A program made the translations under genes and the position numbers. A stretch of DNA of 43,392 bases, taken from a virus. The notes under the pieces are model-generated. The model did no database searches and was not told the origin of the DNA. It saw only the letters and a program-made list of their open reading frames with translations. The DNA is taken from IMG/VR virus record IMGVR_UViG_3300020183_000153, positions 1 through 43,392 of that record. One strand, given 5' to 3'. Of the stretch, positions 1 through 43,392 are shown one piece after another (within the stretch, counting starts at the first letter, position 1; every line of letters begins with the position of its first letter).

Positions 1-518
1 GGATCATCGTAAATACCGAAAACTAGTTTCAAGATTTCATTATAATCTTTTACTAATTCAGGATTTATTTGATCTAAGTATTCTCTAAAAAGCATAAAAC
101 CAAAAGCACCTCTTACTGAAGCACCTTGTGTAATACCGTTGATGATACGGCGCTTGGCTTTCATTTTCTCGGGATCGTCTTCCCCAAAATCTGGTTGGCT
201 AGGATCGTCTTGAGGAGGTGGAGGTTGTATATTTATATCTCCGTTTCCTACTATCTTGGCATCAATTTTAATATTTGCGTAATCAATGATTGGATAAGCA
301 TCAGTAACCATTTGTGCTGCTACCATCTCTAATTCATCTCGATATCCTTCTTCGGCTTGAATAATTTTATCTAAAACTTCCCTGGAACGTAATATTGTTT
401 GCATCAAACTTTTATTACCTATCATTTGACGCAAGGATTCACCAGACTTCCCCTTTAGGGCAGCCATCGTCTTAGGTGAAAAAATCTTCTCGTACTCTAT
501 TTCAAGTAAACGGCTCAT
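1..518 (-). CDS. Phage protein of unknown function, 3' part missing (cut by window edge)
   Basis: I read this frame directly: it opens with ATG at 518 (MSRLLEIEYEK...) and stays open for 172 codons to the left edge of the window, so the C-terminus is missing. The start overlaps the previous stop by one base (TAATG), which suggests translational coupling with the Lys/Pro-rich gene upstream. The protein is charged and mostly helical in appearance, with a proline-rich acidic stretch (QPPPPQDDPSQPDFGEDDPE) near residue 105-125 that looks like a flexible linker. I do not recognise the family. From its place in a run of virion-type genes it may be structural, but that is only inference. Confidence 0.8.
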   Translation of the reverse strand, partial: MSRLLEIEYEKIFSPKTMAALKGKSGESLRQMIGNKSLMQTILRSREVLDKIIQAEEGYRDELEMVAAQMVTDAYPIIDYANIKIDAKIVGNGDINIQPPPPQDDPSQPDFGEDDPEKMKAKRRIINGITQGASVRGAFGFMLFREYLDQINPELVKDYNEILKLVFGIYDD

Positions 519-796
519 TATTTCTTTTTTGACTTATAGCGACTTACAATCTTATTAATCATCTCGTCTTCGTTCATAGTAACTTTACCTTTACTAGCTT
601 TATGTGGAATTGTTTCTGGTTTCTTATCAGGAGCACCTGGATTACGTCTAGGTTTTTTAGGTTCCTGGGGCATAGTTGGTCTCTCTTTAGTACCGGGCTC
701 TGTTTTAGGCTTTTCAGGAGCTTTAATTGGTGCGTTCTCAACTATTGCTTTCTTCATTATTCTCTTAAGAACCTCGACTATGGCTTGCTTACTCAT
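518..796 (-). CDS. Small Lys/Pro-rich protein, unknown function
   Basis: This 92-residue protein has a short helical N-terminus (residues 1-22), then a long Pro/Lys/Glu-rich, probably disordered stretch with repeated KP and EPKKP-type steps (about residues 23-70), and ends in a run of lysines. It is strongly basic, so binding to nucleic acid or to a capsid is possible, but no catalytic or known domain is visible. It sits between the 890-aa protein upstream (one base of spacing) and the truncated gene downstream (one-base overlap), so the three are probably co-translated. I do not recognise a family. Confidence 0.75.
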   Translation of the reverse strand: MSKQAIVEVLKRIMKKAIVENAPIKAPEKPKTEPGTKERPTMPQEPKKPRRNPGAPDKKPETIPHKASKGKVTMNEDEMINKIVSRYKSKKK

Positions 797-797
797 T

Positions 798-3470
798 TTA
801 TTTGTTTGAATGTTGATGTATTATTTCCTTTATTTCTTCAAGATTACCTGGATTGATATCAAGATAACTTCTAATAAAATATTTTCTAGCTTCGGCTAAA
901 TTATTTTGACGTAGCAATGCTAGCAGTTGATTTGGTTCGTTAAGCGAGTACGCTCTCTGTCCGGGTATCAACAAGTATTCTCTGTTACCTGGATATACTT
1001 TTATTGAAATTACTCGAGTTCCGTTAGCAAGTCTTATTACATAAATTCTACTAGTTAGGGCTGCATAAGCGGCTTCTACTTGACCGGCATTACCTAGTAG
1101 TTGATTTCTACGACGTGCACCTCCATCTACCCTTGGATTGAGTCGAGCACCGTTTGTAATATTTAATCTCCTTCTATCATTATTAGGAATCCGGAAAAAC
1201 TGCCCCTCGGCACCTAGACCTTGCATCATCTGTACGATATTAACGTCGCCTATGGGGGCAGGTTGTTGATAATAGGTACGGGCTGCTTGCTGTCCTTGCT
1301 GTTGAGCCGTCGTAGTTTGCTGAGGTGCTGTTTGAGTGCCAGGCTCAGTCGGTGTAATTAATCTAAGAAGTTGATTATACCTGCCTTGAGATAATATAGC
1401 ACCTACTACATTACCTGTTCTTGGAGAGAGCCTTAAGCTATTACGGCGATTGACTGTATTAAGTAAAAAGATTTCTCCATTCGAATCTATTACAGGTTTC
1501 AGTACGTTATTAGGATCAAGAGGCGGATAAGAATTTAAAAAGTTTCTTTTTTCTCTAGAATTTAATGAGTAATTGAGTATACCTTTTAATTTTTCATCGT
1601 CAATAAATTGGTTTGTTTGTCTAAGATAATTCAAATATTTATCGTATTGTGCAGTTTCTATTCTAGACCCCCCATTATTATCTCTACCGGCATACTTCCT
1701 TACTGGAATAAAATAGGAACTTACAGATTCAGGCGTTTTTTCCATAAAGTAGATAAGGGGTTCTCCTGAGGCGACATCCGCAAAGGCGACTACTTCCTTT
1801 GAACTCCCCCCTGACGTACTTGCAAGATTCATCGTCCTTTGGTCATAAGGTAAAGAGTTTATAATATTTATTAAAGCGCCAAGGTTTATGTATTTAGGTA
1901 AGTCTTCTCTACTGTTCAAACTACTAAAGACCTGTAATGCATTTTTTTTGAATTCATCACTACTTATTGCATCTTTGAAAGCACTTTGTACTTCTTCGTC
2001 AGTAAACGGAACTTGTTTGATTTCGCTTCCTTTTACTTTATAAGCAGTAAGTGATGTGGCATCTATTATGATTTTTCCGTCCTCTGTATCTTTCACCGTA
2101 ATAGGGGAGTTCGGTTTATCTTTTATATTATCTAATACTTTTTGTATTACATTGAAATCAATAATTCCTTTTTCAGATAATTTTACTAGAGATACGAAAG
2201 GTATTTCATCTAATCCAGGATAGTCTAGTAGGTATTTAGATGTTCTTTTATTTAATTTAATATCAGGATATTCATCTTCGGCTTGGTATAATCCTATCTT
2301 TACGTCATCTCCTAGAGTTAGTTTAACTATAGTGTCTCCGTCAGCGGTAACATATAATCTCTGGTTAGGATCTAGTTCCCATTTTTTTAATTTTACTAAA
2401 ATCTTTTTTACACCAAAAGGAATTGAATCGGAAGCAAGGAGTTTCGTTTCAATAGGGGTATGTAGATTACTTGTAACTGACTTTCTAGCTTCGTCGGGGA
2501 AATTATTTAAGTTTTTTAATAATAGTTTAGGTTTTATTAGATCAGGTGTTCTAACTACAAACCTTAATACGTCTGGAAATTTAGATAATCTGTCTCTTAC
2601 AAATTCATCATCAGTAATATCGGAAAATAACTTAGCATTACTATCAGACTCTCTTGCATTCTTTCTAGCAACTAAGTAAGCCTCTTTATCCTTATAAGGG
2701 AATCCTGTCCACTCTCTATAATTTACAGTATTTCTTCTATACTGATGCACCATTTTCTCTTGTGAAGATAACGGTACGTACTTGATTATGGATTTTAGAT
2801 TTGGTACCTCTCTTAACCAGGGTGCTTCATTTAGCAACTCTTCAAACGTAATTGGATCAGGATAATGCGGGCTATTGTCTCTAGGATGTAGGACATAATT
2901 TTCATTACCAAAAACTTTTGGATCTCTTACAGCAATAACAACAAAGCTTAATTTATTGCTTTTGGGTAAATTAGTATTTTTTGCTAAATAGAATGTTGGA
3001 TATCCTCTTGCTTCACTGTACCTATGTCCTGACCAAGAAGATTGAGAAATACACCAACTCTCACCCTTACCGTACTTAATACAAGTGCCTTCAGTATTAC
3101 CATTATAAATTATTATGCTATTGTCATCATTATGATAGACTACATCAGGTGTTATTTCTTCACCTTCTTCCTTATCGTCCTCTGTTTTACCTTGAGTTAC
3201 AACTCTTATAAGCTCAGGTACTTTGTAATTAGCCAGATCTCTACGATCAATAGGAAGTTTTTCTTTAATTTTATCAAAGATTTTGATATACTTCCTTAGT
3301 TCTTCTTCTGAAACATCTAAATTCAAATCTTCGGCTTGCTCTAAAAATCTCTTTATGAAACCGGTGATAGCTTTTTCGCTATATGCTTCAAAAAGCCTTT
3401 TAGGTCTGCCGCATGATTTACATTCGGAATTATTCGTTAGTATGTCTATTAATTTATACATATTTACCAA
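798..3470 (-). CDS. Large phage protein with a YGKGESWC motif, unknown function
   Basis: An 890-residue protein. The N-terminus carries a CxxC pair (C17, C20). Around residues 105-175 there is a compact block with YGKGESWCIS followed by tyrosine-rich strands and FYLAKN. A similar G-x-S/T-W-C block occurs in unannotated proteins of many large phages (from memory, not searched). A Gln/Thr/Ala-rich linker near residues 695-725 separates a C-terminal beta-rich part. ATG at 3470 overlaps the upstream stop by 7 nt. A second ATG three codons later (3461) would remove the overlap and is equally good. No enzymatic role can be assigned; the size and position suggest a virion or host-takeover protein, which is inference. 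Confidence 0.85.
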   Translation of the reverse strand: MVNMYKLIDILTNNSECKSCGRPKRLFEAYSEKAITGFIKRFLEQAEDLNLDVSEEELRKYIKIFDKIKEKLPIDRRDLANYKVPELIRVVTQGKTEDDKEEGEEITPDVVYHNDDNSIIIYNGNTEGTCIKYGKGESWCISQSSWSGHRYSEARGYPTFYLAKNTNLPKSNKLSFVVIAVRDPKVFGNENYVLHPRDNSPHYPDPITFEELLNEAPWLREVPNLKSIIKYVPLSSQEKMVHQYRRNTVNYREWTGFPYKDKEAYLVARKNARESDSNAKLFSDITDDEFVRDRLSKFPDVLRFVVRTPDLIKPKLLLKNLNNFPDEARKSVTSNLHTPIETKLLASDSIPFGVKKILVKLKKWELDPNQRLYVTADGDTIVKLTLGDDVKIGLYQAEDEYPDIKLNKRTSKYLLDYPGLDEIPFVSLVKLSEKGIIDFNVIQKVLDNIKDKPNSPITVKDTEDGKIIIDATSLTAYKVKGSEIKQVPFTDEEVQSAFKDAISSDEFKKNALQVFSSLNSREDLPKYINLGALINIINSLPYDQRTMNLASTSGGSSKEVVAFADVASGEPLIYFMEKTPESVSSYFIPVRKYAGRDNNGGSRIETAQYDKYLNYLRQTNQFIDDEKLKGILNYSLNSREKRNFLNSYPPLDPNNVLKPVIDSNGEIFLLNTVNRRNSLRLSPRTGNVVGAILSQGRYNQLLRLITPTEPGTQTAPQQTTTAQQQGQQAARTYYQQPAPIGDVNIVQMMQGLGAEGQFFRIPNNDRRRLNITNGARLNPRVDGGARRRNQLLGNAGQVEAAYAALTSRIYVIRLANGTRVISIKVYPGNREYLLIPGQRAYSLNEPNQLLALLRQNNLAEARKYFIRSYLDINPGNLEEIKEIIHQHSNK

Positions 3471-4951
3471 GCTCTACATGACCAGTAACGGGCTTTCCAT
3501 CTAGGTCCAGGATTGCTACATTTATGTCTTGCTCTAAAACTTTTTCTACGTTTAGGATTAGACCTTTGAATCTTCATATTAGGGTCGCCGAAGTTAACCT
3601 TCACTACGTTTCCGTTAGCGTTCTTAACGTAAACTGATCTTTTCTTAGGACCTCCAGGGGTCAAAAAAGGTTTACCTAGACTAACTTTACGGCCTCTGTA
3701 CTCTGCTTCCTCTAATTTATTTTCATATTCTAAAAGATATTCTGCAAGACATGCTTCACAGAATCGATCTATTTCATCTATCTCTTTTTGATTAAAATCT
3801 TTTAAATCATTTTTGAGCTCTTCAAATTCATTATTATCAATCTCTTCTACATATTTTTCTATATCCTCTATTTTTTTGAAATACCAGCCTTTACCTTGTA
3901 AATGAGCTAGAGCTTCCGGATTTTTATAAGAATTTATAAATTCTTTTACTCCTGAAGATGTATTTAATAATTCCTGCAAATTCTCTTTTTGATCGGCTTT
4001 TAATTGATGAAACTCTACAGGTCCGTCATGGTCCATAGTATGCATTTCATTAGTCCTGCTTCTACAGTGCCTCTTTCCTGTAAAAAAAGGTTTAGGGCAA
4101 CTAGTGCCTTTTACATGGACATGTCCACACCTACCACAGCATGTACCTTTCTTTTCTTCTATTTTTATTTCTAGTTCTTTTAGAGTTTTACCGAAATATG
4201 CTTTGGTTAAAATATTTTCAAAACGACGAATATTTTCTAATTTACCTCCCTTCAAAAAAGGTTTGTCGTATTTTACATCAATCCAATCTACTGTTCCTGC
4301 AGACCCCCCTTTTCCTGCGCTTGCAGCATTAACAATCGTTCCTGTACCGTACTTATCATGTGTAAAAAGGGCTCCAACTCTATAATCAGTTCTTATTTTA
4401 TAGGGCATCGATTCTTCAGACGCTTTAATTAGCGGTCGTTTTTTTTCTTTTTCAACTACTTCATTACCGTCAATATCTACTAAAAAGACTGCAGTAGGGG
4501 TCGTTGCTACAGCGGGTGGCCTGACTGCTAAATCCTCAGGTCTCTCTCTTTTTACGTGCTCTTGTATACTTTTTTTTATTTCTTCATCGCTACTTTTATT
4601 GGTAGGATAGAGAGTTATTAAGGTATCGTTTGCTGCTAAAGCAAGATAAATAATCCCGCTTCCATCTTCTGATATCATTTCGATATCTATTTTTTTATCT
4701 CCTTGAACTAGTTTTGGAATAAAAACTTTTATCCCTAAATTAACATTATTTGAACGCCCGATATTACTTACCTCTAATCTTGCTAGTCGTAAATTTAACT
4801 GAGATTGTAATATAGAAATAAGCTTACTATCTACCTCTTCTTTATCTTTTCCTGCATAGACTTGAGTAGGAAGCTCAATAGCTTTAATTGTACCTCGTAC
4901 ATTTTTTCTTTCGAGATAATGATTCGTTCTTATTGCTTCCCATAGCTGCAT
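3464..4951 (-). CDS. Phage protein with tudor-like segment, zinc-ribbon-like cysteines and a conserved ARYWSCRAW tail
   Basis: A 495-residue multi-part protein. Residues about 190-230 (VGALFTHDKYGTGTIV) resemble the small barrel that follows UvrD/PcrA-type helicases. Residues 271-296 have cysteines and histidines (CCGRCGHVHV, C285, C296) in a zinc-ribbon-like arrangement. Residues 330-420 are charged helices. The last about 55 residues (SVYVKNANGNVVKVNFGDPN, ending KARYWSCRAW) form a basic module I recall from the C-termini of otherwise different proteins in T4-like and other large phages, usually unannotated. That recurrence suggests a virion-targeting or docking tail, which is inference. 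It is followed by the 890-aa gene with a 7-nt overlap. Confidence 0.85.
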   Translation of the reverse strand: MQLWEAIRTNHYLERKNVRGTIKAIELPTQVYAGKDKEEVDSKLISILQSQLNLRLARLEVSNIGRSNNVNLGIKVFIPKLVQGDKKIDIEMISEDGSGIIYLALAANDTLITLYPTNKSSDEEIKKSIQEHVKRERPEDLAVRPPAVATTPTAVFLVDIDGNEVVEKEKKRPLIKASEESMPYKIRTDYRVGALFTHDKYGTGTIVNAASAGKGGSAGTVDWIDVKYDKPFLKGGKLENIRRFENILTKAYFGKTLKELEIKIEEKKGTCCGRCGHVHVKGTSCPKPFFTGKRHCRSRTNEMHTMDHDGPVEFHQLKADQKENLQELLNTSSGVKEFINSYKNPEALAHLQGKGWYFKKIEDIEKYVEEIDNNEFEELKNDLKDFNQKEIDEIDRFCEACLAEYLLEYENKLEEAEYRGRKVSLGKPFLTPGGPKKRSVYVKNANGNVVKVNFGDPNMKIQRSNPKRRKSFRARHKCSNPGPRWKARYWSCRAW

Positions 4952-5314
4952 CTAGTGCAAAAATTTAAGCATGTATTTAGTAGATTCTACAAGATCAACT
5001 ACCTCATCTACTTGATTCTGTATGTAAGAGTCTTGCGGAATTTGAGTTCTGATAGTTTCTACAAATTTAGCGAGGCCTTCGAAATATGTTATAGAGCTAT
5101 CGTCTTCCTTAATAGTACCTGCCATTTTATATCCGCGTAGAATACCGTAGCGGCCTTGGTAGCTCTCTACAAGTCCGTCAATTAAATCGACGATACCTTC
5201 ATAATATCCTTGGAGAGCCTTATGCTGGGCATAAGAGTTAGACTGAAGGTGATAGATGTGGGCCTGATTACGGCTCTGCATCAATGTTCCAATAAAGGTT
5301 CCAAACTGTTCCAC
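4952..5314 (-). CDS. Dps/ferritin-like small helical phage protein (DUF5856-type)
   Basis: A 120-residue all-helical protein. The pattern SRNQAHIYHLQS...QHKALQGYYEGIVDLIDGLVESYQG is typical of a family found in T4-like phages that has the helix-bundle spacing of Dps/ferritin proteins: His at the end of helix A, then DLIDxLVE in helix B. I recall it as DUF5856; family function is not established. It ends immediately before the 495-aa gene and its ATG shares a base with the upstream stop, so it is part of a tightly packed operon. A storage or DNA-protection role is possible only by analogy; the usual ferroxidase residues cannot be confirmed by eye. Confidence 0.85.
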   Translation of the reverse strand: MEQFGTFIGTLMQSRNQAHIYHLQSNSYAQHKALQGYYEGIVDLIDGLVESYQGRYGILRGYKMAGTIKEDDSSITYFEGLAKFVETIRTQIPQDSYIQNQVDEVVDLVESTKYMLKFLH

Positions 5315-5892
5315 TATTCTTCTTTGATTTCAGGTAATTGTTTCTTAGCAGCTTTAACCATTTTATGCTTTTCACGTAAGTTTCTGATCATGCCCATCTT
5401 TCTTTCAGCTAGGCTATGATGTTTATCAGACATTTCAGGTATGTCAGTAGCCTCTTTCATGTGTCCGTTGATCTCTTTCTGAAGTCTAGCAATATGCTTA
5501 TCAATCTTTTCAAGAACGACATCTTTTTTCTTTTCTACTTCACTGAGATGCTTATGAAGTTCGGTACAAGCAGCTTCAGCTACTAAATCGGCTTCATCTT
5601 TTTCAGTGTATACGCCATGAATACTTTGAGGTTCAAACTGTCCCATACCAAAAGCATGGGTTTGATGTACTAAGTCTTTAGGCATGGACTCAGGTCCGGG
5701 CTTCAATACTACAAATATCTTGCCTATTCTATCTTCGCAACCTGGATGATCAAAGTTATCATGCATCATTTCTTCTTGATATACATGTTGAGGTAGGTGT
5801 TTCATATCAGGTGTGTGTTTTGCCCATCTTTGAGCGATTTTTGGATGTTTAGCGAACATAAATCTTTGCTGGGCACGTGATTTAAACGGCAT
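5314..5892 (-). CDS. Phage protein with conserved N-terminal SRAQQRFMFAKHP motif and coiled coil
   Basis: A 192-residue protein that opens with MPFKSRAQQRFMFAKHPKIA, a basic N-terminal signature seen at the start of many unannotated phage proteins (recalled, not searched). The middle is acidic and His-rich (LPQHVYQEEMMHDNFDHPGC). Residues about 110-185 are a charged heptad-like region with KLH/KEI/KMV steps that probably forms a coiled coil. ATG at 5892 overlaps the preceding gene by 11 nt, and the stop overlaps the next start. Function is unknown. A structural or scaffold-associated role would fit the context but is inferred. Confidence 0.85.
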   Translation of the reverse strand: MPFKSRAQQRFMFAKHPKIAQRWAKHTPDMKHLPQHVYQEEMMHDNFDHPGCEDRIGKIFVVLKPGPESMPKDLVHQTHAFGMGQFEPQSIHGVYTEKDEADLVAEAACTELHKHLSEVEKKKDVVLEKIDKHIARLQKEINGHMKEATDIPEMSDKHHSLAERKMGMIRNLREKHKMVKAAKKQLPEIKEE

Positions 5893-6481
5893 TTTTGTCT
5901 AGATTTTTTCCATTATAAATATCTAGTTTCCTTAGTTCAACAATTTCATTCTTAACCTGTTTGTATATTGTTTTCTTATCACCTCCTCCCCATTTTTCAA
6001 CCTCTCCTTGCTCGGAAATAAACGAATCCTGCTCGTCTACCCATTGTTCTAGTGCTATTTCAAGATCATTCAATTCAGCATCCTTGTTTCTATTCATGAT
6101 ATTTGCACAATACTCATCCCATTTACCAAGTCTTTTGATTTCTGATTCCATTTTTACAACGCAATCGAAACATTTTCTATGAATACCCCACATTTTCTTA
6201 TTATACTCATTTATTTTCATTAAGTTATTGCATTCAGGACAACATAAAGGCATTAAAACAAGGTCTTTGATCTTATCGAACTTAGTAACAGACATTTTTA
6301 TTCCGTTCTTGATAGTCCACGTTTTACCATTTTCTTCCCAAACGTCGCCTTCTTTATAATCTTGGTTATTTCTTTCCCATCCGCTTTGAATTTGGGTTCT
6401 ATCACCTGTATTTCCGGTGATAATGTTTCGCATCCTCTGTACATCACGAGGATTAAACTCTTTTTTTAAAGTATTTTCCAT
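5882..6481 (-). CDS. Zinc-finger-like phage protein, unknown function
   Basis: A 199-residue protein. Residues about 44-65 (EGDVWEENGKTWTIKNGIK) form a short beta unit, followed by a four-cysteine site (CCPECNNLM near 80-84 and KCFDCV near 103-106) spaced like a treble-clef or zinc-ribbon finger. The C-terminal half is a long charged helix. Proteins with this EGDVWEE...CPxC...CFDC layout occur in marine T4-like phages as hypothetical proteins, as I remember them. Nucleic-acid binding is plausible from the finger but unproven. It overlaps the next gene by 11 nt and lies 9 nt after the peptidase-like gene. Confidence 0.85.
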   Translation of the reverse strand: MENTLKKEFNPRDVQRMRNIITGNTGDRTQIQSGWERNNQDYKEGDVWEENGKTWTIKNGIKMSVTKFDKIKDLVLMPLCCPECNNLMKINEYNKKMWGIHRKCFDCVVKMESEIKRLGKWDEYCANIMNRNKDAELNDLEIALEQWVDEQDSFISEQGEVEKWGGGDKKTIYKQVKNEIVELRKLDIYNGKNLDKNAV

Positions 6482-6490
6482 AACAAATTT

Positions 6491-6856
6491 TTAGTCTAAA
6501 TCGTAGATACCTAAATTTAATTTACCATACTCTCTCATAATAATTCCTGCAATAGAATTAGCATCGTTTTCAGTTTCAGTACCTGTTTCTCCTGCATCGT
6601 TATAAAGCAATTCGAGTTCATTTTGACGATGATGAACAAGTTCGTGTGCTAGACTTCTACATATATCTGCAAGGTTTCTCTCGCGAATAAACACCTTTAT
6701 AGTCCTATCATTAGGGCTGTATTCGCCAAAGGATCTACGCTTGTCTACAAAGTCTCTGGCTTTAATAAACGAGATCTTAGGTAGAGACTGAATCCCTAAC
6801 TCTTTTTTACAAAAATAAATGAAATGTTTTATTAAATTAAGTTTCTTCTGGTCCAC
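6491..6856 (-). CDS. HExxH metallopeptidase-like protein (SprT/minigluzincin-like)
   Basis: The motif SLAHELVHHRQNE gives a zinc-binding HELVH, and a downstream glutamate-rich stretch ending in END-A-N could supply the third ligand, as in small gluzincin-like peptidases. A cut of virion or host proteins is the expected activity; the target is unknown. The open frame extends to ATG at 6937, but that would overlap the upstream nucleotidyltransferase gene by 101 nt. I prefer the GTG at 6856 (product starts (M)DQKKLNLIKHF, 121 aa), which leaves a 20-nt overlap and begins where the fold seems to begin. Function by motif is fairly secure; the exact start is not. Confidence 0.8.
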   Translation of the reverse strand: MDQKKLNLIKHFIYFCKKELGIQSLPKISFIKARDFVDKRRSFGEYSPNDRTIKVFIRERNLADICRSLAHELVHHRQNELELLYNDAGETGTETENDANSIAGIIMREYGKLNLGIYDLD

Positions 6857-7436
6857 TTTTAGATATTTTCGGGGCAAGCATTTTGAATATTTTTGCACCT
6901 GCACCTCTGTTATATGCTGATACAGGAACTGATTCAATAAATCCTTCGTAATCGCCTGCTTGCAAAAGGCTTCTTACATGCGGAGCTGAAGCGTCGGCTT
7001 TCCTTTCTTTTACTGTAATAACCTTTACTCTATCACCGAATTGCGTTTGGAGTGATTTTCCGTATTCAGTATCGTCTTTTTCGTCATCTCCTACAGCTAT
7101 ATATACTGGATCAGTTTCAAAATTCTTTTTTAAAAAATCAATGATAGTTACAATAGGTGATTGCTGGGTTGATATTCTTACAGTAATTTTAGGATTAGGT
7201 TCTGCTTGTAGATACATATTCCAAATCATTAGAGAATCTTCAGGAGTAATTCCATCAATAACTTTCTTACTTATTATTATGTAAACTTTAGTAATATACT
7301 CTTTTAAGGCTAGAGCTTTAGCGGCTTCAAAGTGTCCCTTATGTGGGGGTTTGAATTTTCCAGGGTAAAAGCAAGGACCTGCTTCGTTTAGAACAGCTTC
7401 GGCAATTTTTTTTCCTAGTAGTTCAGCGTTGATCAT
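6837..7436 (-). CDS. Nucleotidyltransferase-fold protein, NMN-adenylyltransferase-like (NadM/NadR type)
   Basis: A 199-residue protein with the HxGH signature of the nucleotidyltransferase superfamily: CFYPGKFKPPHKGHFEAA near residues 22-39. It also has a second phosphate-binding element late in the chain (SAPHVRSLL, about 149-157), the equivalent of the ISSTxxR motif. This layout is that of NMN adenylyltransferases, which join NMN and ATP to make NAD+, although a related cytidylyltransferase activity cannot be excluded. No NMN-producing phosphoribosyltransferase is visible in this window. An AT-rich late-type promoter motif lies just upstream at 7441-7454. Fold assignment is strong; substrate is inferred. 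Confidence 0.88.
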   Translation of the reverse strand: MINAELLGKKIAEAVLNEAGPCFYPGKFKPPHKGHFEAAKALALKEYITKVYIIISKKVIDGITPEDSLMIWNMYLQAEPNPKITVRISTQQSPIVTIIDFLKKNFETDPVYIAVGDDEKDDTEYGKSLQTQFGDRVKVITVKERKADASAPHVRSLLQAGDYEGFIESVPVSAYNRGAGAKIFKMLAPKISKSGPEET

Positions 7437-7440
7437 ACTA

Positions 7441-7454
7441 GTAATAAATATCTA
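7441..7454 (-). promoter_or_regulatory. AT-rich motif before NMN-adenylyltransferase-like gene (late-promoter candidate)
   Basis: The minus strand reads TAGATATTTATTAC, starting with the stop codon of the exonuclease gene and ending 5 nt before ATG 7436. The same TAGATATTTAT core recurs before several genes of the window that have no early-type promoter. Confidence 0.35.
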
Positions 7455-8090
7455 TCCCAGAAGCAATTTAGGTTTAGCATTTTTGATCTCTTTTTCAAGA
7501 CCTTTTATGTATTCAACCGCTAGCTCTACTCTCTCATTAATTAGCTTAACCTCCTGCTGATCTAATTCTAGTCTATATATAAACATTCTATAATCAGAAG
7601 AGACGCGAGGATCAAAGCTAATAAAGTCACACCATATTGCTCTAGCGCAGATCATATTCGAAATACATTGGTAGTAGTAGTTTGGAGCTACCTTCTTGAA
7701 CTTTACTGGGCTATCGATCATGCCGTGTTTAAAGTGGTTGGCAGACTTGAAAGGACATTTTACTTCAATAATGCCGTTAGGTTTTACAATTCCGTCAGGT
7801 GATCCTCCGTAGTATTCACTTGCAGCAATAAAGGAAGCTTTCTCTACTTTCGTTTCCATAACCTTTTCGTAGTGTTCGATAGCAATAGGCTCAAGCTCGG
7901 TACCCCATTCGAGGGCTTGACCATGAGCGGGTTCAGTAACTCCTCCGAAGAGTTCACTGACCTTCTCCAAGAGGTATGTTTTAGCGGTTTCTGTTAAACC
8001 TTTTTCACCCATAATTTTATGGATTTCAGAGCTAGTAATCTTACCTCTCCGTAGTTGAAACCATTCTTCTGATCTTTGTTCAATTAACAT
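7452..8090 (-). CDS. YqaJ/lambda-exonuclease-type recombination nuclease
   Basis: A 212-residue PD-(D/E)xK nuclease. The N-terminus (QRSEEWFQLRRGKITSSEI) is the hallmark of YqaJ-type viral recombinases. The catalytic set is visible as GGSPDG (D99) and IIEVKCP (E109, K111), with E67/H-containing helices before it. Such enzymes degrade one strand from a double-strand end so that a single-strand annealing protein can recombine phage DNA. No annealase is visible next to it. Length fits the family. It overlaps the primase gene by 7 nt, placing it in a replication and recombination operon. Confidence 0.92.
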   Translation of the reverse strand: MLIEQRSEEWFQLRRGKITSSEIHKIMGEKGLTETAKTYLLEKVSELFGGVTEPAHGQALEWGTELEPIAIEHYEKVMETKVEKASFIAASEYYGGSPDGIVKPNGIIEVKCPFKSANHFKHGMIDSPVKFKKVAPNYYYQCISNMICARAIWCDFISFDPRVSSDYRMFIYRLELDQQEVKLINERVELAVEYIKGLEKEIKNAKPKLLLG

Positions 8091-9010
8091 AGTTGCATTT
8101 TTTTAAGCAATAGTTCACCAAAGGTAAGCTGCTTTGCCGTATGTAAATATTTTGTCATCTCTTCAAAACCTATTTCTGATGGATCTTTACCCCCTAGTTC
8201 GATGAAGTAAACATCTTTACCTAAGTTAACTAACTCGAGTGCGTAGTTAAAAGACTCTTTTAATGCATCGTTATCGAGTGCTAGATATACTGTCTTAACA
8301 TTATTCTGTACTAGCTTTAGCATTAATGCTCGCGGTATGGTTTTGCCGAACAGGGGAATAGCGTTTCTCTTTAATGCAATAGCATCAAATATACCTTCAC
8401 ATAAAATTACAGGTACGTTCCAGTTAATGAAGTACTCTAGGCCTATCAATTCATTCTTATTACATGAAGGTGCATTATACTTACGTGTTGGATCTTTTTC
8501 AAACGATCTTGATATAAAATAGTTTATACGTCCAGTCTTGTCATATGAGGGGACTATTATTGAATTAGCGTATCTACCCTTCTCACAATATCCGATATTG
8601 TACTTTAAGATATCTTCTTCACTTATACCTCTATGCTTAACGTATGCCTTAGCCTGACGATACGTCAGCTTAGTACTAGATTGAGCGAGAGATATAAATT
8701 CCTTAGGTAATTGTACGGTTGCGTACTTCTTATCGTCTACTTCAATCTTACCGTAAGGGAAGTAACTCTTCATCTCTGAAATCTGTGCAGGGCTTGCCTG
8801 TACTTTTCTTAAAAGTGATACTAGGTTACGTCCTTTAGTGGCTGGTTCACAGGTCCAGCAATGAAAAAATCCGCTTTTTGGATCGATTTCAAGCTTTGGT
8901 TTATGATGTTTACAGAACGGACAATGAAAGGCATGATTGCCTTTAGTAGATGGTTTAGATTTACCTAAAATGCTATGTAAAAGTCCAAGTACTAATCGAG
9001 ATTGCTCCAT
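8084..9010 (-). CDS. DnaG-type DNA primase (zinc finger plus toprim)
   Basis: A 308-residue primase that makes RNA primers for lagging-strand synthesis. A CHC2-type zinc finger is visible (C30, C33, C51, C54 in HCPFC...HCWTC). The toprim core has VILCEGIFDAIALK (E205, D209) and VYLALDNDAL (D247, D249 region), then GGKDPSE. It is shorter than bacterial DnaG (about 600 aa) because the helicase-interaction part is missing, as in T4 gp61-like enzymes. The gene overlaps the exonuclease start by 7 nt. Unlike most genes here it has a strong Shine-Dalgarno just before its ATG (see 9014-9021). Confidence 0.93.
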   Translation of the reverse strand: MEQSRLVLGLLHSILGKSKPSTKGNHAFHCPFCKHHKPKLEIDPKSGFFHCWTCEPATKGRNLVSLLRKVQASPAQISEMKSYFPYGKIEVDDKKYATVQLPKEFISLAQSSTKLTYRQAKAYVKHRGISEEDILKYNIGYCEKGRYANSIIVPSYDKTGRINYFISRSFEKDPTRKYNAPSCNKNELIGLEYFINWNVPVILCEGIFDAIALKRNAIPLFGKTIPRALMLKLVQNNVKTVYLALDNDALKESFNYALELVNLGKDVYFIELGGKDPSEIGFEEMTKYLHTAKQLTFGELLLKKMQLC

Positions 9011-9013
9011 AGA

Positions 9014-9021
9014 CCCCTCCT
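9014..9021 (-). promoter_or_regulatory. Strong Shine-Dalgarno of the primase gene
   Basis: The minus strand reads AGGAGGGG three bases before ATG 9010. Almost all other starts in the window have only A/T-rich leaders, as is usual in Bacteroidota, so this site stands out and fixes the primase start. Confidence 0.6.
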
Positions 9022-9039
9022 TACATATAGTATAAGGAT

Positions 9040-9507
9040 TTATTTAGGTTCTACCAAATCCTTTCGAAAAAACTTAGCAAGAATATTATCGTTATAAGAG
9101 GAGTCAGTATGAAGTACGTTTAATCTACATTGAAAAAATACTTCATAGTAGGTAAGTTGTTTTTTATTAAAACAAAATTTAAGTATCATTCTATCAAAAT
9201 CTTTTACTCCGTTTTCTTGAATTTCTTTTAGCAAAACTTTATTTGAACCCCAATATTCAAACCAATTTGATTCTTTAGTTACTAATTTTTTTGTAGGCTT
9301 TTTACCAGGTCCGGTATATTGAGCTAATTCTTTCTTAGTTAATTTTTTTTTAGTATTAGAATAGAGAGATTTTTTACCGATATAAAACTTACCTGTTTTA
9401 TTGTTTGTTATTTGATATACAAACCCTATACATCCTTTAGGGAACCTGTCTACTGAGTCGTACTCGGTAAGCCGATCCCCTTCAAATATCAACCATTTTT
9501 TTACCAT
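9040..9507 (-). CDS. GIY-YIG family nuclease (Seg-like homing endonuclease candidate)
   Basis: A 155-residue protein with the GIY-YIG pair as GFVYQI (about 28-33) and FYIGKK (about 41-46), separated by TNNKTGK as is usual in the family. A later conserved block WFEYWGSNKVLLKEI matches phage-type members, and YYEVFFQCR supplies the expected downstream glutamate. These proteins nick or cut DNA; in T4 the Seg proteins are free-standing homing endonucleases placed between unrelated genes. Here it sits between the tail genes and the primase gene, just such a boundary. It has no visible separate DNA-binding domain. Confidence 0.88.
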   Translation of the reverse strand: MVKKWLIFEGDRLTEYDSVDRFPKGCIGFVYQITNNKTGKFYIGKKSLYSNTKKKLTKKELAQYTGPGKKPTKKLVTKESNWFEYWGSNKVLLKEIQENGVKDFDRMILKFCFNKKQLTYYEVFFQCRLNVLHTDSSYNDNILAKFFRKDLVEPK

Positions 9508-9515
9508 AAATTTAT

Positions 9516-10412
9516 TTAACTATCCCACTTAATTATAAAAGTAATATCAGTGTTTGCAGGTATAGGATAAGGCGTCGCTAATTTTCCTACTACTAATAAA
9601 TCGTTATTTTCGTTGTAGAGTCCTACAGTAGTAGCGTAGGGATGAAAAGAGGATCCAGTAATTTTATCAATAAGAGATCCGTTTACTATCTCGGCAAAGG
9701 AAGAGCTCTGACCTGCAGAACTGTAAAAAGGCAGTGCATCTGATCCTGTAATTAATTGCTTTTGTGCAAAGACAGTAGGGTTTTGAGAATAATTGAAATC
9801 ATTTTCGGATACTCTACATTTTACTTCGTTTTGATATATTGTAGTTTCAGCAATTAATGACATTGTACAGGCGTTATTAGCTATTAATGTATAATAGCTA
9901 CCAGAGGTTAATAATACCATCCCTTGAGGGTAAATTATATTTCCTACCTGTTTAGTACTTCCGCTTAAATCGTTAATATTTCCGTTTCCGTCATCTCTTA
10001 AATTAAAGGCCGACGAACTCAATGAAAAACTTCGACGAGATATTTGTTGCCCGTATACGTTTACTGATATGGAAATTATTGCGATTTCGGCATTTGATTG
10101 CGTCGGAAAATACCTGTTGTCGGAATCGTTAGATCCGGATGCGGCAGTTGATTGTAAAAAATTATCGGCGGCAGATGCTGAAATAGGGAACGATCCGGTT
10201 AGATAATTTGAGTAATAAAGGTGCTTTACTGAAAAATAATTCAGTGTCTCTTGAGGAATAGAGCCTGTGATAGTAATAGGTCCGTTTACTCCTTTTAGAA
10301 CTTGAATACCGTAACTTCCGAATGAGCTTGATTCGAAAGATGAACTGTACTTTAGCTTGATAGGAGTAGTAAGGACATCTGAAGTCTTCAGACTGTTTGC
10401 TGCTCTACTCAT
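9516..10412 (-). CDS. Tail/baseplate-associated structural protein with C-terminal module shared with the next gene
   Basis: A 298-residue Ser/Thr/Gly-rich beta protein, typical of phage tail or baseplate decoration proteins. Its C-terminus (ENDFNYSQNPTVF ... YATTVGLYNENNDLLVVGKL ... ITFIIKWDS) matches the end of the protein encoded immediately upstream (NSEFNYSSNPTFI ... YITTVGLYNDASELLAVAKM ... ALIRVKLDW), so the two share a module. It closes a co-directional tail operon and is 9 nt upstream of the GIY-YIG gene. I cannot name a T4 homologue; the modest length, low charge and repeated SGS steps support a virion role by inference. Confidence 0.85.
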   Translation of the reverse strand: MSRAANSLKTSDVLTTPIKLKYSSSFESSSFGSYGIQVLKGVNGPITITGSIPQETLNYFSVKHLYYSNYLTGSFPISASAADNFLQSTAASGSNDSDNRYFPTQSNAEIAIISISVNVYGQQISRRSFSLSSSAFNLRDDGNGNINDLSGSTKQVGNIIYPQGMVLLTSGSYYTLIANNACTMSLIAETTIYQNEVKCRVSENDFNYSQNPTVFAQKQLITGSDALPFYSSAGQSSSFAEIVNGSLIDKITGSSFHPYATTVGLYNENNDLLVVGKLATPYPIPANTDITFIIKWDS

Positions 10413-10421
10413 TTTATTATA

Positions 10422-11525
10422 TTACCAGTCTAACTTAACCCTGATTAACGCTTCTTTTGTAAAGTCTTTAACAAGCGGTACTGACATTTTAGCTACTGCT
10501 AAAAGCTCACTGGCGTCGTTATATAATCCTACAGTGGTAATATATGTCTGAGGGCTGTAAATCATAGTAGGCCATAGTACAGCACCTGAACCTGAAATAA
10601 AAGTAGGATTAGATGAGTAGTTGAATTCGGAGTTGCCGATTCTAACGAAGATGTAATCGGAAGATATAGTTTCCTGGGAGTTTAATTGGAATCCAAAAGA
10701 GCCGGAAACCTTTATACTGCTTGATACTGCTTTATATAGGAACGTATTATTTGTAGAGGTGTAAGAGGCGGATGCTGCCGGGGTATAGCTCCCGCTTCCG
10801 TAATTAGCATCATCTTCTACGAAACTAATGCCTCCGGCAGCAGAGTTTAATTTGAGGGCGCCTACGTTTAAAATAATCGTGCCGATATCGGGTAAAAAGA
10901 ATCCGTAGGATCCGGAAACTGTTTGTCCTGCGCTAGGGGCACCTGCTAAAGTCTGTGATACTGCTCTACCGAATGATCCAGATACTAAACTAAAAACTCT
11001 ACCGCAGTCTAAATATGTTACAGTGGTTACGTTATTACTATTATCACATAAAGTAACTATTCCGCCTGATCCTGAAAGTGAAAGGTTAAAGGTACCGGGC
11101 ATTAAGCTTTCTTTATAACGATTTCTATCTACGTTTATTGCAAAAAAGCTTGGCGCACTTGTAGATGCTCCTCCAAAATTGAAACCTTGAGTAGATCCTG
11201 AAAGGGCAGGGCCATATACGAGTGTTTCGTATTGACGGTAAGTTGTTAATGATGGGGAAACGCCTGGTACTAATGGGTTGTACCATTTAGACCCTGATCC
11301 GTTTATATTACCGTATGCGATTGCGAATTGTACGGCTGCTCCGTTTGCATTACTTTCAGTCTGATATACGTTTAGGTAAAATGCACCTGCACTGATAGTT
11401 GTAGTAACAGTAGAAGATGCAGTAAAAAACGTGGTTAGCGTAGGCTGATTAGAACTCCAAGCCGGAGCTGTAATCGAATCGGAGCTTATTACAAGGTCTG
11501 ATGGAGCTAATCTTTGATATGCCAT
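10422..11525 (-). CDS. Tail/baseplate-associated structural protein, paralogue of the following gene at its C-terminus
   Basis: A 367-residue Ser/Gly/Thr-rich protein, probably all beta, with many GSG and SGS turns. Residues about 290-367 form the FNYSSNPT...TTVGLYNDASELLAVAKM module also present in the 298-aa protein downstream. In phages this FNYSxNPT...VGLYN module is, as I recall, found in large tail or baseplate proteins of marine and gut phages of Bacteroidota. It is separated by 6-9 nt from its neighbours, consistent with one transcript. The N-terminal two thirds match nothing I know. Confidence 0.85.
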   Translation of the reverse strand: MAYQRLAPSDLVISSDSITAPAWSSNQPTLTTFFTASSTVTTTISAGAFYLNVYQTESNANGAAVQFAIAYGNINGSGSKWYNPLVPGVSPSLTTYRQYETLVYGPALSGSTQGFNFGGASTSAPSFFAINVDRNRYKESLMPGTFNLSLSGSGGIVTLCDNSNNVTTVTYLDCGRVFSLVSGSFGRAVSQTLAGAPSAGQTVSGSYGFFLPDIGTIILNVGALKLNSAAGGISFVEDDANYGSGSYTPAASASYTSTNNTFLYKAVSSSIKVSGSFGFQLNSQETISSDYIFVRIGNSEFNYSSNPTFISGSGAVLWPTMIYSPQTYITTVGLYNDASELLAVAKMSVPLVKDFTKEALIRVKLDW

Positions 11526-11531
11526 ATTCTA

Positions 11532-12197
11532 TTATTGATTTACTTTAGTGATTTGAAGTGGAATAAATAATCTTGCACCTGAGTCGCGTCCTACTACTGT
11601 TAAGGTTGTATATAATACTGTATTGCTGCCGAATAGGGTATTTACAGTTGTTCCAGTAATATTGATAGTCGTTCCGATAACAGTTTTTGATACGTTAGTA
11701 CCTATAGTTGTTGTTCCGGTTGCGTTTAATGCAGTAGCTTGCGTTGTATTGATGCCTACTCCGTTAAATGCGGAAGTAGTTCTTACGTCTCCGATAGTTG
11801 CCAGATATCCGGATTGTTCAAAAGTAGAAGTAGCACCTAAATAATTTAATGTTTGAGGTGTAATAGAAAGGGAAGCTCCTTGTCTTAAAGTTATTGTACT
11901 ATATCCGATACTTATTACAGGGAGTGAAGCAGTACCTCTAGGGAGAGTTATTAGCTTATACTTCATTATCTCTTGAGATTCAGGATATGCCTGAATGATA
12001 GGCATATTTTCGATAGCTTCTCCGTAAAACGCTGATCCTGAAGGGTGATTTGGATTGTAGAGCGTATAATCTACCTCGTCGTCAGATAAACAAAATTGCG
12101 TAATTTGAAACGATCCGTTATTTTGTGAAAGAAGTTGTCTTCCTTTATCGGTCAAGATTGCATCTACAACAACAGAAGTATTATTTAAATATGCCAT
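11532..12197 (-). CDS. Conserved virion protein (MAYLNN...DAILTDKGR family)
   Basis: A 221-residue protein. Its first about 60 residues (MAYLNNTSVVVDAILTDKGR, then a SDDEVDY...YNPNHPSGS region) form a well-conserved start I recall from tail-region proteins of large phages. A beta-rich, Thr-rich body with NATGTTT and TTINITGTT steps follows, suggestive of a fibrous or decoration element. It begins a sub-block of the tail operon: 44 nt separate it from the 1601-aa gene and contain an AT-rich motif (12218-12225). Role in the tail is inferred from family memory and neighbours. Confidence 0.85.
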   Translation of the reverse strand: MAYLNNTSVVVDAILTDKGRQLLSQNNGSFQITQFCLSDDEVDYTLYNPNHPSGSAFYGEAIENMPIIQAYPESQEIMKYKLITLPRGTASLPVISIGYSTITLRQGASLSITPQTLNYLGATSTFEQSGYLATIGDVRTTSAFNGVGINTTQATALNATGTTTIGTNVSKTVIGTTINITGTTVNTLFGSNTVLYTTLTVVGRDSGARLFIPLQITKVNQ

Positions 12198-12217
12198 GAT
12201 TTAGGTGTTTTTCTCTT

Positions 12218-12225
12218 TATAAATA
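12218..12225 (-). promoter_or_regulatory. TATTTATA motif before tail gene (late-promoter candidate)
   Basis: The minus strand reads CTATTTATAAAG about 20-30 nt upstream of ATG 12197, in one of the few gaps of the tail operon. The core is shared with other late-region gaps. Confidence 0.35.
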
Positions 12226-12241
12226 GTGAATTTGCTTAATT

Positions 12242-15200
12242 TTAAATATCATCAGGAGTTGGAGATTGGGAGTTTAAAATTTGAGACTGAACCGCAGCCT
12301 GTAGAGTGTTTATGTTTGCTGTTACTGTCGGGTTTATATTTTGTGGAATCAGAAATCCGTAAGATGTCGCTCCGGGTGCTTTGTTATAGGTAACTATAAC
12401 GTTTTGTTCGTCTTCATATCTCTTGAGCAAGAGGAAAGGCCCTAGACCTTCAGGATTAATACCTAACCAGTTATCGAGAACTTGTGGAGTAACTTCTATA
12501 TTTAATCTATTTGAAGAGATAGATGCTGATACTACGTCTACGTCTTGGTAGGTACCGTTTGAGTCGAAAAGTACGATCTTATCTCCGTACTCAGGGTCGA
12601 AAGCGTAGTTTATATCGCCATACCTGGTATAGAGGCTACTTGAATATACTGTAGAACCACTTATAAAGTAAGGTACAAATTGATAGTATAAGTACTGACT
12701 GAGACTCGCATTTAGGGTTATAATACTCGTTTGCGATGTTGAATCAGCAATACTATAAATGAAGGGCTGAGGTACAGTACCGTTAGCAAAAGGATAATTA
12801 CCTGTTCCAACAGCTTGGGGGGTATAAGTTAACTTGTTGTAAGATCCAGCAGTAACTAATGATGCGGTAAAATTATTGGTTGTAACAGAGGCTAATTTAG
12901 TTTCAAAAACTACCTTATTGCCTGGGGCAAAATTAAATACAGGAGTTACATAGTCGATTAATATTTGTGAACCGGAAATTAGAGTTTGACCTATTATCGT
13001 GCTTCCAACAGGGAGTATGGAAAAGACTGTAGTGGTTGGGGAAAATATGGGTTGAAGATAAGGGGCTAAAGGTGCGTCAAACGTATATGCTATATAATAC
13101 GTACCTGTAGCAGAGGTTATAGTAGCTGCTATGAGGGCAGTAGACGTGTTTCCGATGTTAGAAGTATTTAGTACTCCGTCAATATATAAGTTAAAGGGAC
13201 CATATACGGCTGGATGTATTTGATCAATCGAAATCGTCCCCCCTGCAGTATCTTCAGTTGTCGATAAGCTATAAATTGACCCTGTAGTGCTTCCTGCTGG
13301 TTCATTAACTGATGTAAATGAAGCTGTTTGTAATGTACCTATCTGGGTTACTCCATTTAAATATGCTCCCCATGTGAAAGCTATGCTCTGTGTGCCGAAT
13401 GTCTGTGGATTGGGGAATAATACATCAAAGCCTAATTTTACTGTAAATGTTTTTTGACCGGCAATAGATGCAGTATAACTTGCAAAATTATCTGTAGTTC
13501 CGGGGCTAAAGTCAGAGCTAGATGGATCCTCCCCGTCAAAAGCATTATAGATCTTTCCTGCTGAAGCTGAATAATATGGATTTGCGGCACCGCTTATAAA
13601 AGCATTCGGCGTACCTGTATTATATCCTTGAAAAGGAGTTTCAACACTATTTCCTACATATTGAAAGTATAATTTACCTGAGCCGCTAAAATATAGCTGC
13701 GGCGTGTAACTATACCCGCTATTATAGATAGATTTAATACCGTCAGTAGTTACTTGATTGCTAAACTTTTTATTATCGAACTGCTTTATAGTAGCTTGAG
13801 TACCTGCTGTAAAAATATTCTGTAGGTCTATCCAATTCTGATTATTTTGATTTAATTCAAATAAGCCTCCTGATACATCAGCAAGATATGCTAGAGCTAC
13901 GTTAACCCTTCCGGGTAAGAAAGAGCTAGTAGCGACCTGTGTAAATAATCCTAGCTTATTAGTATAGTAATTTATTACAGGATCTTTGCCGTAAGAAATA
14001 TCTCCGGCTGTATATACGTTATATTGTTGACCTGATAAATACGATCCGCTGTAACGAGGTATAGTATACGGGCGGGATACATAGTTAAAGTCTTGAATAT
14101 AAGCATACTGTGAATAAAGCTGTTCGCTTTGATAGATATTACCGTAGAGTACAGTATAAGCTATGGATTGAGTTATTAATCCAAAATTAACTGGAGCAAA
14201 TTGAGTAGTATTAAAATCTAAGTCTAAAAATTTTTGCGATCTTACTGGTATAGTCACGTTACCCTCTAAGGGGCTTATAGAGTAAGTTAAAAAAAGAGCT
14301 CCGTTCCCTGGTACTGATGAAGTCCATGGGTGGTTGTAACTCGAGACTTCTTCCTGAGAGAAGTAGTTAGTAGTCGCTACAATATAACTACCGCTGAATT
14401 CTCCTGTATATTTTTGAATATCATTAGATGAGCTAACATATACTGTACCTAGAGATTGAGTTAAAGCGATCGATGCTGTACCGTTATACTGTATAGGTAT
14501 TGCTTGAATATATGCTGTACTTCCAGTTACTGCACCGCCGTCTGATCCAGATATATTTAGAAGATAATAATCGGCATCAAAGGAAGAGGTAAGCCAAGTT
14601 GGTTCATTTCTTGGATACTTATTTCTTTCAAGCATATGAGACTTAATAACGATACCTGTATCTGCACTCGATCTTGCAGGTACCCAGTCCCTCATCATCT
14701 TGAATAGAGAATTATTAAAAAATTTAATTAGTCTTATAAAGTCCCAAACGTTATATCTACTAGTATACTCGGCACTAAAGTAAGTATTACTTACCTGATC
14801 TAGAGGTATATAAGAACTAGAATACTGTAAAACAGGGTTACCTATAAGCTGCATTATATTAAAGTACCCGGGCTGAGTAGAAGAAGTTATATAACCGGAT
14901 GAAGTAATGCTAGCGTTTATAGAATCAGCAGGGGAAAATCCCGCTTGTACTGTAATAGATGTATTCTCTAAATCGTTAGAGTAATACTGTATAGTTGAAA
15001 ATGGCGATAATAGGCTACTTGAAATTTCAGGAACGCTTCCGGTTAGAATTCTAATATTAGAAATCTCCTGTATGCCGGCTACGTCTAGATAATTATAACC
15101 GCCGTATTCATGTACTTGTAAAATATCTGCAGGTATACCGTAGCAGGCGATAAGGGCTTTGACGCCTCTTTCAGTACCTCTAGTTTTCAGCAAGTATGCT

Positions 15201-17047
15201 AAATTATGATACAGACGTTTATAAATTTCGTCTTGTATTTGCGTAGCTGAAAGTGATTGAAGAGGATCAGCTATACCTATAGCATCCTGTCCATATACCG
15301 ATGTAGTATCATAAAGAGAATAAGGGTCGTCCCAATATGCTGCAAAAGGTGCGTCCGAGTACGGGAACGTTAATACGTATCTAAAAATCTTCTCTTCTCC
15401 AAAAGGAGGTAGATAAATTGAAGAGCTTAAGTAATAATTACCGGCAGGAGGAGTAATGATACTTGCGGTAGTGCTTCCTGAAGGATAGATACTGCTGCTA
15501 AAGTATACTACAGTAGAATAATCGCTAGAGGTGACAGCAAGATTAGATCCGGTATTATTTACTCCTAATAATGAATAATAAAGATTATCGCTTATACTTG
15601 TATTAGTATAAAGTTGAACTCCGAAGCTTTTTATAGCTTCTGAAACTTGATCAAGTGATATACCTATAAAAGGATTGTTTTCGGCTGAGTATCTATTGCT
15701 CAAATCTTTCTGATAGATCCATATATTATCGAAGTGCTGACCTATCATATTTAAGAAAGTTACATATGGAGCATTTGCTTCGTCATCAATAATATACTGA
15801 GGGGATGCATAAACTAACCAGTCTTTGTTTAAGTCGTCATAGTGAGATGAAGACCAGTACGTACTCATTGTATCCGGTGTAGGTACTATAGTTGGACTAC
15901 CTAACCAATCCACGGCTTCAGAAGAGGTTACAGAGTATAAAGAATAAGGTATAGTATCATTTCTTTTTGGCCATGAAGTAGATGCAGAATCAAAGTATAA
16001 ATAATATTCGTAACCATCGAAGTTTTTGATGGTATTATCTATCTGTACCTGTAATCTAACTCTTTCTTGAGTTGTATTAGTTGCTAGTAGGCCCGCAGAA
16101 GCTGATTCAATTAACTGTAGCTTATAAACATAATTATACAAGCGTTCAGTAGCAGAAGAAAAATGTATAAAATTTTCAAAATTATTATAGTCTACATTTA
16201 TCTGTATTCCTTTTTCGTTCATTAAAGAATTTAACTGCTGATAAGAAGAAGATACAGTTGTAGCAAATAAATTTGCATAATTATAATAAGGGGTAGTTTG
16301 ACCTATTCTTTCAGTGATAGAAACTTTAAAATTCGGTCCTTTTATTCTAGAGGTATCTAAAATCGCTTCAGGGGTAACATTTATCGTTACGTTAAACTCT
16401 GCAGGATTAGCTACAGGAGTGACGACCCAAAAAGTTGATCGTAAGTCGAATTGAACGGGTAAAGTATCGTAGAGTTTGAAAATTATATAACCTATCCCGT
16501 CTTCTTCTACATATACCGCGTTTACGCCTATTATCTGAATGTCGTCGCCAAAATTTAGATAAAAAGTAGGGTAGTATATATCACTTGATAGTATAGCTTC
16601 AAATTCGCCGAATGTTTGAGCTAGTTGACTGTTTGAAAGGTCTTGTCTCGCTACTTTTATCTCAGTTCTAGAAGTCGATATCTCCTTAATCCAAAAGTTT
16701 TGGGAAGGAATAGGGGCTGAAAGTAATTGTCTGGAAAAGAAGTTATACTTAAGGTTAAAAGTACCTCTATTAAACCCGGAGAACTTAGCGTCAGCTTCAG
16801 GATCTAGAAATAATTGAGATGTAGTACCAGTAATAGGATCTACGAGATTTCCAATGTTATATTGGGACGCGTTGTAGTTGCTATCTAGAACGTTTCCGCC
16901 AAGATCCTTAATAAAGTATTCAATGTAATCATTAGGTCTGCCGAAATTTGCAGTTATTAACGCTGTATTGATTAGCGATATGTCCTGAGATGAATAAGTC
17001 TGATATTGCCCGTTTGATCCTATGTATCTTATGTCTACGTTTTCCAT
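12242..17047 (-). CDS. Very large tail/baseplate protein
   Basis: At 1601 residues this is the largest gene in the window. The first about 500 residues are beta-rich with few charges. Near residues 600-660 a helical segment (LYHNLAYLLKTRGTERGVKAL, then IACYGIPADILQVHEYGG) marks a family of very large structural proteins that I associate with baseplate-wedge or tail regions of Bacteroidota and marine T4-like phages. The remaining about 900 residues are Tyr/Ser/Thr/Gly-rich and repetitive in character, consistent with stacked beta domains. Its ATG overlaps the preceding stop by one base. T4 gp7 (a large baseplate wedge protein) occupies a similar place after gp6, but homology is not shown here. 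Confidence 0.87.
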   Translation of the reverse strand: MENVDIRYIGSNGQYQTYSSQDISLINTALITANFGRPNDYIEYFIKDLGGNVLDSNYNASQYNIGNLVDPITGTTSQLFLDPEADAKFSGFNRGTFNLKYNFFSRQLLSAPIPSQNFWIKEISTSRTEIKVARQDLSNSQLAQTFGEFEAILSSDIYYPTFYLNFGDDIQIIGVNAVYVEEDGIGYIIFKLYDTLPVQFDLRSTFWVVTPVANPAEFNVTINVTPEAILDTSRIKGPNFKVSITERIGQTTPYYNYANLFATTVSSSYQQLNSLMNEKGIQINVDYNNFENFIHFSSATERLYNYVYKLQLIESASAGLLATNTTQERVRLQVQIDNTIKNFDGYEYYLYFDSASTSWPKRNDTIPYSLYSVTSSEAVDWLGSPTIVPTPDTMSTYWSSSHYDDLNKDWLVYASPQYIIDDEANAPYVTFLNMIGQHFDNIWIYQKDLSNRYSAENNPFIGISLDQVSEAIKSFGVQLYTNTSISDNLYYSLLGVNNTGSNLAVTSSDYSTVVYFSSSIYPSGSTTASIITPPAGNYYLSSSIYLPPFGEEKIFRYVLTFPYSDAPFAAYWDDPYSLYDTTSVYGQDAIGIADPLQSLSATQIQDEIYKRLYHNLAYLLKTRGTERGVKALIACYGIPADILQVHEYGGYNYLDVAGIQEISNIRILTGSVPEISSSLLSPFSTIQYYSNDLENTSITVQAGFSPADSINASITSSGYITSSTQPGYFNIMQLIGNPVLQYSSSYIPLDQVSNTYFSAEYTSRYNVWDFIRLIKFFNNSLFKMMRDWVPARSSADTGIVIKSHMLERNKYPRNEPTWLTSSFDADYYLLNISGSDGGAVTGSTAYIQAIPIQYNGTASIALTQSLGTVYVSSSNDIQKYTGEFSGSYIVATTNYFSQEEVSSYNHPWTSSVPGNGALFLTYSISPLEGNVTIPVRSQKFLDLDFNTTQFAPVNFGLITQSIAYTVLYGNIYQSEQLYSQYAYIQDFNYVSRPYTIPRYSGSYLSGQQYNVYTAGDISYGKDPVINYYTNKLGLFTQVATSSFLPGRVNVALAYLADVSGGLFELNQNNQNWIDLQNIFTAGTQATIKQFDNKKFSNQVTTDGIKSIYNSGYSYTPQLYFSGSGKLYFQYVGNSVETPFQGYNTGTPNAFISGAANPYYSASAGKIYNAFDGEDPSSSDFSPGTTDNFASYTASIAGQKTFTVKLGFDVLFPNPQTFGTQSIAFTWGAYLNGVTQIGTLQTASFTSVNEPAGSTTGSIYSLSTTEDTAGGTISIDQIHPAVYGPFNLYIDGVLNTSNIGNTSTALIAATITSATGTYYIAYTFDAPLAPYLQPIFSPTTTVFSILPVGSTIIGQTLISGSQILIDYVTPVFNFAPGNKVVFETKLASVTTNNFTASLVTAGSYNKLTYTPQAVGTGNYPFANGTVPQPFIYSIADSTSQTSIITLNASLSQYLYYQFVPYFISGSTVYSSSLYTRYGDINYAFDPEYGDKIVLFDSNGTYQDVDVVSASISSNRLNIEVTPQVLDNWLGINPEGLGPFLLLKRYEDEQNVIVTYNKAPGATSYGFLIPQNINPTVTANINTLQAAVQSQILNSQSPTPDDI

Positions 17048-17394
17048 TATACTGTATTAGACAGGCTTAAAAAGTTAGCATTTGCTTCAAGTAACTGCTG
17101 ACGAAGCGTGTTTATCTCATCAATATAAGCTTTTTCGTTATCAGTTAAAACTCCTCCCCCTAAATATTCTGTACTTCTAGCAACTAAATATTCATGAGAA
17201 TTAATTTCTCCTGTTGCAGGTATATCAAAAAATAACTCATTGTATAAGTCGAAAAATTCGTCAATGGTAATCTGCTGCGAAGGTGTAACGGATGCGGGTA
17301 CTGGGGTGAAAAGTTCAGAAAAAGAAGTATCGACAACGCGCGTGAAAGTATTACGTCCGTAAACTTCTTTGATTAAATTTACTTCCTGTGACAT
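17047..17394 (-). CDS. Small conserved tail-operon protein
   Basis: A 115-residue acidic protein with mixed helices (FDLYNELFFDIP, then NEKAYIDEINTLRQQLLEANANFLSL at the C-terminus, a probable coiled coil). It is locked between the 387-aa and 1601-aa structural genes, with one-base overlaps at both ends, so it is translated with them and is probably a baseplate or tail accessory. I do not recognise a family, and no catalytic motif is visible. Confidence 0.82.
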   Translation of the reverse strand: MSQEVNLIKEVYGRNTFTRVVDTSFSELFTPVPASVTPSQQITIDEFFDLYNELFFDIPATGEINSHEYLVARSTEYLGGGVLTDNEKAYIDEINTLRQQLLEANANFLSLSNTV

Positions 17395-18557
17395 TATTCT
17401 ACTACTTTAAAAATTAGGTTTTCGTTGGTAAATATAACTTCTTCGCCAGAAGAGAGAACGCTTTTAATTAGTAATTTATAAAATCGATTAACTTCCAATC
17501 CGCTAGTATACAAAATAAAGTAATTACTTGTTGTATCAGCACTCAATTTTGTATAATTGGTATCAAAGTCAATTATAACTTCGTTGGTTTTATAATCCAT
17601 TAAAGACCAATAACTAGTCTGTGGAAGATATAATTGAGTTAGAAAAATTGAAGAAGTTGTAAATTGTCTTGCAGGGTAAGTAGCTCTTACCCCTGTCCTG
17701 ACTTTATAAATTTGATTCCTTCTAAACTGCCCTTGGTTGTTCTGTAAAACAATAGTAATCTGATCGTTTGTGGCTAAGCCATAAGAGCCGGTAGGTCCAT
17801 ATACTGCGTCGGCCCACTTAAATTCTATAGTTGGCGGATAAATAGTATGGGTATCGACTGAAAAGAATTTGAGATCTACATATGATGCAGTACTGTTTTC
17901 TACCGAATTTGGATGCTTAACTACTACCCCGTAATTGCTTAAAGATGCACTGAACCATCCATCAACCATGTTAGTAATATTCATATTAATATCCTTGTTA
18001 GACATATAATCGAAATATTGACTAGCTGAAACGGTAGAACTAGAAATATAGCTACTTCCAGTTATTGTCCATAGATCAGAATTCTCATAGGGACCGGTAT
18101 AAGTCCAACTACATCCGTTCTGTGACTCTGGAACTTGAGCAAATTGACCTGTTCCCATAGTCCACGACTGAGATACAGGATAAGCTTCTAGAGAATATGT
18201 AGTGTTAAGATTTTGTGCTGATGCAAGATATAATCTTAAATTAGCTTGCCATGAAGCACTTATTGCTGATAATGCGAAAGTTTTTAGTTGTTGAATATCA
18301 GTGTTTGAGAATTGTAAAAGCGATCTTCTTATATCAGATCCGGAGAAGTACTGATTAGAAGTACTGAAGTTTCCAGCAGCTGCTAAGTCATACGTATAAT
18401 ACGGGTTTTCGGTTAGTGGAGTTCTAAAAAGAAATCTCGTCCCGTCTTGAGAATTTTTAGCTGAAACTTCTAATATAGGATCACGACCCGTATTTTTAGA
18501 CGGATATCTATAGTATATTGATGCGTCAGCTGATGCGAATATTTGATATACTGCCAT
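17394..18557 (-). CDS. Tail/baseplate structural protein
   Basis: A 387-residue beta-rich protein, opening MAVYQIFASADASIYYRYPS and rich in Ser, Tyr and Asn. A jelly-roll-like pattern with SLEAYPVSQSWTMGTGQF and DINMNITNMVDGWFSASL recalls the DNRLRE/fibre-type modules found in phage tail proteins, where a row of beta strands ends in a conserved W-x-x-G turn. It directly follows the gp6-type baseplate gene (2-nt gap) and overlaps the next gene by one base. A baseplate or tail-fibre-attachment role is likely from context, not shown. Confidence 0.84.
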   Translation of the reverse strand: MAVYQIFASADASIYYRYPSKNTGRDPILEVSAKNSQDGTRFLFRTPLTENPYYTYDLAAAGNFSTSNQYFSGSDIRRSLLQFSNTDIQQLKTFALSAISASWQANLRLYLASAQNLNTTYSLEAYPVSQSWTMGTGQFAQVPESQNGCSWTYTGPYENSDLWTITGSSYISSSTVSASQYFDYMSNKDINMNITNMVDGWFSASLSNYGVVVKHPNSVENSTASYVDLKFFSVDTHTIYPPTIEFKWADAVYGPTGSYGLATNDQITIVLQNNQGQFRRNQIYKVRTGVRATYPARQFTTSSIFLTQLYLPQTSYWSLMDYKTNEVIIDFDTNYTKLSADTTSNYFILYTSGLEVNRFYKLLIKSVLSSGEEVIFTNENLIFKVVE

Positions 18558-18559
18558 AG

Positions 18560-20422
18560 TTAGAATGTTACTACACGTCCTTGAATATCTGTATCAGGGT
18601 ATTTGACCTCAAAGATGCTCGGATCGAGTGAAGGATAAATTACCTCATTTAATGTTGCTCCTGGAATATCGTAACTGTATTGAGAATAACCTGCATTTAC
18701 TCCTGCTATATTAGTTATAGAGATTTTTTGAACTGTCTGAACTCCCGCTACTTGATCAAGGAGTGTATATATTTCAGATAAAATAATCGGTTGATTTATT
18801 TGCCAATCTTCTTTAGCAAAGTATCCTTTTAATAACGTCAAACAATTAGCGATTATATCTCTTGATGTATAGTTTGGTCTAATTATAATATCAAAATTAA
18901 CTTGAATATTAATTATATAAGCAGGCTTAAGTATAATAGTATCTGTAAGCATTCTATACTGTTCAAGATAAGTCTGTATATTTTGTAGTAATGCTGTTCC
19001 AGGGGACGTAAAAGTACCGTCGGCATCATACCCAAGCAAATAAATTGAAGAGGCTAGAGGGTCTCTTTCTCCAGGCTGCCCTTCAAGGTATTGGGCGAAG
19101 GTTGCTGTATCTTTAGTCACGTATGCCTTAGCTACTTGTCCAAATTTAGGTGGCATACCTAAAACTGTACCTAAATAATCTTGCTGAGTTACTGCACGCA
19201 TCTGCGAAGGATACTTAGCTAGGGTATTTAATCTTAAATCTTCGGGAGAATCTCCATCTCCCCCTCCAACTGCAGGAACGCTGTTATTAATTGCAAGTGT
19301 TGCTCTAATGGTTGCTTCAGTTGCGGGATTGGTAGGATTTGGAAAGGTTATCGTTGAAGATACAATATTAGTAAGTTCATTTACGCCTACATTTGCTTCA
19401 GCGCCGCCTCCTACTAAATACTGAACTGTTAAATTAGTGTTAAAAGGCGCTACTCCGTAAGATTTGTTTGTTACAAAGTTGGTTGGATCATAAGCTGTAT
19501 TCAGCATATCTATTCCGTTAACAGTTCCAATACCGACGTTAAAAGGATTCGGAATTGATCCGGAAACAGCTTGTATTCCTGCACCGAATTCTAATTGCAA
19601 AATATTATTTGCAGTAAATCTAGATACAAATCTAAAAGGAGCATCTACTCTCTGTATAATATAGGGGACTTCATTTGCTTGTTGATAGAGCTGAGGATAG
19701 GCTAGGGCAGTATTAGCGACAGGGTTTAAAATATAATCTTGAGCTAGATAAGGTACTTCGCACCATTTATAACCAGAAGTTTGATCTGTTACATTGAGTA
19801 TCTCTATTATATTAGTATCCTGAATTGTTCTTATAGGAAATCTTTGAGGTGCTCCAAAGTTAAGCGTTGTAGTTTTAATTTGCCCTGATATAGCTTGAGT
19901 TTTTTTCTTAAGTAAATAAGTATTAGGATTACCTCCTGCAGTTGTATAAACAGAAACTTCAGTAGGATCAATAGAAGATGATAAATTAAAATCTATTCTA
20001 TTAGGGCAATAAAAAAAGTTATTAGTATTAATATTTGATCTTACTTGCATACCCTCCTCTACTATCATTGCATAGTTGAAATCAGGAGCATATCCTGATC
20101 CGGAAGCGGGAACTTGTTGGTAAATATCTAAATTAACAATAGCAGCAGAAGTTACTTTTGGTCTATAACCTAGCATATATGCTAGAGCATATAGGTTATT
20201 AGTCTGCTTAGCATACTCTAAGAATGTCTCTTGAGTTTGATTATCTAAATAAAACGATAATACATCCCCTACATAAGATGCCATGTCGATAAACATAGTC
20301 CCAGGAGAGGAGGTTGAAAAATCGTTATAAGAATTAGGGTAGTATGTTTTAGCATACTCAATTAACGCGTTCTTAAACGTAGTAAAATCTTTATTTAGAT
20401 ATGTTATATTTTTATTAGCCAT
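18560..20422 (-). CDS. Baseplate wedge protein, T4 gp6-like
   Basis: A 620-residue protein. The N-terminal region (YLNKDFTTFKNALIEYAKTY, then SSPGTMFIDMASYVGDVLSFYLDNQ) is a classic start for T4 gp6/phage J-type baseplate wedge subunits, followed by a helical region (ETFLEYAKQTNNLYALAYMLGY). The C-terminal half has the beta domain with GGGAEANVGVNELTNIV and a helix set ending YTLLDQVAGVQTVQ. In contractile tails gp6 forms the ring around the hub that drives baseplate rearrangement. The gene overlaps the gp25-type gene by 8 nt, the order seen in T4-like and Mu-like tails. Family call is secure. Confidence 0.92.
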   Translation of the reverse strand: MANKNITYLNKDFTTFKNALIEYAKTYYPNSYNDFSTSSPGTMFIDMASYVGDVLSFYLDNQTQETFLEYAKQTNNLYALAYMLGYRPKVTSAAIVNLDIYQQVPASGSGYAPDFNYAMIVEEGMQVRSNINTNNFFYCPNRIDFNLSSSIDPTEVSVYTTAGGNPNTYLLKKKTQAISGQIKTTTLNFGAPQRFPIRTIQDTNIIEILNVTDQTSGYKWCEVPYLAQDYILNPVANTALAYPQLYQQANEVPYIIQRVDAPFRFVSRFTANNILQLEFGAGIQAVSGSIPNPFNVGIGTVNGIDMLNTAYDPTNFVTNKSYGVAPFNTNLTVQYLVGGGAEANVGVNELTNIVSSTITFPNPTNPATEATIRATLAINNSVPAVGGGDGDSPEDLRLNTLAKYPSQMRAVTQQDYLGTVLGMPPKFGQVAKAYVTKDTATFAQYLEGQPGERDPLASSIYLLGYDADGTFTSPGTALLQNIQTYLEQYRMLTDTIILKPAYIINIQVNFDIIIRPNYTSRDIIANCLTLLKGYFAKEDWQINQPIILSEIYTLLDQVAGVQTVQKISITNIAGVNAGYSQYSYDIPGATLNEVIYPSLDPSIFEVKYPDTDIQGRVVTF

Positions 20423-20825
20423 TTAAACTAAGTGTTACAATATCTGACTCACCAGTATTATTTATATTATACGAAAACTGTATTTTTAAAAAGTTCTCAT
20501 CGGGATTACCGCTAAAAGTTAACTCAGTAATAACTACGTTTGGGAAATAACGTTGAACTCCAGTTCTTATTAAAGAATCTAATTCATCTAACGTCTCAGT
20601 AGTAATCTGTTCGAAAATTTTACTTCTTATGTTAGCTCCAAAGTTTGGAATAAAAATTCTTTCTCTTTGATCAGTAAGTAAAAAATTAATTATGTTGTAT
20701 TTTAACTGTTCTTTAGTTGTATAAACAGTTCTAAATACCCCTGGTGCATTAAAAGGCAATGCAACTCCTATTCCGGTTGATGGCTTTAGGTCGAGAACGT
20801 TAATATTTCTAAGATTATAGGCCAT
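20415..20825 (-). CDS. Baseplate wedge protein, gp25/GpW-like
   Basis: A 136-residue protein with the gp25 core: QLKYNIINFLLTDQRERIFIP, the NFG turn and SKIFEQITTETLDELDSLIRTGVQRYFP, then a short beta region. gp25-like proteins join the wedge to the sheath and initiate sheath polymerisation at the baseplate. The length is normal for the family (about 130 aa). It lies in the expected order with the gp6-type gene (8-nt overlap) and follows a small 143-aa gene with a one-base overlap. Confidence 0.93.
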   Translation of the reverse strand: MAYNLRNINVLDLKPSTGIGVALPFNAPGVFRTVYTTKEQLKYNIINFLLTDQRERIFIPNFGANIRSKIFEQITTETLDELDSLIRTGVQRYFPNVVITELTFSGNPDENFLKIQFSYNINNTGESDIVTLSLNG

Positions 20826-21256
20826 TATATTTCTCCGTTAGCTTGCATTTTAGCCATTAAATTCGAAAAATCAGGAACTGCATTAATTTCTATTGCACCT
20901 AAGTTTGAGCTTTTTGTAGCTGAGTTAAACATATCGTTCATTGATTCAACTATTGGTACTTCATTCTGGGCTTCATATCCTTGTAATCCTTCGAAATCCT
21001 TAGCTGTCATAGTTATAGCGGTTTCAGCTAGAAGGTTATTGAGAGGGTTTCCGGGTGCTAGAATAGGGGCTACTAACTTTCTATTTTGGTTATTTAGTGT
21101 TCCAGGAACAGTTGGTTTTTGTTTAACCGCTTCTGTTATAGGCTGTTGTGACCGGTTAGCAATAACGGCTTCTTTTAGTATTCCAGCTAATTCTTCCTGA
21201 AAGACAGCTCTTACTTCTTCTCTGATAATCTTTCTAAGTGCGTCTAATTTTGCCAT
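20825..21256 (-). CDS. Small helical protein of the baseplate operon, unknown function
   Basis: A 143-residue protein. Residues 1-35 (LDALRKIIREEVRAVFQEEL) form an amphipathic helix, the middle is Pro/Asn/Gln-rich and probably flexible, and the end (FSNLMAKMQANGEI) is helical again. Short proteins of this shape, beginning with KLxxLRxIIREEV, are frequent in large phages without an assigned role. It is the first gene after a 32-nt gap that contains a TATAAATA/TATTTATA motif, so it may head the gp25-gp6 transcript. Confidence 0.82.
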   Translation of the reverse strand: MAKLDALRKIIREEVRAVFQEELAGILKEAVIANRSQQPITEAVKQKPTVPGTLNNQNRKLVAPILAPGNPLNNLLAETAITMTAKDFEGLQGYEAQNEVPIVESMNDMFNSATKSSNLGAIEINAVPDFSNLMAKMQANGEI

Positions 21257-21260
21257 ATGT

Positions 21261-21268
21261 TATAAATA
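21261..21268 (-). promoter_or_regulatory. TATTTATA motif before the gp25-gp6 block (late-promoter candidate)
   Basis: The minus strand reads ATATATTTATAACATATG, where the last three bases are the start codon of the 143-aa gene. The motif is only a few bases from the start, so it would give a nearly leaderless mRNA if it were a -10 element; a further AT-rich copy lies just upstream. Confidence 0.3.
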
Positions 21269-21288
21269 TATTTGTTATAAATTTTACA

Positions 21289-23409
21289 CTACCTTGATGA
21301 ATTATATGTTCTCTGACTTGCTGTTCCAGTAAAAGAAGATGAAGATCCTTGACCTCTTAGCTGACTTTGCAAATTAGCTCTACTATTAGCAAGTGCTTTT
21401 CTAGTTCTTCTCCTAAGTCTTCTTCCGCCACTTAGATTATTAACAAAAGCATTTAAACCTAGACCTTTCGTTTCATCTACGTTATCCGGGAGATCAACTT
21501 CAGTTCTAGATATATTTAAATCATTCTGAAGAATATCGTTATTATCGAGATAATCTAAAGATTCGCTTACGGTAACTAATGCGTCTCCGTCTATAGTTCC
21601 TAAATCAGGACGAACTAATCCGAGAGAAACTAGCTTCTGTTTTACTTCTCCTATTATTACTTCAGGGTTTGTTGCAAAGGTAAGATCAGATTGAGTAACG
21701 ATTGCTCCGTATTGATCCAGAGCTACTCCTCTTCTCCGCTTATTTTTAATAGACTGCTCGATCACCTGTTCGTCAATAATTCTAATTTGATAGGTTCCAA
21801 ATAGAGCAGTATCAGGATCGGTTTTTGAATCAAAATTAATAATATAAATACTTAGCTCATCAACTAGCCCGTTCAAAGCTTGTCTAGTTTGATTTAGCTC
21901 ATTCAGAATATCTGAATCTTTAAATGCATCGCATGCTTGCAGACCTACAAGCAAAGTATCTAAACGTCTTAATAGTTCGCTTGCATTTACTAATAGGTAA
22001 CGAACGAGCCCGGTTGCTACACCGAGTAGCGCATTAATTGACTTTAAAACTCTTACGACGCCGTCTCCTTCATCTTTAGCTTTACTTGCGATGTCTTGTA
22101 GCGTTATCTGTGTACCTGAAGTACCAAAAATTAAAGGTATTGCAAGGCTCTTAAAGAATAAAAATACAAACTTAAAAATTTTATAAAAAAGAATTGCAAG
22201 CTTAATTATAAACTGCCCGGTCTGTATAACTTTCTGTACTTGATTGGCCATTTTTATAAACGACCTAATTCCGTTATTGATCTCTTTAAGAGTAGGTATA
22301 ATTTTAGTTATGTCAACGAATTCGCTAAGTTTCTGTATCTGACTCCTTATATCTACTCCAAGAAAATTACCTATTAAGTTAGCTGCACTTTTAATATCTA
22401 GGTTTTGAATATTCTCGCAAATTGCTCTGAGCTTACCTATTTTATTCTGTAGGTATAGCAGTTCAGAAGTACTAATCTGATTGAAGTCAGCATACTTATT
22501 TACATCCCCTAAAAAGTCGTTTACGAAATTTAAGTTTGATCCTAGCTTTGGGATTTCTTGTAAGAGGATAGCATCTTGAGATGTGAATAATGACCCGGTA
22601 GTATTGGTGTTGAAACTAAAAACTTCACCTATACTTTTAAGCAAATAATACATGTTATACTTCTGTACCGGAGTACCTCCCTCTATCGGAGCATTTGATT
22701 GACTTACAGCTTGTTTAGGCGGTACTGCGTTAGGTCCGGCGCCTAGATAAGATCCAATAAACACATTAGGATATGCAGTATATTTGTCAATGAACGTAGT
22801 TACGAGCTTAGCTTGATCTTGTAGTGTATAAAAAGCAACTTGATCAGGTCGCCATGTACTTCTATCAGGTCGCGGTTTTCTTTTAATATTTACGTTACTA
22901 TAGGCATAGGTAACTACATCACATAAGTCTACTGAATTAAGAGCATCTAAAGTACTAAATAAACCTGTTTGTAAGAGTCTCTGTCCAGGCTTAGGTTTTT
23001 GAGGTTTTGTAGGTACTTCTCTGTAGTTTATTGCCTTGTCTGGTTGACTTCTAGTTGCAACAATCGTATCTTTTATGTCAGCAGGGGGAGTATCATCAGG
23101 TCCTAACACCGATTGAAATTGATAAGTTGCTACATTAGGAGTTGCAGATACTCCAGGAGGAAGTCCGGTACTAGCTAGTCCTGCCCCTGTCTTCACATCT
23201 TCACGGGCTGAAGGGGGAGGTACAGTTTTTGTAGTATAGCTTTTAGGTTCTCTTGCAGGTTTGTTTCCGTATCTAGCAGAAGATTTTTTATCTTTAGGAG
23301 GAGAGGGATTACCCCATAGGATCTTATCAACATTGATTTGTATCTCTCCCAGTCCTTTAGAAGAAATTCTAACAATTCTCTCAATACTTCTTGCTAACTT
23401 ATTATTCAT
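21289..23409 (-). CDS. Baseplate-region virion protein with central hydrophobic segments
   Basis: A 706-residue protein. Residues 1-150 are basic and Pro-rich (a KDKKSSARYGNKPAREPKSY region and VPTKPQKPKPGQRL), probably disordered. Residues about 250-470 are helical and include two adjacent strongly hydrophobic stretches (FIIKLAILFYKIFKFVFLFF and SLAIPLIF, near residues 400-430), which could be membrane-active during DNA injection. A Ser/Arg-rich tail ends the chain. It lies between gp5-type hub genes and the gp25 gene, where T4-like phages place hub components. I do not recognise the family; a hub or tape-measure-like role is speculative. Confidence 0.82.
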   Translation of the reverse strand: MNNKLARSIERIVRISSKGLGEIQINVDKILWGNPSPPKDKKSSARYGNKPAREPKSYTTKTVPPPSAREDVKTGAGLASTGLPPGVSATPNVATYQFQSVLGPDDTPPADIKDTIVATRSQPDKAINYREVPTKPQKPKPGQRLLQTGLFSTLDALNSVDLCDVVTYAYSNVNIKRKPRPDRSTWRPDQVAFYTLQDQAKLVTTFIDKYTAYPNVFIGSYLGAGPNAVPPKQAVSQSNAPIEGGTPVQKYNMYYLLKSIGEVFSFNTNTTGSLFTSQDAILLQEIPKLGSNLNFVNDFLGDVNKYADFNQISTSELLYLQNKIGKLRAICENIQNLDIKSAANLIGNFLGVDIRSQIQKLSEFVDITKIIPTLKEINNGIRSFIKMANQVQKVIQTGQFIIKLAILFYKIFKFVFLFFKSLAIPLIFGTSGTQITLQDIASKAKDEGDGVVRVLKSINALLGVATGLVRYLLVNASELLRRLDTLLVGLQACDAFKDSDILNELNQTRQALNGLVDELSIYIINFDSKTDPDTALFGTYQIRIIDEQVIEQSIKNKRRRGVALDQYGAIVTQSDLTFATNPEVIIGEVKQKLVSLGLVRPDLGTIDGDALVTVSESLDYLDNNDILQNDLNISRTEVDLPDNVDETKGLGLNAFVNNLSGGRRLRRRTRKALANSRANLQSQLRGQGSSSSFTGTASQRTYNSSR

Positions 23410-23837
23410 TATCTAGTAAAAGTATTTTTAGAGAGACACGTTGAATTTAATTGAGCCTTTACTCTACTTCCTATTCCTTGAAGTACCTTGCTTGTATTTA
23501 CAATTCTAGGAATAGCAGTTTCTAATTCTTCAGCTGACATTTCTTGTAGTGCGTTACCGAGATTAACTAAAGCATCAATTAAAAAACCTAGCTGGATAAC
23601 AGTGCTAGTGCCGAGTAGAACTGGTTCTCCAATTCTGATTGCATTAAAACCTAACTCTATCTTCGGTGATGCTAAAGTAGTCTTTTCATTAGCATCTACG
23701 GTAAAGGTAGCTGGTGAAGAAATAGCAACTCCTTTCTTACCGAACAAAAATATAAAATCATCATAAGAATGATTTACAACTCTTCCTGAGGAAATTATAA
23801 CTTGATTCCCTAAATATGGAAATATTGGTTGATACAT
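23409..23837 (-). CDS. Baseplate hub accessory protein
   Basis: A 142-residue protein. The N-terminal 60 residues (NQVIISSGRVVNHSYDDFIF, then ATFTVDANEKTTLASPKIELG) are short regular beta strands of the kind seen in the spike region of gp5-type hub proteins, where such strands stack into a triple beta helix. The second half is helical (DALVNLGNALQEMSAEELET). Translation is coupled to both neighbours (one-base overlap downstream, one base of spacing upstream). Because it follows the OB-fold hub gene directly, it may be a separated hub/spike element. This is inference from pattern and order. Confidence 0.8.
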   Translation of the reverse strand: MYQPIFPYLGNQVIISSGRVVNHSYDDFIFLFGKKGVAISSPATFTVDANEKTTLASPKIELGFNAIRIGEPVLLGTSTVIQLGFLIDALVNLGNALQEMSAEELETAIPRIVNTSKVLQGIGSRVKAQLNSTCLSKNTFTR

Positions 23838-23838
23838 C

Positions 23839-25077
23839 TTATCTTAATAAGCTATTAATTGATGGTATAACAAGTGTAGTGTTTTGATTCTTATTTTTGA
23901 TAGCTGTTACTGCAGCATTATAGGCGGCTTGAACTGTTGAGGCGGTTTCACTAACAGAGCTTAAAACTGTCCCTGTTGAGTCGACGGCTCTCAAACTTAC
24001 TACGTATGTACCAGATATTGCTTGCAGGTCTACTATCTCGCCTACTACCGTAGTTGCTTGGGAGGGAGGTGTTGTAGCTGCTGTACTATTATCATTTGTT
24101 ACCTTTGGACCTGACGGGGGTTGTTGTGAGACGGTACTGATGTAAGAGTCTTGTTGTGCAGCAGAAATGTTATCGGTACTAGTTAGTTGCTGCTGAATAG
24201 GGATCGAAACAGTATATGTTCTCGCTAACACTACGTCTAAACTAGCTAAACTAAAATTATTATTTATATCATCCACTACTATTTGCTGTCCCTGTGTTAA
24301 ATAAATTGAAGAAGGATCTTTATTAATATTCTCTACTGTCGGAATTGCTGTAATATTATTTTCGGACATACCTTGTCCGTTCCTTATAATTATAATCGGA
24401 TTGCCGGGAGCACTATTTTTAGACCAAGGATTTTGATCGGCAGGTACGGGGTTGGTAGAACTGAATCTTATTGAATTACCCCATCTGCCTTCTATAGTTA
24501 GATCTCCTGTAAATTGTTTTAACGTCTTAATATTACTTTTTTCTACAAAGTTTGGGCCAAGTGGCATATTTAAAGAACCAGTAGAAGATGTGTTTACAGG
24601 CTGATTTGTATTAGCACTATCTTGATACGTTCTATTAATAGCTCCTATATAAGCTCCGTAGTCCCCTAGATCAGGAAACGCATTATGGTTCGCTAGACCC
24701 CATATATTATAAGGCATAGTGTAAAAGATATCTCTTCTACCCCTATCTTCATTTAAATCTCTAGACGGGCCGGGGAATAACAAAACTATTTCACCCTCTA
24801 TCGGGTACTGTTTAAGGGCTGAATACATTGGTCTTGCTACGAGATTACCGCCGCTATCAAGAGTTCTGTCTTGGAGTCCGGAAATTAATTGGAAGGTTAT
24901 AACTCCTAAGTCGGAGGGATCTTTATAGTAAGGATCAGGTACGTTTGTTCCTACATAAACAGGACCTTGTACTATATGTGTTACTCTAGCTTGTAGATAA
25001 TTAAACTTGTTATCTGCTTGTACTTGATTGATATACGAAGCCTGCTGCTGAGCGTATGTCGGATTAAAGTTAGACAT
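23839..25077 (-). CDS. Baseplate hub protein with gp5-like OB fold
   Basis: A 412-residue protein. Residues about 28-110 form the OB-fold region (ARVTHIVQGPVYVGTNVPDP ... LGVITFQLI ... YPIEGEIVLLFPGPSRD) that starts T4 gp5-type hub proteins. The following IKTLKQFTGDLTIEGRWGNS and RFSSTNPVP block is very characteristic of this family in large phages. Residues about 280-412 are Ser/Thr/Gln-rich and end in VQAAYNAAVTAIKNK. No lysozyme domain is present, unlike T4 gp5. It would form the central hub below the tail tube. It is the second gene of the baseplate run after the late sigma gene. Confidence 0.88.
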   Translation of the reverse strand: MSNFNPTYAQQQASYINQVQADNKFNYLQARVTHIVQGPVYVGTNVPDPYYKDPSDLGVITFQLISGLQDRTLDSGGNLVARPMYSALKQYPIEGEIVLLFPGPSRDLNEDRGRRDIFYTMPYNIWGLANHNAFPDLGDYGAYIGAINRTYQDSANTNQPVNTSSTGSLNMPLGPNFVEKSNIKTLKQFTGDLTIEGRWGNSIRFSSTNPVPADQNPWSKNSAPGNPIIIIRNGQGMSENNITAIPTVENINKDPSSIYLTQGQQIVVDDINNNFSLASLDVVLARTYTVSIPIQQQLTSTDNISAAQQDSYISTVSQQPPSGPKVTNDNSTAATTPPSQATTVVGEIVDLQAISGTYVVSLRAVDSTGTVLSSVSETASTVQAAYNAAVTAIKNKNQNTTLVIPSINSLLR

Positions 25078-25078
25078 C

Positions 25079-25444
25079 TTACTTACTGTTTGGCAGTGCT
25101 TTTATTTCTTCTTCTTTAATAGGCGCTGTAGTTTTTTGAATATCGCTAAATAGCATCTCTAGATCTTTATCACTAAATAAACCATCTGCTCCAGCTTCAG
25201 TTTGATTTGCCTTTTGAACAATTTGAGCTAGTTTTACTAAAGCTTCATCATTTTTTATATCTGAATCAAGATAACCTTTTATTAAAGGCACTACAATAAC
25301 AGCATCTCCTGGTTCGCTTACCATATTGACTAATTGATCAGTAAGTGCCTTTATCTGATTCTGTTTAGCTTTATGATTCTTAATAATATCTTTTACGAGA
25401 TCGGAATACTTCTTTCCGTCGTATAAATCAAAATCTAAATTCAT
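25079..25444 (-). CDS. Small acidic helical protein of the baseplate operon
   Basis: A 121-residue charged, helical protein (DLYDGKKYSDLVKDIIKNHK; QIKALTDQLVNMV; LVKLAQIVQKANQ). No catalytic motif is visible. Similar-sized helical proteins precede hub genes in many T4-like phages, where they may act as chaperones or scaffold parts; that is a context argument only. It is followed after one base by the OB-fold hub gene. The 21 nt before it hold the TAGATATTTAT motif that overlaps the sigma-factor stop codon. Confidence 0.82.
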   Translation of the reverse strand: MNLDFDLYDGKKYSDLVKDIIKNHKAKQNQIKALTDQLVNMVSEPGDAVIVVPLIKGYLDSDIKNDEALVKLAQIVQKANQTEAGADGLFSDKDLEMLFSDIQKTTAPIKEEEIKALPNSK

Positions 25445-25455
25445 AAGACTATTTT

Positions 25456-25468
25456 AAATAAATATCTA
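25456..25468 (-). promoter_or_regulatory. TAGATATTTATTT motif before hub operon (late-promoter candidate)
   Basis: The minus strand reads TAGATATTTATTT, beginning with the stop codon of the late sigma gene and ending 12 nt before ATG 25444. The same TAGATATTTAT string, also overlapping a stop codon, occurs at 7441-7454. Confidence 0.35.
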
Positions 25469-26239
25469 ACGAGAAAAAATGTCAATCTTTGTTCCTTGCT
25501 CTAGATATTTATTTAACATATCTCTATAAATTTCTTTTAAAACCTTTATTACCTTAGTAATCACAGGAGTAGGAGCATCGGTAATCTCTTTAATATAAAT
25601 AAAAAGTGCTTTCTTATTAAAAATGTCTATGTTTTCTCTACGTTTAAAAAGTTCAAGTATTGCGTCTCCTACTCTTGCTTCTTGTGGCTTTGGAAATAAA
25701 TGCAAAAGCTCATTATCAATTTTTTTAATAAAAAGCTCTATAAAGCTAGTTTGCTCTAAATCATCAGGGCGTGAAAGTAGCAATTCATTTGTAATAGTCT
25801 TATCAGTTTCTACATCATTAACCGCAGCTTTACCTTTTAATCTTTTATAGTTGTTATTATTATAAACAATTAAATACCTCTTTGCAATTGTACCAAAATA
25901 GGAATAAGCTTTACCTTTAGTTTGATCATATAAATGAAGTTTTTCTAATAAGAAAGCAATTACTTCATGCTTTAATTCATCGATATTATCTACTTCGGTA
26001 TAGTAAAATTTAAAGGTATGAATTATATTTTCAGCTAATTTATAGAGAGCATAATAAATCTTTTCGTTAAAGATTTGATCTCTTTTTGATTGAGATTTCT
26101 CTGCCCTATAATCTAGAATAGCTTGCTGTGTATCTAAAGTAAAGTAGTCTATCGATTTTTTAGGTCTTCTTTTTCTAACCTTACCGTCTTTTGTAAGCGT
26201 AACCTCTATTTCTTCAGGTCTAAAAACGTCTATTATCAT
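25466..26239 (-). CDS. Late-transcription sigma factor, T4 gp55-like
   Basis: A 257-residue protein. Residues about 60-140 carry the sigma-70 region-2-like core: YALYKLAENIIHTFKFYY, IDELKHEVIAFLLEKLHLYD, then KGKAYSYFGTIAKRYLI. This tyrosine/phenylalanine-rich helix is the part that reads the -10 element in gp55-type factors. A basic N-terminus (KDGKVRKRRPKK) and a C-terminal helical region (IKEITDAPTPVITKVIKVLK) complete it. In T4, gp55 directs host RNA polymerase to late promoters. Here it sits immediately upstream of the hub and baseplate operon that it would be expected to activate. It overlaps the preceding gene by one base. Confidence 0.88.
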   Translation of the reverse strand: MIIDVFRPEEIEVTLTKDGKVRKRRPKKSIDYFTLDTQQAILDYRAEKSQSKRDQIFNEKIYYALYKLAENIIHTFKFYYTEVDNIDELKHEVIAFLLEKLHLYDQTKGKAYSYFGTIAKRYLIVYNNNNYKRLKGKAAVNDVETDKTITNELLLSRPDDLEQTSFIELFIKKIDNELLHLFPKPQEARVGDAILELFKRRENIDIFNKKALFIYIKEITDAPTPVITKVIKVLKEIYRDMLNKYLEQGTKIDIFSR

Positions 26240-26511
26240 TACCGCTTATTAAATTGATTTAATCCGTCTTGTATTGCTTTTAAATTATAAAAAACCTGTT
26301 GCAACTCTTTATCACTCTCTAGCCAAATCTTATCATCTAAATTCTTAACTGCTTTTTCAGATTCACCAATTAAGCTTTGAAGACCGGCAATAAAGTTAGC
26401 TTGACTGATAACAGTGTTTTCGAGTTTAATATTTTTTTGATAAAGGTTATAAATTACCCAGCCTATTATTGTAGCTGCCCATAGAGCAAACATTAACCAT
26501 CCAAATAGCAT
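26239..26511 (-). CDS. Small membrane protein with cytoplasmic coiled coil
   Basis: A 90-residue protein with one strong N-terminal membrane segment (WLMFALWAATIIGWVIYNLY, residues 5-24) followed by a charged helix of about 60 residues with heptad character (SEKAVKNLDDKIWLESDKEL). It has no cleavable signal pattern. Holin-like or spanin-like roles are conceivable but nothing specific supports them; an anchor for a cytoplasmic partner is equally possible. One base separates it from the HD gene and one base overlaps the sigma gene, so all three are probably co-translated. Confidence 0.8.
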   Translation of the reverse strand: MLFGWLMFALWAATIIGWVIYNLYQKNIKLENTVISQANFIAGLQSLIGESEKAVKNLDDKIWLESDKELQQVFYNLKAIQDGLNQFNKR

Positions 26512-26512
26512 A

Positions 26513-27286
26513 TTATAATTTTTTTAGTGCGTTTAATATTCCAGGATTTTTACTCCCAATATTCGACAACTTCTTAGCTTCTGCAGCTTGCTTAAATTGA
26601 GTGGCAGTTGCAGGCTTTACTTCTTTAACTTTAGGTCCCCCTACCTTACCGCTCCATTCCCTCTCCCATTCTACTCTTGCAGCTAGAATATCGGCTTGAT
26701 GTAAAATATAAGGCAGTGAGGTTCTTAATTTAGATTCATTTTGACTCGAAAAAAGATAAGCTTTATTACCATCGTCATAAGGTCCGTCGTGAGTTTTAAT
26801 TGCTACAAATTCGTTAAATGACATTTCAATACCAGCCGACTGCAGAATGTATAAAGAAGCGTCTTGGATTGGAATAAAAGGTAATTCAGCATTAGGCTTG
26901 TAAATTGCTCCTTGATTTTTTACATGCCATTCAGAATCGTTAGGCAGGTAAGAAGGTTTACCATCACGTCCTAGCTTACCTAAATCGTGATTAATTGCAG
27001 AAAATACTAATTCTTCTTTTGTAAAGGTATTCATATCGGCACCAAAATTACCCCATACTTCATATAAGGCTAAAGCAGCATCTACTACTCTTAAAACGTG
27101 ATCGACATAACCGCCTGGAAATGCATTATGAAAAGCAGTACGAGAAGAAGCAGGAGCTAGAGCAAGTATCTCTTCTTGTTTCTGATATAATGCAGAGAGC
27201 TTTGTAGCTCTAGGTTCAGAAATATGCTCTGATATAACTTTGTAAAATCTAGTTAAGTTACTTTCAATCTGTTCGGGTGTTAACAT
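26513..27286 (-). CDS. HD-domain phosphohydrolase
   Basis: A 257-residue HD-superfamily protein. The metal ligands are visible in order: GGYVDHV (H63), INHDLGKLG (H100, D101), KTHDG (about H166) and HQADILAAR (D about 199). Related enzymes remove phosphates from nucleotides or cyclic (di)nucleotides; the substrate here cannot be read. Such HD proteins are common in T4-like phages. A basic C-terminal tail (KVKEVKPATATQFKQAAEAK) may bind nucleic acid. It starts the sigma-factor operon, and an inverted repeat lies just upstream of the start (27293-27320). Confidence 0.88.
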   Translation of the reverse strand: MLTPEQIESNLTRFYKVISEHISEPRATKLSALYQKQEEILALAPASSRTAFHNAFPGGYVDHVLRVVDAALALYEVWGNFGADMNTFTKEELVFSAINHDLGKLGRDGKPSYLPNDSEWHVKNQGAIYKPNAELPFIPIQDASLYILQSAGIEMSFNEFVAIKTHDGPYDDGNKAYLFSSQNESKLRTSLPYILHQADILAARVEWEREWSGKVGGPKVKEVKPATATQFKQAAEAKKLSNIGSKNPGILNALKKL

Positions 27287-27292
27287 ACAAAT

Positions 27293-27320
27293 AGGTTTAT
27301 ATAAGAATATAATAACCTAT
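27293..27320. repeat. Inverted repeat upstream of HD gene
   Basis: ATAGGTT (27293-27299) and AACCTAT (27314-27320) are exact complements around an A/T loop, 6 nt upstream of ATG 27286. It could be an operator or a weak terminator. A CTATAAATA string on the minus strand follows at 27343-27351, inside the end of the preceding gene. Confidence 0.35.
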
Positions 27321-27339
27321 CTGAACGAAACCAACTTAT

Positions 27340-27522
27340 TTATAGAGATTCCTTCTCTGCATTTACAAGAGTCTGTATCTCTGCGATTCTCTCTTTTACC
27401 TTTGTTTGCCAATTCTCTAATTCCTCTCTAGTTAAATTAGGCCGAGCAAGGAGTGATCTAATCAAACTAATAGAGTTATCGAGAGCTTCTAATTTTTCCG
27501 TAACGATTGCTTTGTAACGCAT
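27340..27522 (-). CDS. Small coiled-coil protein
   Basis: A 60-residue protein that is one continuous amphipathic helix pair (KLEALDNSISLIRSLLARPN then REELENWQTKVKERIAEIQT). The NLTREELENW step is a helix cap that recalls the hairpin of small phage chaperone-like proteins, but I know no match. It follows the glutaredoxin-like gene directly with no spacing. A 53-nt gap with an inverted repeat separates it from the HD gene downstream. Function is unknown. Confidence 0.72.
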   Translation of the reverse strand: MRYKAIVTEKLEALDNSISLIRSLLARPNLTREELENWQTKVKERIAEIQTLVNAEKESL

Positions 27523-27837
27523 TTATACTAGTTTTGAAGTTATTTCAACCATCGAATCAATAGATAAAGTCCCTATCTTAACGAAGTTCTTAAAAGATAC
27601 CTCCCCTATTTGATCCGTAGTTTCAGCACGAAAAATAAAAAATGGAAAAAGCCTTTTGACCGCAACTATAACTATAGGGTAAGAATTAGTACCTATAAGA
27701 TCCTCAACATCATCAGCATACTTTTCATTCTCATGAGCATCTAAAGAAGTATATCTAACCCCTATATCATCAAGCTTCTCAAGCAATTCACTACAGTAAC
27801 GACACCCACTAAGCCGCAAAACCGTTACTTTATTCAT
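27523..27837 (-). CDS. Glutaredoxin/thioredoxin-fold protein
   Basis: A 104-residue protein with the redox motif CRYC (C12, C15) after a first strand VTVLRLSGCRYCSELLEKLD. It also has the expected later TNSYPIVIV cis-proline block (P about 54) before the third strand. Glutaredoxin-like phage proteins can supply electrons to ribonucleotide reductase, but none is in this window. The C-terminal third (FRAETTDQIGEVSFKNFVKI) is longer and more hydrophobic than in ordinary glutaredoxins. It is the first gene of its short run, after an 82-nt purine-rich (minus strand) gap. Confidence 0.85.
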   Translation of the reverse strand: MNKVTVLRLSGCRYCSELLEKLDDIGVRYTSLDAHENEKYADDVEDLIGTNSYPIVIVAVKRLFPFFIFRAETTDQIGEVSFKNFVKIGTLSIDSMVEITSKLV

Positions 27838-27919
27838 TTATTTTTTCTCTTTTTCTTTCTCTTACTTTCTTTAAAAATTTTTAATCTTTTGATTATATAA
27901 AGAAGTTAAGGATTTTTTT

Positions 27920-28954
27920 TCAGACTTCCAACTCCTCTCGTTCTAAAGGATCAGAAGGTTTCATTTTCATTACATACCCAACAGTCTCATCCATTCTACT
28001 CCAGTCAATGCTATTTGCTGTAGTATCTTCAAGTTTTCTATTAAGTTTAGGATCTATGTTTATTAATTCTTGTATCTGTTTAATATAAGTAGGATCCGTA
28101 ATATACCTATAATTGTCGCCATCTCCTATACCTAACCTGGTTATAACTGCTGTAGCCTTATCTACATAATAACCGCCAGGATTGATTTCCATATGATCTT
28201 CATAGTCAGCACCTTCGTAGTGAAAATCTACACTAACATCAGCATCAATAATATGATCCTTCCCGAGAATATTAACTTCCCATTCTTCAATTTGAACATC
28301 AGTATTTCCTTCACCTTCAGCGACTACACCCATACTTACATTCTCTTCCATATCCGGACCCTCGTAGTAATCGATATCATCTACTGTATCCCAATCAATA
28401 TAATTAGCAGCAGCATCTTCAAGTTGTCTATTGAGTTCTGAATCATTATTTATTAGATCCTGTATTTGCTTGATAAGGACCGGATCTGTAATATTCCTAT
28501 AACCACCGCCTTCAAAAACTTCTAACTTAGTAATAATAGCAGATGCATTATCTACGAAATATCCTCCAGTAGTAGTTAGCATATCGTCAAAGTAATCATC
28601 TTCTTCATAATGAAAATCTACACTAACATCGGCACTTATAATATAATCTTTTCCGAGAATATCAACTTCCCATTCTTCAATTTTAACGTAAGTACTACTT
28701 TTATTTTCAGCGACTACACCCATACTCACATTATCAACCATATCTCCATTGAGATCATCTTGCTTTTGCATTTCAGCATCTGCCCGAGCTTGTCCAACTC
28801 CTAAAGCAGCAGGATTAATCTCATTCATATCATCCCTATTAACTACTTCATCTGAGTAACCATCTTCTGAATAGAACTCGTTTAACCTAGCCGCCTTTCC
28901 GTAAGCACCTTGTTTATTCTCGTAGAGCCATTGCTTTAGATCGAAATTATTCAT
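27920..28954 (-). CDS. Phage protein with an internal tandem duplication of about 130 residues
   Basis: A 344-residue acidic protein. The N-terminus (NNFDLKQWLYENKQGAYGKA) is of a type that recurs at the start of unrelated proteins in T4-like phages of Bacteroidota and may be a shared targeting tag. Residues about 75-192 and 205-321 are copies of the same unit: NVSMGVVAE, IEEWEVDILGKD, ISADVSVDFHYE, GGYFVD, ITDPxxIKQIQ, then LNRxLED. Each looks like one small alpha/beta domain. The copies are also alike at the DNA level (27992-28342 and 28380-28732), so the duplication is fairly recent. No catalytic motif is seen. The ATGA overlap couples it to the gene upstream. Confidence 0.85.
   Translation of the reverse strand: MNNFDLKQWLYENKQGAYGKAARLNEFYSEDGYSDEVVNRDDMNEINPAALGVGQARADAEMQKQDDLNGDMVDNVSMGVVAENKSSTYVKIEEWEVDILGKDYIISADVSVDFHYEEDDYFDDMLTTTGGYFVDNASAIITKLEVFEGGGYRNITDPVLIKQIQDLINNDSELNRQLEDAAANYIDWDTVDDIDYYEGPDMEENVSMGVVAEGEGNTDVQIEEWEVNILGKDHIIDADVSVDFHYEGADYEDHMEINPGGYYVDKATAVITRLGIGDGDNYRYITDPTYIKQIQELINIDPKLNRKLEDTTANSIDWSRMDETVGYVMKMKPSDPLEREELEV
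27992..28342. repeat. Second copy of the intragenic duplication
   Basis: Encodes residues about 205-321 of the 344-aa protein. It is similar to 28380-28732 in DNA as well as in protein sequence; for example, the strings for NVSMGVVAE and for DVSVDFHYE are almost unchanged. Confidence 0.7.
28380..28732. repeat. First copy of the intragenic duplication
   Basis: Encodes residues about 75-192 of the 344-aa protein, the partner of 27992-28342. Copy boundaries are estimated from the protein alignment made by eye. Confidence 0.7.
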
Positions 28955-29352
28955 CTTAAATAAGTTTTTATAAATTTTTCAATATCGCTTTGTACAAAAC
29001 CTGCTTGCCTTAATCTAGAAGCCATTTTCTTCACATCTTCAAGAGTTTGAAACTCACGTCCGATTAAATTTTGGAAAATCTTCTCTTGCTCATTTTCAAA
29101 GATCCCGCCAACCTCAGGAACGTTCCACGGATATCCATTATTATAAACTTGAGATGTATTAGTATTTTCCGGACGATCGGAAGTATCTAAAGGACCTTTA
29201 CCTTCAATAGTACCGTGCTTACTACCTACAACGTTATATTTGTTAGGGTGTAGATTAATTTGATCTCTAGATCCGCGATAAAGAAAATTTTTCATCCTAG
29301 ACTTCTCGCTAGGTTGAATTTGAGTCTTAATAAGATCGGCTAGTTTTATCAC
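28951..29352 (-). CDS. Hypothetical phage protein
   Basis: A 133-residue protein starting at a GTG (29352; (M)IKLADLIKTQIQ). There is no ATG nearby. It is basic and Asn/Gly-rich in the middle (SDRPENTNTSQVYNNGYPWN), with a C-terminal helical region (EREFQTLEDVKKMASRL-type, ending FIKTYLR). It overlaps the 344-aa gene by 4 nt (ATGA). The start lies 3-4 nt after a TATTTATA motif (29356-29363), so the leader would be very short. I do not recognise the family. Confidence 0.75.
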   Translation of the reverse strand: MIKLADLIKTQIQPSEKSRMKNFLYRGSRDQINLHPNKYNVVGSKHGTIEGKGPLDTSDRPENTNTSQVYNNGYPWNVPEVGGIFENEQEKIFQNLIGREFQTLEDVKKMASRLRQAGFVQSDIEKFIKTYLR

Positions 29353-29355
29353 ACG

Positions 29356-29363
29356 TATAAATA
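29356..29363 (-). promoter_or_regulatory. TATTTATA motif before GTG start (late-promoter candidate)
   Basis: The minus strand reads GACTATTTATACGTGTG, ending in or near the GTG start of the 133-aa gene. Same core as at 12218-12225. Confidence 0.3.
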
Positions 29364-29366
29364 GTC

Positions 29367-29888
29367 TTAGACTACAGGATCGTCATCGACTGCATGCATG
29401 GTAGCACTAAAATCATCTTCTGCTATATTCATAGCATCGGTATCTCCTGAAGGAGTCCCTGTATAATAATCATCTTCAGTTAGTTCACCTTCCTCACCCT
29501 TAGACCCTTGCGCCTTTAACATATCTATAAGAGTATCTCTAACGTAATTAAGAATTTCGCCCGGGTTACGGCCTTGATAGAACATTGGATCATCAAAAGA
29601 AGGAATAGGATCTAGTCCGATCTCCTCTGCAACGTTTATAAGCCATTGCTTGATGAAGTCCTTAGCTCTTTGATATCCCGGACGGTTATGAAGAGCTCTC
29701 AAAGCTTTTGCTAGAGATGTAGAATGTTTCCAAACAATTTGTCTTACAAACTCTTCATCACTAATTAAATTACCGGATGCATCAACATGCATTTCCTCTA
29801 ATTGATCAGGCTTCAGACCTAATTCCATCTCCTTCAATATGCCGGCAATTTTTTGAAAACGACGGACTTCGTTCAATAAACTTTTCAT
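29367..29888 (-). CDS. Hypothetical phage protein with acidic C-terminal tail
   Basis: A 173-residue protein from ATG 29888 (MKSLLNEVRRFQKIAGILKE). The frame stays open five codons further to a TTG, but the intervening CTATTTATTAG string looks like a promoter motif, so I prefer the ATG. The start recalls a recurring N-terminal tag of large-phage proteins (LLxEVRRxQKIAGI). The body is helical (LAKALRALHNRPGYQRAKDF) and the last about 45 residues are very acidic (EEGELTEDDYYTGTPSGDTD), which would suit a scaffold, a DNA mimic or a binding tail; none of these is shown. Confidence 0.78.
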   Translation of the reverse strand: MKSLLNEVRRFQKIAGILKEMELGLKPDQLEEMHVDASGNLISDEEFVRQIVWKHSTSLAKALRALHNRPGYQRAKDFIKQWLINVAEEIGLDPIPSFDDPMFYQGRNPGEILNYVRDTLIDMLKAQGSKGEEGELTEDDYYTGTPSGDTDAMNIAEDDFSATMHAVDDDPVV

Positions 29889-29891
29889 GCT

Positions 29892-29900
29892 AATAAATAG
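29892..29900 (-). promoter_or_regulatory. CTATTTATT motif before 173-aa gene (late-promoter candidate)
   Basis: The minus strand reads GCTATTTATTAGCATG between the upstream stop (29904-29906) and ATG 29888, with the core shared by other late-region gaps. It also forms GCTA/TAGC arms around the core. Confidence 0.3.
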
Positions 29901-29903
29901 CAA

Positions 29904-30182
29904 CTATCGTACCCTTCCGGCTTGTTTGAGTAAAAAGACTAGAGCCTGCTCGAGCCCGTTTTCGCGCCTTCCATATATATTCAGGATAGACGTACGCAGT
30001 AATGGAAGTAAATTTAATGCCCTATTATAGACTACGGGCGAAATCCTACCAAGATTATTTAATTTATTTACCTCTCGTGATAGTAATTCAATAAAATTAG
30101 GTTCAGACATGACAGGCCCCGGACTCGAAACCATCATATCACCTGCCTCTTTAATGGAGGCTTTGATACTTCTTTTATTCAT
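29904..30182 (-). CDS. Hypothetical phage protein
   Basis: A 92-residue basic helical protein (FIELLSREVNKLNNLGRISP, then YNRALNLLPLLRTSILNIYG, ending LLKQAGRVR). No motif that I know. Its ATG lies in the palindrome ATGTATATACAT, and a second inverted repeat (GGAGAT...ATCTCC) sits just before it, so expression may be controlled by mRNA structure or by a bound protein. The preceding 98 nt (30183-30280) otherwise hold only A/T-rich sequence. Confidence 0.72.
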   Translation of the reverse strand: MNKRSIKASIKEAGDMMVSSPGPVMSEPNFIELLSREVNKLNNLGRISPVVYNRALNLLPLLRTSILNIYGRRENGLEQALVFLLKQAGRVR

Positions 30183-30280
30183 GTATATACATAGGAGATC
30201 CCTTCATCTCCCAGGTTTCTTTAAATATAGTAATTATAGTGTAAGGTTGGGGAAATAAGGGAGCTATTAAAGAAAATAGA

Positions 30281-30637
30281 TCATTCATAAGCTTTCATAG
30301 AAGGGAGCCCGGAATATTCACATATCATCTCTTTGCGTTTCTTTTCTAACTCAATCTTTACACTCTCTGGAAAATATACTCCATCGGATTCCATATCGGC
30401 AATCTTATTTTCAATAGATTTAAGATTTATTATCTTTTGCCCGAGATCGGCTCTTTTTTCTAAAGGCGAGTCAAAGACCCGTCCCATGAATCGGGTAAGC
30501 CGGGCTCGGGGACTGTTTTCTTGAAGCTCAAGCTTTTTATTCCCCATTACTATAAACTCTTTAACTGTTAGACCAATAAAAACTATAAAGAGCGTAGAGA
30601 TAATAGTCGATAGCAGTATGATATCAAAATTTTGCAT
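30281..30637 (-). CDS. Membrane-anchored phage protein with coiled-coil tail
   Basis: A 118-residue protein with one N-terminal membrane span (IILLSTIISTLFIVFIGLTV, residues 6-25) and then a basic and charged helical part (ARLTRFMGRVFDSPLEKRAD; IINLKSIENKIADMES), ending near a CEYSG-type stretch. It may be anchored with the tail in the cytoplasm. It is the last of four tightly packed small genes (30281-31314), three of them membrane proteins. Roles such as lysis timing or superinfection exclusion are common for such phage clusters, but nothing here proves them. Confidence 0.75.
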   Translation of the reverse strand: MQNFDIILLSTIISTLFIVFIGLTVKEFIVMGNKKLELQENSPRARLTRFMGRVFDSPLEKRADLGQKIINLKSIENKIADMESDGVYFPESVKIELEKKRKEMICEYSGLPSMKAYE

Positions 30638-30638
30638 A

Positions 30639-30812
30639 TTACTTTCTTTTGCTGTTTATATAATTGATAAGACTAAGTATGGTTGGGGGCCACAAACCAA
30701 TGAATATAGCCTTTAAAGGATCACCTTTAAACAAATAGATATACTCGCTAAAGAAAATACATACCACACACATTAAAAGAATAAAAATTTCACTTACGGA
30801 AAAATTTTTCAT
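30639..30812 (-). CDS. Small two-span membrane protein
   Basis: I read this short gene directly: ATG at 30812, stop TAA at 30639-30641, 57 residues (MKNFSVSEIFILLMCVVCIF...). Two hydrophobic segments are visible (IFILLMCVVCIFFSEYIYLF and IFIGLWPPTILSLINYI) with a short charged loop (KGDP) and a basic tail (NSKRK). It ends 1 nt before the next ATG (30637). The pattern of tandem tiny membrane proteins supports its reality. It resembles holin-type topology in general, but I cannot assign it. Confidence 0.65.
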   Translation of the reverse strand: MKNFSVSEIFILLMCVVCIFFSEYIYLFKGDPLKAIFIGLWPPTILSLINYINSKRK

Positions 30813-30838
30813 ATCAAAAATGTTTTAATTTTTAGTAA

Positions 30839-31015
30839 TTAAAATGAAGATCTAGCCCATATACCAAGATAAATAAAAAAACTGATAAAAATAAACATGT
30901 TGATGTGATATACCCTACTTGATGAAAAACACTCACGGTAAGTACCTAAATACCACGACATACCAGTAAAAGTAATTGCAAAAGCAGATAGAAGTGTTAA
31001 TAAAAAATAAATCAT
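30839..31015 (-). CDS. Small two-span membrane protein
   Basis: Read directly: ATG at 31015, stop TAA at 30839-30841, 58 residues (MIYFLLTLLSAFAITFTGMS...). It has two hydrophobic helices (YFLLTLLSAFAITFTG and MFIFISFFIYLGIW) around a short polar loop with a CFSSSRVYH segment. The start overlaps the stop of the 100-aa gene as ATGA, a strong sign of translational coupling and so of a real gene. Function unknown; a lysis-type or membrane-exclusion protein is only a guess. Confidence 0.68.
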   Translation of the reverse strand: MIYFLLTLLSAFAITFTGMSWYLGTYRECFSSSRVYHINMFIFISFFIYLGIWARSSF

Positions 31016-31314
31016 AACATATATATTTTTAGGTTAGGCGATTTTCCATCCTTTATATTCTTTGCAATCCTATCAACTAAAGGTATAAAACCTGGTTTGA
31101 AATCCAAACCTTTTTGAACGATATTTTTAAACTTCGAACGAAAATGCGTTGTTTTCTGGAAAAAGTTGTAATACATGTAGTTACCTTTTGGACGCTCTAT
31201 AGTACTGTACTCAAAACGATTATTCAACAACCGTGTAATATAACAGTATTGACCTTTAAATATGAAAGAATAACCAACCGATAGTAAACTCTTAACGTAT
31301 TTATTACTCCACAT
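31012..31314 (-). CDS. Hypothetical basic phage protein
   Basis: A 100-residue, Lys/Tyr/Phe-rich basic protein (YSFIFKGQYCYITRLLNNRF; FQKTTHFRSKFKNIVQKGLD; ending KDGKSPNLKIYML). It probably heads the four-gene membrane cluster, because a 252-nt gap lies upstream and the stop overlaps the next ATG as ATGA. No domain is recognised. The A/T-rich leader (ACTAAAATATATATC) is unlike the early promoter family found further right. Confidence 0.7.
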   Translation of the reverse strand: MWSNKYVKSLLSVGYSFIFKGQYCYITRLLNNRFEYSTIERPKGNYMYYNFFQKTTHFRSKFKNIVQKGLDFKPGFIPLVDRIAKNIKDGKSPNLKIYML

Positions 31315-31566
31315 TGATATATATTTTAGTTAATTTAAAAAATTTGCCAGCGGGTAATTCATCACTCACGCTCCGCTTATCCGCGTATACCCTGTTAGTA
31401 GCTGTAATTACAGTGGTGTTAGGATGGGGTCAGCTACCTCCACACTGCCGTCACTTGACAGCAGGTGGGGGCAACTTTTTTCATCAAGCCCCCCGGAGGG
31501 GGAGAGGATCTATGGAGGGGAGTTATGAAACCCCTCTTCCTCTCTCCGACCAACTATCACAAAGCC
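31315..31566. other. Non-coding gap with two GC-rich hairpins
   Basis: These 252 nt hold no credible gene. A long hairpin can form at 31440-31468 (CCAC-CTGC-GTC against GAC-GCAG-GTGG, one bulge, one mismatch), followed after 7 nt by six T on the plus strand. A second hairpin lies at 31490-31502 (CCCCC, loop GGA, GGGGG). The GC content is much higher than in the flanks. The first could be a plus-strand terminator or part of a small RNA; I see no plus-strand promoter of the known type before it. Confidence 0.4.
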
Positions 31567-31797
31567 TTAATCATCTTCTTCAGGTACTTCCTCTGTATCT
31601 ACTGTATGTATTACAAGGGTACTAAGGAGATGATTATAATCCCCTGCCATACATTCAGTCATTACTTTATCTATTTCATCTTTTGTCCAGCCCTGTTTAC
31701 GGGCATTCTTTGAAAAGGCTCCCATGAGGCTAAATGCATTACCATCTAGCCCTACAAGGTTCATTTGAACTGTCTTACCATTTACTAAGTTTGTCAT
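31567..31797 (-). CDS. Conserved small phage protein (NLVGLDGNAFSLMGAF family)
   Basis: A 76-residue protein whose middle, NLVGLDGNAFSLMGAFSKNA then KQGWTKDEIDKVMTECMAGD, is a pattern I recall from small unannotated proteins of many unrelated phages and plasmids. Function is not known in any of them. The C-terminus is acidic (EEVPEEDD). An early promoter of the standard layout lies 22-55 nt upstream (31820-31852), and the leader TAGTTATAACTAAAAATCAA precedes the start. Confidence 0.85.
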   Translation of the reverse strand: MTNLVNGKTVQMNLVGLDGNAFSLMGAFSKNARKQGWTKDEIDKVMTECMAGDYNHLLSTLVIHTVDTEEVPEEDD

Positions 31798-31819
31798 ACG
31801 TTTTGATTTTTAGTTATAA

Positions 31820-31852
31820 CTAAAGATAAGTACTTCAGACCAATCTGGCAAC
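31820..31852 (-). promoter_or_regulatory. Early promoter of the 76-aa gene
   Basis: Minus strand: GTTG (31852-31849), 20 nt, TATCTTTAG (31828-31820). The spacer contains CCAGATTGG. Confidence 0.75.
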
Positions 31853-31853
31853 T

Positions 31854-32027
31854 TTATTTTACCTTAGGCAATAGGGCCGATATTACAAAAGGTAGGCCAA
31901 GGAATAAGATAACATAGATCGTTCCTACATACTCAGGTACTTCAACAGTCTGTTCGGTAGGCTCACATACAGCCAACAGAGCAAGGAAGATCCAAAGCAG
32001 AGATAGAATAGAGATAATTACTTTCAT
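31854..32027 (-). CDS. Small two-span membrane protein
   Basis: Read directly: ATG 32027, TAA at 31854-31856, 57 residues (MKVIISILSLLWIFLALLAV...). Two membrane helices (IISILSLLWIFLALLAV and IYVILFLGLPFVISALLP) flank an acidic loop (CEPTEQTVEVPEYVG), so both ends are probably on the same side. The gene has its own early promoter at 32049-32081 with exact spacing, and ends two bases before the -33 box of the next promoter. These placements make it very likely real. Function unknown. Confidence 0.75.
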   Translation of the reverse strand: MKVIISILSLLWIFLALLAVCEPTEQTVEVPEYVGTIYVILFLGLPFVISALLPKVK

Positions 32028-32048
32028 AGCTTTCGTTTTTAGTTTGAA

Positions 32049-32081
32049 CTAAAGATAGGCTTTACTTTCCAGACTGGCAAC
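32049..32081 (-). promoter_or_regulatory. Early promoter of the 57-aa membrane protein
   Basis: Minus strand: GTTG, 20 nt, TATCTTTAG (32057-32049). The spacer opens with CCAGTCTGG, an imperfect palindrome shared with the promoters at 36421 and 40221. Confidence 0.78.
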
Positions 32082-32082
32082 T

Positions 32083-32529
32083 TTATTTTTTAGCAAACAA
32101 AGTTAATCCTTTCAGCTCTCTTGCGGACCAATCTTGATCAAATAGGACAACTTGCTTTCTTCCATACCAAGTAGTACGAAACTCCAAATGCTTAAACAGA
32201 TGTGTTAATAAAGTACCAGCTATAAGTTCACCGTTAAGAGGAGTCTTGTTTTGACGATTTGCCCGTTCCAAGATATCAACTCTTATTTCGAGTATAACAT
32301 CATGGGCTCCCTTAAAGTATTCACATAGGATATCATAACCTACTTCATAAGGACTTAAGTACCCGCTCAGCTCCCTAAAAAATGTGTTCCAAGGACCTTC
32401 AGTCTCTTGCTCTGTATGAAACTTTTCATTATAGTACAGCATGTCAATTGCTGTAACAATCCTTGTTGTAAGGGTAAGAGAGACTTTGTAGTCCTCAAAC
32501 TTCTCAACTCTTAATACTACATCTGACAT
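32083..32529 (-). CDS. Hypothetical early phage protein
   Basis: A 148-residue protein with alternating helix and strand (RVEKFEDYKVSLTLTTRIV; GYDILCEYFKGAHDVILEIR; LFKHLEFRTTWYGRKQVVLF). No known motif is visible. Codon use is normal, with C present throughout, in contrast to the two genes transcribed just before it. Its promoter (32551-32583) marks the left limit of the G-free segment: the -7 box still contains C on the minus strand and G on the plus strand, while its spacer and -33 box do not. Confidence 0.82.
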   Translation of the reverse strand: MSDVVLRVEKFEDYKVSLTLTTRIVTAIDMLYYNEKFHTEQETEGPWNTFFRELSGYLSPYEVGYDILCEYFKGAHDVILEIRVDILERANRQNKTPLNGELIAGTLLTHLFKHLEFRTTWYGRKQVVLFDQDWSARELKGLTLFAKK

Positions 32530-32550
32530 AACTTTAATTTTTAATTATAA

Positions 32551-32583
32551 CTAAAGATAAGTACTCCCAACCAAATTTCCAAA
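32551..32583 (-). promoter_or_regulatory. Early promoter of the 148-aa gene, partly inside the G-free segment
   Basis: Minus strand: TTTG (32583-32580), exactly 20 nt, TATCTTTAG (32559-32551). The -33 box is the full Bacteroidota consensus TTTG. Most of the spacer lies in the G-free segment. Confidence 0.75.
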
Positions 32584-32637
32584 AAATATAATAATTATTT
32601 TCAAACTATTTCATCATTATTATATTAATTAAATTAC

Positions 32638-33054
32638 CTACAACATTTCTTTAACCAACTCCCCTATTAATTTATCTACATCAACCTCTCCCCCTAAATT
32701 TTTCAAAATTAATTTATCTATCACTTCATTCCTCATAACATAACCACTACTATAATTAATTTTAATATCACTATTTCCATACACATTAATACCACTCCAA
32801 CCAATCCAACCATTATTACTACCCCCACTTAACTTATACTTTTCATTTAACTTCTTTATCTTCCCATTAATTTCATCCCCCTTTCCTTTAACAACCTTTA
32901 ACAACTTATCCAACTCCTCTCCCTCTTTCAATAACTTCCCCCACTCTTTATCCTTCTTCAACTTTTCCCCCATTACTCTTTTCCTCTCTACTTCAACTTT
33001 TTTACAAACTACACCACTAATAACTTCAATTTCTTTTTTCATTAATTTTTTCAT
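32638..33054 (-). CDS. C-free early gene A: 138-aa protein lacking Ala, Pro, Thr, His and Gln
   Basis: The coding strand contains no C. Only the 15 amino acids that can be encoded with A, G and T occur, and Leu is only TTA/TTG, Ser only AGT, Arg only AGA/AGG, Asp GAT, Asn AAT. The frame is uninterrupted, with stop TAG. The first about 75 residues are Lys/Glu-rich helix (KKVEVERKRVMGEKLKKDKE; EEINGKIKKLNEK-type). Then a Gly/Asn/Trp-rich part (GGSNNGWIGWSGINVYGNSD) and a C-terminal helix with LGGEVDVDKLIGELVKEML follow. This order of regions looks like a normal folded protein. I do not recognise the family. It has its own exactly spaced promoter (33077-33109). Confidence 0.85.
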   Translation of the reverse strand: MKKLMKKEIEVISGVVCKKVEVERKRVMGEKLKKDKEWGKLLKEGEELDKLLKVVKGKGDEINGKIKKLNEKYKLSGGSNNGWIGWSGINVYGNSDIKINYSSGYVMRNEVIDKLILKNLGGEVDVDKLIGELVKEML

Positions 33055-33055
33055 A

Positions 33056-33117
33056 ACTTTTAATTTTTAATTTAAACTAAAATTACATACTCCCAACCAA
33101 ATTTCCAAATTTATTTC
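33056..33117. repeat. 62-bp direct repeat, copy 1 (promoter and leader of gene A)
   Basis: Identical base for base to 33360-33421. It includes the leader, the -7 box, the 20-nt spacer and the -33 box of the promoter, and has no plus-strand G. The surrounding genes are not alike, so the promoter unit itself was duplicated or kept identical. Confidence 0.9.
33077..33109 (-). promoter_or_regulatory. C-free early promoter of gene A
   Basis: Minus strand: TTTG (33109-33106), 20 nt, TAATTTTAG (33085-33077). Both boxes keep the phage consensus although no C is present; the C of the usual TATCTTTAG has been replaced. Confidence 0.75.
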
Positions 33118-33359
33118 AAATTATTTTTTAACTTTTTTATCCAATATACATATTCCTCATTATACTCCTCATACTCCTTACTAAACTCTTCATTATACAA
33201 AATCAATTCTAAATTCTTTTCATCCCAATAATAACTTTCATCTTCATCCCATTCCTCAACATTCTTTCCCTTCCCTTTTTTATAATTCCATTCTAACCAT
33301 TCCACAAAACTTTTTAAATCATTACTCATTTTTTTAAACCTAAATACTTTCTTTTCCAT
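33111..33359 (-). CDS. C-free early gene B: 82-aa acidic protein lacking Ala, Pro, Thr, His and Gln
   Basis: The coding strand again has no C, and the protein uses only A/G/T codons. It starts MEKKVFRFKKMSNDLKSFVE and continues with an acidic, Trp/Tyr-rich helical body (VEWLEWNYKKGKGKN; WDEDESYYWDEKNLELILYN; EEYNEEYVYWIKKLKNNLK). The strong aromatic and acidic content suggests a protein-binding role, but no known family is recognised. It is transcribed first in the pair, from promoter 33381-33413, and has a 56-nt gap to gene A that contains A's own promoter. The intact frame and promoter argue that it is expressed. Confidence 0.82.
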   Translation of the reverse strand: MEKKVFRFKKMSNDLKSFVEWLEWNYKKGKGKNVEEWDEDESYYWDEKNLELILYNEEFSKEYEEYNEEYVYWIKKLKNNLK

Positions 33360-33421
33360 ACTTTTAATTTTTAATTTAAACTAAAATTACATACTCCCAA
33401 CCAAATTTCCAAATTTATTTC
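33360..33421. repeat. 62-bp direct repeat, copy 2 (promoter and leader of gene B)
   Basis: Identical to 33056-33117. It begins directly next to the start codon of gene B. Confidence 0.9.
33381..33413 (-). promoter_or_regulatory. C-free early promoter of gene B
   Basis: Minus strand: TTTG (33413-33410), 20 nt, TAATTTTAG (33389-33381), the same as the promoter of gene A. Confidence 0.75.
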
Positions 33422-33453
33422 TTAAAAAATAAAAAAATATTTATTTGAGAAAA

Positions 33454-33486
33454 GTTGGATCGTTGGGAGTAAGTACGTAATCTTAG
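33454..33486 (+). promoter_or_regulatory. Divergent plus-strand promoter of the same early family
   Basis: Plus strand: GTTG (33454-33457), exactly 20 nt, TAATCTTAG (33478-33486). The spacer carries GTTGGGAGTA, the same string found in the promoter upstream of the 148-aa gene. It begins 7 nt after the end of the G-free segment and points away from it. Confidence 0.55.
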
Positions 33487-33492
33487 CTCTGA

Positions 33493-33911
33493 ATTAGAAC
33501 TAAAGCTCTTTAAAGGAATCGGGAAAGGATCAGGACTGCGGCCCTCAAGCTGGAAGCTTGCGTGGTACGAAGAAAAAAAGGTGAGGCTAAGGTGAGGCGT
33601 TGTAAAACTTTTAAGCGCTATTACCAATCAGCTTTAAGATAACTAAACAAACCTCTTATCTACCTTAGATTAACTGTACCGAACCTATCAGAAAAAGCAA
33701 GCTGGAAGGTTGCTTTAAAGCTTAAGCTGTACCACGAAAGGTTTAGAGACCTGTTCTAAGAATGTAAAGTATATAGCCTATTATACACCTAACTCGCCTT
33801 GCTACTTAATGCCGCTCTGGCAAGATCTAGAATACTTTATATCCTTGTATCTCCTTTAGTATATCGGCTATTAATATAGTATACATAAAAAAAGAGATAC
33901 CTTATGTATCC
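33493..33911 (+). ncRNA. Candidate structured non-coding RNA
   Basis: No ORF with a sensible start follows the divergent promoter on the plus strand. The region shows nested complementarity. TTAGAAC (33494-33500) pairs with GTTCTAA (33753-33759). CGTGGTAC (33561-33568) pairs with GTACCACG (33729-33736). CTAAGGT (33587-33593) pairs with ACCTTAG (33662-33668), with GAGG/CCTC inside it. Hairpin 33546-33560 (CAAGC, TGGAA, GCTTG) and hairpin 33694-33716 (AAAGCAA...TTGCTTT) share the apex C-TGGAA-G. AGGTGAGGC occurs twice in tandem (33580-33588, 33590-33598). The 3' end is unknown; I set it at the hairpin near 33896-33910. The pairings are found by eye and some may be chance. Confidence 0.4.
33887..33910 (-). 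terminator. Weak intrinsic terminator after the cysteine-peptidase-like gene
   Basis: On the minus strand GATAC, loop ATAAG, GTATC is followed by TCTTTTTTT. The stem is only 5 bp, so efficiency is doubtful. Confidence 0.4.
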
Positions 33912-33930
33912 CTTTCTCTCCTTGTATATA

Positions 33931-33947
33931 GTACAATGCAATTGTAC
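33931..33947. repeat. Palindrome GTACAAT-GCA-ATTGTAC, copy 1
   Basis: Perfect 7-bp arms around a 3-nt loop, directly after the stop codon of the gene at 33949-34395. Near-identical copies flank the gene at 40685-41026. Confidence 0.7.
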
Positions 33948-33948
33948 C

Positions 33949-34395
33949 CTAGTCTACCTTGAAGGCAATCTCAACCAGGGCCCTAGTCTTAGTTTCGTTC
34001 TTATTGTCCATAAGCACTCCATCCTTTAGCGTTAGAGCATGGCCTCTAGTAAGGATAACGTAAGTACCTTCTTGGTTTTCTTTTATAAAGGAGCTAAGAC
34101 GGAGCTGGCGAGGAATAGTATTACCGTATACCTTATATGTCTTAGATGGCGACTTAATTACACGTGTAACAGTTTTACCATTAATAGTAGTACCTTCGAC
34201 GAGCGCTTGTTCTAAATTAGATCTTTTTACGCCACTAGCCTCTCGACGGTTCATGCGAGTGGTTACCTCTTGATGGGCGGCGTCGTAATCCATTTCAAAG
34301 GCTGTAGCGATGGCATAAACGGTACAGTCGTTCTTTTCACCTGATGCGATGATTGAGTCAGCTCTTAACAGAGCCATCGAGTTGATCTTCTTCAT
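33949..34395 (-). CDS. Papain-like cysteine-peptidase-fold protein (candidate)
   Basis: A 148-residue protein. NDCTVYAIATAFEMDYDAAH places a cysteine (C24) at the start of a helix, as in papain-fold and C39-like peptidases. A histidine follows late (LTRGHALTLKDG, H119) with a downstream MDN that could supply the Asn/Asp. This D-C-T-V-x-A-I...GHA layout occurs in small phage proteins, as I recall, usually listed as hypothetical. Substrate unknown. The start overlaps the preceding gene by 38 nt; a promoter serves that gene, so the two are co-transcribed. Confidence 0.82.
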   Translation of the reverse strand: MKKINSMALLRADSIIASGEKNDCTVYAIATAFEMDYDAAHQEVTTRMNRREASGVKRSNLEQALVEGTTINGKTVTRVIKSPSKTYKVYGNTIPRQLRLSSFIKENQEGTYVILTRGHALTLKDGVLMDNKNETKTRALVEIAFKVD

Positions 34396-34591
34396 AATAT
34401 GTGTTAGGGTTTAAGTTTTGCGCCATTCGTTTTATCAGAGACCTATTCTCTTTGCTATCGTACTCCATCATCATATTCCTAGCTCTGCATAATCCATCAT
34501 ATTTAGGTACACGAGAAGAAACACGATGATACTCCATCCATTCATTCTGTTCAAGTCTTGTTGGGGGATAAACGGTTGATTTGATTTTCAT
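34358..34591 (-). CDS. Small hypothetical early protein
   Basis: A 77-residue charged protein (PPTRLEQNEWMEYHRVSSRV; CRARNMMMEYDSKENRSLIK), ending in an acidic stretch. No motif is recognised. It has its own early promoter (34611-34643) and the standard AAAAATCAAAGTT leader just before the ATG, which fixes the start. Its last 38 nt overlap the start of the cysteine-peptidase-like gene in another frame, a longer overlap than elsewhere in the window. Confidence 0.8.
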   Translation of the reverse strand: MKIKSTVYPPTRLEQNEWMEYHRVSSRVPKYDGLCRARNMMMEYDSKENRSLIKRMAQNLNPNTYYEEDQLDGSVKS

Positions 34592-34610
34592 AACTTTGAT
34601 TTTTAATGAA

Positions 34611-34643
34611 CGAAAGGTAAGGACTTTTATCTATGATAGCAAC
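34611..34643 (-). promoter_or_regulatory. Early promoter of the 77-aa gene
   Basis: Minus strand: GTTG, 20 nt, TACCTTTCG (34619-34611), a slightly divergent -7 box with exact spacing. Confidence 0.7.
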
Positions 34644-34651
34644 TTTTTTTT

Positions 34652-34678
34652 AAAAAAAAAGCCCCCGAAGGGGCTTCA
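34652..34678 (-). terminator. Intrinsic terminator after the DUF932-like gene
   Basis: On the minus strand GAAGCCCC, loop TTCG, GGGGCTTTTTTTTT: a GC-rich stem with a stable tetraloop and nine T. It lies just after the stop at 34687. Confidence 0.88.
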
Positions 34679-34686
34679 AACCAACC

Positions 34687-35496
34687 CTATGCAAACTGCA
34701 TTCCGAGTTCCCAGATAGCTTGGTTAACCTCTATATCTTTCTGAATGTTTCGTATTGACTTAGCCTTACGCGACTTACCTTGCCTATTAGTAAAGTCATA
34801 CCCGCCCTTGATCACTCCTTCTTGGATACGATTCATTACCACCCACAAACTATCTCCTACGTCTTGCTGACGGCGAGGAACTAAAAAGCTAGCCAGCTCT
34901 TCTTCAGTAGGTACTCGATCGGTATAGCTTCGAAGGGCGATAGCCTGCCTAGCAAACTCTCTCTGCTGCTCGGCTGTCAACGTAATCATGTTGTACTGAT
35001 TGATCTTACCAACTAGCTCAGGTAAACGTTCCATAGCAGTATTCATAGTCTGCTGTAATTGCTCAAACGAATAACCTGAGTGACGGATATTAAATGATCC
35101 CATATCAGTATCCTTAATCACTAGACCGTTAGTACAAACTAAACGGAAGATACCCAGCTCGAATTTAAAGCTACCTACCCCGGCGTGATTATTCATCACC
35201 ACGACGTTTATATAGCTCTCTACATTACCTTCGGTATCTTGAATAAAGACTTCTGGATGAAAGAACTTGATGACGTGGCTACCGAACTCACGGTTAACTG
35301 ACGTACGTGACCGATTTGACTTAGCCATGTTTACTCTCCATCCTAAGCGATCCATATCTTCGATGATACGGCTTGTTGGGAGGAAAGAATACTTAGCTGA
35401 AAGTCCAGGACGAGGAGTAGCAGCAAATGCTTGCGGTGCTTCTTGTCTAATCTGCTCGATCGTTAGAGCAGTCATAGGTAATGAATTTCTTGGCAT
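34687..35496 (-). CDS. DUF932-like phage/plasmid protein
   Basis: A 269-residue protein. The central GSHVIKFFHPE, INVVVMNNHAGVGSFKFELG, and FRLVCTNGLVIKD blocks are the pattern of DUF932, a family common in phages and plasmids and of unknown function. A helical region (LPELVGKINQYNMITLTAEQ) and a C-terminal part with IQEGVIKGGYDF and GKSRKAKSIRNI follow, as usual in the family. It has an early promoter and a strong terminator of its own, so it is a monocistronic early gene. Confidence 0.9.
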   Translation of the reverse strand: MPRNSLPMTALTIEQIRQEAPQAFAATPRPGLSAKYSFLPTSRIIEDMDRLGWRVNMAKSNRSRTSVNREFGSHVIKFFHPEVFIQDTEGNVESYINVVVMNNHAGVGSFKFELGIFRLVCTNGLVIKDTDMGSFNIRHSGYSFEQLQQTMNTAMERLPELVGKINQYNMITLTAEQQREFARQAIALRSYTDRVPTEEELASFLVPRRQQDVGDSLWVVMNRIQEGVIKGGYDFTNRQGKSRKAKSIRNIQKDIEVNQAIWELGMQFA

Positions 35497-35518
35497 AACT
35501 TTGATTTTTTTGTTTGCA

Positions 35519-35551
35519 CTAAAAATAAGTACTTCGAACTAATCTATCAAC
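35519..35551 (-). promoter_or_regulatory. Early promoter of the DUF932-like gene
   Basis: Minus strand: GTTG, 20 nt, TATTTTTAG (35527-35519), exact spacing. Confidence 0.75.
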
Positions 35552-35575
35552 TTTTTCTACTAAAATTTTATGTTT

Positions 35576-35594
35576 ATTGAGAATCAATGAGTTA
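35576..35594 (-). repeat. Upstream palindromic element, copy 1
   Basis: ATTGAGAATCAATGAGTTA on the plus strand, with arms ATTGA/TCAAT. It starts 24 nt upstream of the -33 box of the DUF932-like gene. Further copies lie at 37057 and 38030. Confidence 0.7.
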
Positions 35595-35603
35595 TAGATT
35601 CCT

Positions 35604-35951
35604 TTATTCAAACTGAACTTCTACACTAATATAATACTGGCCTATGTTCTTACTTACAAAGCCTGGACTACAAGAACACATATTGCATCCACACTTCTGT
35701 CTCCATCCCCATTTCTCACCTGCTACATGCTTATATACCTCAGGATACTTCTTTGAAAGCTTTTCCATGATAGCCGGTATCACTTCTTTCTTCCAGATAC
35801 TGTGCGGTCGGTTACGTCTATTAAAAAGGTTCTCACCTACGGTTTCACCTGTAGGCCAAATATAGAGCTTATTATTGAGCTTATAAGGCTCATTCTTACG
35901 ATCGGACCAGGATTCGGTCCGTGCTACAAGATGTGTGATTTTAAATTTCAT
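35604..35951 (-). CDS. Cys-rich early protein
   Basis: The open frame extends to 36011, but the standard leader AAAAATCAAAGTTATG ends at 35951. I therefore start there: MKFKITHLVARTESWSDRKN, 115 residues. A cysteine cluster (QKCGCNMCSCSPGF, near residues 87-98) could bind a metal or a cluster; the end is beta-like (QYYISVEVQFE). The upstream segment 35971-35997 holds the near-palindrome GATACAATAT...ATATTGATAC, likely an operator or part of a promoter. Family unknown. Confidence 0.78.
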   Translation of the reverse strand: MKFKITHLVARTESWSDRKNEPYKLNNKLYIWPTGETVGENLFNRRNRPHSIWKKEVIPAIMEKLSKKYPEVYKHVAGEKWGWRQKCGCNMCSCSPGFVSKNIGQYYISVEVQFE

Positions 35952-36000
35952 AACTTTGATTTTTAATTTTGTATCAATATAACAATGATATTGTATCCTG

Positions 36001-36114
36001 TTAAGCTTCATTTAACCTATAAATCCTCACTAGGTGATTATAGTGATTAAGAGCGGTCTCATAGTCGATAGCCCATATCCAATACTCGTTAAATTTGAAT
36101 GCTGTTGTTTCCAT
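36001..36114 (-). CDS. Tiny early protein of 37 residues
   Basis: Read directly: ATG 36114, TAA 36001-36003, product METTAFKFNEYWIWAIDYET then ALNHYNHLVRIYRLNEA. It is Tyr/Trp-rich and fills the space between the Cys-rich gene and the 79-aa gene. The leader (CTAAAATTAAAAGCC) resembles that of other early genes, although the promoter boxes before it are poor matches (TAACTTCTG with GTAG at 20 nt). No family is recognised. The short length keeps confidence moderate. Confidence 0.55.
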   Translation of the reverse strand: METTAFKFNEYWIWAIDYETALNHYNHLVRIYRLNEA

Positions 36115-36140
36115 GGCTTTTAATTTTAGACAGAAGTTAG

Positions 36141-36160
36141 GGTAGTTCTTTCGAACTACC
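36141..36160 (-). terminator. Hairpin directly after the 79-aa gene
   Basis: GGTAGTTC, loop GAAA, GAACTACC on the minus strand: 8 perfect base pairs with a GNRA-type loop, starting at the stop codon. No T run follows, so it may act as a processing or attenuation site instead of a simple terminator. Confidence 0.45.
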
Positions 36161-36399
36161 TACTTAGTCCTATCATAAAATAATTCCCATGGATTACTGA
36201 AACTATGTTCTACCTTTGCTGCATTTAGTATGGACCACATATCACATATAATACCGTACTGAAGGAACGATACACCTTCGGACTTTTTAAGGGCGTCCTC
36301 TACTATAGAAGCAGTATTAGGGTAATCAACTTTGTACTGAGCAATAGCTTTCAGTAACTCTGGCTTGGCTCTCTCGAGCAGATTTTGTTGAGGTTTCAT
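36160..36399 (-). CDS. Small hypothetical early protein
   Basis: A 79-residue helical protein (QNLLERAKPELLKAIAQYKV; ASIVEDALKKSEGVSFLQYG; ending PWELFYDRTK). It has an exact early promoter (36421-36453) with the CCAGTCTGG spacer and the standard leader, so the start is well supported. No domain is recognised. It is followed by a GNRA-loop hairpin and then the 37-aa gene, which may be expressed by readthrough. Confidence 0.8.
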   Translation of the reverse strand: MKPQQNLLERAKPELLKAIAQYKVDYPNTASIVEDALKKSEGVSFLQYGIICDMWSILNAAKVEHSFSNPWELFYDRTK

Positions 36400-36420
36400 A
36401 CTTTGATTTTTAATTTATAC

Positions 36421-36453
36421 CTAAATATACGAATTAATTTCCAGACTGGCAAC
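36421..36453 (-). promoter_or_regulatory. Early promoter of the 79-aa gene
   Basis: Minus strand: GTTG, 20 nt, TATATTTAG (36429-36421). The spacer begins CCAGTCTGG. Confidence 0.78.
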
Positions 36454-36461
36454 TTTTTCTA

Positions 36462-36488
36462 GTAAAATAAGGGGGGATTGCTCCCCCC
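36462..36488 (-). terminator. Intrinsic terminator after the 153-aa gene
   Basis: On the minus strand GGGGGG, loop AGCAAT, CCCCCC is followed by TTATTTTA. A strong stem with a short, broken T run. Confidence 0.75.
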
Positions 36489-36504
36489 AACACTAGCCCA
36501 ACAT

Positions 36505-36966
36505 CTACGCAGTCGTCAAAGAGTTCATTAACTCTGACATTACTTCTTTACGAATCTTTTCTTTTAAAGCTGTAATAATTACGTCAAAGGTCGGTTCATT
36601 ACTGAATAGCTTAGGCTGAATAACTTTAAGGTACTGTTGAGCTGGCGCTTTAGCTCTTCTCCTAGACTTCTGTTTTTTGTTAGCGCTACAGCCGTTCTGG
36701 TATGTATTAATATGCTTAAGAACCGTAGAAGGACGGAGTCCGACCATCTTAGCTGTTATGCAATATTCCCCTCTCTTATTAGGATTAACCTGAATTGCTC
36801 CTAGATTCCTAAGTACAGTAGAGAAGGTGTTCGAAATTTTGAAACGAGTAGAATACTCTTTTCCGTCGAATCTGCGAAATTCTCTTGTGGATAATTCGCT
36901 ACGCATACTGTCTAATGCGCTGGCAAGTTTTGTAAGTACTGCCCCACTTGTAGATGCTTTTGGCAT
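36505..36966 (-). CDS. Basic early protein, possible DNA-binding
   Basis: A 153-residue protein. Residues about 28-90 (RRFDGKEYSTRFKISNTFST; TVLRNLGAIQVNPNKRGEYC; AKMVGLRPSTVLKHI) look like a winged-helix-type unit. A very basic stretch (SANKKQKSRRRAKAPAQQY) and a C-terminal helix (IITALKEKIRKEVMSELMNS) follow. DNA binding is inferred from the charge and layout. It has its own promoter and strong terminator. A palindromic element lies 22 nt upstream of the -33 box. Confidence 0.8.
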   Translation of the reverse strand: MPKASTSGAVLTKLASALDSMRSELSTREFRRFDGKEYSTRFKISNTFSTVLRNLGAIQVNPNKRGEYCITAKMVGLRPSTVLKHINTYQNGCSANKKQKSRRRAKAPAQQYLKVIQPKLFSNEPTFDVIITALKEKIRKEVMSELMNSLTTA

Positions 36967-37001
36967 AACTTTAATTTTTATTTAATAATTAAATTAACGG
37001 A

Positions 37002-37034
37002 CTAAAGATAACGACTTTAAACCAAACCAACAAC
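37002..37034 (-). promoter_or_regulatory. Early promoter of the 153-aa gene
   Basis: Minus strand: GTTG, 20 nt, TATCTTTAG (37010-37002), exact spacing. Confidence 0.78.
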
Positions 37035-37056
37035 TTTTTAACGATATTTTTTTATT

Positions 37057-37075
37057 ATTGAGAATCAATGAGTTA
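37057..37075 (-). repeat. Upstream palindromic element, copy 2
   Basis: ATTGAGAATCAATGAGTTA, identical to copies at 35576 and 38030. It starts 22 nt upstream of the -33 box at 37034, and its last three bases are the stop codon of the caspase-like gene. Confidence 0.7.
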
Positions 37076-37609
37076 CAGAACTAAGTATAATCGTTCGGAG
37101 TTATACCTAGCAACTACGTTAGTCTCAGCCAAAGTCTCGTAAGTATTCATCATACGATGATAAGCATGGTATAGGTCACGGTTCATTCCCTCACCAAGTA
37201 CTTGGGCGAAAACATTATTAGATTCATCTACTACCGTTCGAGGAACGTTAGGTAACCCCATCATTAACGCTTCTCCGACCTCTGATACAAACATTCCGCT
37301 GTACAACCCTTTAAGGCCGTAATAGTTTACAAACTTATCAGCATTACACCAAATAAATACGCACTCTCTGTCTTCAAACAAAGGTACAGTATTATAATCG
37401 ACAATAAAACTTCCATCAAACTTATCTACTGAAAGTAGGCCCAAAGGCGTTCCATGACCACACATAATAATACGATCATGAGACTTAATCAGTTTATTTA
37501 CCTCTTTCCTTGTACCCATAGTAATGAGAGTATACTCAGGCAAGGAGCTATAAATAGCTCTCAAGAAATCAGTAGAACGATCATCAGGATGGATAATAAG
37601 TGTTTTCAT
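37073..37609 (-). CDS. Candidate clan CD (caspase/CHAT-like) cysteine peptidase
   Basis: A 178-residue protein from ATG 37609 (MKTLIIHPDDRSTDFL). The longer frame to 37633 runs through the previous gene's terminator, so I reject it. The sequence alternates strand and helix as in a caspase-like fold. RIIMCGHGTPLGLL puts a histidine (H52) in the HG motif, and CVFIWCNADKF puts a cysteine (C88) after the next hydrophobic strand, the His-Cys dyad of clan CD. A later SGMFVSEVGEALMMG region fits a substrate-groove helix. The fold assignment is from motif and order only; the enzyme may be inactive or have another function. Confidence 0.82.
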   Translation of the reverse strand: MKTLIIHPDDRSTDFLRAIYSSLPEYTLITMGTRKEVNKLIKSHDRIIMCGHGTPLGLLSVDKFDGSFIVDYNTVPLFEDRECVFIWCNADKFVNYYGLKGLYSGMFVSEVGEALMMGLPNVPRTVVDESNNVFAQVLGEGMNRDLYHAYHRMMNTYETLAETNVVARYNSERLYLVL

Positions 37610-37615
37610 AATAGA

Positions 37616-37641
37616 TTTAAAGAAGGGCCCCAAAGGGGCCT
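37616..37641 (-). terminator. Intrinsic terminator after the 101-aa gene
   Basis: On the minus strand GGCCCC, loop TTT, GGGGCC is followed by CTTCTTTAAA. Good stem, weak T run. Confidence 0.6.
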
Positions 37642-37647
37642 GTCATA

Positions 37648-37953
37648 TTACACTACTTCGTATTTTGTTTTATTAACAGTCAACTCGAAAATAGTTTCGA
37701 TATTAACTGTCCTCCAAGCTTTATCAGGATTCTTAGGATCCTTCTTAGCAAGTTGTAAATCATAAACCGGGATTAAACCTTTTGACTTAAAGTCATACTT
37801 AGCACCTACTCCCTTTACTCCTCTACCTGTACCTTTGATTGAATTCATCAACCTAGTACTACCGTCCTTTTTGATAAAAGAAACAGAGTAGATAGTTCCG
37901 TTAGCGAGGTTTGAGATCATTTGCTCGATCTCTGAGCGATTAATTGTTGCCAT
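37648..37953 (-). CDS. Conserved small early phage protein, unknown function
   Basis: The frame is open to 38004, but the promoter and standard leader (AAAATCAAAGCT) place the start at ATG 37953: MATINRSEIEQMISNL, 101 residues. The body has an SH3-like strand pattern (IYSVSFIKKDGSTRLMNSIK; VGAKYDFKSKGLIPVYDLQL; WRTVNIETIFELTVNKTKYE). The IPVYDLQL...WRxVNIxTI block is one I recall from many small phage proteins of unknown role. A palindromic element lies 24 nt upstream of its -33 box. Confidence 0.85.
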   Translation of the reverse strand: MATINRSEIEQMISNLANGTIYSVSFIKKDGSTRLMNSIKGTGRGVKGVGAKYDFKSKGLIPVYDLQLAKKDPKNPDKAWRTVNIETIFELTVNKTKYEVV

Positions 37954-37972
37954 AGCTTTGATTTTTAATACA

Positions 37973-38005
37973 CTAAAGATAAGTGATTTTTTCCAGACTA
38001 GCAAC
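37973..38005 (-). promoter_or_regulatory. Early promoter of the 101-aa gene
   Basis: Minus strand: GTTG, 20 nt, TATCTTTAG (37981-37973), exact spacing. The spacer begins CTAGTCTGG. Confidence 0.78.
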
Positions 38006-38029
38006 TATTTCTACTAAAATTTTATATCT

Positions 38030-38048
38030 ATTGAGAATCAATGAGTTA
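38030..38048 (-). repeat. Upstream palindromic element, copy 3
   Basis: ATTGAGAATCAATGAGTTA, starting 24 nt upstream of the -33 box at 38005, the same distance as for copy 1. The flanking CTACTAAAATTTTAT is also shared with copy 1. Confidence 0.7.
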
Positions 38049-38102
38049 TAGAGTACCGGAAAATTCGAGAAAAAAATTCATTTAATTAAATCTATCCAAC
38101 AT

Positions 38103-38132
38103 AAAAAAGGACCGGCGTAGAAACACCAGTCC
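38103..38132 (-). terminator. Intrinsic terminator after the HTH regulator
   Basis: On the minus strand GGACTGGTG, loop TTTCTA, CGCCGGTCC (two G-T pairs) is followed by TTTTTT. Confidence 0.82.
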
Positions 38133-38159
38133 GTATTAAAAATCAAAAGTACGAAAACC

Positions 38160-38384
38160 TTAAGCAACTACCTCTGACAGGCGTTGCAAGTTTGTTTGAC
38201 GATCTTTTACAAGACGATAAGCCTTGTTTACGATGGAGTCGTTGTTGCGGAGGCCACGTAGAGTTTTAGATACCATTGATTGAGTGTAACCTGTTTCTTC
38301 CGCGATGCGAGCTACGTCACCACGGCGTTTTGCTTCGGTGTAGGTTACGATTTTAAACACCGGGTTTAGTTTTTGGAAAGCCAT
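38160..38384 (-). CDS. Small helix-turn-helix transcription regulator
   Basis: A 74-residue protein with a clear HTH: RGDVARIAEETGYTQSMVSK then TLRGLRNNDSIVNKAYRLV, residues 21-60. The second helix (TQSMVSKTLRG) is the likely DNA-recognition helix. The size matches Cro-type repressors or phage activators. It is a natural candidate to bind the palindromes in the early promoters (CCAGTCTGG or ATTGAGAATCAAT), though nothing in the sequence shows which. It is monocistronic, with a terminator at 38103-38132; the promoter before it is only a weak match to the early family. Confidence 0.88.
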   Translation of the reverse strand: MAFQKLNPVFKIVTYTEAKRRGDVARIAEETGYTQSMVSKTLRGLRNNDSIVNKAYRLVKDRQTNLQRLSEVVA

Positions 38385-38455
38385 GTTGTTTGATTTTATT
38401 TGTTTTAGTTTCTTTTATATATAAAGAATATAACAAATATCTATCAAAAAACCAA

Positions 38456-38677
38456 CTAACCTAAAAACTTTTTTAAATGATAAATTAAAGAACTTCCTTT
38501 CCGGGTCCTGACATTATATACTTGGGAGGCGATTCGATAGTATGCCTCTAGGGTAATATCATACTTAACAAACCGCTCCCAGTATAATTTTTCAAGAAGG
38601 CTCTCTAGTTCTTTAGTTTTAAGTCTACAGAGCTTTATTCTTTCTTCAAGATAAGTTACTTTATCGTCTAGATTCAT
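38456..38677 (-). CDS. Small helical protein
   Basis: A 73-residue protein. The first half is a clear coiled coil (VTYLEERIKLCRLKTKELES; LLEKLYWERF) and the second half a basic helix region (YNVRTRKGSSLIYHLKKFLG). It starts within the stop of the 77-aa gene upstream (ATGA), so the two are translationally coupled. No family is recognised, and a multimerising accessory role is only a guess. Confidence 0.75.
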   Translation of the reverse strand: MNLDDKVTYLEERIKLCRLKTKELESLLEKLYWERFVKYDITLEAYYRIASQVYNVRTRKGSSLIYHLKKFLG

Positions 38678-38907
38678 GATTCGATTGTTATTCCAGGAGC
38701 TCTATGAAAAGTCTGGACCTTTTTCAACTCAGCCAGCTCATACACTTCAATGTTTTCTGCTATTTCTTCCATATCGTAATCTTCGTCTTGAACATAGCAT
38801 TCAAGAACCTGTGTTACGTGTTCCAGACTTCCTTTACTGATCAATTTCTCATCATAAGTGTCAATTGCAATAAATTGCTTTGCGGGGGGTGTTTTTTTCT
38901 TTGCCAT
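38674..38907 (-). CDS. Small acidic protein
   Basis: A 77-residue protein. A short basic N-terminus (MAKKKTPPAK) is followed by an acidic body (VQDEDYDMEEIAENIEVYEL) and a C-terminal AELKKVQTFHRAPGITIES. No motif is recognised. It heads a two-gene unit with the 73-aa gene (4-nt ATGA overlap). The 12 nt to the next upstream gene leave little room for a promoter, so it is probably co-transcribed with the genes at 38920-39390. Confidence 0.75.
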   Translation of the reverse strand: MAKKKTPPAKQFIAIDTYDEKLISKGSLEHVTQVLECYVQDEDYDMEEIAENIEVYELAELKKVQTFHRAPGITIES

Positions 38908-38919
38908 TTTGTTTGATTT

Positions 38920-39123
38920 TTAATTATTATATTGAGTATCAATAAAACCTCTTATATGCTTCAGCAAGGCTGGGTTATCATAAACGCTATTATTTTCATC
39001 GGTAAGCTCGTCCTCAATTACTTTACCCCTATCATCTAAATGCTCTTTATAGTAGTAGGTACGCTCGCCAATGCTTAGCTGAAAATGTCTAATGACTTGA
39101 GTAAGTTCAGATATAATACGCAT
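38920..39123 (-). CDS. Small hypothetical early protein
   Basis: A 67-residue protein (MRIISELTQVIRHFQLSIGE; YYYKEHLDDRGKVIEDELTD; ALLKHIRGFIDTQYNN) with mixed helix and charge, lacking a known motif. It starts 9 nt after the stop of the 85-aa gene and ends 12 nt before the 77-aa gene, so it lies in the middle of a short early operon transcribed from the promoter at 39412-39444. Confidence 0.74.
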   Translation of the reverse strand: MRIISELTQVIRHFQLSIGERTYYYKEHLDDRGKVIEDELTDENNSVYDNPALLKHIRGFIDTQYNN

Positions 39124-39132
39124 AAGTTAGTT

Positions 39133-39390
39133 TTAAAGGTTAAACGAATATCCTGCCTGCTTCAAGGCAGCATTAATACTTTGCTTAATATGATACCTAG
39201 GTTCAGTATCATATACCTCTCCATGCTTTTCAGCAATCTTTATTCTACCCTTATTAAACAAGTCAAGGACATCGTCCTCAGTAACCCTCTTACTGCCTAA
39301 AATCTTTTTAGTAATCGAGTTTACAACTGACTGGCAGGCCCGGTTTCCGGCTGCACTGAACATTTCGTAGTCTTTAATTTCTTTTTGCAT
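39133..39390 (-). CDS. Small hypothetical early protein
   Basis: An 85-residue helical protein (NRACQSVVNSITKKILGSKR; VTEDDVLDLFNKGRIKIAEK; YHIKQSINAALKQAGYSFNL). It has an exact early promoter (39412-39444) and the standard leader, so the start is well supported. It is the first gene of the run down to 38456. Family unknown. Confidence 0.8.
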   Translation of the reverse strand: MQKEIKDYEMFSAAGNRACQSVVNSITKKILGSKRVTEDDVLDLFNKGRIKIAEKHGEVYDTEPRYHIKQSINAALKQAGYSFNL

Positions 39391-39411
39391 ACGTTTGATT
39401 TTTAATTTGAA

Positions 39412-39444
39412 CTAAAGATAAGATTTATTTTCCGTACTGGCAAC
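39412..39444 (-). promoter_or_regulatory. Early promoter of the 85-aa gene
   Basis: Minus strand: GTTG, 20 nt, TATCTTTAG (39420-39412). The spacer opens CCAGTACGG. Confidence 0.78.
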
Positions 39445-39508
39445 TTTATTTTTAAAAAGAGAAGAGGACTTACGCCGTACTTACAGCCGCCCCCTCTCGT
39501 AGCCAAAG

Positions 39509-39862
39509 CTATGCCGTTACTAATGGTTTTGGTGCTGGAAAATAATCTAACAAGGCCTCGCGTACAACCTCCGTTACTCTTTCCTTTATCTGCTCTTCAT
39601 TAGCATCTACAGACTCGAGACTAATCTCGTTCCCGCAAAGACTAAATTCGGCCGATTCCAGATCTACCAGATCATCGGAGTACATATCCCGGAGGGCTCT
39701 CTCGACTTTAGTCTCGACCCTCTCGATAAGACCCTCGATCTTATCTGCAACCAGGTCTTGGTTCTCGTCTTCGATCTCGTTAATAAGGTTGATTACTTGG
39801 TCAGCCGAGTAGTAGCCGGGGAGCTGTTTTTTCAGTAGCTCGACTGTTTGATTTTTTGTCAT
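39509..39862 (-). CDS. Acidic early protein
   Basis: A 117-residue, strongly acidic helical protein (VINLINEIEDENQDLVADKI; EGLIERVETKVERALRDMYS; ANEEQIKERVTEVVREALLD). Its C-terminus is FPAPKPLVTA. The charge could suit a DNA mimic or a protein inhibitor, but that is speculation. It has its own early promoter (39884-39916). It ends 118 nt before the next gene, with a GC-rich stretch (CCGCCCCCTCTCG) between but no clear terminator. Confidence 0.78.
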   Translation of the reverse strand: MTKNQTVELLKKQLPGYYSADQVINLINEIEDENQDLVADKIEGLIERVETKVERALRDMYSDDLVDLESAEFSLCGNEISLESVDANEEQIKERVTEVVREALLDYFPAPKPLVTA

Positions 39863-39883
39863 ATACTTTGATTTTTAATTAGC

Positions 39884-39916
39884 CTGAAGATAAGAACTAA
39901 ATTCCATTCAGGCAAC
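39884..39916 (-). promoter_or_regulatory. Early promoter of the 117-aa gene
   Basis: Minus strand: GTTG, 20 nt, TATCTTCAG (39892-39884), exact spacing. Confidence 0.75.
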
Positions 39917-39923
39917 TTTTTTT

Positions 39924-40190
39924 TTAATTTAATTCGATATTCATTTTTTCTAGCATGGACTTAATAGGATCGTTCATTTTTTCTAGCATGGACTTAATAG
40001 GATCGTTTTTACTCCCTATTTCATCTAATATTATAGCTGCAAGGGAGTTAAGAACAAGTTCTTTAATTTTAGGATCCCGGGACATGACAGCCATGAGTGC
40101 GGCTTGTAGTTCATGACCCGGACCTATAACTTCGGCTTTAAGTTGTCCGGTTTCAGAATTGATGACGTGGATGCAGAATTTTGTTTCCAT
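39924..40190 (-). CDS. Small early protein with a duplicated 11-residue C-terminal unit
   Basis: An 88-residue protein. Residues 1-60 are alpha/beta (KFCIHVINSETGQLKAEVIG; ELQAALMAVMSRDPKIKELV). Near the C-terminus the unit NDPIKSMLEKM is present twice in a row because of a perfect 33-nt tandem repeat in the DNA. It has an exact early promoter (40221-40253) with CCAGTCTGG in the spacer. Function unknown; the repeat could be a polymorphic site. Confidence 0.78.
   Translation of the reverse strand: METKFCIHVINSETGQLKAEVIGPGHELQAALMAVMSRDPKIKELVLNSLAAIILDEIGSKNDPIKSMLEKMNDPIKSMLEKMNIELN
39942..40007. repeat. Perfect 33-nt tandem duplication
   Basis: 39942-39974 and 39975-40007 are identical. 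The length is a multiple of three, so the reading frame survives and 11 residues are duplicated. Confidence 0.92.
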
Positions 40191-40220
40191 ACTTTTGATT
40201 TTAAATTGTTATTTAATATA

Positions 40221-40253
40221 CTAAAGATAAGGACTGATTTCCAGACTGGCAAC
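40221..40253 (-). promoter_or_regulatory. Early promoter of the 88-aa gene
   Basis: Minus strand: GTTG, 20 nt, TATCTTTAG (40229-40221). The spacer opens CCAGTCTGG. Confidence 0.78.
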
Positions 40254-40267
40254 TTTTTAATAAACTT

Positions 40268-40300
40268 TTTTTTACCTATATATTATACCCTTATTTTTAG
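40268..40300 (+). promoter_or_regulatory. Possible plus-strand early promoter
   Basis: Plus strand: TTTT (40268-40271), 20 nt, TATTTTTAG (40292-40300). The -7 box and spacing fit the family; the -33 box is weak. It is back to back with the promoter at 40221-40253. Confidence 0.4.
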
Positions 40301-40317
40301 CTCTAAATAAAACAACT

Positions 40318-40404
40318 ATGAAAAGAGGTAAAGACAGTTTAGACCTGATCACGATGACAGAAGAAGAGCTTAAAGCTTTTCTATCCGGAAACAAAATTAG
40401 TTAA
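40318..40404 (+). CDS. Tiny plus-strand protein of 28 residues
   Basis: Read directly: ATG 40318, TAA 40402-40404, product MKRGKDSLDLITMTEEELKA then FLSGNKIS. The LITMTEEELKAFL helix is a common end of small phage proteins. It lies 18 nt after a promoter-like -7 box and 15 nt before the next plus-strand gene, so the two probably form a unit. This is the only place in the window where the coding strand switches. Short length limits confidence. Confidence 0.5.
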   Translation: MKRGKDSLDLITMTEEELKAFLSGNKIS

Positions 40405-40419
40405 TTTAAATTACCTATT

Positions 40420-40650
40420 ATGACAATTGCTAAAGTACTACTGTACAAATCTACCCTATCTACTATTGCATCTATTTTAGATGAAGCCAAGGAGGCTGAA
40501 CAGTCTAGATCATCAATCGTTGAACACTTGACTGGCAATAATAATAAAAATAAAAAGAAAGCTCTTGAGGAGATTGAGAGGCTTAAGACGCTGGAGGAGA
40601 TTCGCCGCCAGACTGAAGTAGCTTTATCTAAATATGAAAAACTAGGCTAG
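40420..40650 (+). CDS. Small helical plus-strand protein
   Basis: A 76-residue protein that is nearly all helix (VLLYKSTLSTIASILDEAKE; HLTGNNNKNKKKALEEIERL; EIRRQTEVALSKYEKLG). The Lys/Asn-rich middle links two helices. No family is known to me. It ends directly before the palindrome at 40652-40668 and faces the minus-strand GIY-YIG-like gene, so the palindrome could also serve as a two-way transcription end. Confidence 0.74.
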   Translation: MTIAKVLLYKSTLSTIASILDEAKEAEQSRSSIVEHLTGNNNKNKKKALEEIERLKTLEEIRRQTEVALSKYEKLG

Positions 40651-40651
40651 A

Positions 40652-40668
40652 GTACAATTGCATTGTAT
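40652..40668. repeat. Palindrome GTACAAT-TGC-ATTGTAT, copy 2 (left flank of GIY-YIG-like gene)
   Basis: Together with TCTA after it, this is a 21-nt direct repeat of 41030-41050. It follows the stop of the 76-aa gene by one base. Confidence 0.8.
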
Positions 40669-40684
40669 TCTATATATGTAGATA

Positions 40685-41026
40685 TTAAGATACACCTATC
40701 TCTTGATTATATACCTCACCTGACTTAGTAACAAGTTCGGCCCTTCTCTTTTCGGCAGCCTCTCTAGACATACCCTTGCCTACTTGTTTTACCTTAAAGT
40801 CTTCATGGTAGTCTTTACCAGACCCTTTGATGTCTTGGGCTAGATCTTTTGCACCTCCTCCAACTGTTTTTGAGTTAACATAAGTGCGAATGCCACTCAA
40901 GATGTTCTCAATGGTATAGACAGAAGAAACCATATAATGCTTACGGCCCGTCTTGTCGTTTGTAATCTCAAATACTGAGTAAGTCTTTCCAGACCCTCTA
41001 CTTCTCTTTTCACCTTCGTATATCAT
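40685..41026 (-). CDS. Degenerate GIY-YIG-fold protein
   Basis: A 113-residue protein if started at ATG 41026 (MIYEGEKRSRGSGKTYSVFE). An in-frame ATG at 41041 lies inside the flanking palindrome and is less likely. The order YSVFEITNDKTGRKHYMVSS, then RTYVNSKTVGG, then KDYHEDFKVKQVG, SREAAEKRRAELV and VYNQ follows the plan of GIY-YIG domains: first motif, T-x-x-x-x-TGK turn, second motif, EDF strand, EAxxxExxLI helix and YN. YMV replaces YIG, so activity may be altered. The gene is enclosed by 21-nt direct repeats. Family call moderate. Confidence 0.72.
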   Translation of the reverse strand: MIYEGEKRSRGSGKTYSVFEITNDKTGRKHYMVSSVYTIENILSGIRTYVNSKTVGGGAKDLAQDIKGSGKDYHEDFKVKQVGKGMSREAAEKRRAELVTKSGEVYNQEIGVS

Positions 41027-41029
41027 AGG

Positions 41030-41050
41030 GTACAATTGCATTGTATTCTA
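41030..41050. repeat. Palindrome GTACAAT-TGC-ATTGTAT plus TCTA, copy 3 (right flank of GIY-YIG-like gene)
   Basis: Exact direct repeat of 40652-40672. It ends 1 nt before the AT-rich motif at 41052-41063. Confidence 0.8.
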
Positions 41051-41051
41051 G

Positions 41052-41063
41052 TATAAATATCTA
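41052..41063 (-). promoter_or_regulatory. TAGATATTTATA motif before the GIY-YIG-like gene (late-promoter candidate)
   Basis: The minus strand reads GTTAGATATTTATACTAG about 25-37 nt upstream of ATG 41026. It is the same string as at 7441 and 25456. Confidence 0.4.
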
Positions 41064-41461
41064 ACACTTACCCTCGCTCGCCCTGCAGGCTCGCTCGGAC
41101 TCCACCCCAATTACTTCCCCTATCGAAGCGAACGAGCGTAGCGAGTGAGCGAGTCGATCGATCGAATCGATATCGATAAATGCAATTTTTGTTGCAAGTA
41201 ATACTGTTTAGAAAGGAATATAAAAGGGCTTGATATATAAGCAAAGAGGCTAAAAATAGTTAGGAGGGAGACACGTATTCCCCTCTGGCCACACCTGATT
41301 TCAGTTACTACTTATGTAGCTTATTTTTTACTAGTTCAATCATTAGGATTTACTATCCTCTTCTTTTTTTTGTATACGTCTACCCTTTCACCCTTTTATC
41401 AGTGTCAATCCCAACTCTTAGAAAACCGAAAGTAGAAGCATACTCTAAAAGTTGTAAAAAA
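41064..41461. other. About 400 nt without a gene, with iterated GAGCGAG/CTCGCTCG sequence
   Basis: No ORF of note is present on either strand. At 41073-41097 two CTCGCTCG units flank the palindrome CCTGCAGG. At 41125-41180 there is a run of short GAGCG, GCGAG, TCGATCGA and ATCGATAT units that can pair with the first block. This stretch is GC-rich, unlike the flanks. From 41180 to 41461 the sequence is A/T-rich and featureless apart from AGGAGGGAG (41262-41270) on the plus strand. It may be a structured cis element near the change of coding strand. I see no known origin motif. Confidence 0.4.
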
Positions 41462-42271
41462 TTAAACTTGAGCTGCGGTGCCGTAAACTTCTAAGTCAAA
41501 GCCATCCACCGTGTGAGAACAATTTGCATATGCGTTTGGAAATCCTGATTGGTTATCGGAACAAACTTGAGTACTATCCTCTACAATTGAAGTGGTGGCG
41601 TCCGCGGTAAAACCTGAATCTGCTGTCGAGGTTACATCAACCGATATGGAATCTCCGAAAGCTACTGTTATGTTACCACTTGAGTTACTTGTTTCGCCAA
41701 CAACCTGAGAACCGTTGACATAAATTACAAATTCCCCTGAATTTGCACCCATACTGAACGACCAATATAAGTTAACTTCAGGACAACTAACTTGAATATC
41801 TCCTCCCTTATCGGTTGCAAAAAAATACAGATTACTTTCCGTGCTGTATGTATAATCATAAGTTGATGAGAAGTAACCAACCCCTCCACTTGCAATCGAG
41901 GTACCAACAAGTGTTCCTGAAGAATTATAAGGGTAACCTAAATACAATGCCCATGTGTCTGTACTATATAACCCATATGATACACGACCAGAGGTGGTTC
42001 CCAAGTCTATTATAGCATATTCAAGTGCTGATACAGAATATTCCGAAGGGCCACAGGATGATGCACATTTATGACAATATGAATACCATTGAGTTAAATT
42101 AATATTAATGAAAGGGTTTCCTAAAACGGAAGGTAAACTTGGACTCTGTGAGTTTAGTAACACATAACCCCCTGCTGCTGCCTGTGAAAAGGAAAAGTTG
42201 GATACCGAAGATAAATCCAGCTCAGTCCTGACGTCACTTACATTCAATTGTCCACTAGCTGGAAGCGGCAT
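41462..42271 (-). CDS. Tail-fibre or adhesin-type structural protein
   Basis: A 269-residue Ser/Gly/Thr/Tyr-rich beta protein. The N-terminus (PLPASGQLNVSDVRTELDLS) matches a start often seen in tail-fibre and tail-tip proteins of diverse phages (LPxSGxxxxSDVxxEL). Near residues 59-75 there is a GNPFININLTQWYSYCHKCA segment with a Cys cluster (CHKCASSC). The C-terminal part (FGDSISVDVTSTADSGFTAD) is Ig-like. It would bind the host surface or attach a fibre. Late expression is expected, but the only motif upstream is the palindrome at 42347-42360. Confidence 0.8.
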   Translation of the reverse strand: MPLPASGQLNVSDVRTELDLSSVSNFSFSQAAAGGYVLLNSQSPSLPSVLGNPFININLTQWYSYCHKCASSCGPSEYSVSALEYAIIDLGTTSGRVSYGLYSTDTWALYLGYPYNSSGTLVGTSIASGGVGYFSSTYDYTYSTESNLYFFATDKGGDIQVSCPEVNLYWSFSMGANSGEFVIYVNGSQVVGETSNSSGNITVAFGDSISVDVTSTADSGFTADATTSIVEDSTQVCSDNQSGFPNAYANCSHTVDGFDLEVYGTAAQV

Positions 42272-42329
42272 TTATCTTAGATTTTAATTCCTCAATTATG
42301 GCTTGTTGGTCTTTGATTGCTAGTAACTC
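42255..42329 (-). pseudogene. Remnant of a fibre-chaperone C-terminal helix (S74-like)
   Basis: In a frame different from the adhesin gene I read ELLAIKDQQAIIEELKSKIN then AASS and a stop. This closely resembles the last helix of the intramolecular chaperone (peptidase S74) domain that ends many phage tail fibres. An in-frame stop precedes it by one codon, so it has no body. It seems to be the scar of a replaced fibre gene. The match is judged by eye on 24 residues. Confidence 0.35.
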
Positions 42330-42346
42330 CTACTTTTGATCATAAT

Positions 42347-42360
42347 AATAAATATTTATT
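42347..42360. promoter_or_regulatory. AT palindrome AATAAATATTTATT (late-promoter candidate)
   Basis: A perfect 14-nt palindrome 76 nt upstream of the adhesin start, containing the ATATTTAT core. Being pure A/T, it may be chance. Confidence 0.25.
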
Positions 42361-42439
42361 ACTTCTCTAGATATTTAAAAGTTACTTCACCTGTATTACT
42401 TACTTCTGGATAGGTTTGTACCCATCTAACAATATTCAT
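42359..42439 (-). CDS. Possible 26-residue protein or gene remnant
   Basis: Read directly: ATG 42439, TAA 42359-42361, product MNIVRWVQTYPEVSNTGEVT then FKYLEK. The end (TGEVTFKYLEK) looks like the last strand of a phage structural domain. With no promoter or leader visible it could be a small gene or, like the neighbouring S74-like scar, a leftover. Coding status is uncertain. Confidence 0.25.
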   Translation of the reverse strand: MNIVRWVQTYPEVSNTGEVTFKYLEK

Positions 42440-42490
42440 TAGGATTGCTTTTATACAGCAGTCTTGGATCTGTATATTTTATATTATGAT

Positions 42491-42527
42491 TTTAAAAGAC
42501 CTGGAGATTCATTATCTCTCCAGGTCT
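42491..42527 (-). terminator. Intrinsic terminator after the 64-aa gene
   Basis: On the minus strand AGACCTGGAGA, a 9-nt loop, TCTCCAGGTCT (11 perfect pairs) is followed by TTTAAAA, so the run of U after the stem is short. Confidence 0.82.
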
Positions 42528-42568
42528 GATGCAATTCTCGATACCCTATTAAGAGGTATGAATTGTGG

Positions 42569-42763
42569 TTACTTTGCTAAGACAATAGCAGCCACCTCCT
42601 CAAGATTCAAGACAATATGCACGGCATTAACATTAGCATCATCATGAAAGATTACTAAACCCTTCATTCCAGATGTGAGAGCCTTGCGAACTCTCTTTAA
42701 TACTTCCTGACCTGTTTCGTCGGTCAACTCAATCTCCTTGCCAGATTTTAAGATAATTACCAT
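42569..42763 (-). CDS. Small hypothetical protein
   Basis: A 64-residue protein (MVIILKSGKEIELTDETGQE; VLKRVRKALTSGMKGLVIFH; AVHIVLNLEEVAAIVLAK) with a compact beta-alpha-beta-beta-alpha layout. It resembles small phage proteins built around an IxLxSGKxIELTxE opening, as I recall, of unknown role. It is monocistronic, with a strong terminator, and has TATTTATA at 42784-42791 about 20 nt upstream. Function unknown. Confidence 0.78.
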   Translation of the reverse strand: MVIILKSGKEIELTDETGQEVLKRVRKALTSGMKGLVIFHDDANVNAVHIVLNLEEVAAIVLAK

Positions 42764-42783
42764 TAAATTATATTTTAATTACT

Positions 42784-42791
42784 TATAAATA
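42784..42791 (-). promoter_or_regulatory. TATTTATA motif before the 64-aa gene (late-promoter candidate)
   Basis: The minus strand reads ACTTATATTTATAAGTAATT, in which CTTATATTTATAAG is an imperfect palindrome, about 20-30 nt before ATG 42763. Confidence 0.35.
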
Positions 42792-42883
42792 TAAGTAGAT
42801 ATAGTTTACCTTCTAAATATACTTAGATATATATATGTAGGATAGCATTCGCGGGCCGTTTTTTATTTACCCGCCCCCTCCCC

Positions 42884-43039
42884 TTATTCTTCTGCTATTA
42901 ATCCTATTGAAGCCCCCCACTTTAACCATACTATTTCAATATCTAAATATTGAAAACGACTTTCTTTTTCCGATATGTCATATGTGAATTTGAATGAAGG
43001 AATAGGATAGAAGGTATTTACTTCTGTAAAAAATTTCAT
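42884..43039 (-). CDS. Small hypothetical protein of the fibre locus
   Basis: Read directly: ATG 43039, TAA 42884-42886, 51 residues (MKFFTEVNTFYPIPSFKFTY, then DISEKESRFQYLDIEIVWLK, then WGASIGLIAEE). It alternates hydrophobic and polar residues like a small beta protein. It lies between the truncated gene upstream (33-nt gap) and a GC-rich segment (42849-42880: CGCGGGCCG...CCCGCC). No family is recognised; the neighbours suggest a tail or receptor-related role, without proof. Confidence 0.6.
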   Translation of the reverse strand: MKFFTEVNTFYPIPSFKFTYDISEKESRFQYLDIEIVWLKWGASIGLIAEE

Positions 43040-43072
43040 ACTTTATAATTTTTTATATTTCACATAAATCGT

Positions 43073-43392
43073 TTACGGTAAAATTATTGTTCGGATATTA
43101 CCGTTTATATTAAGTGTTGCTTGATTATCACACATTCCATTTCCAAAATCAATTATACTAATCCATGGACTTGTGTTTGATAAGTTTCTCCTAACTGTTC
43201 TAATCTTTCCTTTAACAATCCATTTACATGTATTCCTTCTGATAAGTGGTTCAGTAATTTCTGAGAACCAACTTGTAGATCTAAGTCCTCTAACTGATTG
43301 TCCACTTGAATTACCAGTTTTCTTAAATACATCATCACGAAGTATGGGTGTATGAGAACCTTCAATTTGTTCAATTGTTTTTGTTGAGTTCC
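43073..43392 (-). CDS. Bacteroidota-type structural/surface protein, 5' part missing (cut by window edge)
   Basis: This frame is open from the right edge to TAA at 43073-43075 and has no start inside the window: ...NSTKTIEQIEGSHTPILRDD...SPWISIIDFGNGMCDNQATL, then NINGNIRTIILP. The closing IxDFGNGMCDNxATxxINGxxxxIxL is a C-terminal beta unit I recall from many proteins of Bacteroidota and their phages. A different, shorter frame with an internal ATG (43153-43374) overlaps it but lacks such a pattern, so I take this frame as the gene. The position suggests a tail-fibre or adhesin protein. Confidence 0.72.
   Translation of the reverse strand, partial: NSTKTIEQIEGSHTPILRDDVFKKTGNSSGQSVRGLRSTSWFSEITEPLIRRNTCKWIVKGKIRTVRRNLSNTSPWISIIDFGNGMCDNQATLNINGNIRTIILP

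Follow-up and report, generated by a model that had tools for sequence, protein, structure and literature searches.

What could remove one base completely from one strand of a phage genome, over a length that spans two genes and the non-coding sequence around them? This question is raised by a stretch of DNA (the window) that comprises an entire IMG/VR virus record of 43,392 bases (IMGVR_UViG_3300020183_000153). The record is a partial phage genome: the window is a fragment of a contractile-tailed phage with baseplate genes and promoters of the Bacteroidota type.

The C-free zone of the window

The preliminary description of this DNA had reported 885 consecutive nucleotides without G on the plus strand, at positions 32562-33446. 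This proved exact on recount. A direct base count gave 289 A, 229 C, 367 T and no G, and the second-longest G-free run of the window measures 66 nt. With the G fraction of the window (0.169), the chance of any given 885-nt run being G-free is ~10^-71. The genes of the zone are encoded on the minus strand, which is accordingly free of C. Two genes in the window have 0% coding-strand C, and no gene falls in the 0-10% interval. Compared with the window average, the minus strand of the zone contains more T (33% vs. 29%), A (41% vs. 35%), and G (26% vs. 19%). Both reading frames are open, as had been described, and encode proteins of 138 and 82 amino acids with codons that need no C; Ala, Pro, Thr, His, and Gln are missing.

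In the direction of transcription, the zone contains the promoter of gene B (33382-33413, minus strand), a host-type Bacteroidota promoter without C (-33 TTTG, -7 TAATTTTA) that belongs to the 70-nt repeat family D2. Gene B follows at 33111-33359 (82 aa, 0 C in 249 nt). The promoter of gene A (33078-33109) is nearly identical to that of gene B, with the same -33 and -7 elements in a 70-nt repeat of 96% identity, and precedes gene A at 32638-33054 (138 aa, 0 C in 417 nt). Gene A is followed by a 3' hairpin (32581-32626) with the conserved loop GATGAAATAGTTTGAAAATA, a stem of A-U pairs only, and a U-run. The zone also includes most of the promoter of the next gene (32552-32583), the -7 box of which (TATCTTTA) contains C. 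The first minus-strand C past the zone lies at 32561, and the zone boundary at 32562 is two bases upstream of this -7 box. The next gene (32083-32529, minus strand, 148 aa) is the first outside the island and has an ordinary C content (68 of 447 nt). On the other side, the ~500 nt adjoining the island (33447-33948) contain no clear genes and fold no better than shuffled sequence. A promoter-like element on the plus strand at 33454-33485 has GTTGGGAGTA in common with the island promoters.

Searches with the individual proteins of genes A and B returned nothing from IMG/VR, and the island proteins gave nothing in INPHARED and only weak matches when sequences were compared with Pfam, PHROG, and the PDB. 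Scans for Rfam families and tRNAs found none. In the AlphaFold model of the gene A product (pLDDT 73), a helical hairpin is accompanied by two further helices, and comparison with the PDB gave no significant match. A profile scan with family A yielded no confirmed relatives, probably because its low-complexity first sequence served for confirmation. Gene A belongs to a family (24-34% identity), and its full-length members in eight other phage contigs have 0-1 C. For gene B, the searches recovered no homologue.

Recurrence of C-free islands in immuto-like phages

The window shares a DUF932 protein (37% identity), an HD phosphohydrolase (42%), and a baseplate wedge protein (43%) with Flavobacterium phage immuto, which was isolated on Flavobacterium sp. 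LMO8. The terminase, portal, capsid, baseplate, and DUF932/HD-phosphohydrolase genes are markers common to the group of immuto-like myophages; the head genes lie outside the window fragment. The terminases of the C-free phages are 52-76% identical to that of immuto.

Coding-strand C-free islands of ~300-1,890 nt were found in ~20 further IMG/VR phage contigs, one per phage. A search for 120-nt C-free stretches in the whole records of relatives recovered islands in G010 (~1 kb) and G011. When IMG/VR was searched with the hairpin loop TGAAATAGTTTGAAAAT, C-free runs of 1890 (L072), 1171 (L111), and 986 nt (L066/L085/L097) were obtained, together with runs of 628, 597, 592, 488, and 479 nt and more. 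In all of IMG/VR, a C-free pattern anchored in the UTR had only 14 matches, most of them inside such islands, including the multi-gene islands of L136/L137, and a promoter-anchored C-free pattern gave nothing. A similar pattern applied to 257 Gb of bacterial and archaeal genomes yielded 11 matches, all low-complexity or extremely AT-rich; as low-complexity or AT-rich endosymbiont or phytoplasma sequence, these were rejected as islands. The matches in G005 (the L021 record) were likewise rejected as tandem repeats. Such C-poor tandem repeats (GTTATTGTTGGAGTAAT-like) occur in G005 and in L064 (3151-5086), with C-free runs of up to 189 nt, and are low-complexity sequence of a different kind.

Per-gene counts of coding-strand C in 19 records revealed a sharp split, with one island per phage at exactly 0 C and the other genes mostly above 8-10%. 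There was no comparable drop in coding-strand G in any of the 19 records. A few phages (G029, G031, G033) also have some C-poor neighbours of the island. C-poor genes with 1-6% C were seen near islands in NC_055915 (72224-72406) and G029 (101619-105873), which suggests that selection is graded or that recruitment was recent. L132 encodes small proteins with repeated, AT-hook-like 'RGRPVN(V/E)NS.RQ.RL' motifs (2807-3139 and 443-856) immediately downstream of C-free genes.

The island genes are small (~50-190 aa) and fall into several families (gene A, 'GSRG', 'CGNDNEY', 'LNDLYYC', and others). One of their products, a 63-aa protein of G028, is similar to PHROG families from ordinary phages. Purifying selection on family D ('LNDLYYC') is strong (dN/dS 0.03-0.05), and the synonymous sites of this family vary without using C; constraint on family A is weak (dN/dS 0.5-0.8). 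The residual C's tend toward ACT, in numbers that are small and come partly from homologous genes. The isolate immuto itself encodes a C-poor homologue of the island genes of G021, G022, G010, G011, and G028: gp143 has 5 C in 357 nt, the next lowest immuto gene having 5.5% C. It lies between DUF932 and the HD-phosphohydrolase/baseplate block, a position comparable to that of the window's island.

The island lies within a block (31400-33945) that the syntenic relative L005 lacks at this place, its flanking genes being the same; this assigns the island to accessory sequence. The L005 contig itself opens within a C-free tail that carries the 3' hairpin of the island and is located upstream of DUF932, and L006, the nearest near-identical contig from the same phage, begins at window position 31903. 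Most of the relatives' contigs end short of the island. As contigs of the group sometimes break at or near the island, surveys may under-count islands.

Strand-specific, transcript-bounded exclusion of C is an established property of immuto-like phages, and the island in the window is one member of a recurrent class of strand-specific "C-exclusion islands" in these phages. The preliminary description had allowed for a single odd isolate or an assembly fault, and C-free relatives in many independent assemblies contradict both. Identical C-free regions were recovered from other phages in independent assemblies (L066/L085/L097, L062/L131, L136/L137), diverged homologues are all C-free, and the homologue in the isolate immuto is C-poor. 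An assembly or sequencing artefact, to which we assign a practically negligible probability as an explanation, is refuted for the phenomenon as a whole. In its favour, the window's own island was not independently re-assembled, because L006 starts at 31903.

Island boundaries and the transcription unit

Each island extends from approximately the -7 box to the stop codon or terminator without C in the coding strand, and hence without G in the template strand. In L126, L065, L072, and L111, C is last seen two bases before the -7 box begins and is retained in the promoter spacer. Between its island genes, L096 has isolated C's, each located in a promoter spacer that separates a stop codon from the next -7 box. 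At the other end, the first C's after the genes of L080, L126, and L136 fall in a GC-rich terminator-like hairpin. The preliminary statement that the rule covers two genes and their promoters requires correction as regards the promoters: these five relatives retain C in the spacer, and their C-free stretch begins at or close to the -7 box.

Non-coding RNA obeys the rule as well. The 3' hairpin with the conserved loop lacks G-C pairs in 16 of 17 island copies and has at least one in all 23 copies elsewhere, which indicates that its structure is kept despite the rule. Many unrelated-looking phages have, between genes, a hairpin whose loop (GAAATAGTTTGAAA) is strictly conserved and whose stems vary (L067 4066-4082, L101, L102, L108, L121, and others; 32581-32626 in the window). 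It had no match in Rfam and is possibly a 3' end or processing element. We rejected codon, tRNA, or amino-acid bias as the cause, since UTRs and hairpins are C-free too. The earlier view that the constraint is strand-specific and acts on the transcript or transcribed region is borne out. Its suggestion of palindrome or restriction-site avoidance was also rejected, because it leaves the strand-specificity and the transcript boundaries unexplained.

The -7 box contains C in 1 of 17 C-free genes compared with 55 of 129 normal genes (p = 0.003), a difference confounded by promoters that lie inside islands. In the window, G010, G022, and G024, the C-free zone reaches at least 50 nt further upstream, an extension that transcription alone does not require. 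This anatomy agrees with three readings, namely exclusion of C from the RNA, of G from the template strand, or of C from the exposed non-template strand.

Association with genes for 7-deazaguanine modification

Phage immuto encodes FolE, QueC, QueD, QueE, QueF, and DpdA. The FolE/Que/DpdA pathway puts 7-deazaguanines into DNA. QueC and DpdA are encoded by all five C-free phages with suitable records, namely G022, G025, G029, and G030 (156-167 kb) and G027 (68 kb), in which DpdA matches gp206 of immuto at E values of 1e-31 to 1e-51. These five records were picked up through their islands, and because DpdA/QueC and the island are traits of one lineage, their association does not count as independent evidence. 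Neither dpdA nor QueC is present in the window, which is a 43-kb fragment. In six Bacteroidota phages that lack QueC, all C-free runs are shorter than 142 nt. The dCMP hydroxymethylase/thymidylate synthase family (PF00303) was detected in 1 of 22 C-free records, many of them fragments, and this sole match, in G025, is 57% identical to the annotated ThyA of immuto.

With immuto DpdA as query, the closest DpdA proteins among database phages belong to a Campylobacter phage group (43-44%). One study reports that 100% of dG is replaced by dADG in the Campylobacter phages CP220 and CPt10, which belong to this group (PMC8306585). T7 RNA polymerase is inhibited when the template strand carries bulky or charged bases, and such bases are tolerated in the non-template strand (PMC11550810). 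Given the 7-deazaguanine link, the absence of template-strand G is at least as natural a reading of the islands as the absence of C in RNA. The preliminary description, which is partly supported overall, did not consider exclusion of template-strand G linked to 7-deazaguanine DNA.

We tentatively favour a mechanism in which the island is a bootstrap cassette with a G-free template, readable from modified-G DNA, and would rate its probability as somewhat short of even. In the DNA of immuto-like phages, guanine would give way to a 7-deazaguanine derivative that FolE, QueD, QueE, and QueC synthesize and DpdA inserts. Modified G in the template strand may then hinder, mark, or misdirect RNA polymerase, and modified G in the non-template strand would be tolerated. 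Genes that had shed all template G could be fully transcribed from modified DNA before the polymerase is adapted, and the island would act as an immediate-early cassette for small host-takeover or polymerase-adapting proteins. It is possible, and we hold this more cautiously still, that the phage lineage as such boots via base-excluded units, only templates free of the modified base being transcribable after entry and their products allowing the polymerase to read the rest. A C-poor -7 box is expected if the melted template is also constrained; promoters inside islands confound this point.

Several observations count against this bootstrap mechanism. No C-free gene was found in CP220, where all dG is reported to be replaced; G replacement alone is therefore not sufficient, and the mechanism would have to invoke a different 7-substituent or a different polymerase. 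The majority of genes in these phages have an ordinary C content and must be transcribed somehow. Small 7-deazapurine modifications have been reported to be compatible with transcription by bacterial polymerase (PMC11550810). Finally, the preference of residual C for ACT is not predicted, and no reading predicts it cleanly.

Alternative explanations

The main rival holds that C in RNA is intolerable, because CTP runs out or is supplanted by a chain terminator (for example, ddhCTP from prokaryotic viperins), and that counter-defence or takeover genes have shed every C. We consider it rather unlikely, even if much of the anatomy agrees with it: the zone limits coincide with transcription start and terminator, coding and non-coding RNA both obey, the C's that are present in terminator-like hairpins stand where ending does no harm, exact zero is what a cost on every C would produce, and the island is located in an accessory block. 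It does not predict the loss of C from the untranscribed -7 box, the residual ACT preference, or the G-modification pathway in every suitable record; in addition, the promoters look host-type, and no CTP-depleting phage defence was found in the literature searched. The absolute absence of C from transcript start to stop, UTRs and hairpins included, would also follow if a C-specific ribonuclease, acting in host defence or phage takeover, destroyed C-containing messages and only those of the island survived. Such an enzyme, of which we identified none, would need to leave tRNA, rRNA, and every other phage mRNA intact and would not account for the -7 box; we consider this explanation improbable.

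To the same low degree we credit an exclusion of C that serves unstructured mRNA, Rho immunity, or a replication-priming R-loop. Rho requires pyrimidine-C at its primary site, and C-free RNA can form neither G-C pairs nor Rho sites; the single island per genome is also origin-like. Scattered C's should nevertheless be tolerated under this explanation, and runs of up to 1,890 nt have none. Moreover, the hairpin is kept, and the folding energy of the C-free transcript is equal to that of shuffled sequence. A mutational process that removed all C, for example cytosine deamination of the non-template strand, would account for the strand-specific, transcription-bounded pattern. The preliminary description had listed exhaustive deamination among its explanations, and the composition of the zone speaks against it: measured against the window average, G and A make up for the lost C in roughly equal shares, with T contributing least. 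In two independent homologous pairs, the codon found opposite the rare ACT is AGT and not ATT, and the strong purifying selection on family D is likewise at odds with such a process, which we regard as very improbable.

Significance and comparison with known systems

Our search of the open-licence literature returned no description of comparable natural base-excluded transcription units, in agreement with the preliminary view that no such system has been described. Natural protein-coding units that lack one base, conserved in a lineage and made up of several gene families, point to strong selection of a kind for which we found no description. If the template-G reading is true, the islands show how transcription starts in phages with fully modified DNA and provide candidates for proteins by which RNA polymerase is adapted to non-canonical DNA. 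Should the CTP reading be true, they indicate an unknown or under-appreciated CTP-directed defence together with its counter-measure. As immuto has been isolated on a known host (Flavobacterium sp. LMO8), both readings are open to experiment.

Among known systems, the 7-deazaguanine phages with DpdA and QueC (Campylobacter CP220/CPt10, immuto) resemble the C-free phages in that the five suitable records encode both proteins and in that immuto DpdA is closest to those of phages with full G replacement. They differ in the absence of a C-free gene from CP220, and the literature that we found on this group is, as far as its accessible text goes, silent on base-excluded islands. T4-type phages with modified cytosine (HMC DNA, Alc shut-off) share the modification of a DNA base and the control of transcription by base identity. 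Unlike them, the C-free phages lack the thymidylate synthase/dCMP hydroxymethylase family in 21 of 22 records, many of which are fragments, and to our knowledge T4 genes themselves are not base-depleted. The ddhCTP produced by prokaryotic viperins causes chain termination. By analogy, each C in an island transcript would be a potential stop, which would fit the terminator boundary. In synthetic G-less and C-less cassettes, the transcribed region lacks one base, which makes elongation independent of one nucleotide. The islands likewise lack one base from the transcribed region; whereas those cassettes are laboratory constructs, the islands are natural, protein-coding, and widespread in one lineage.
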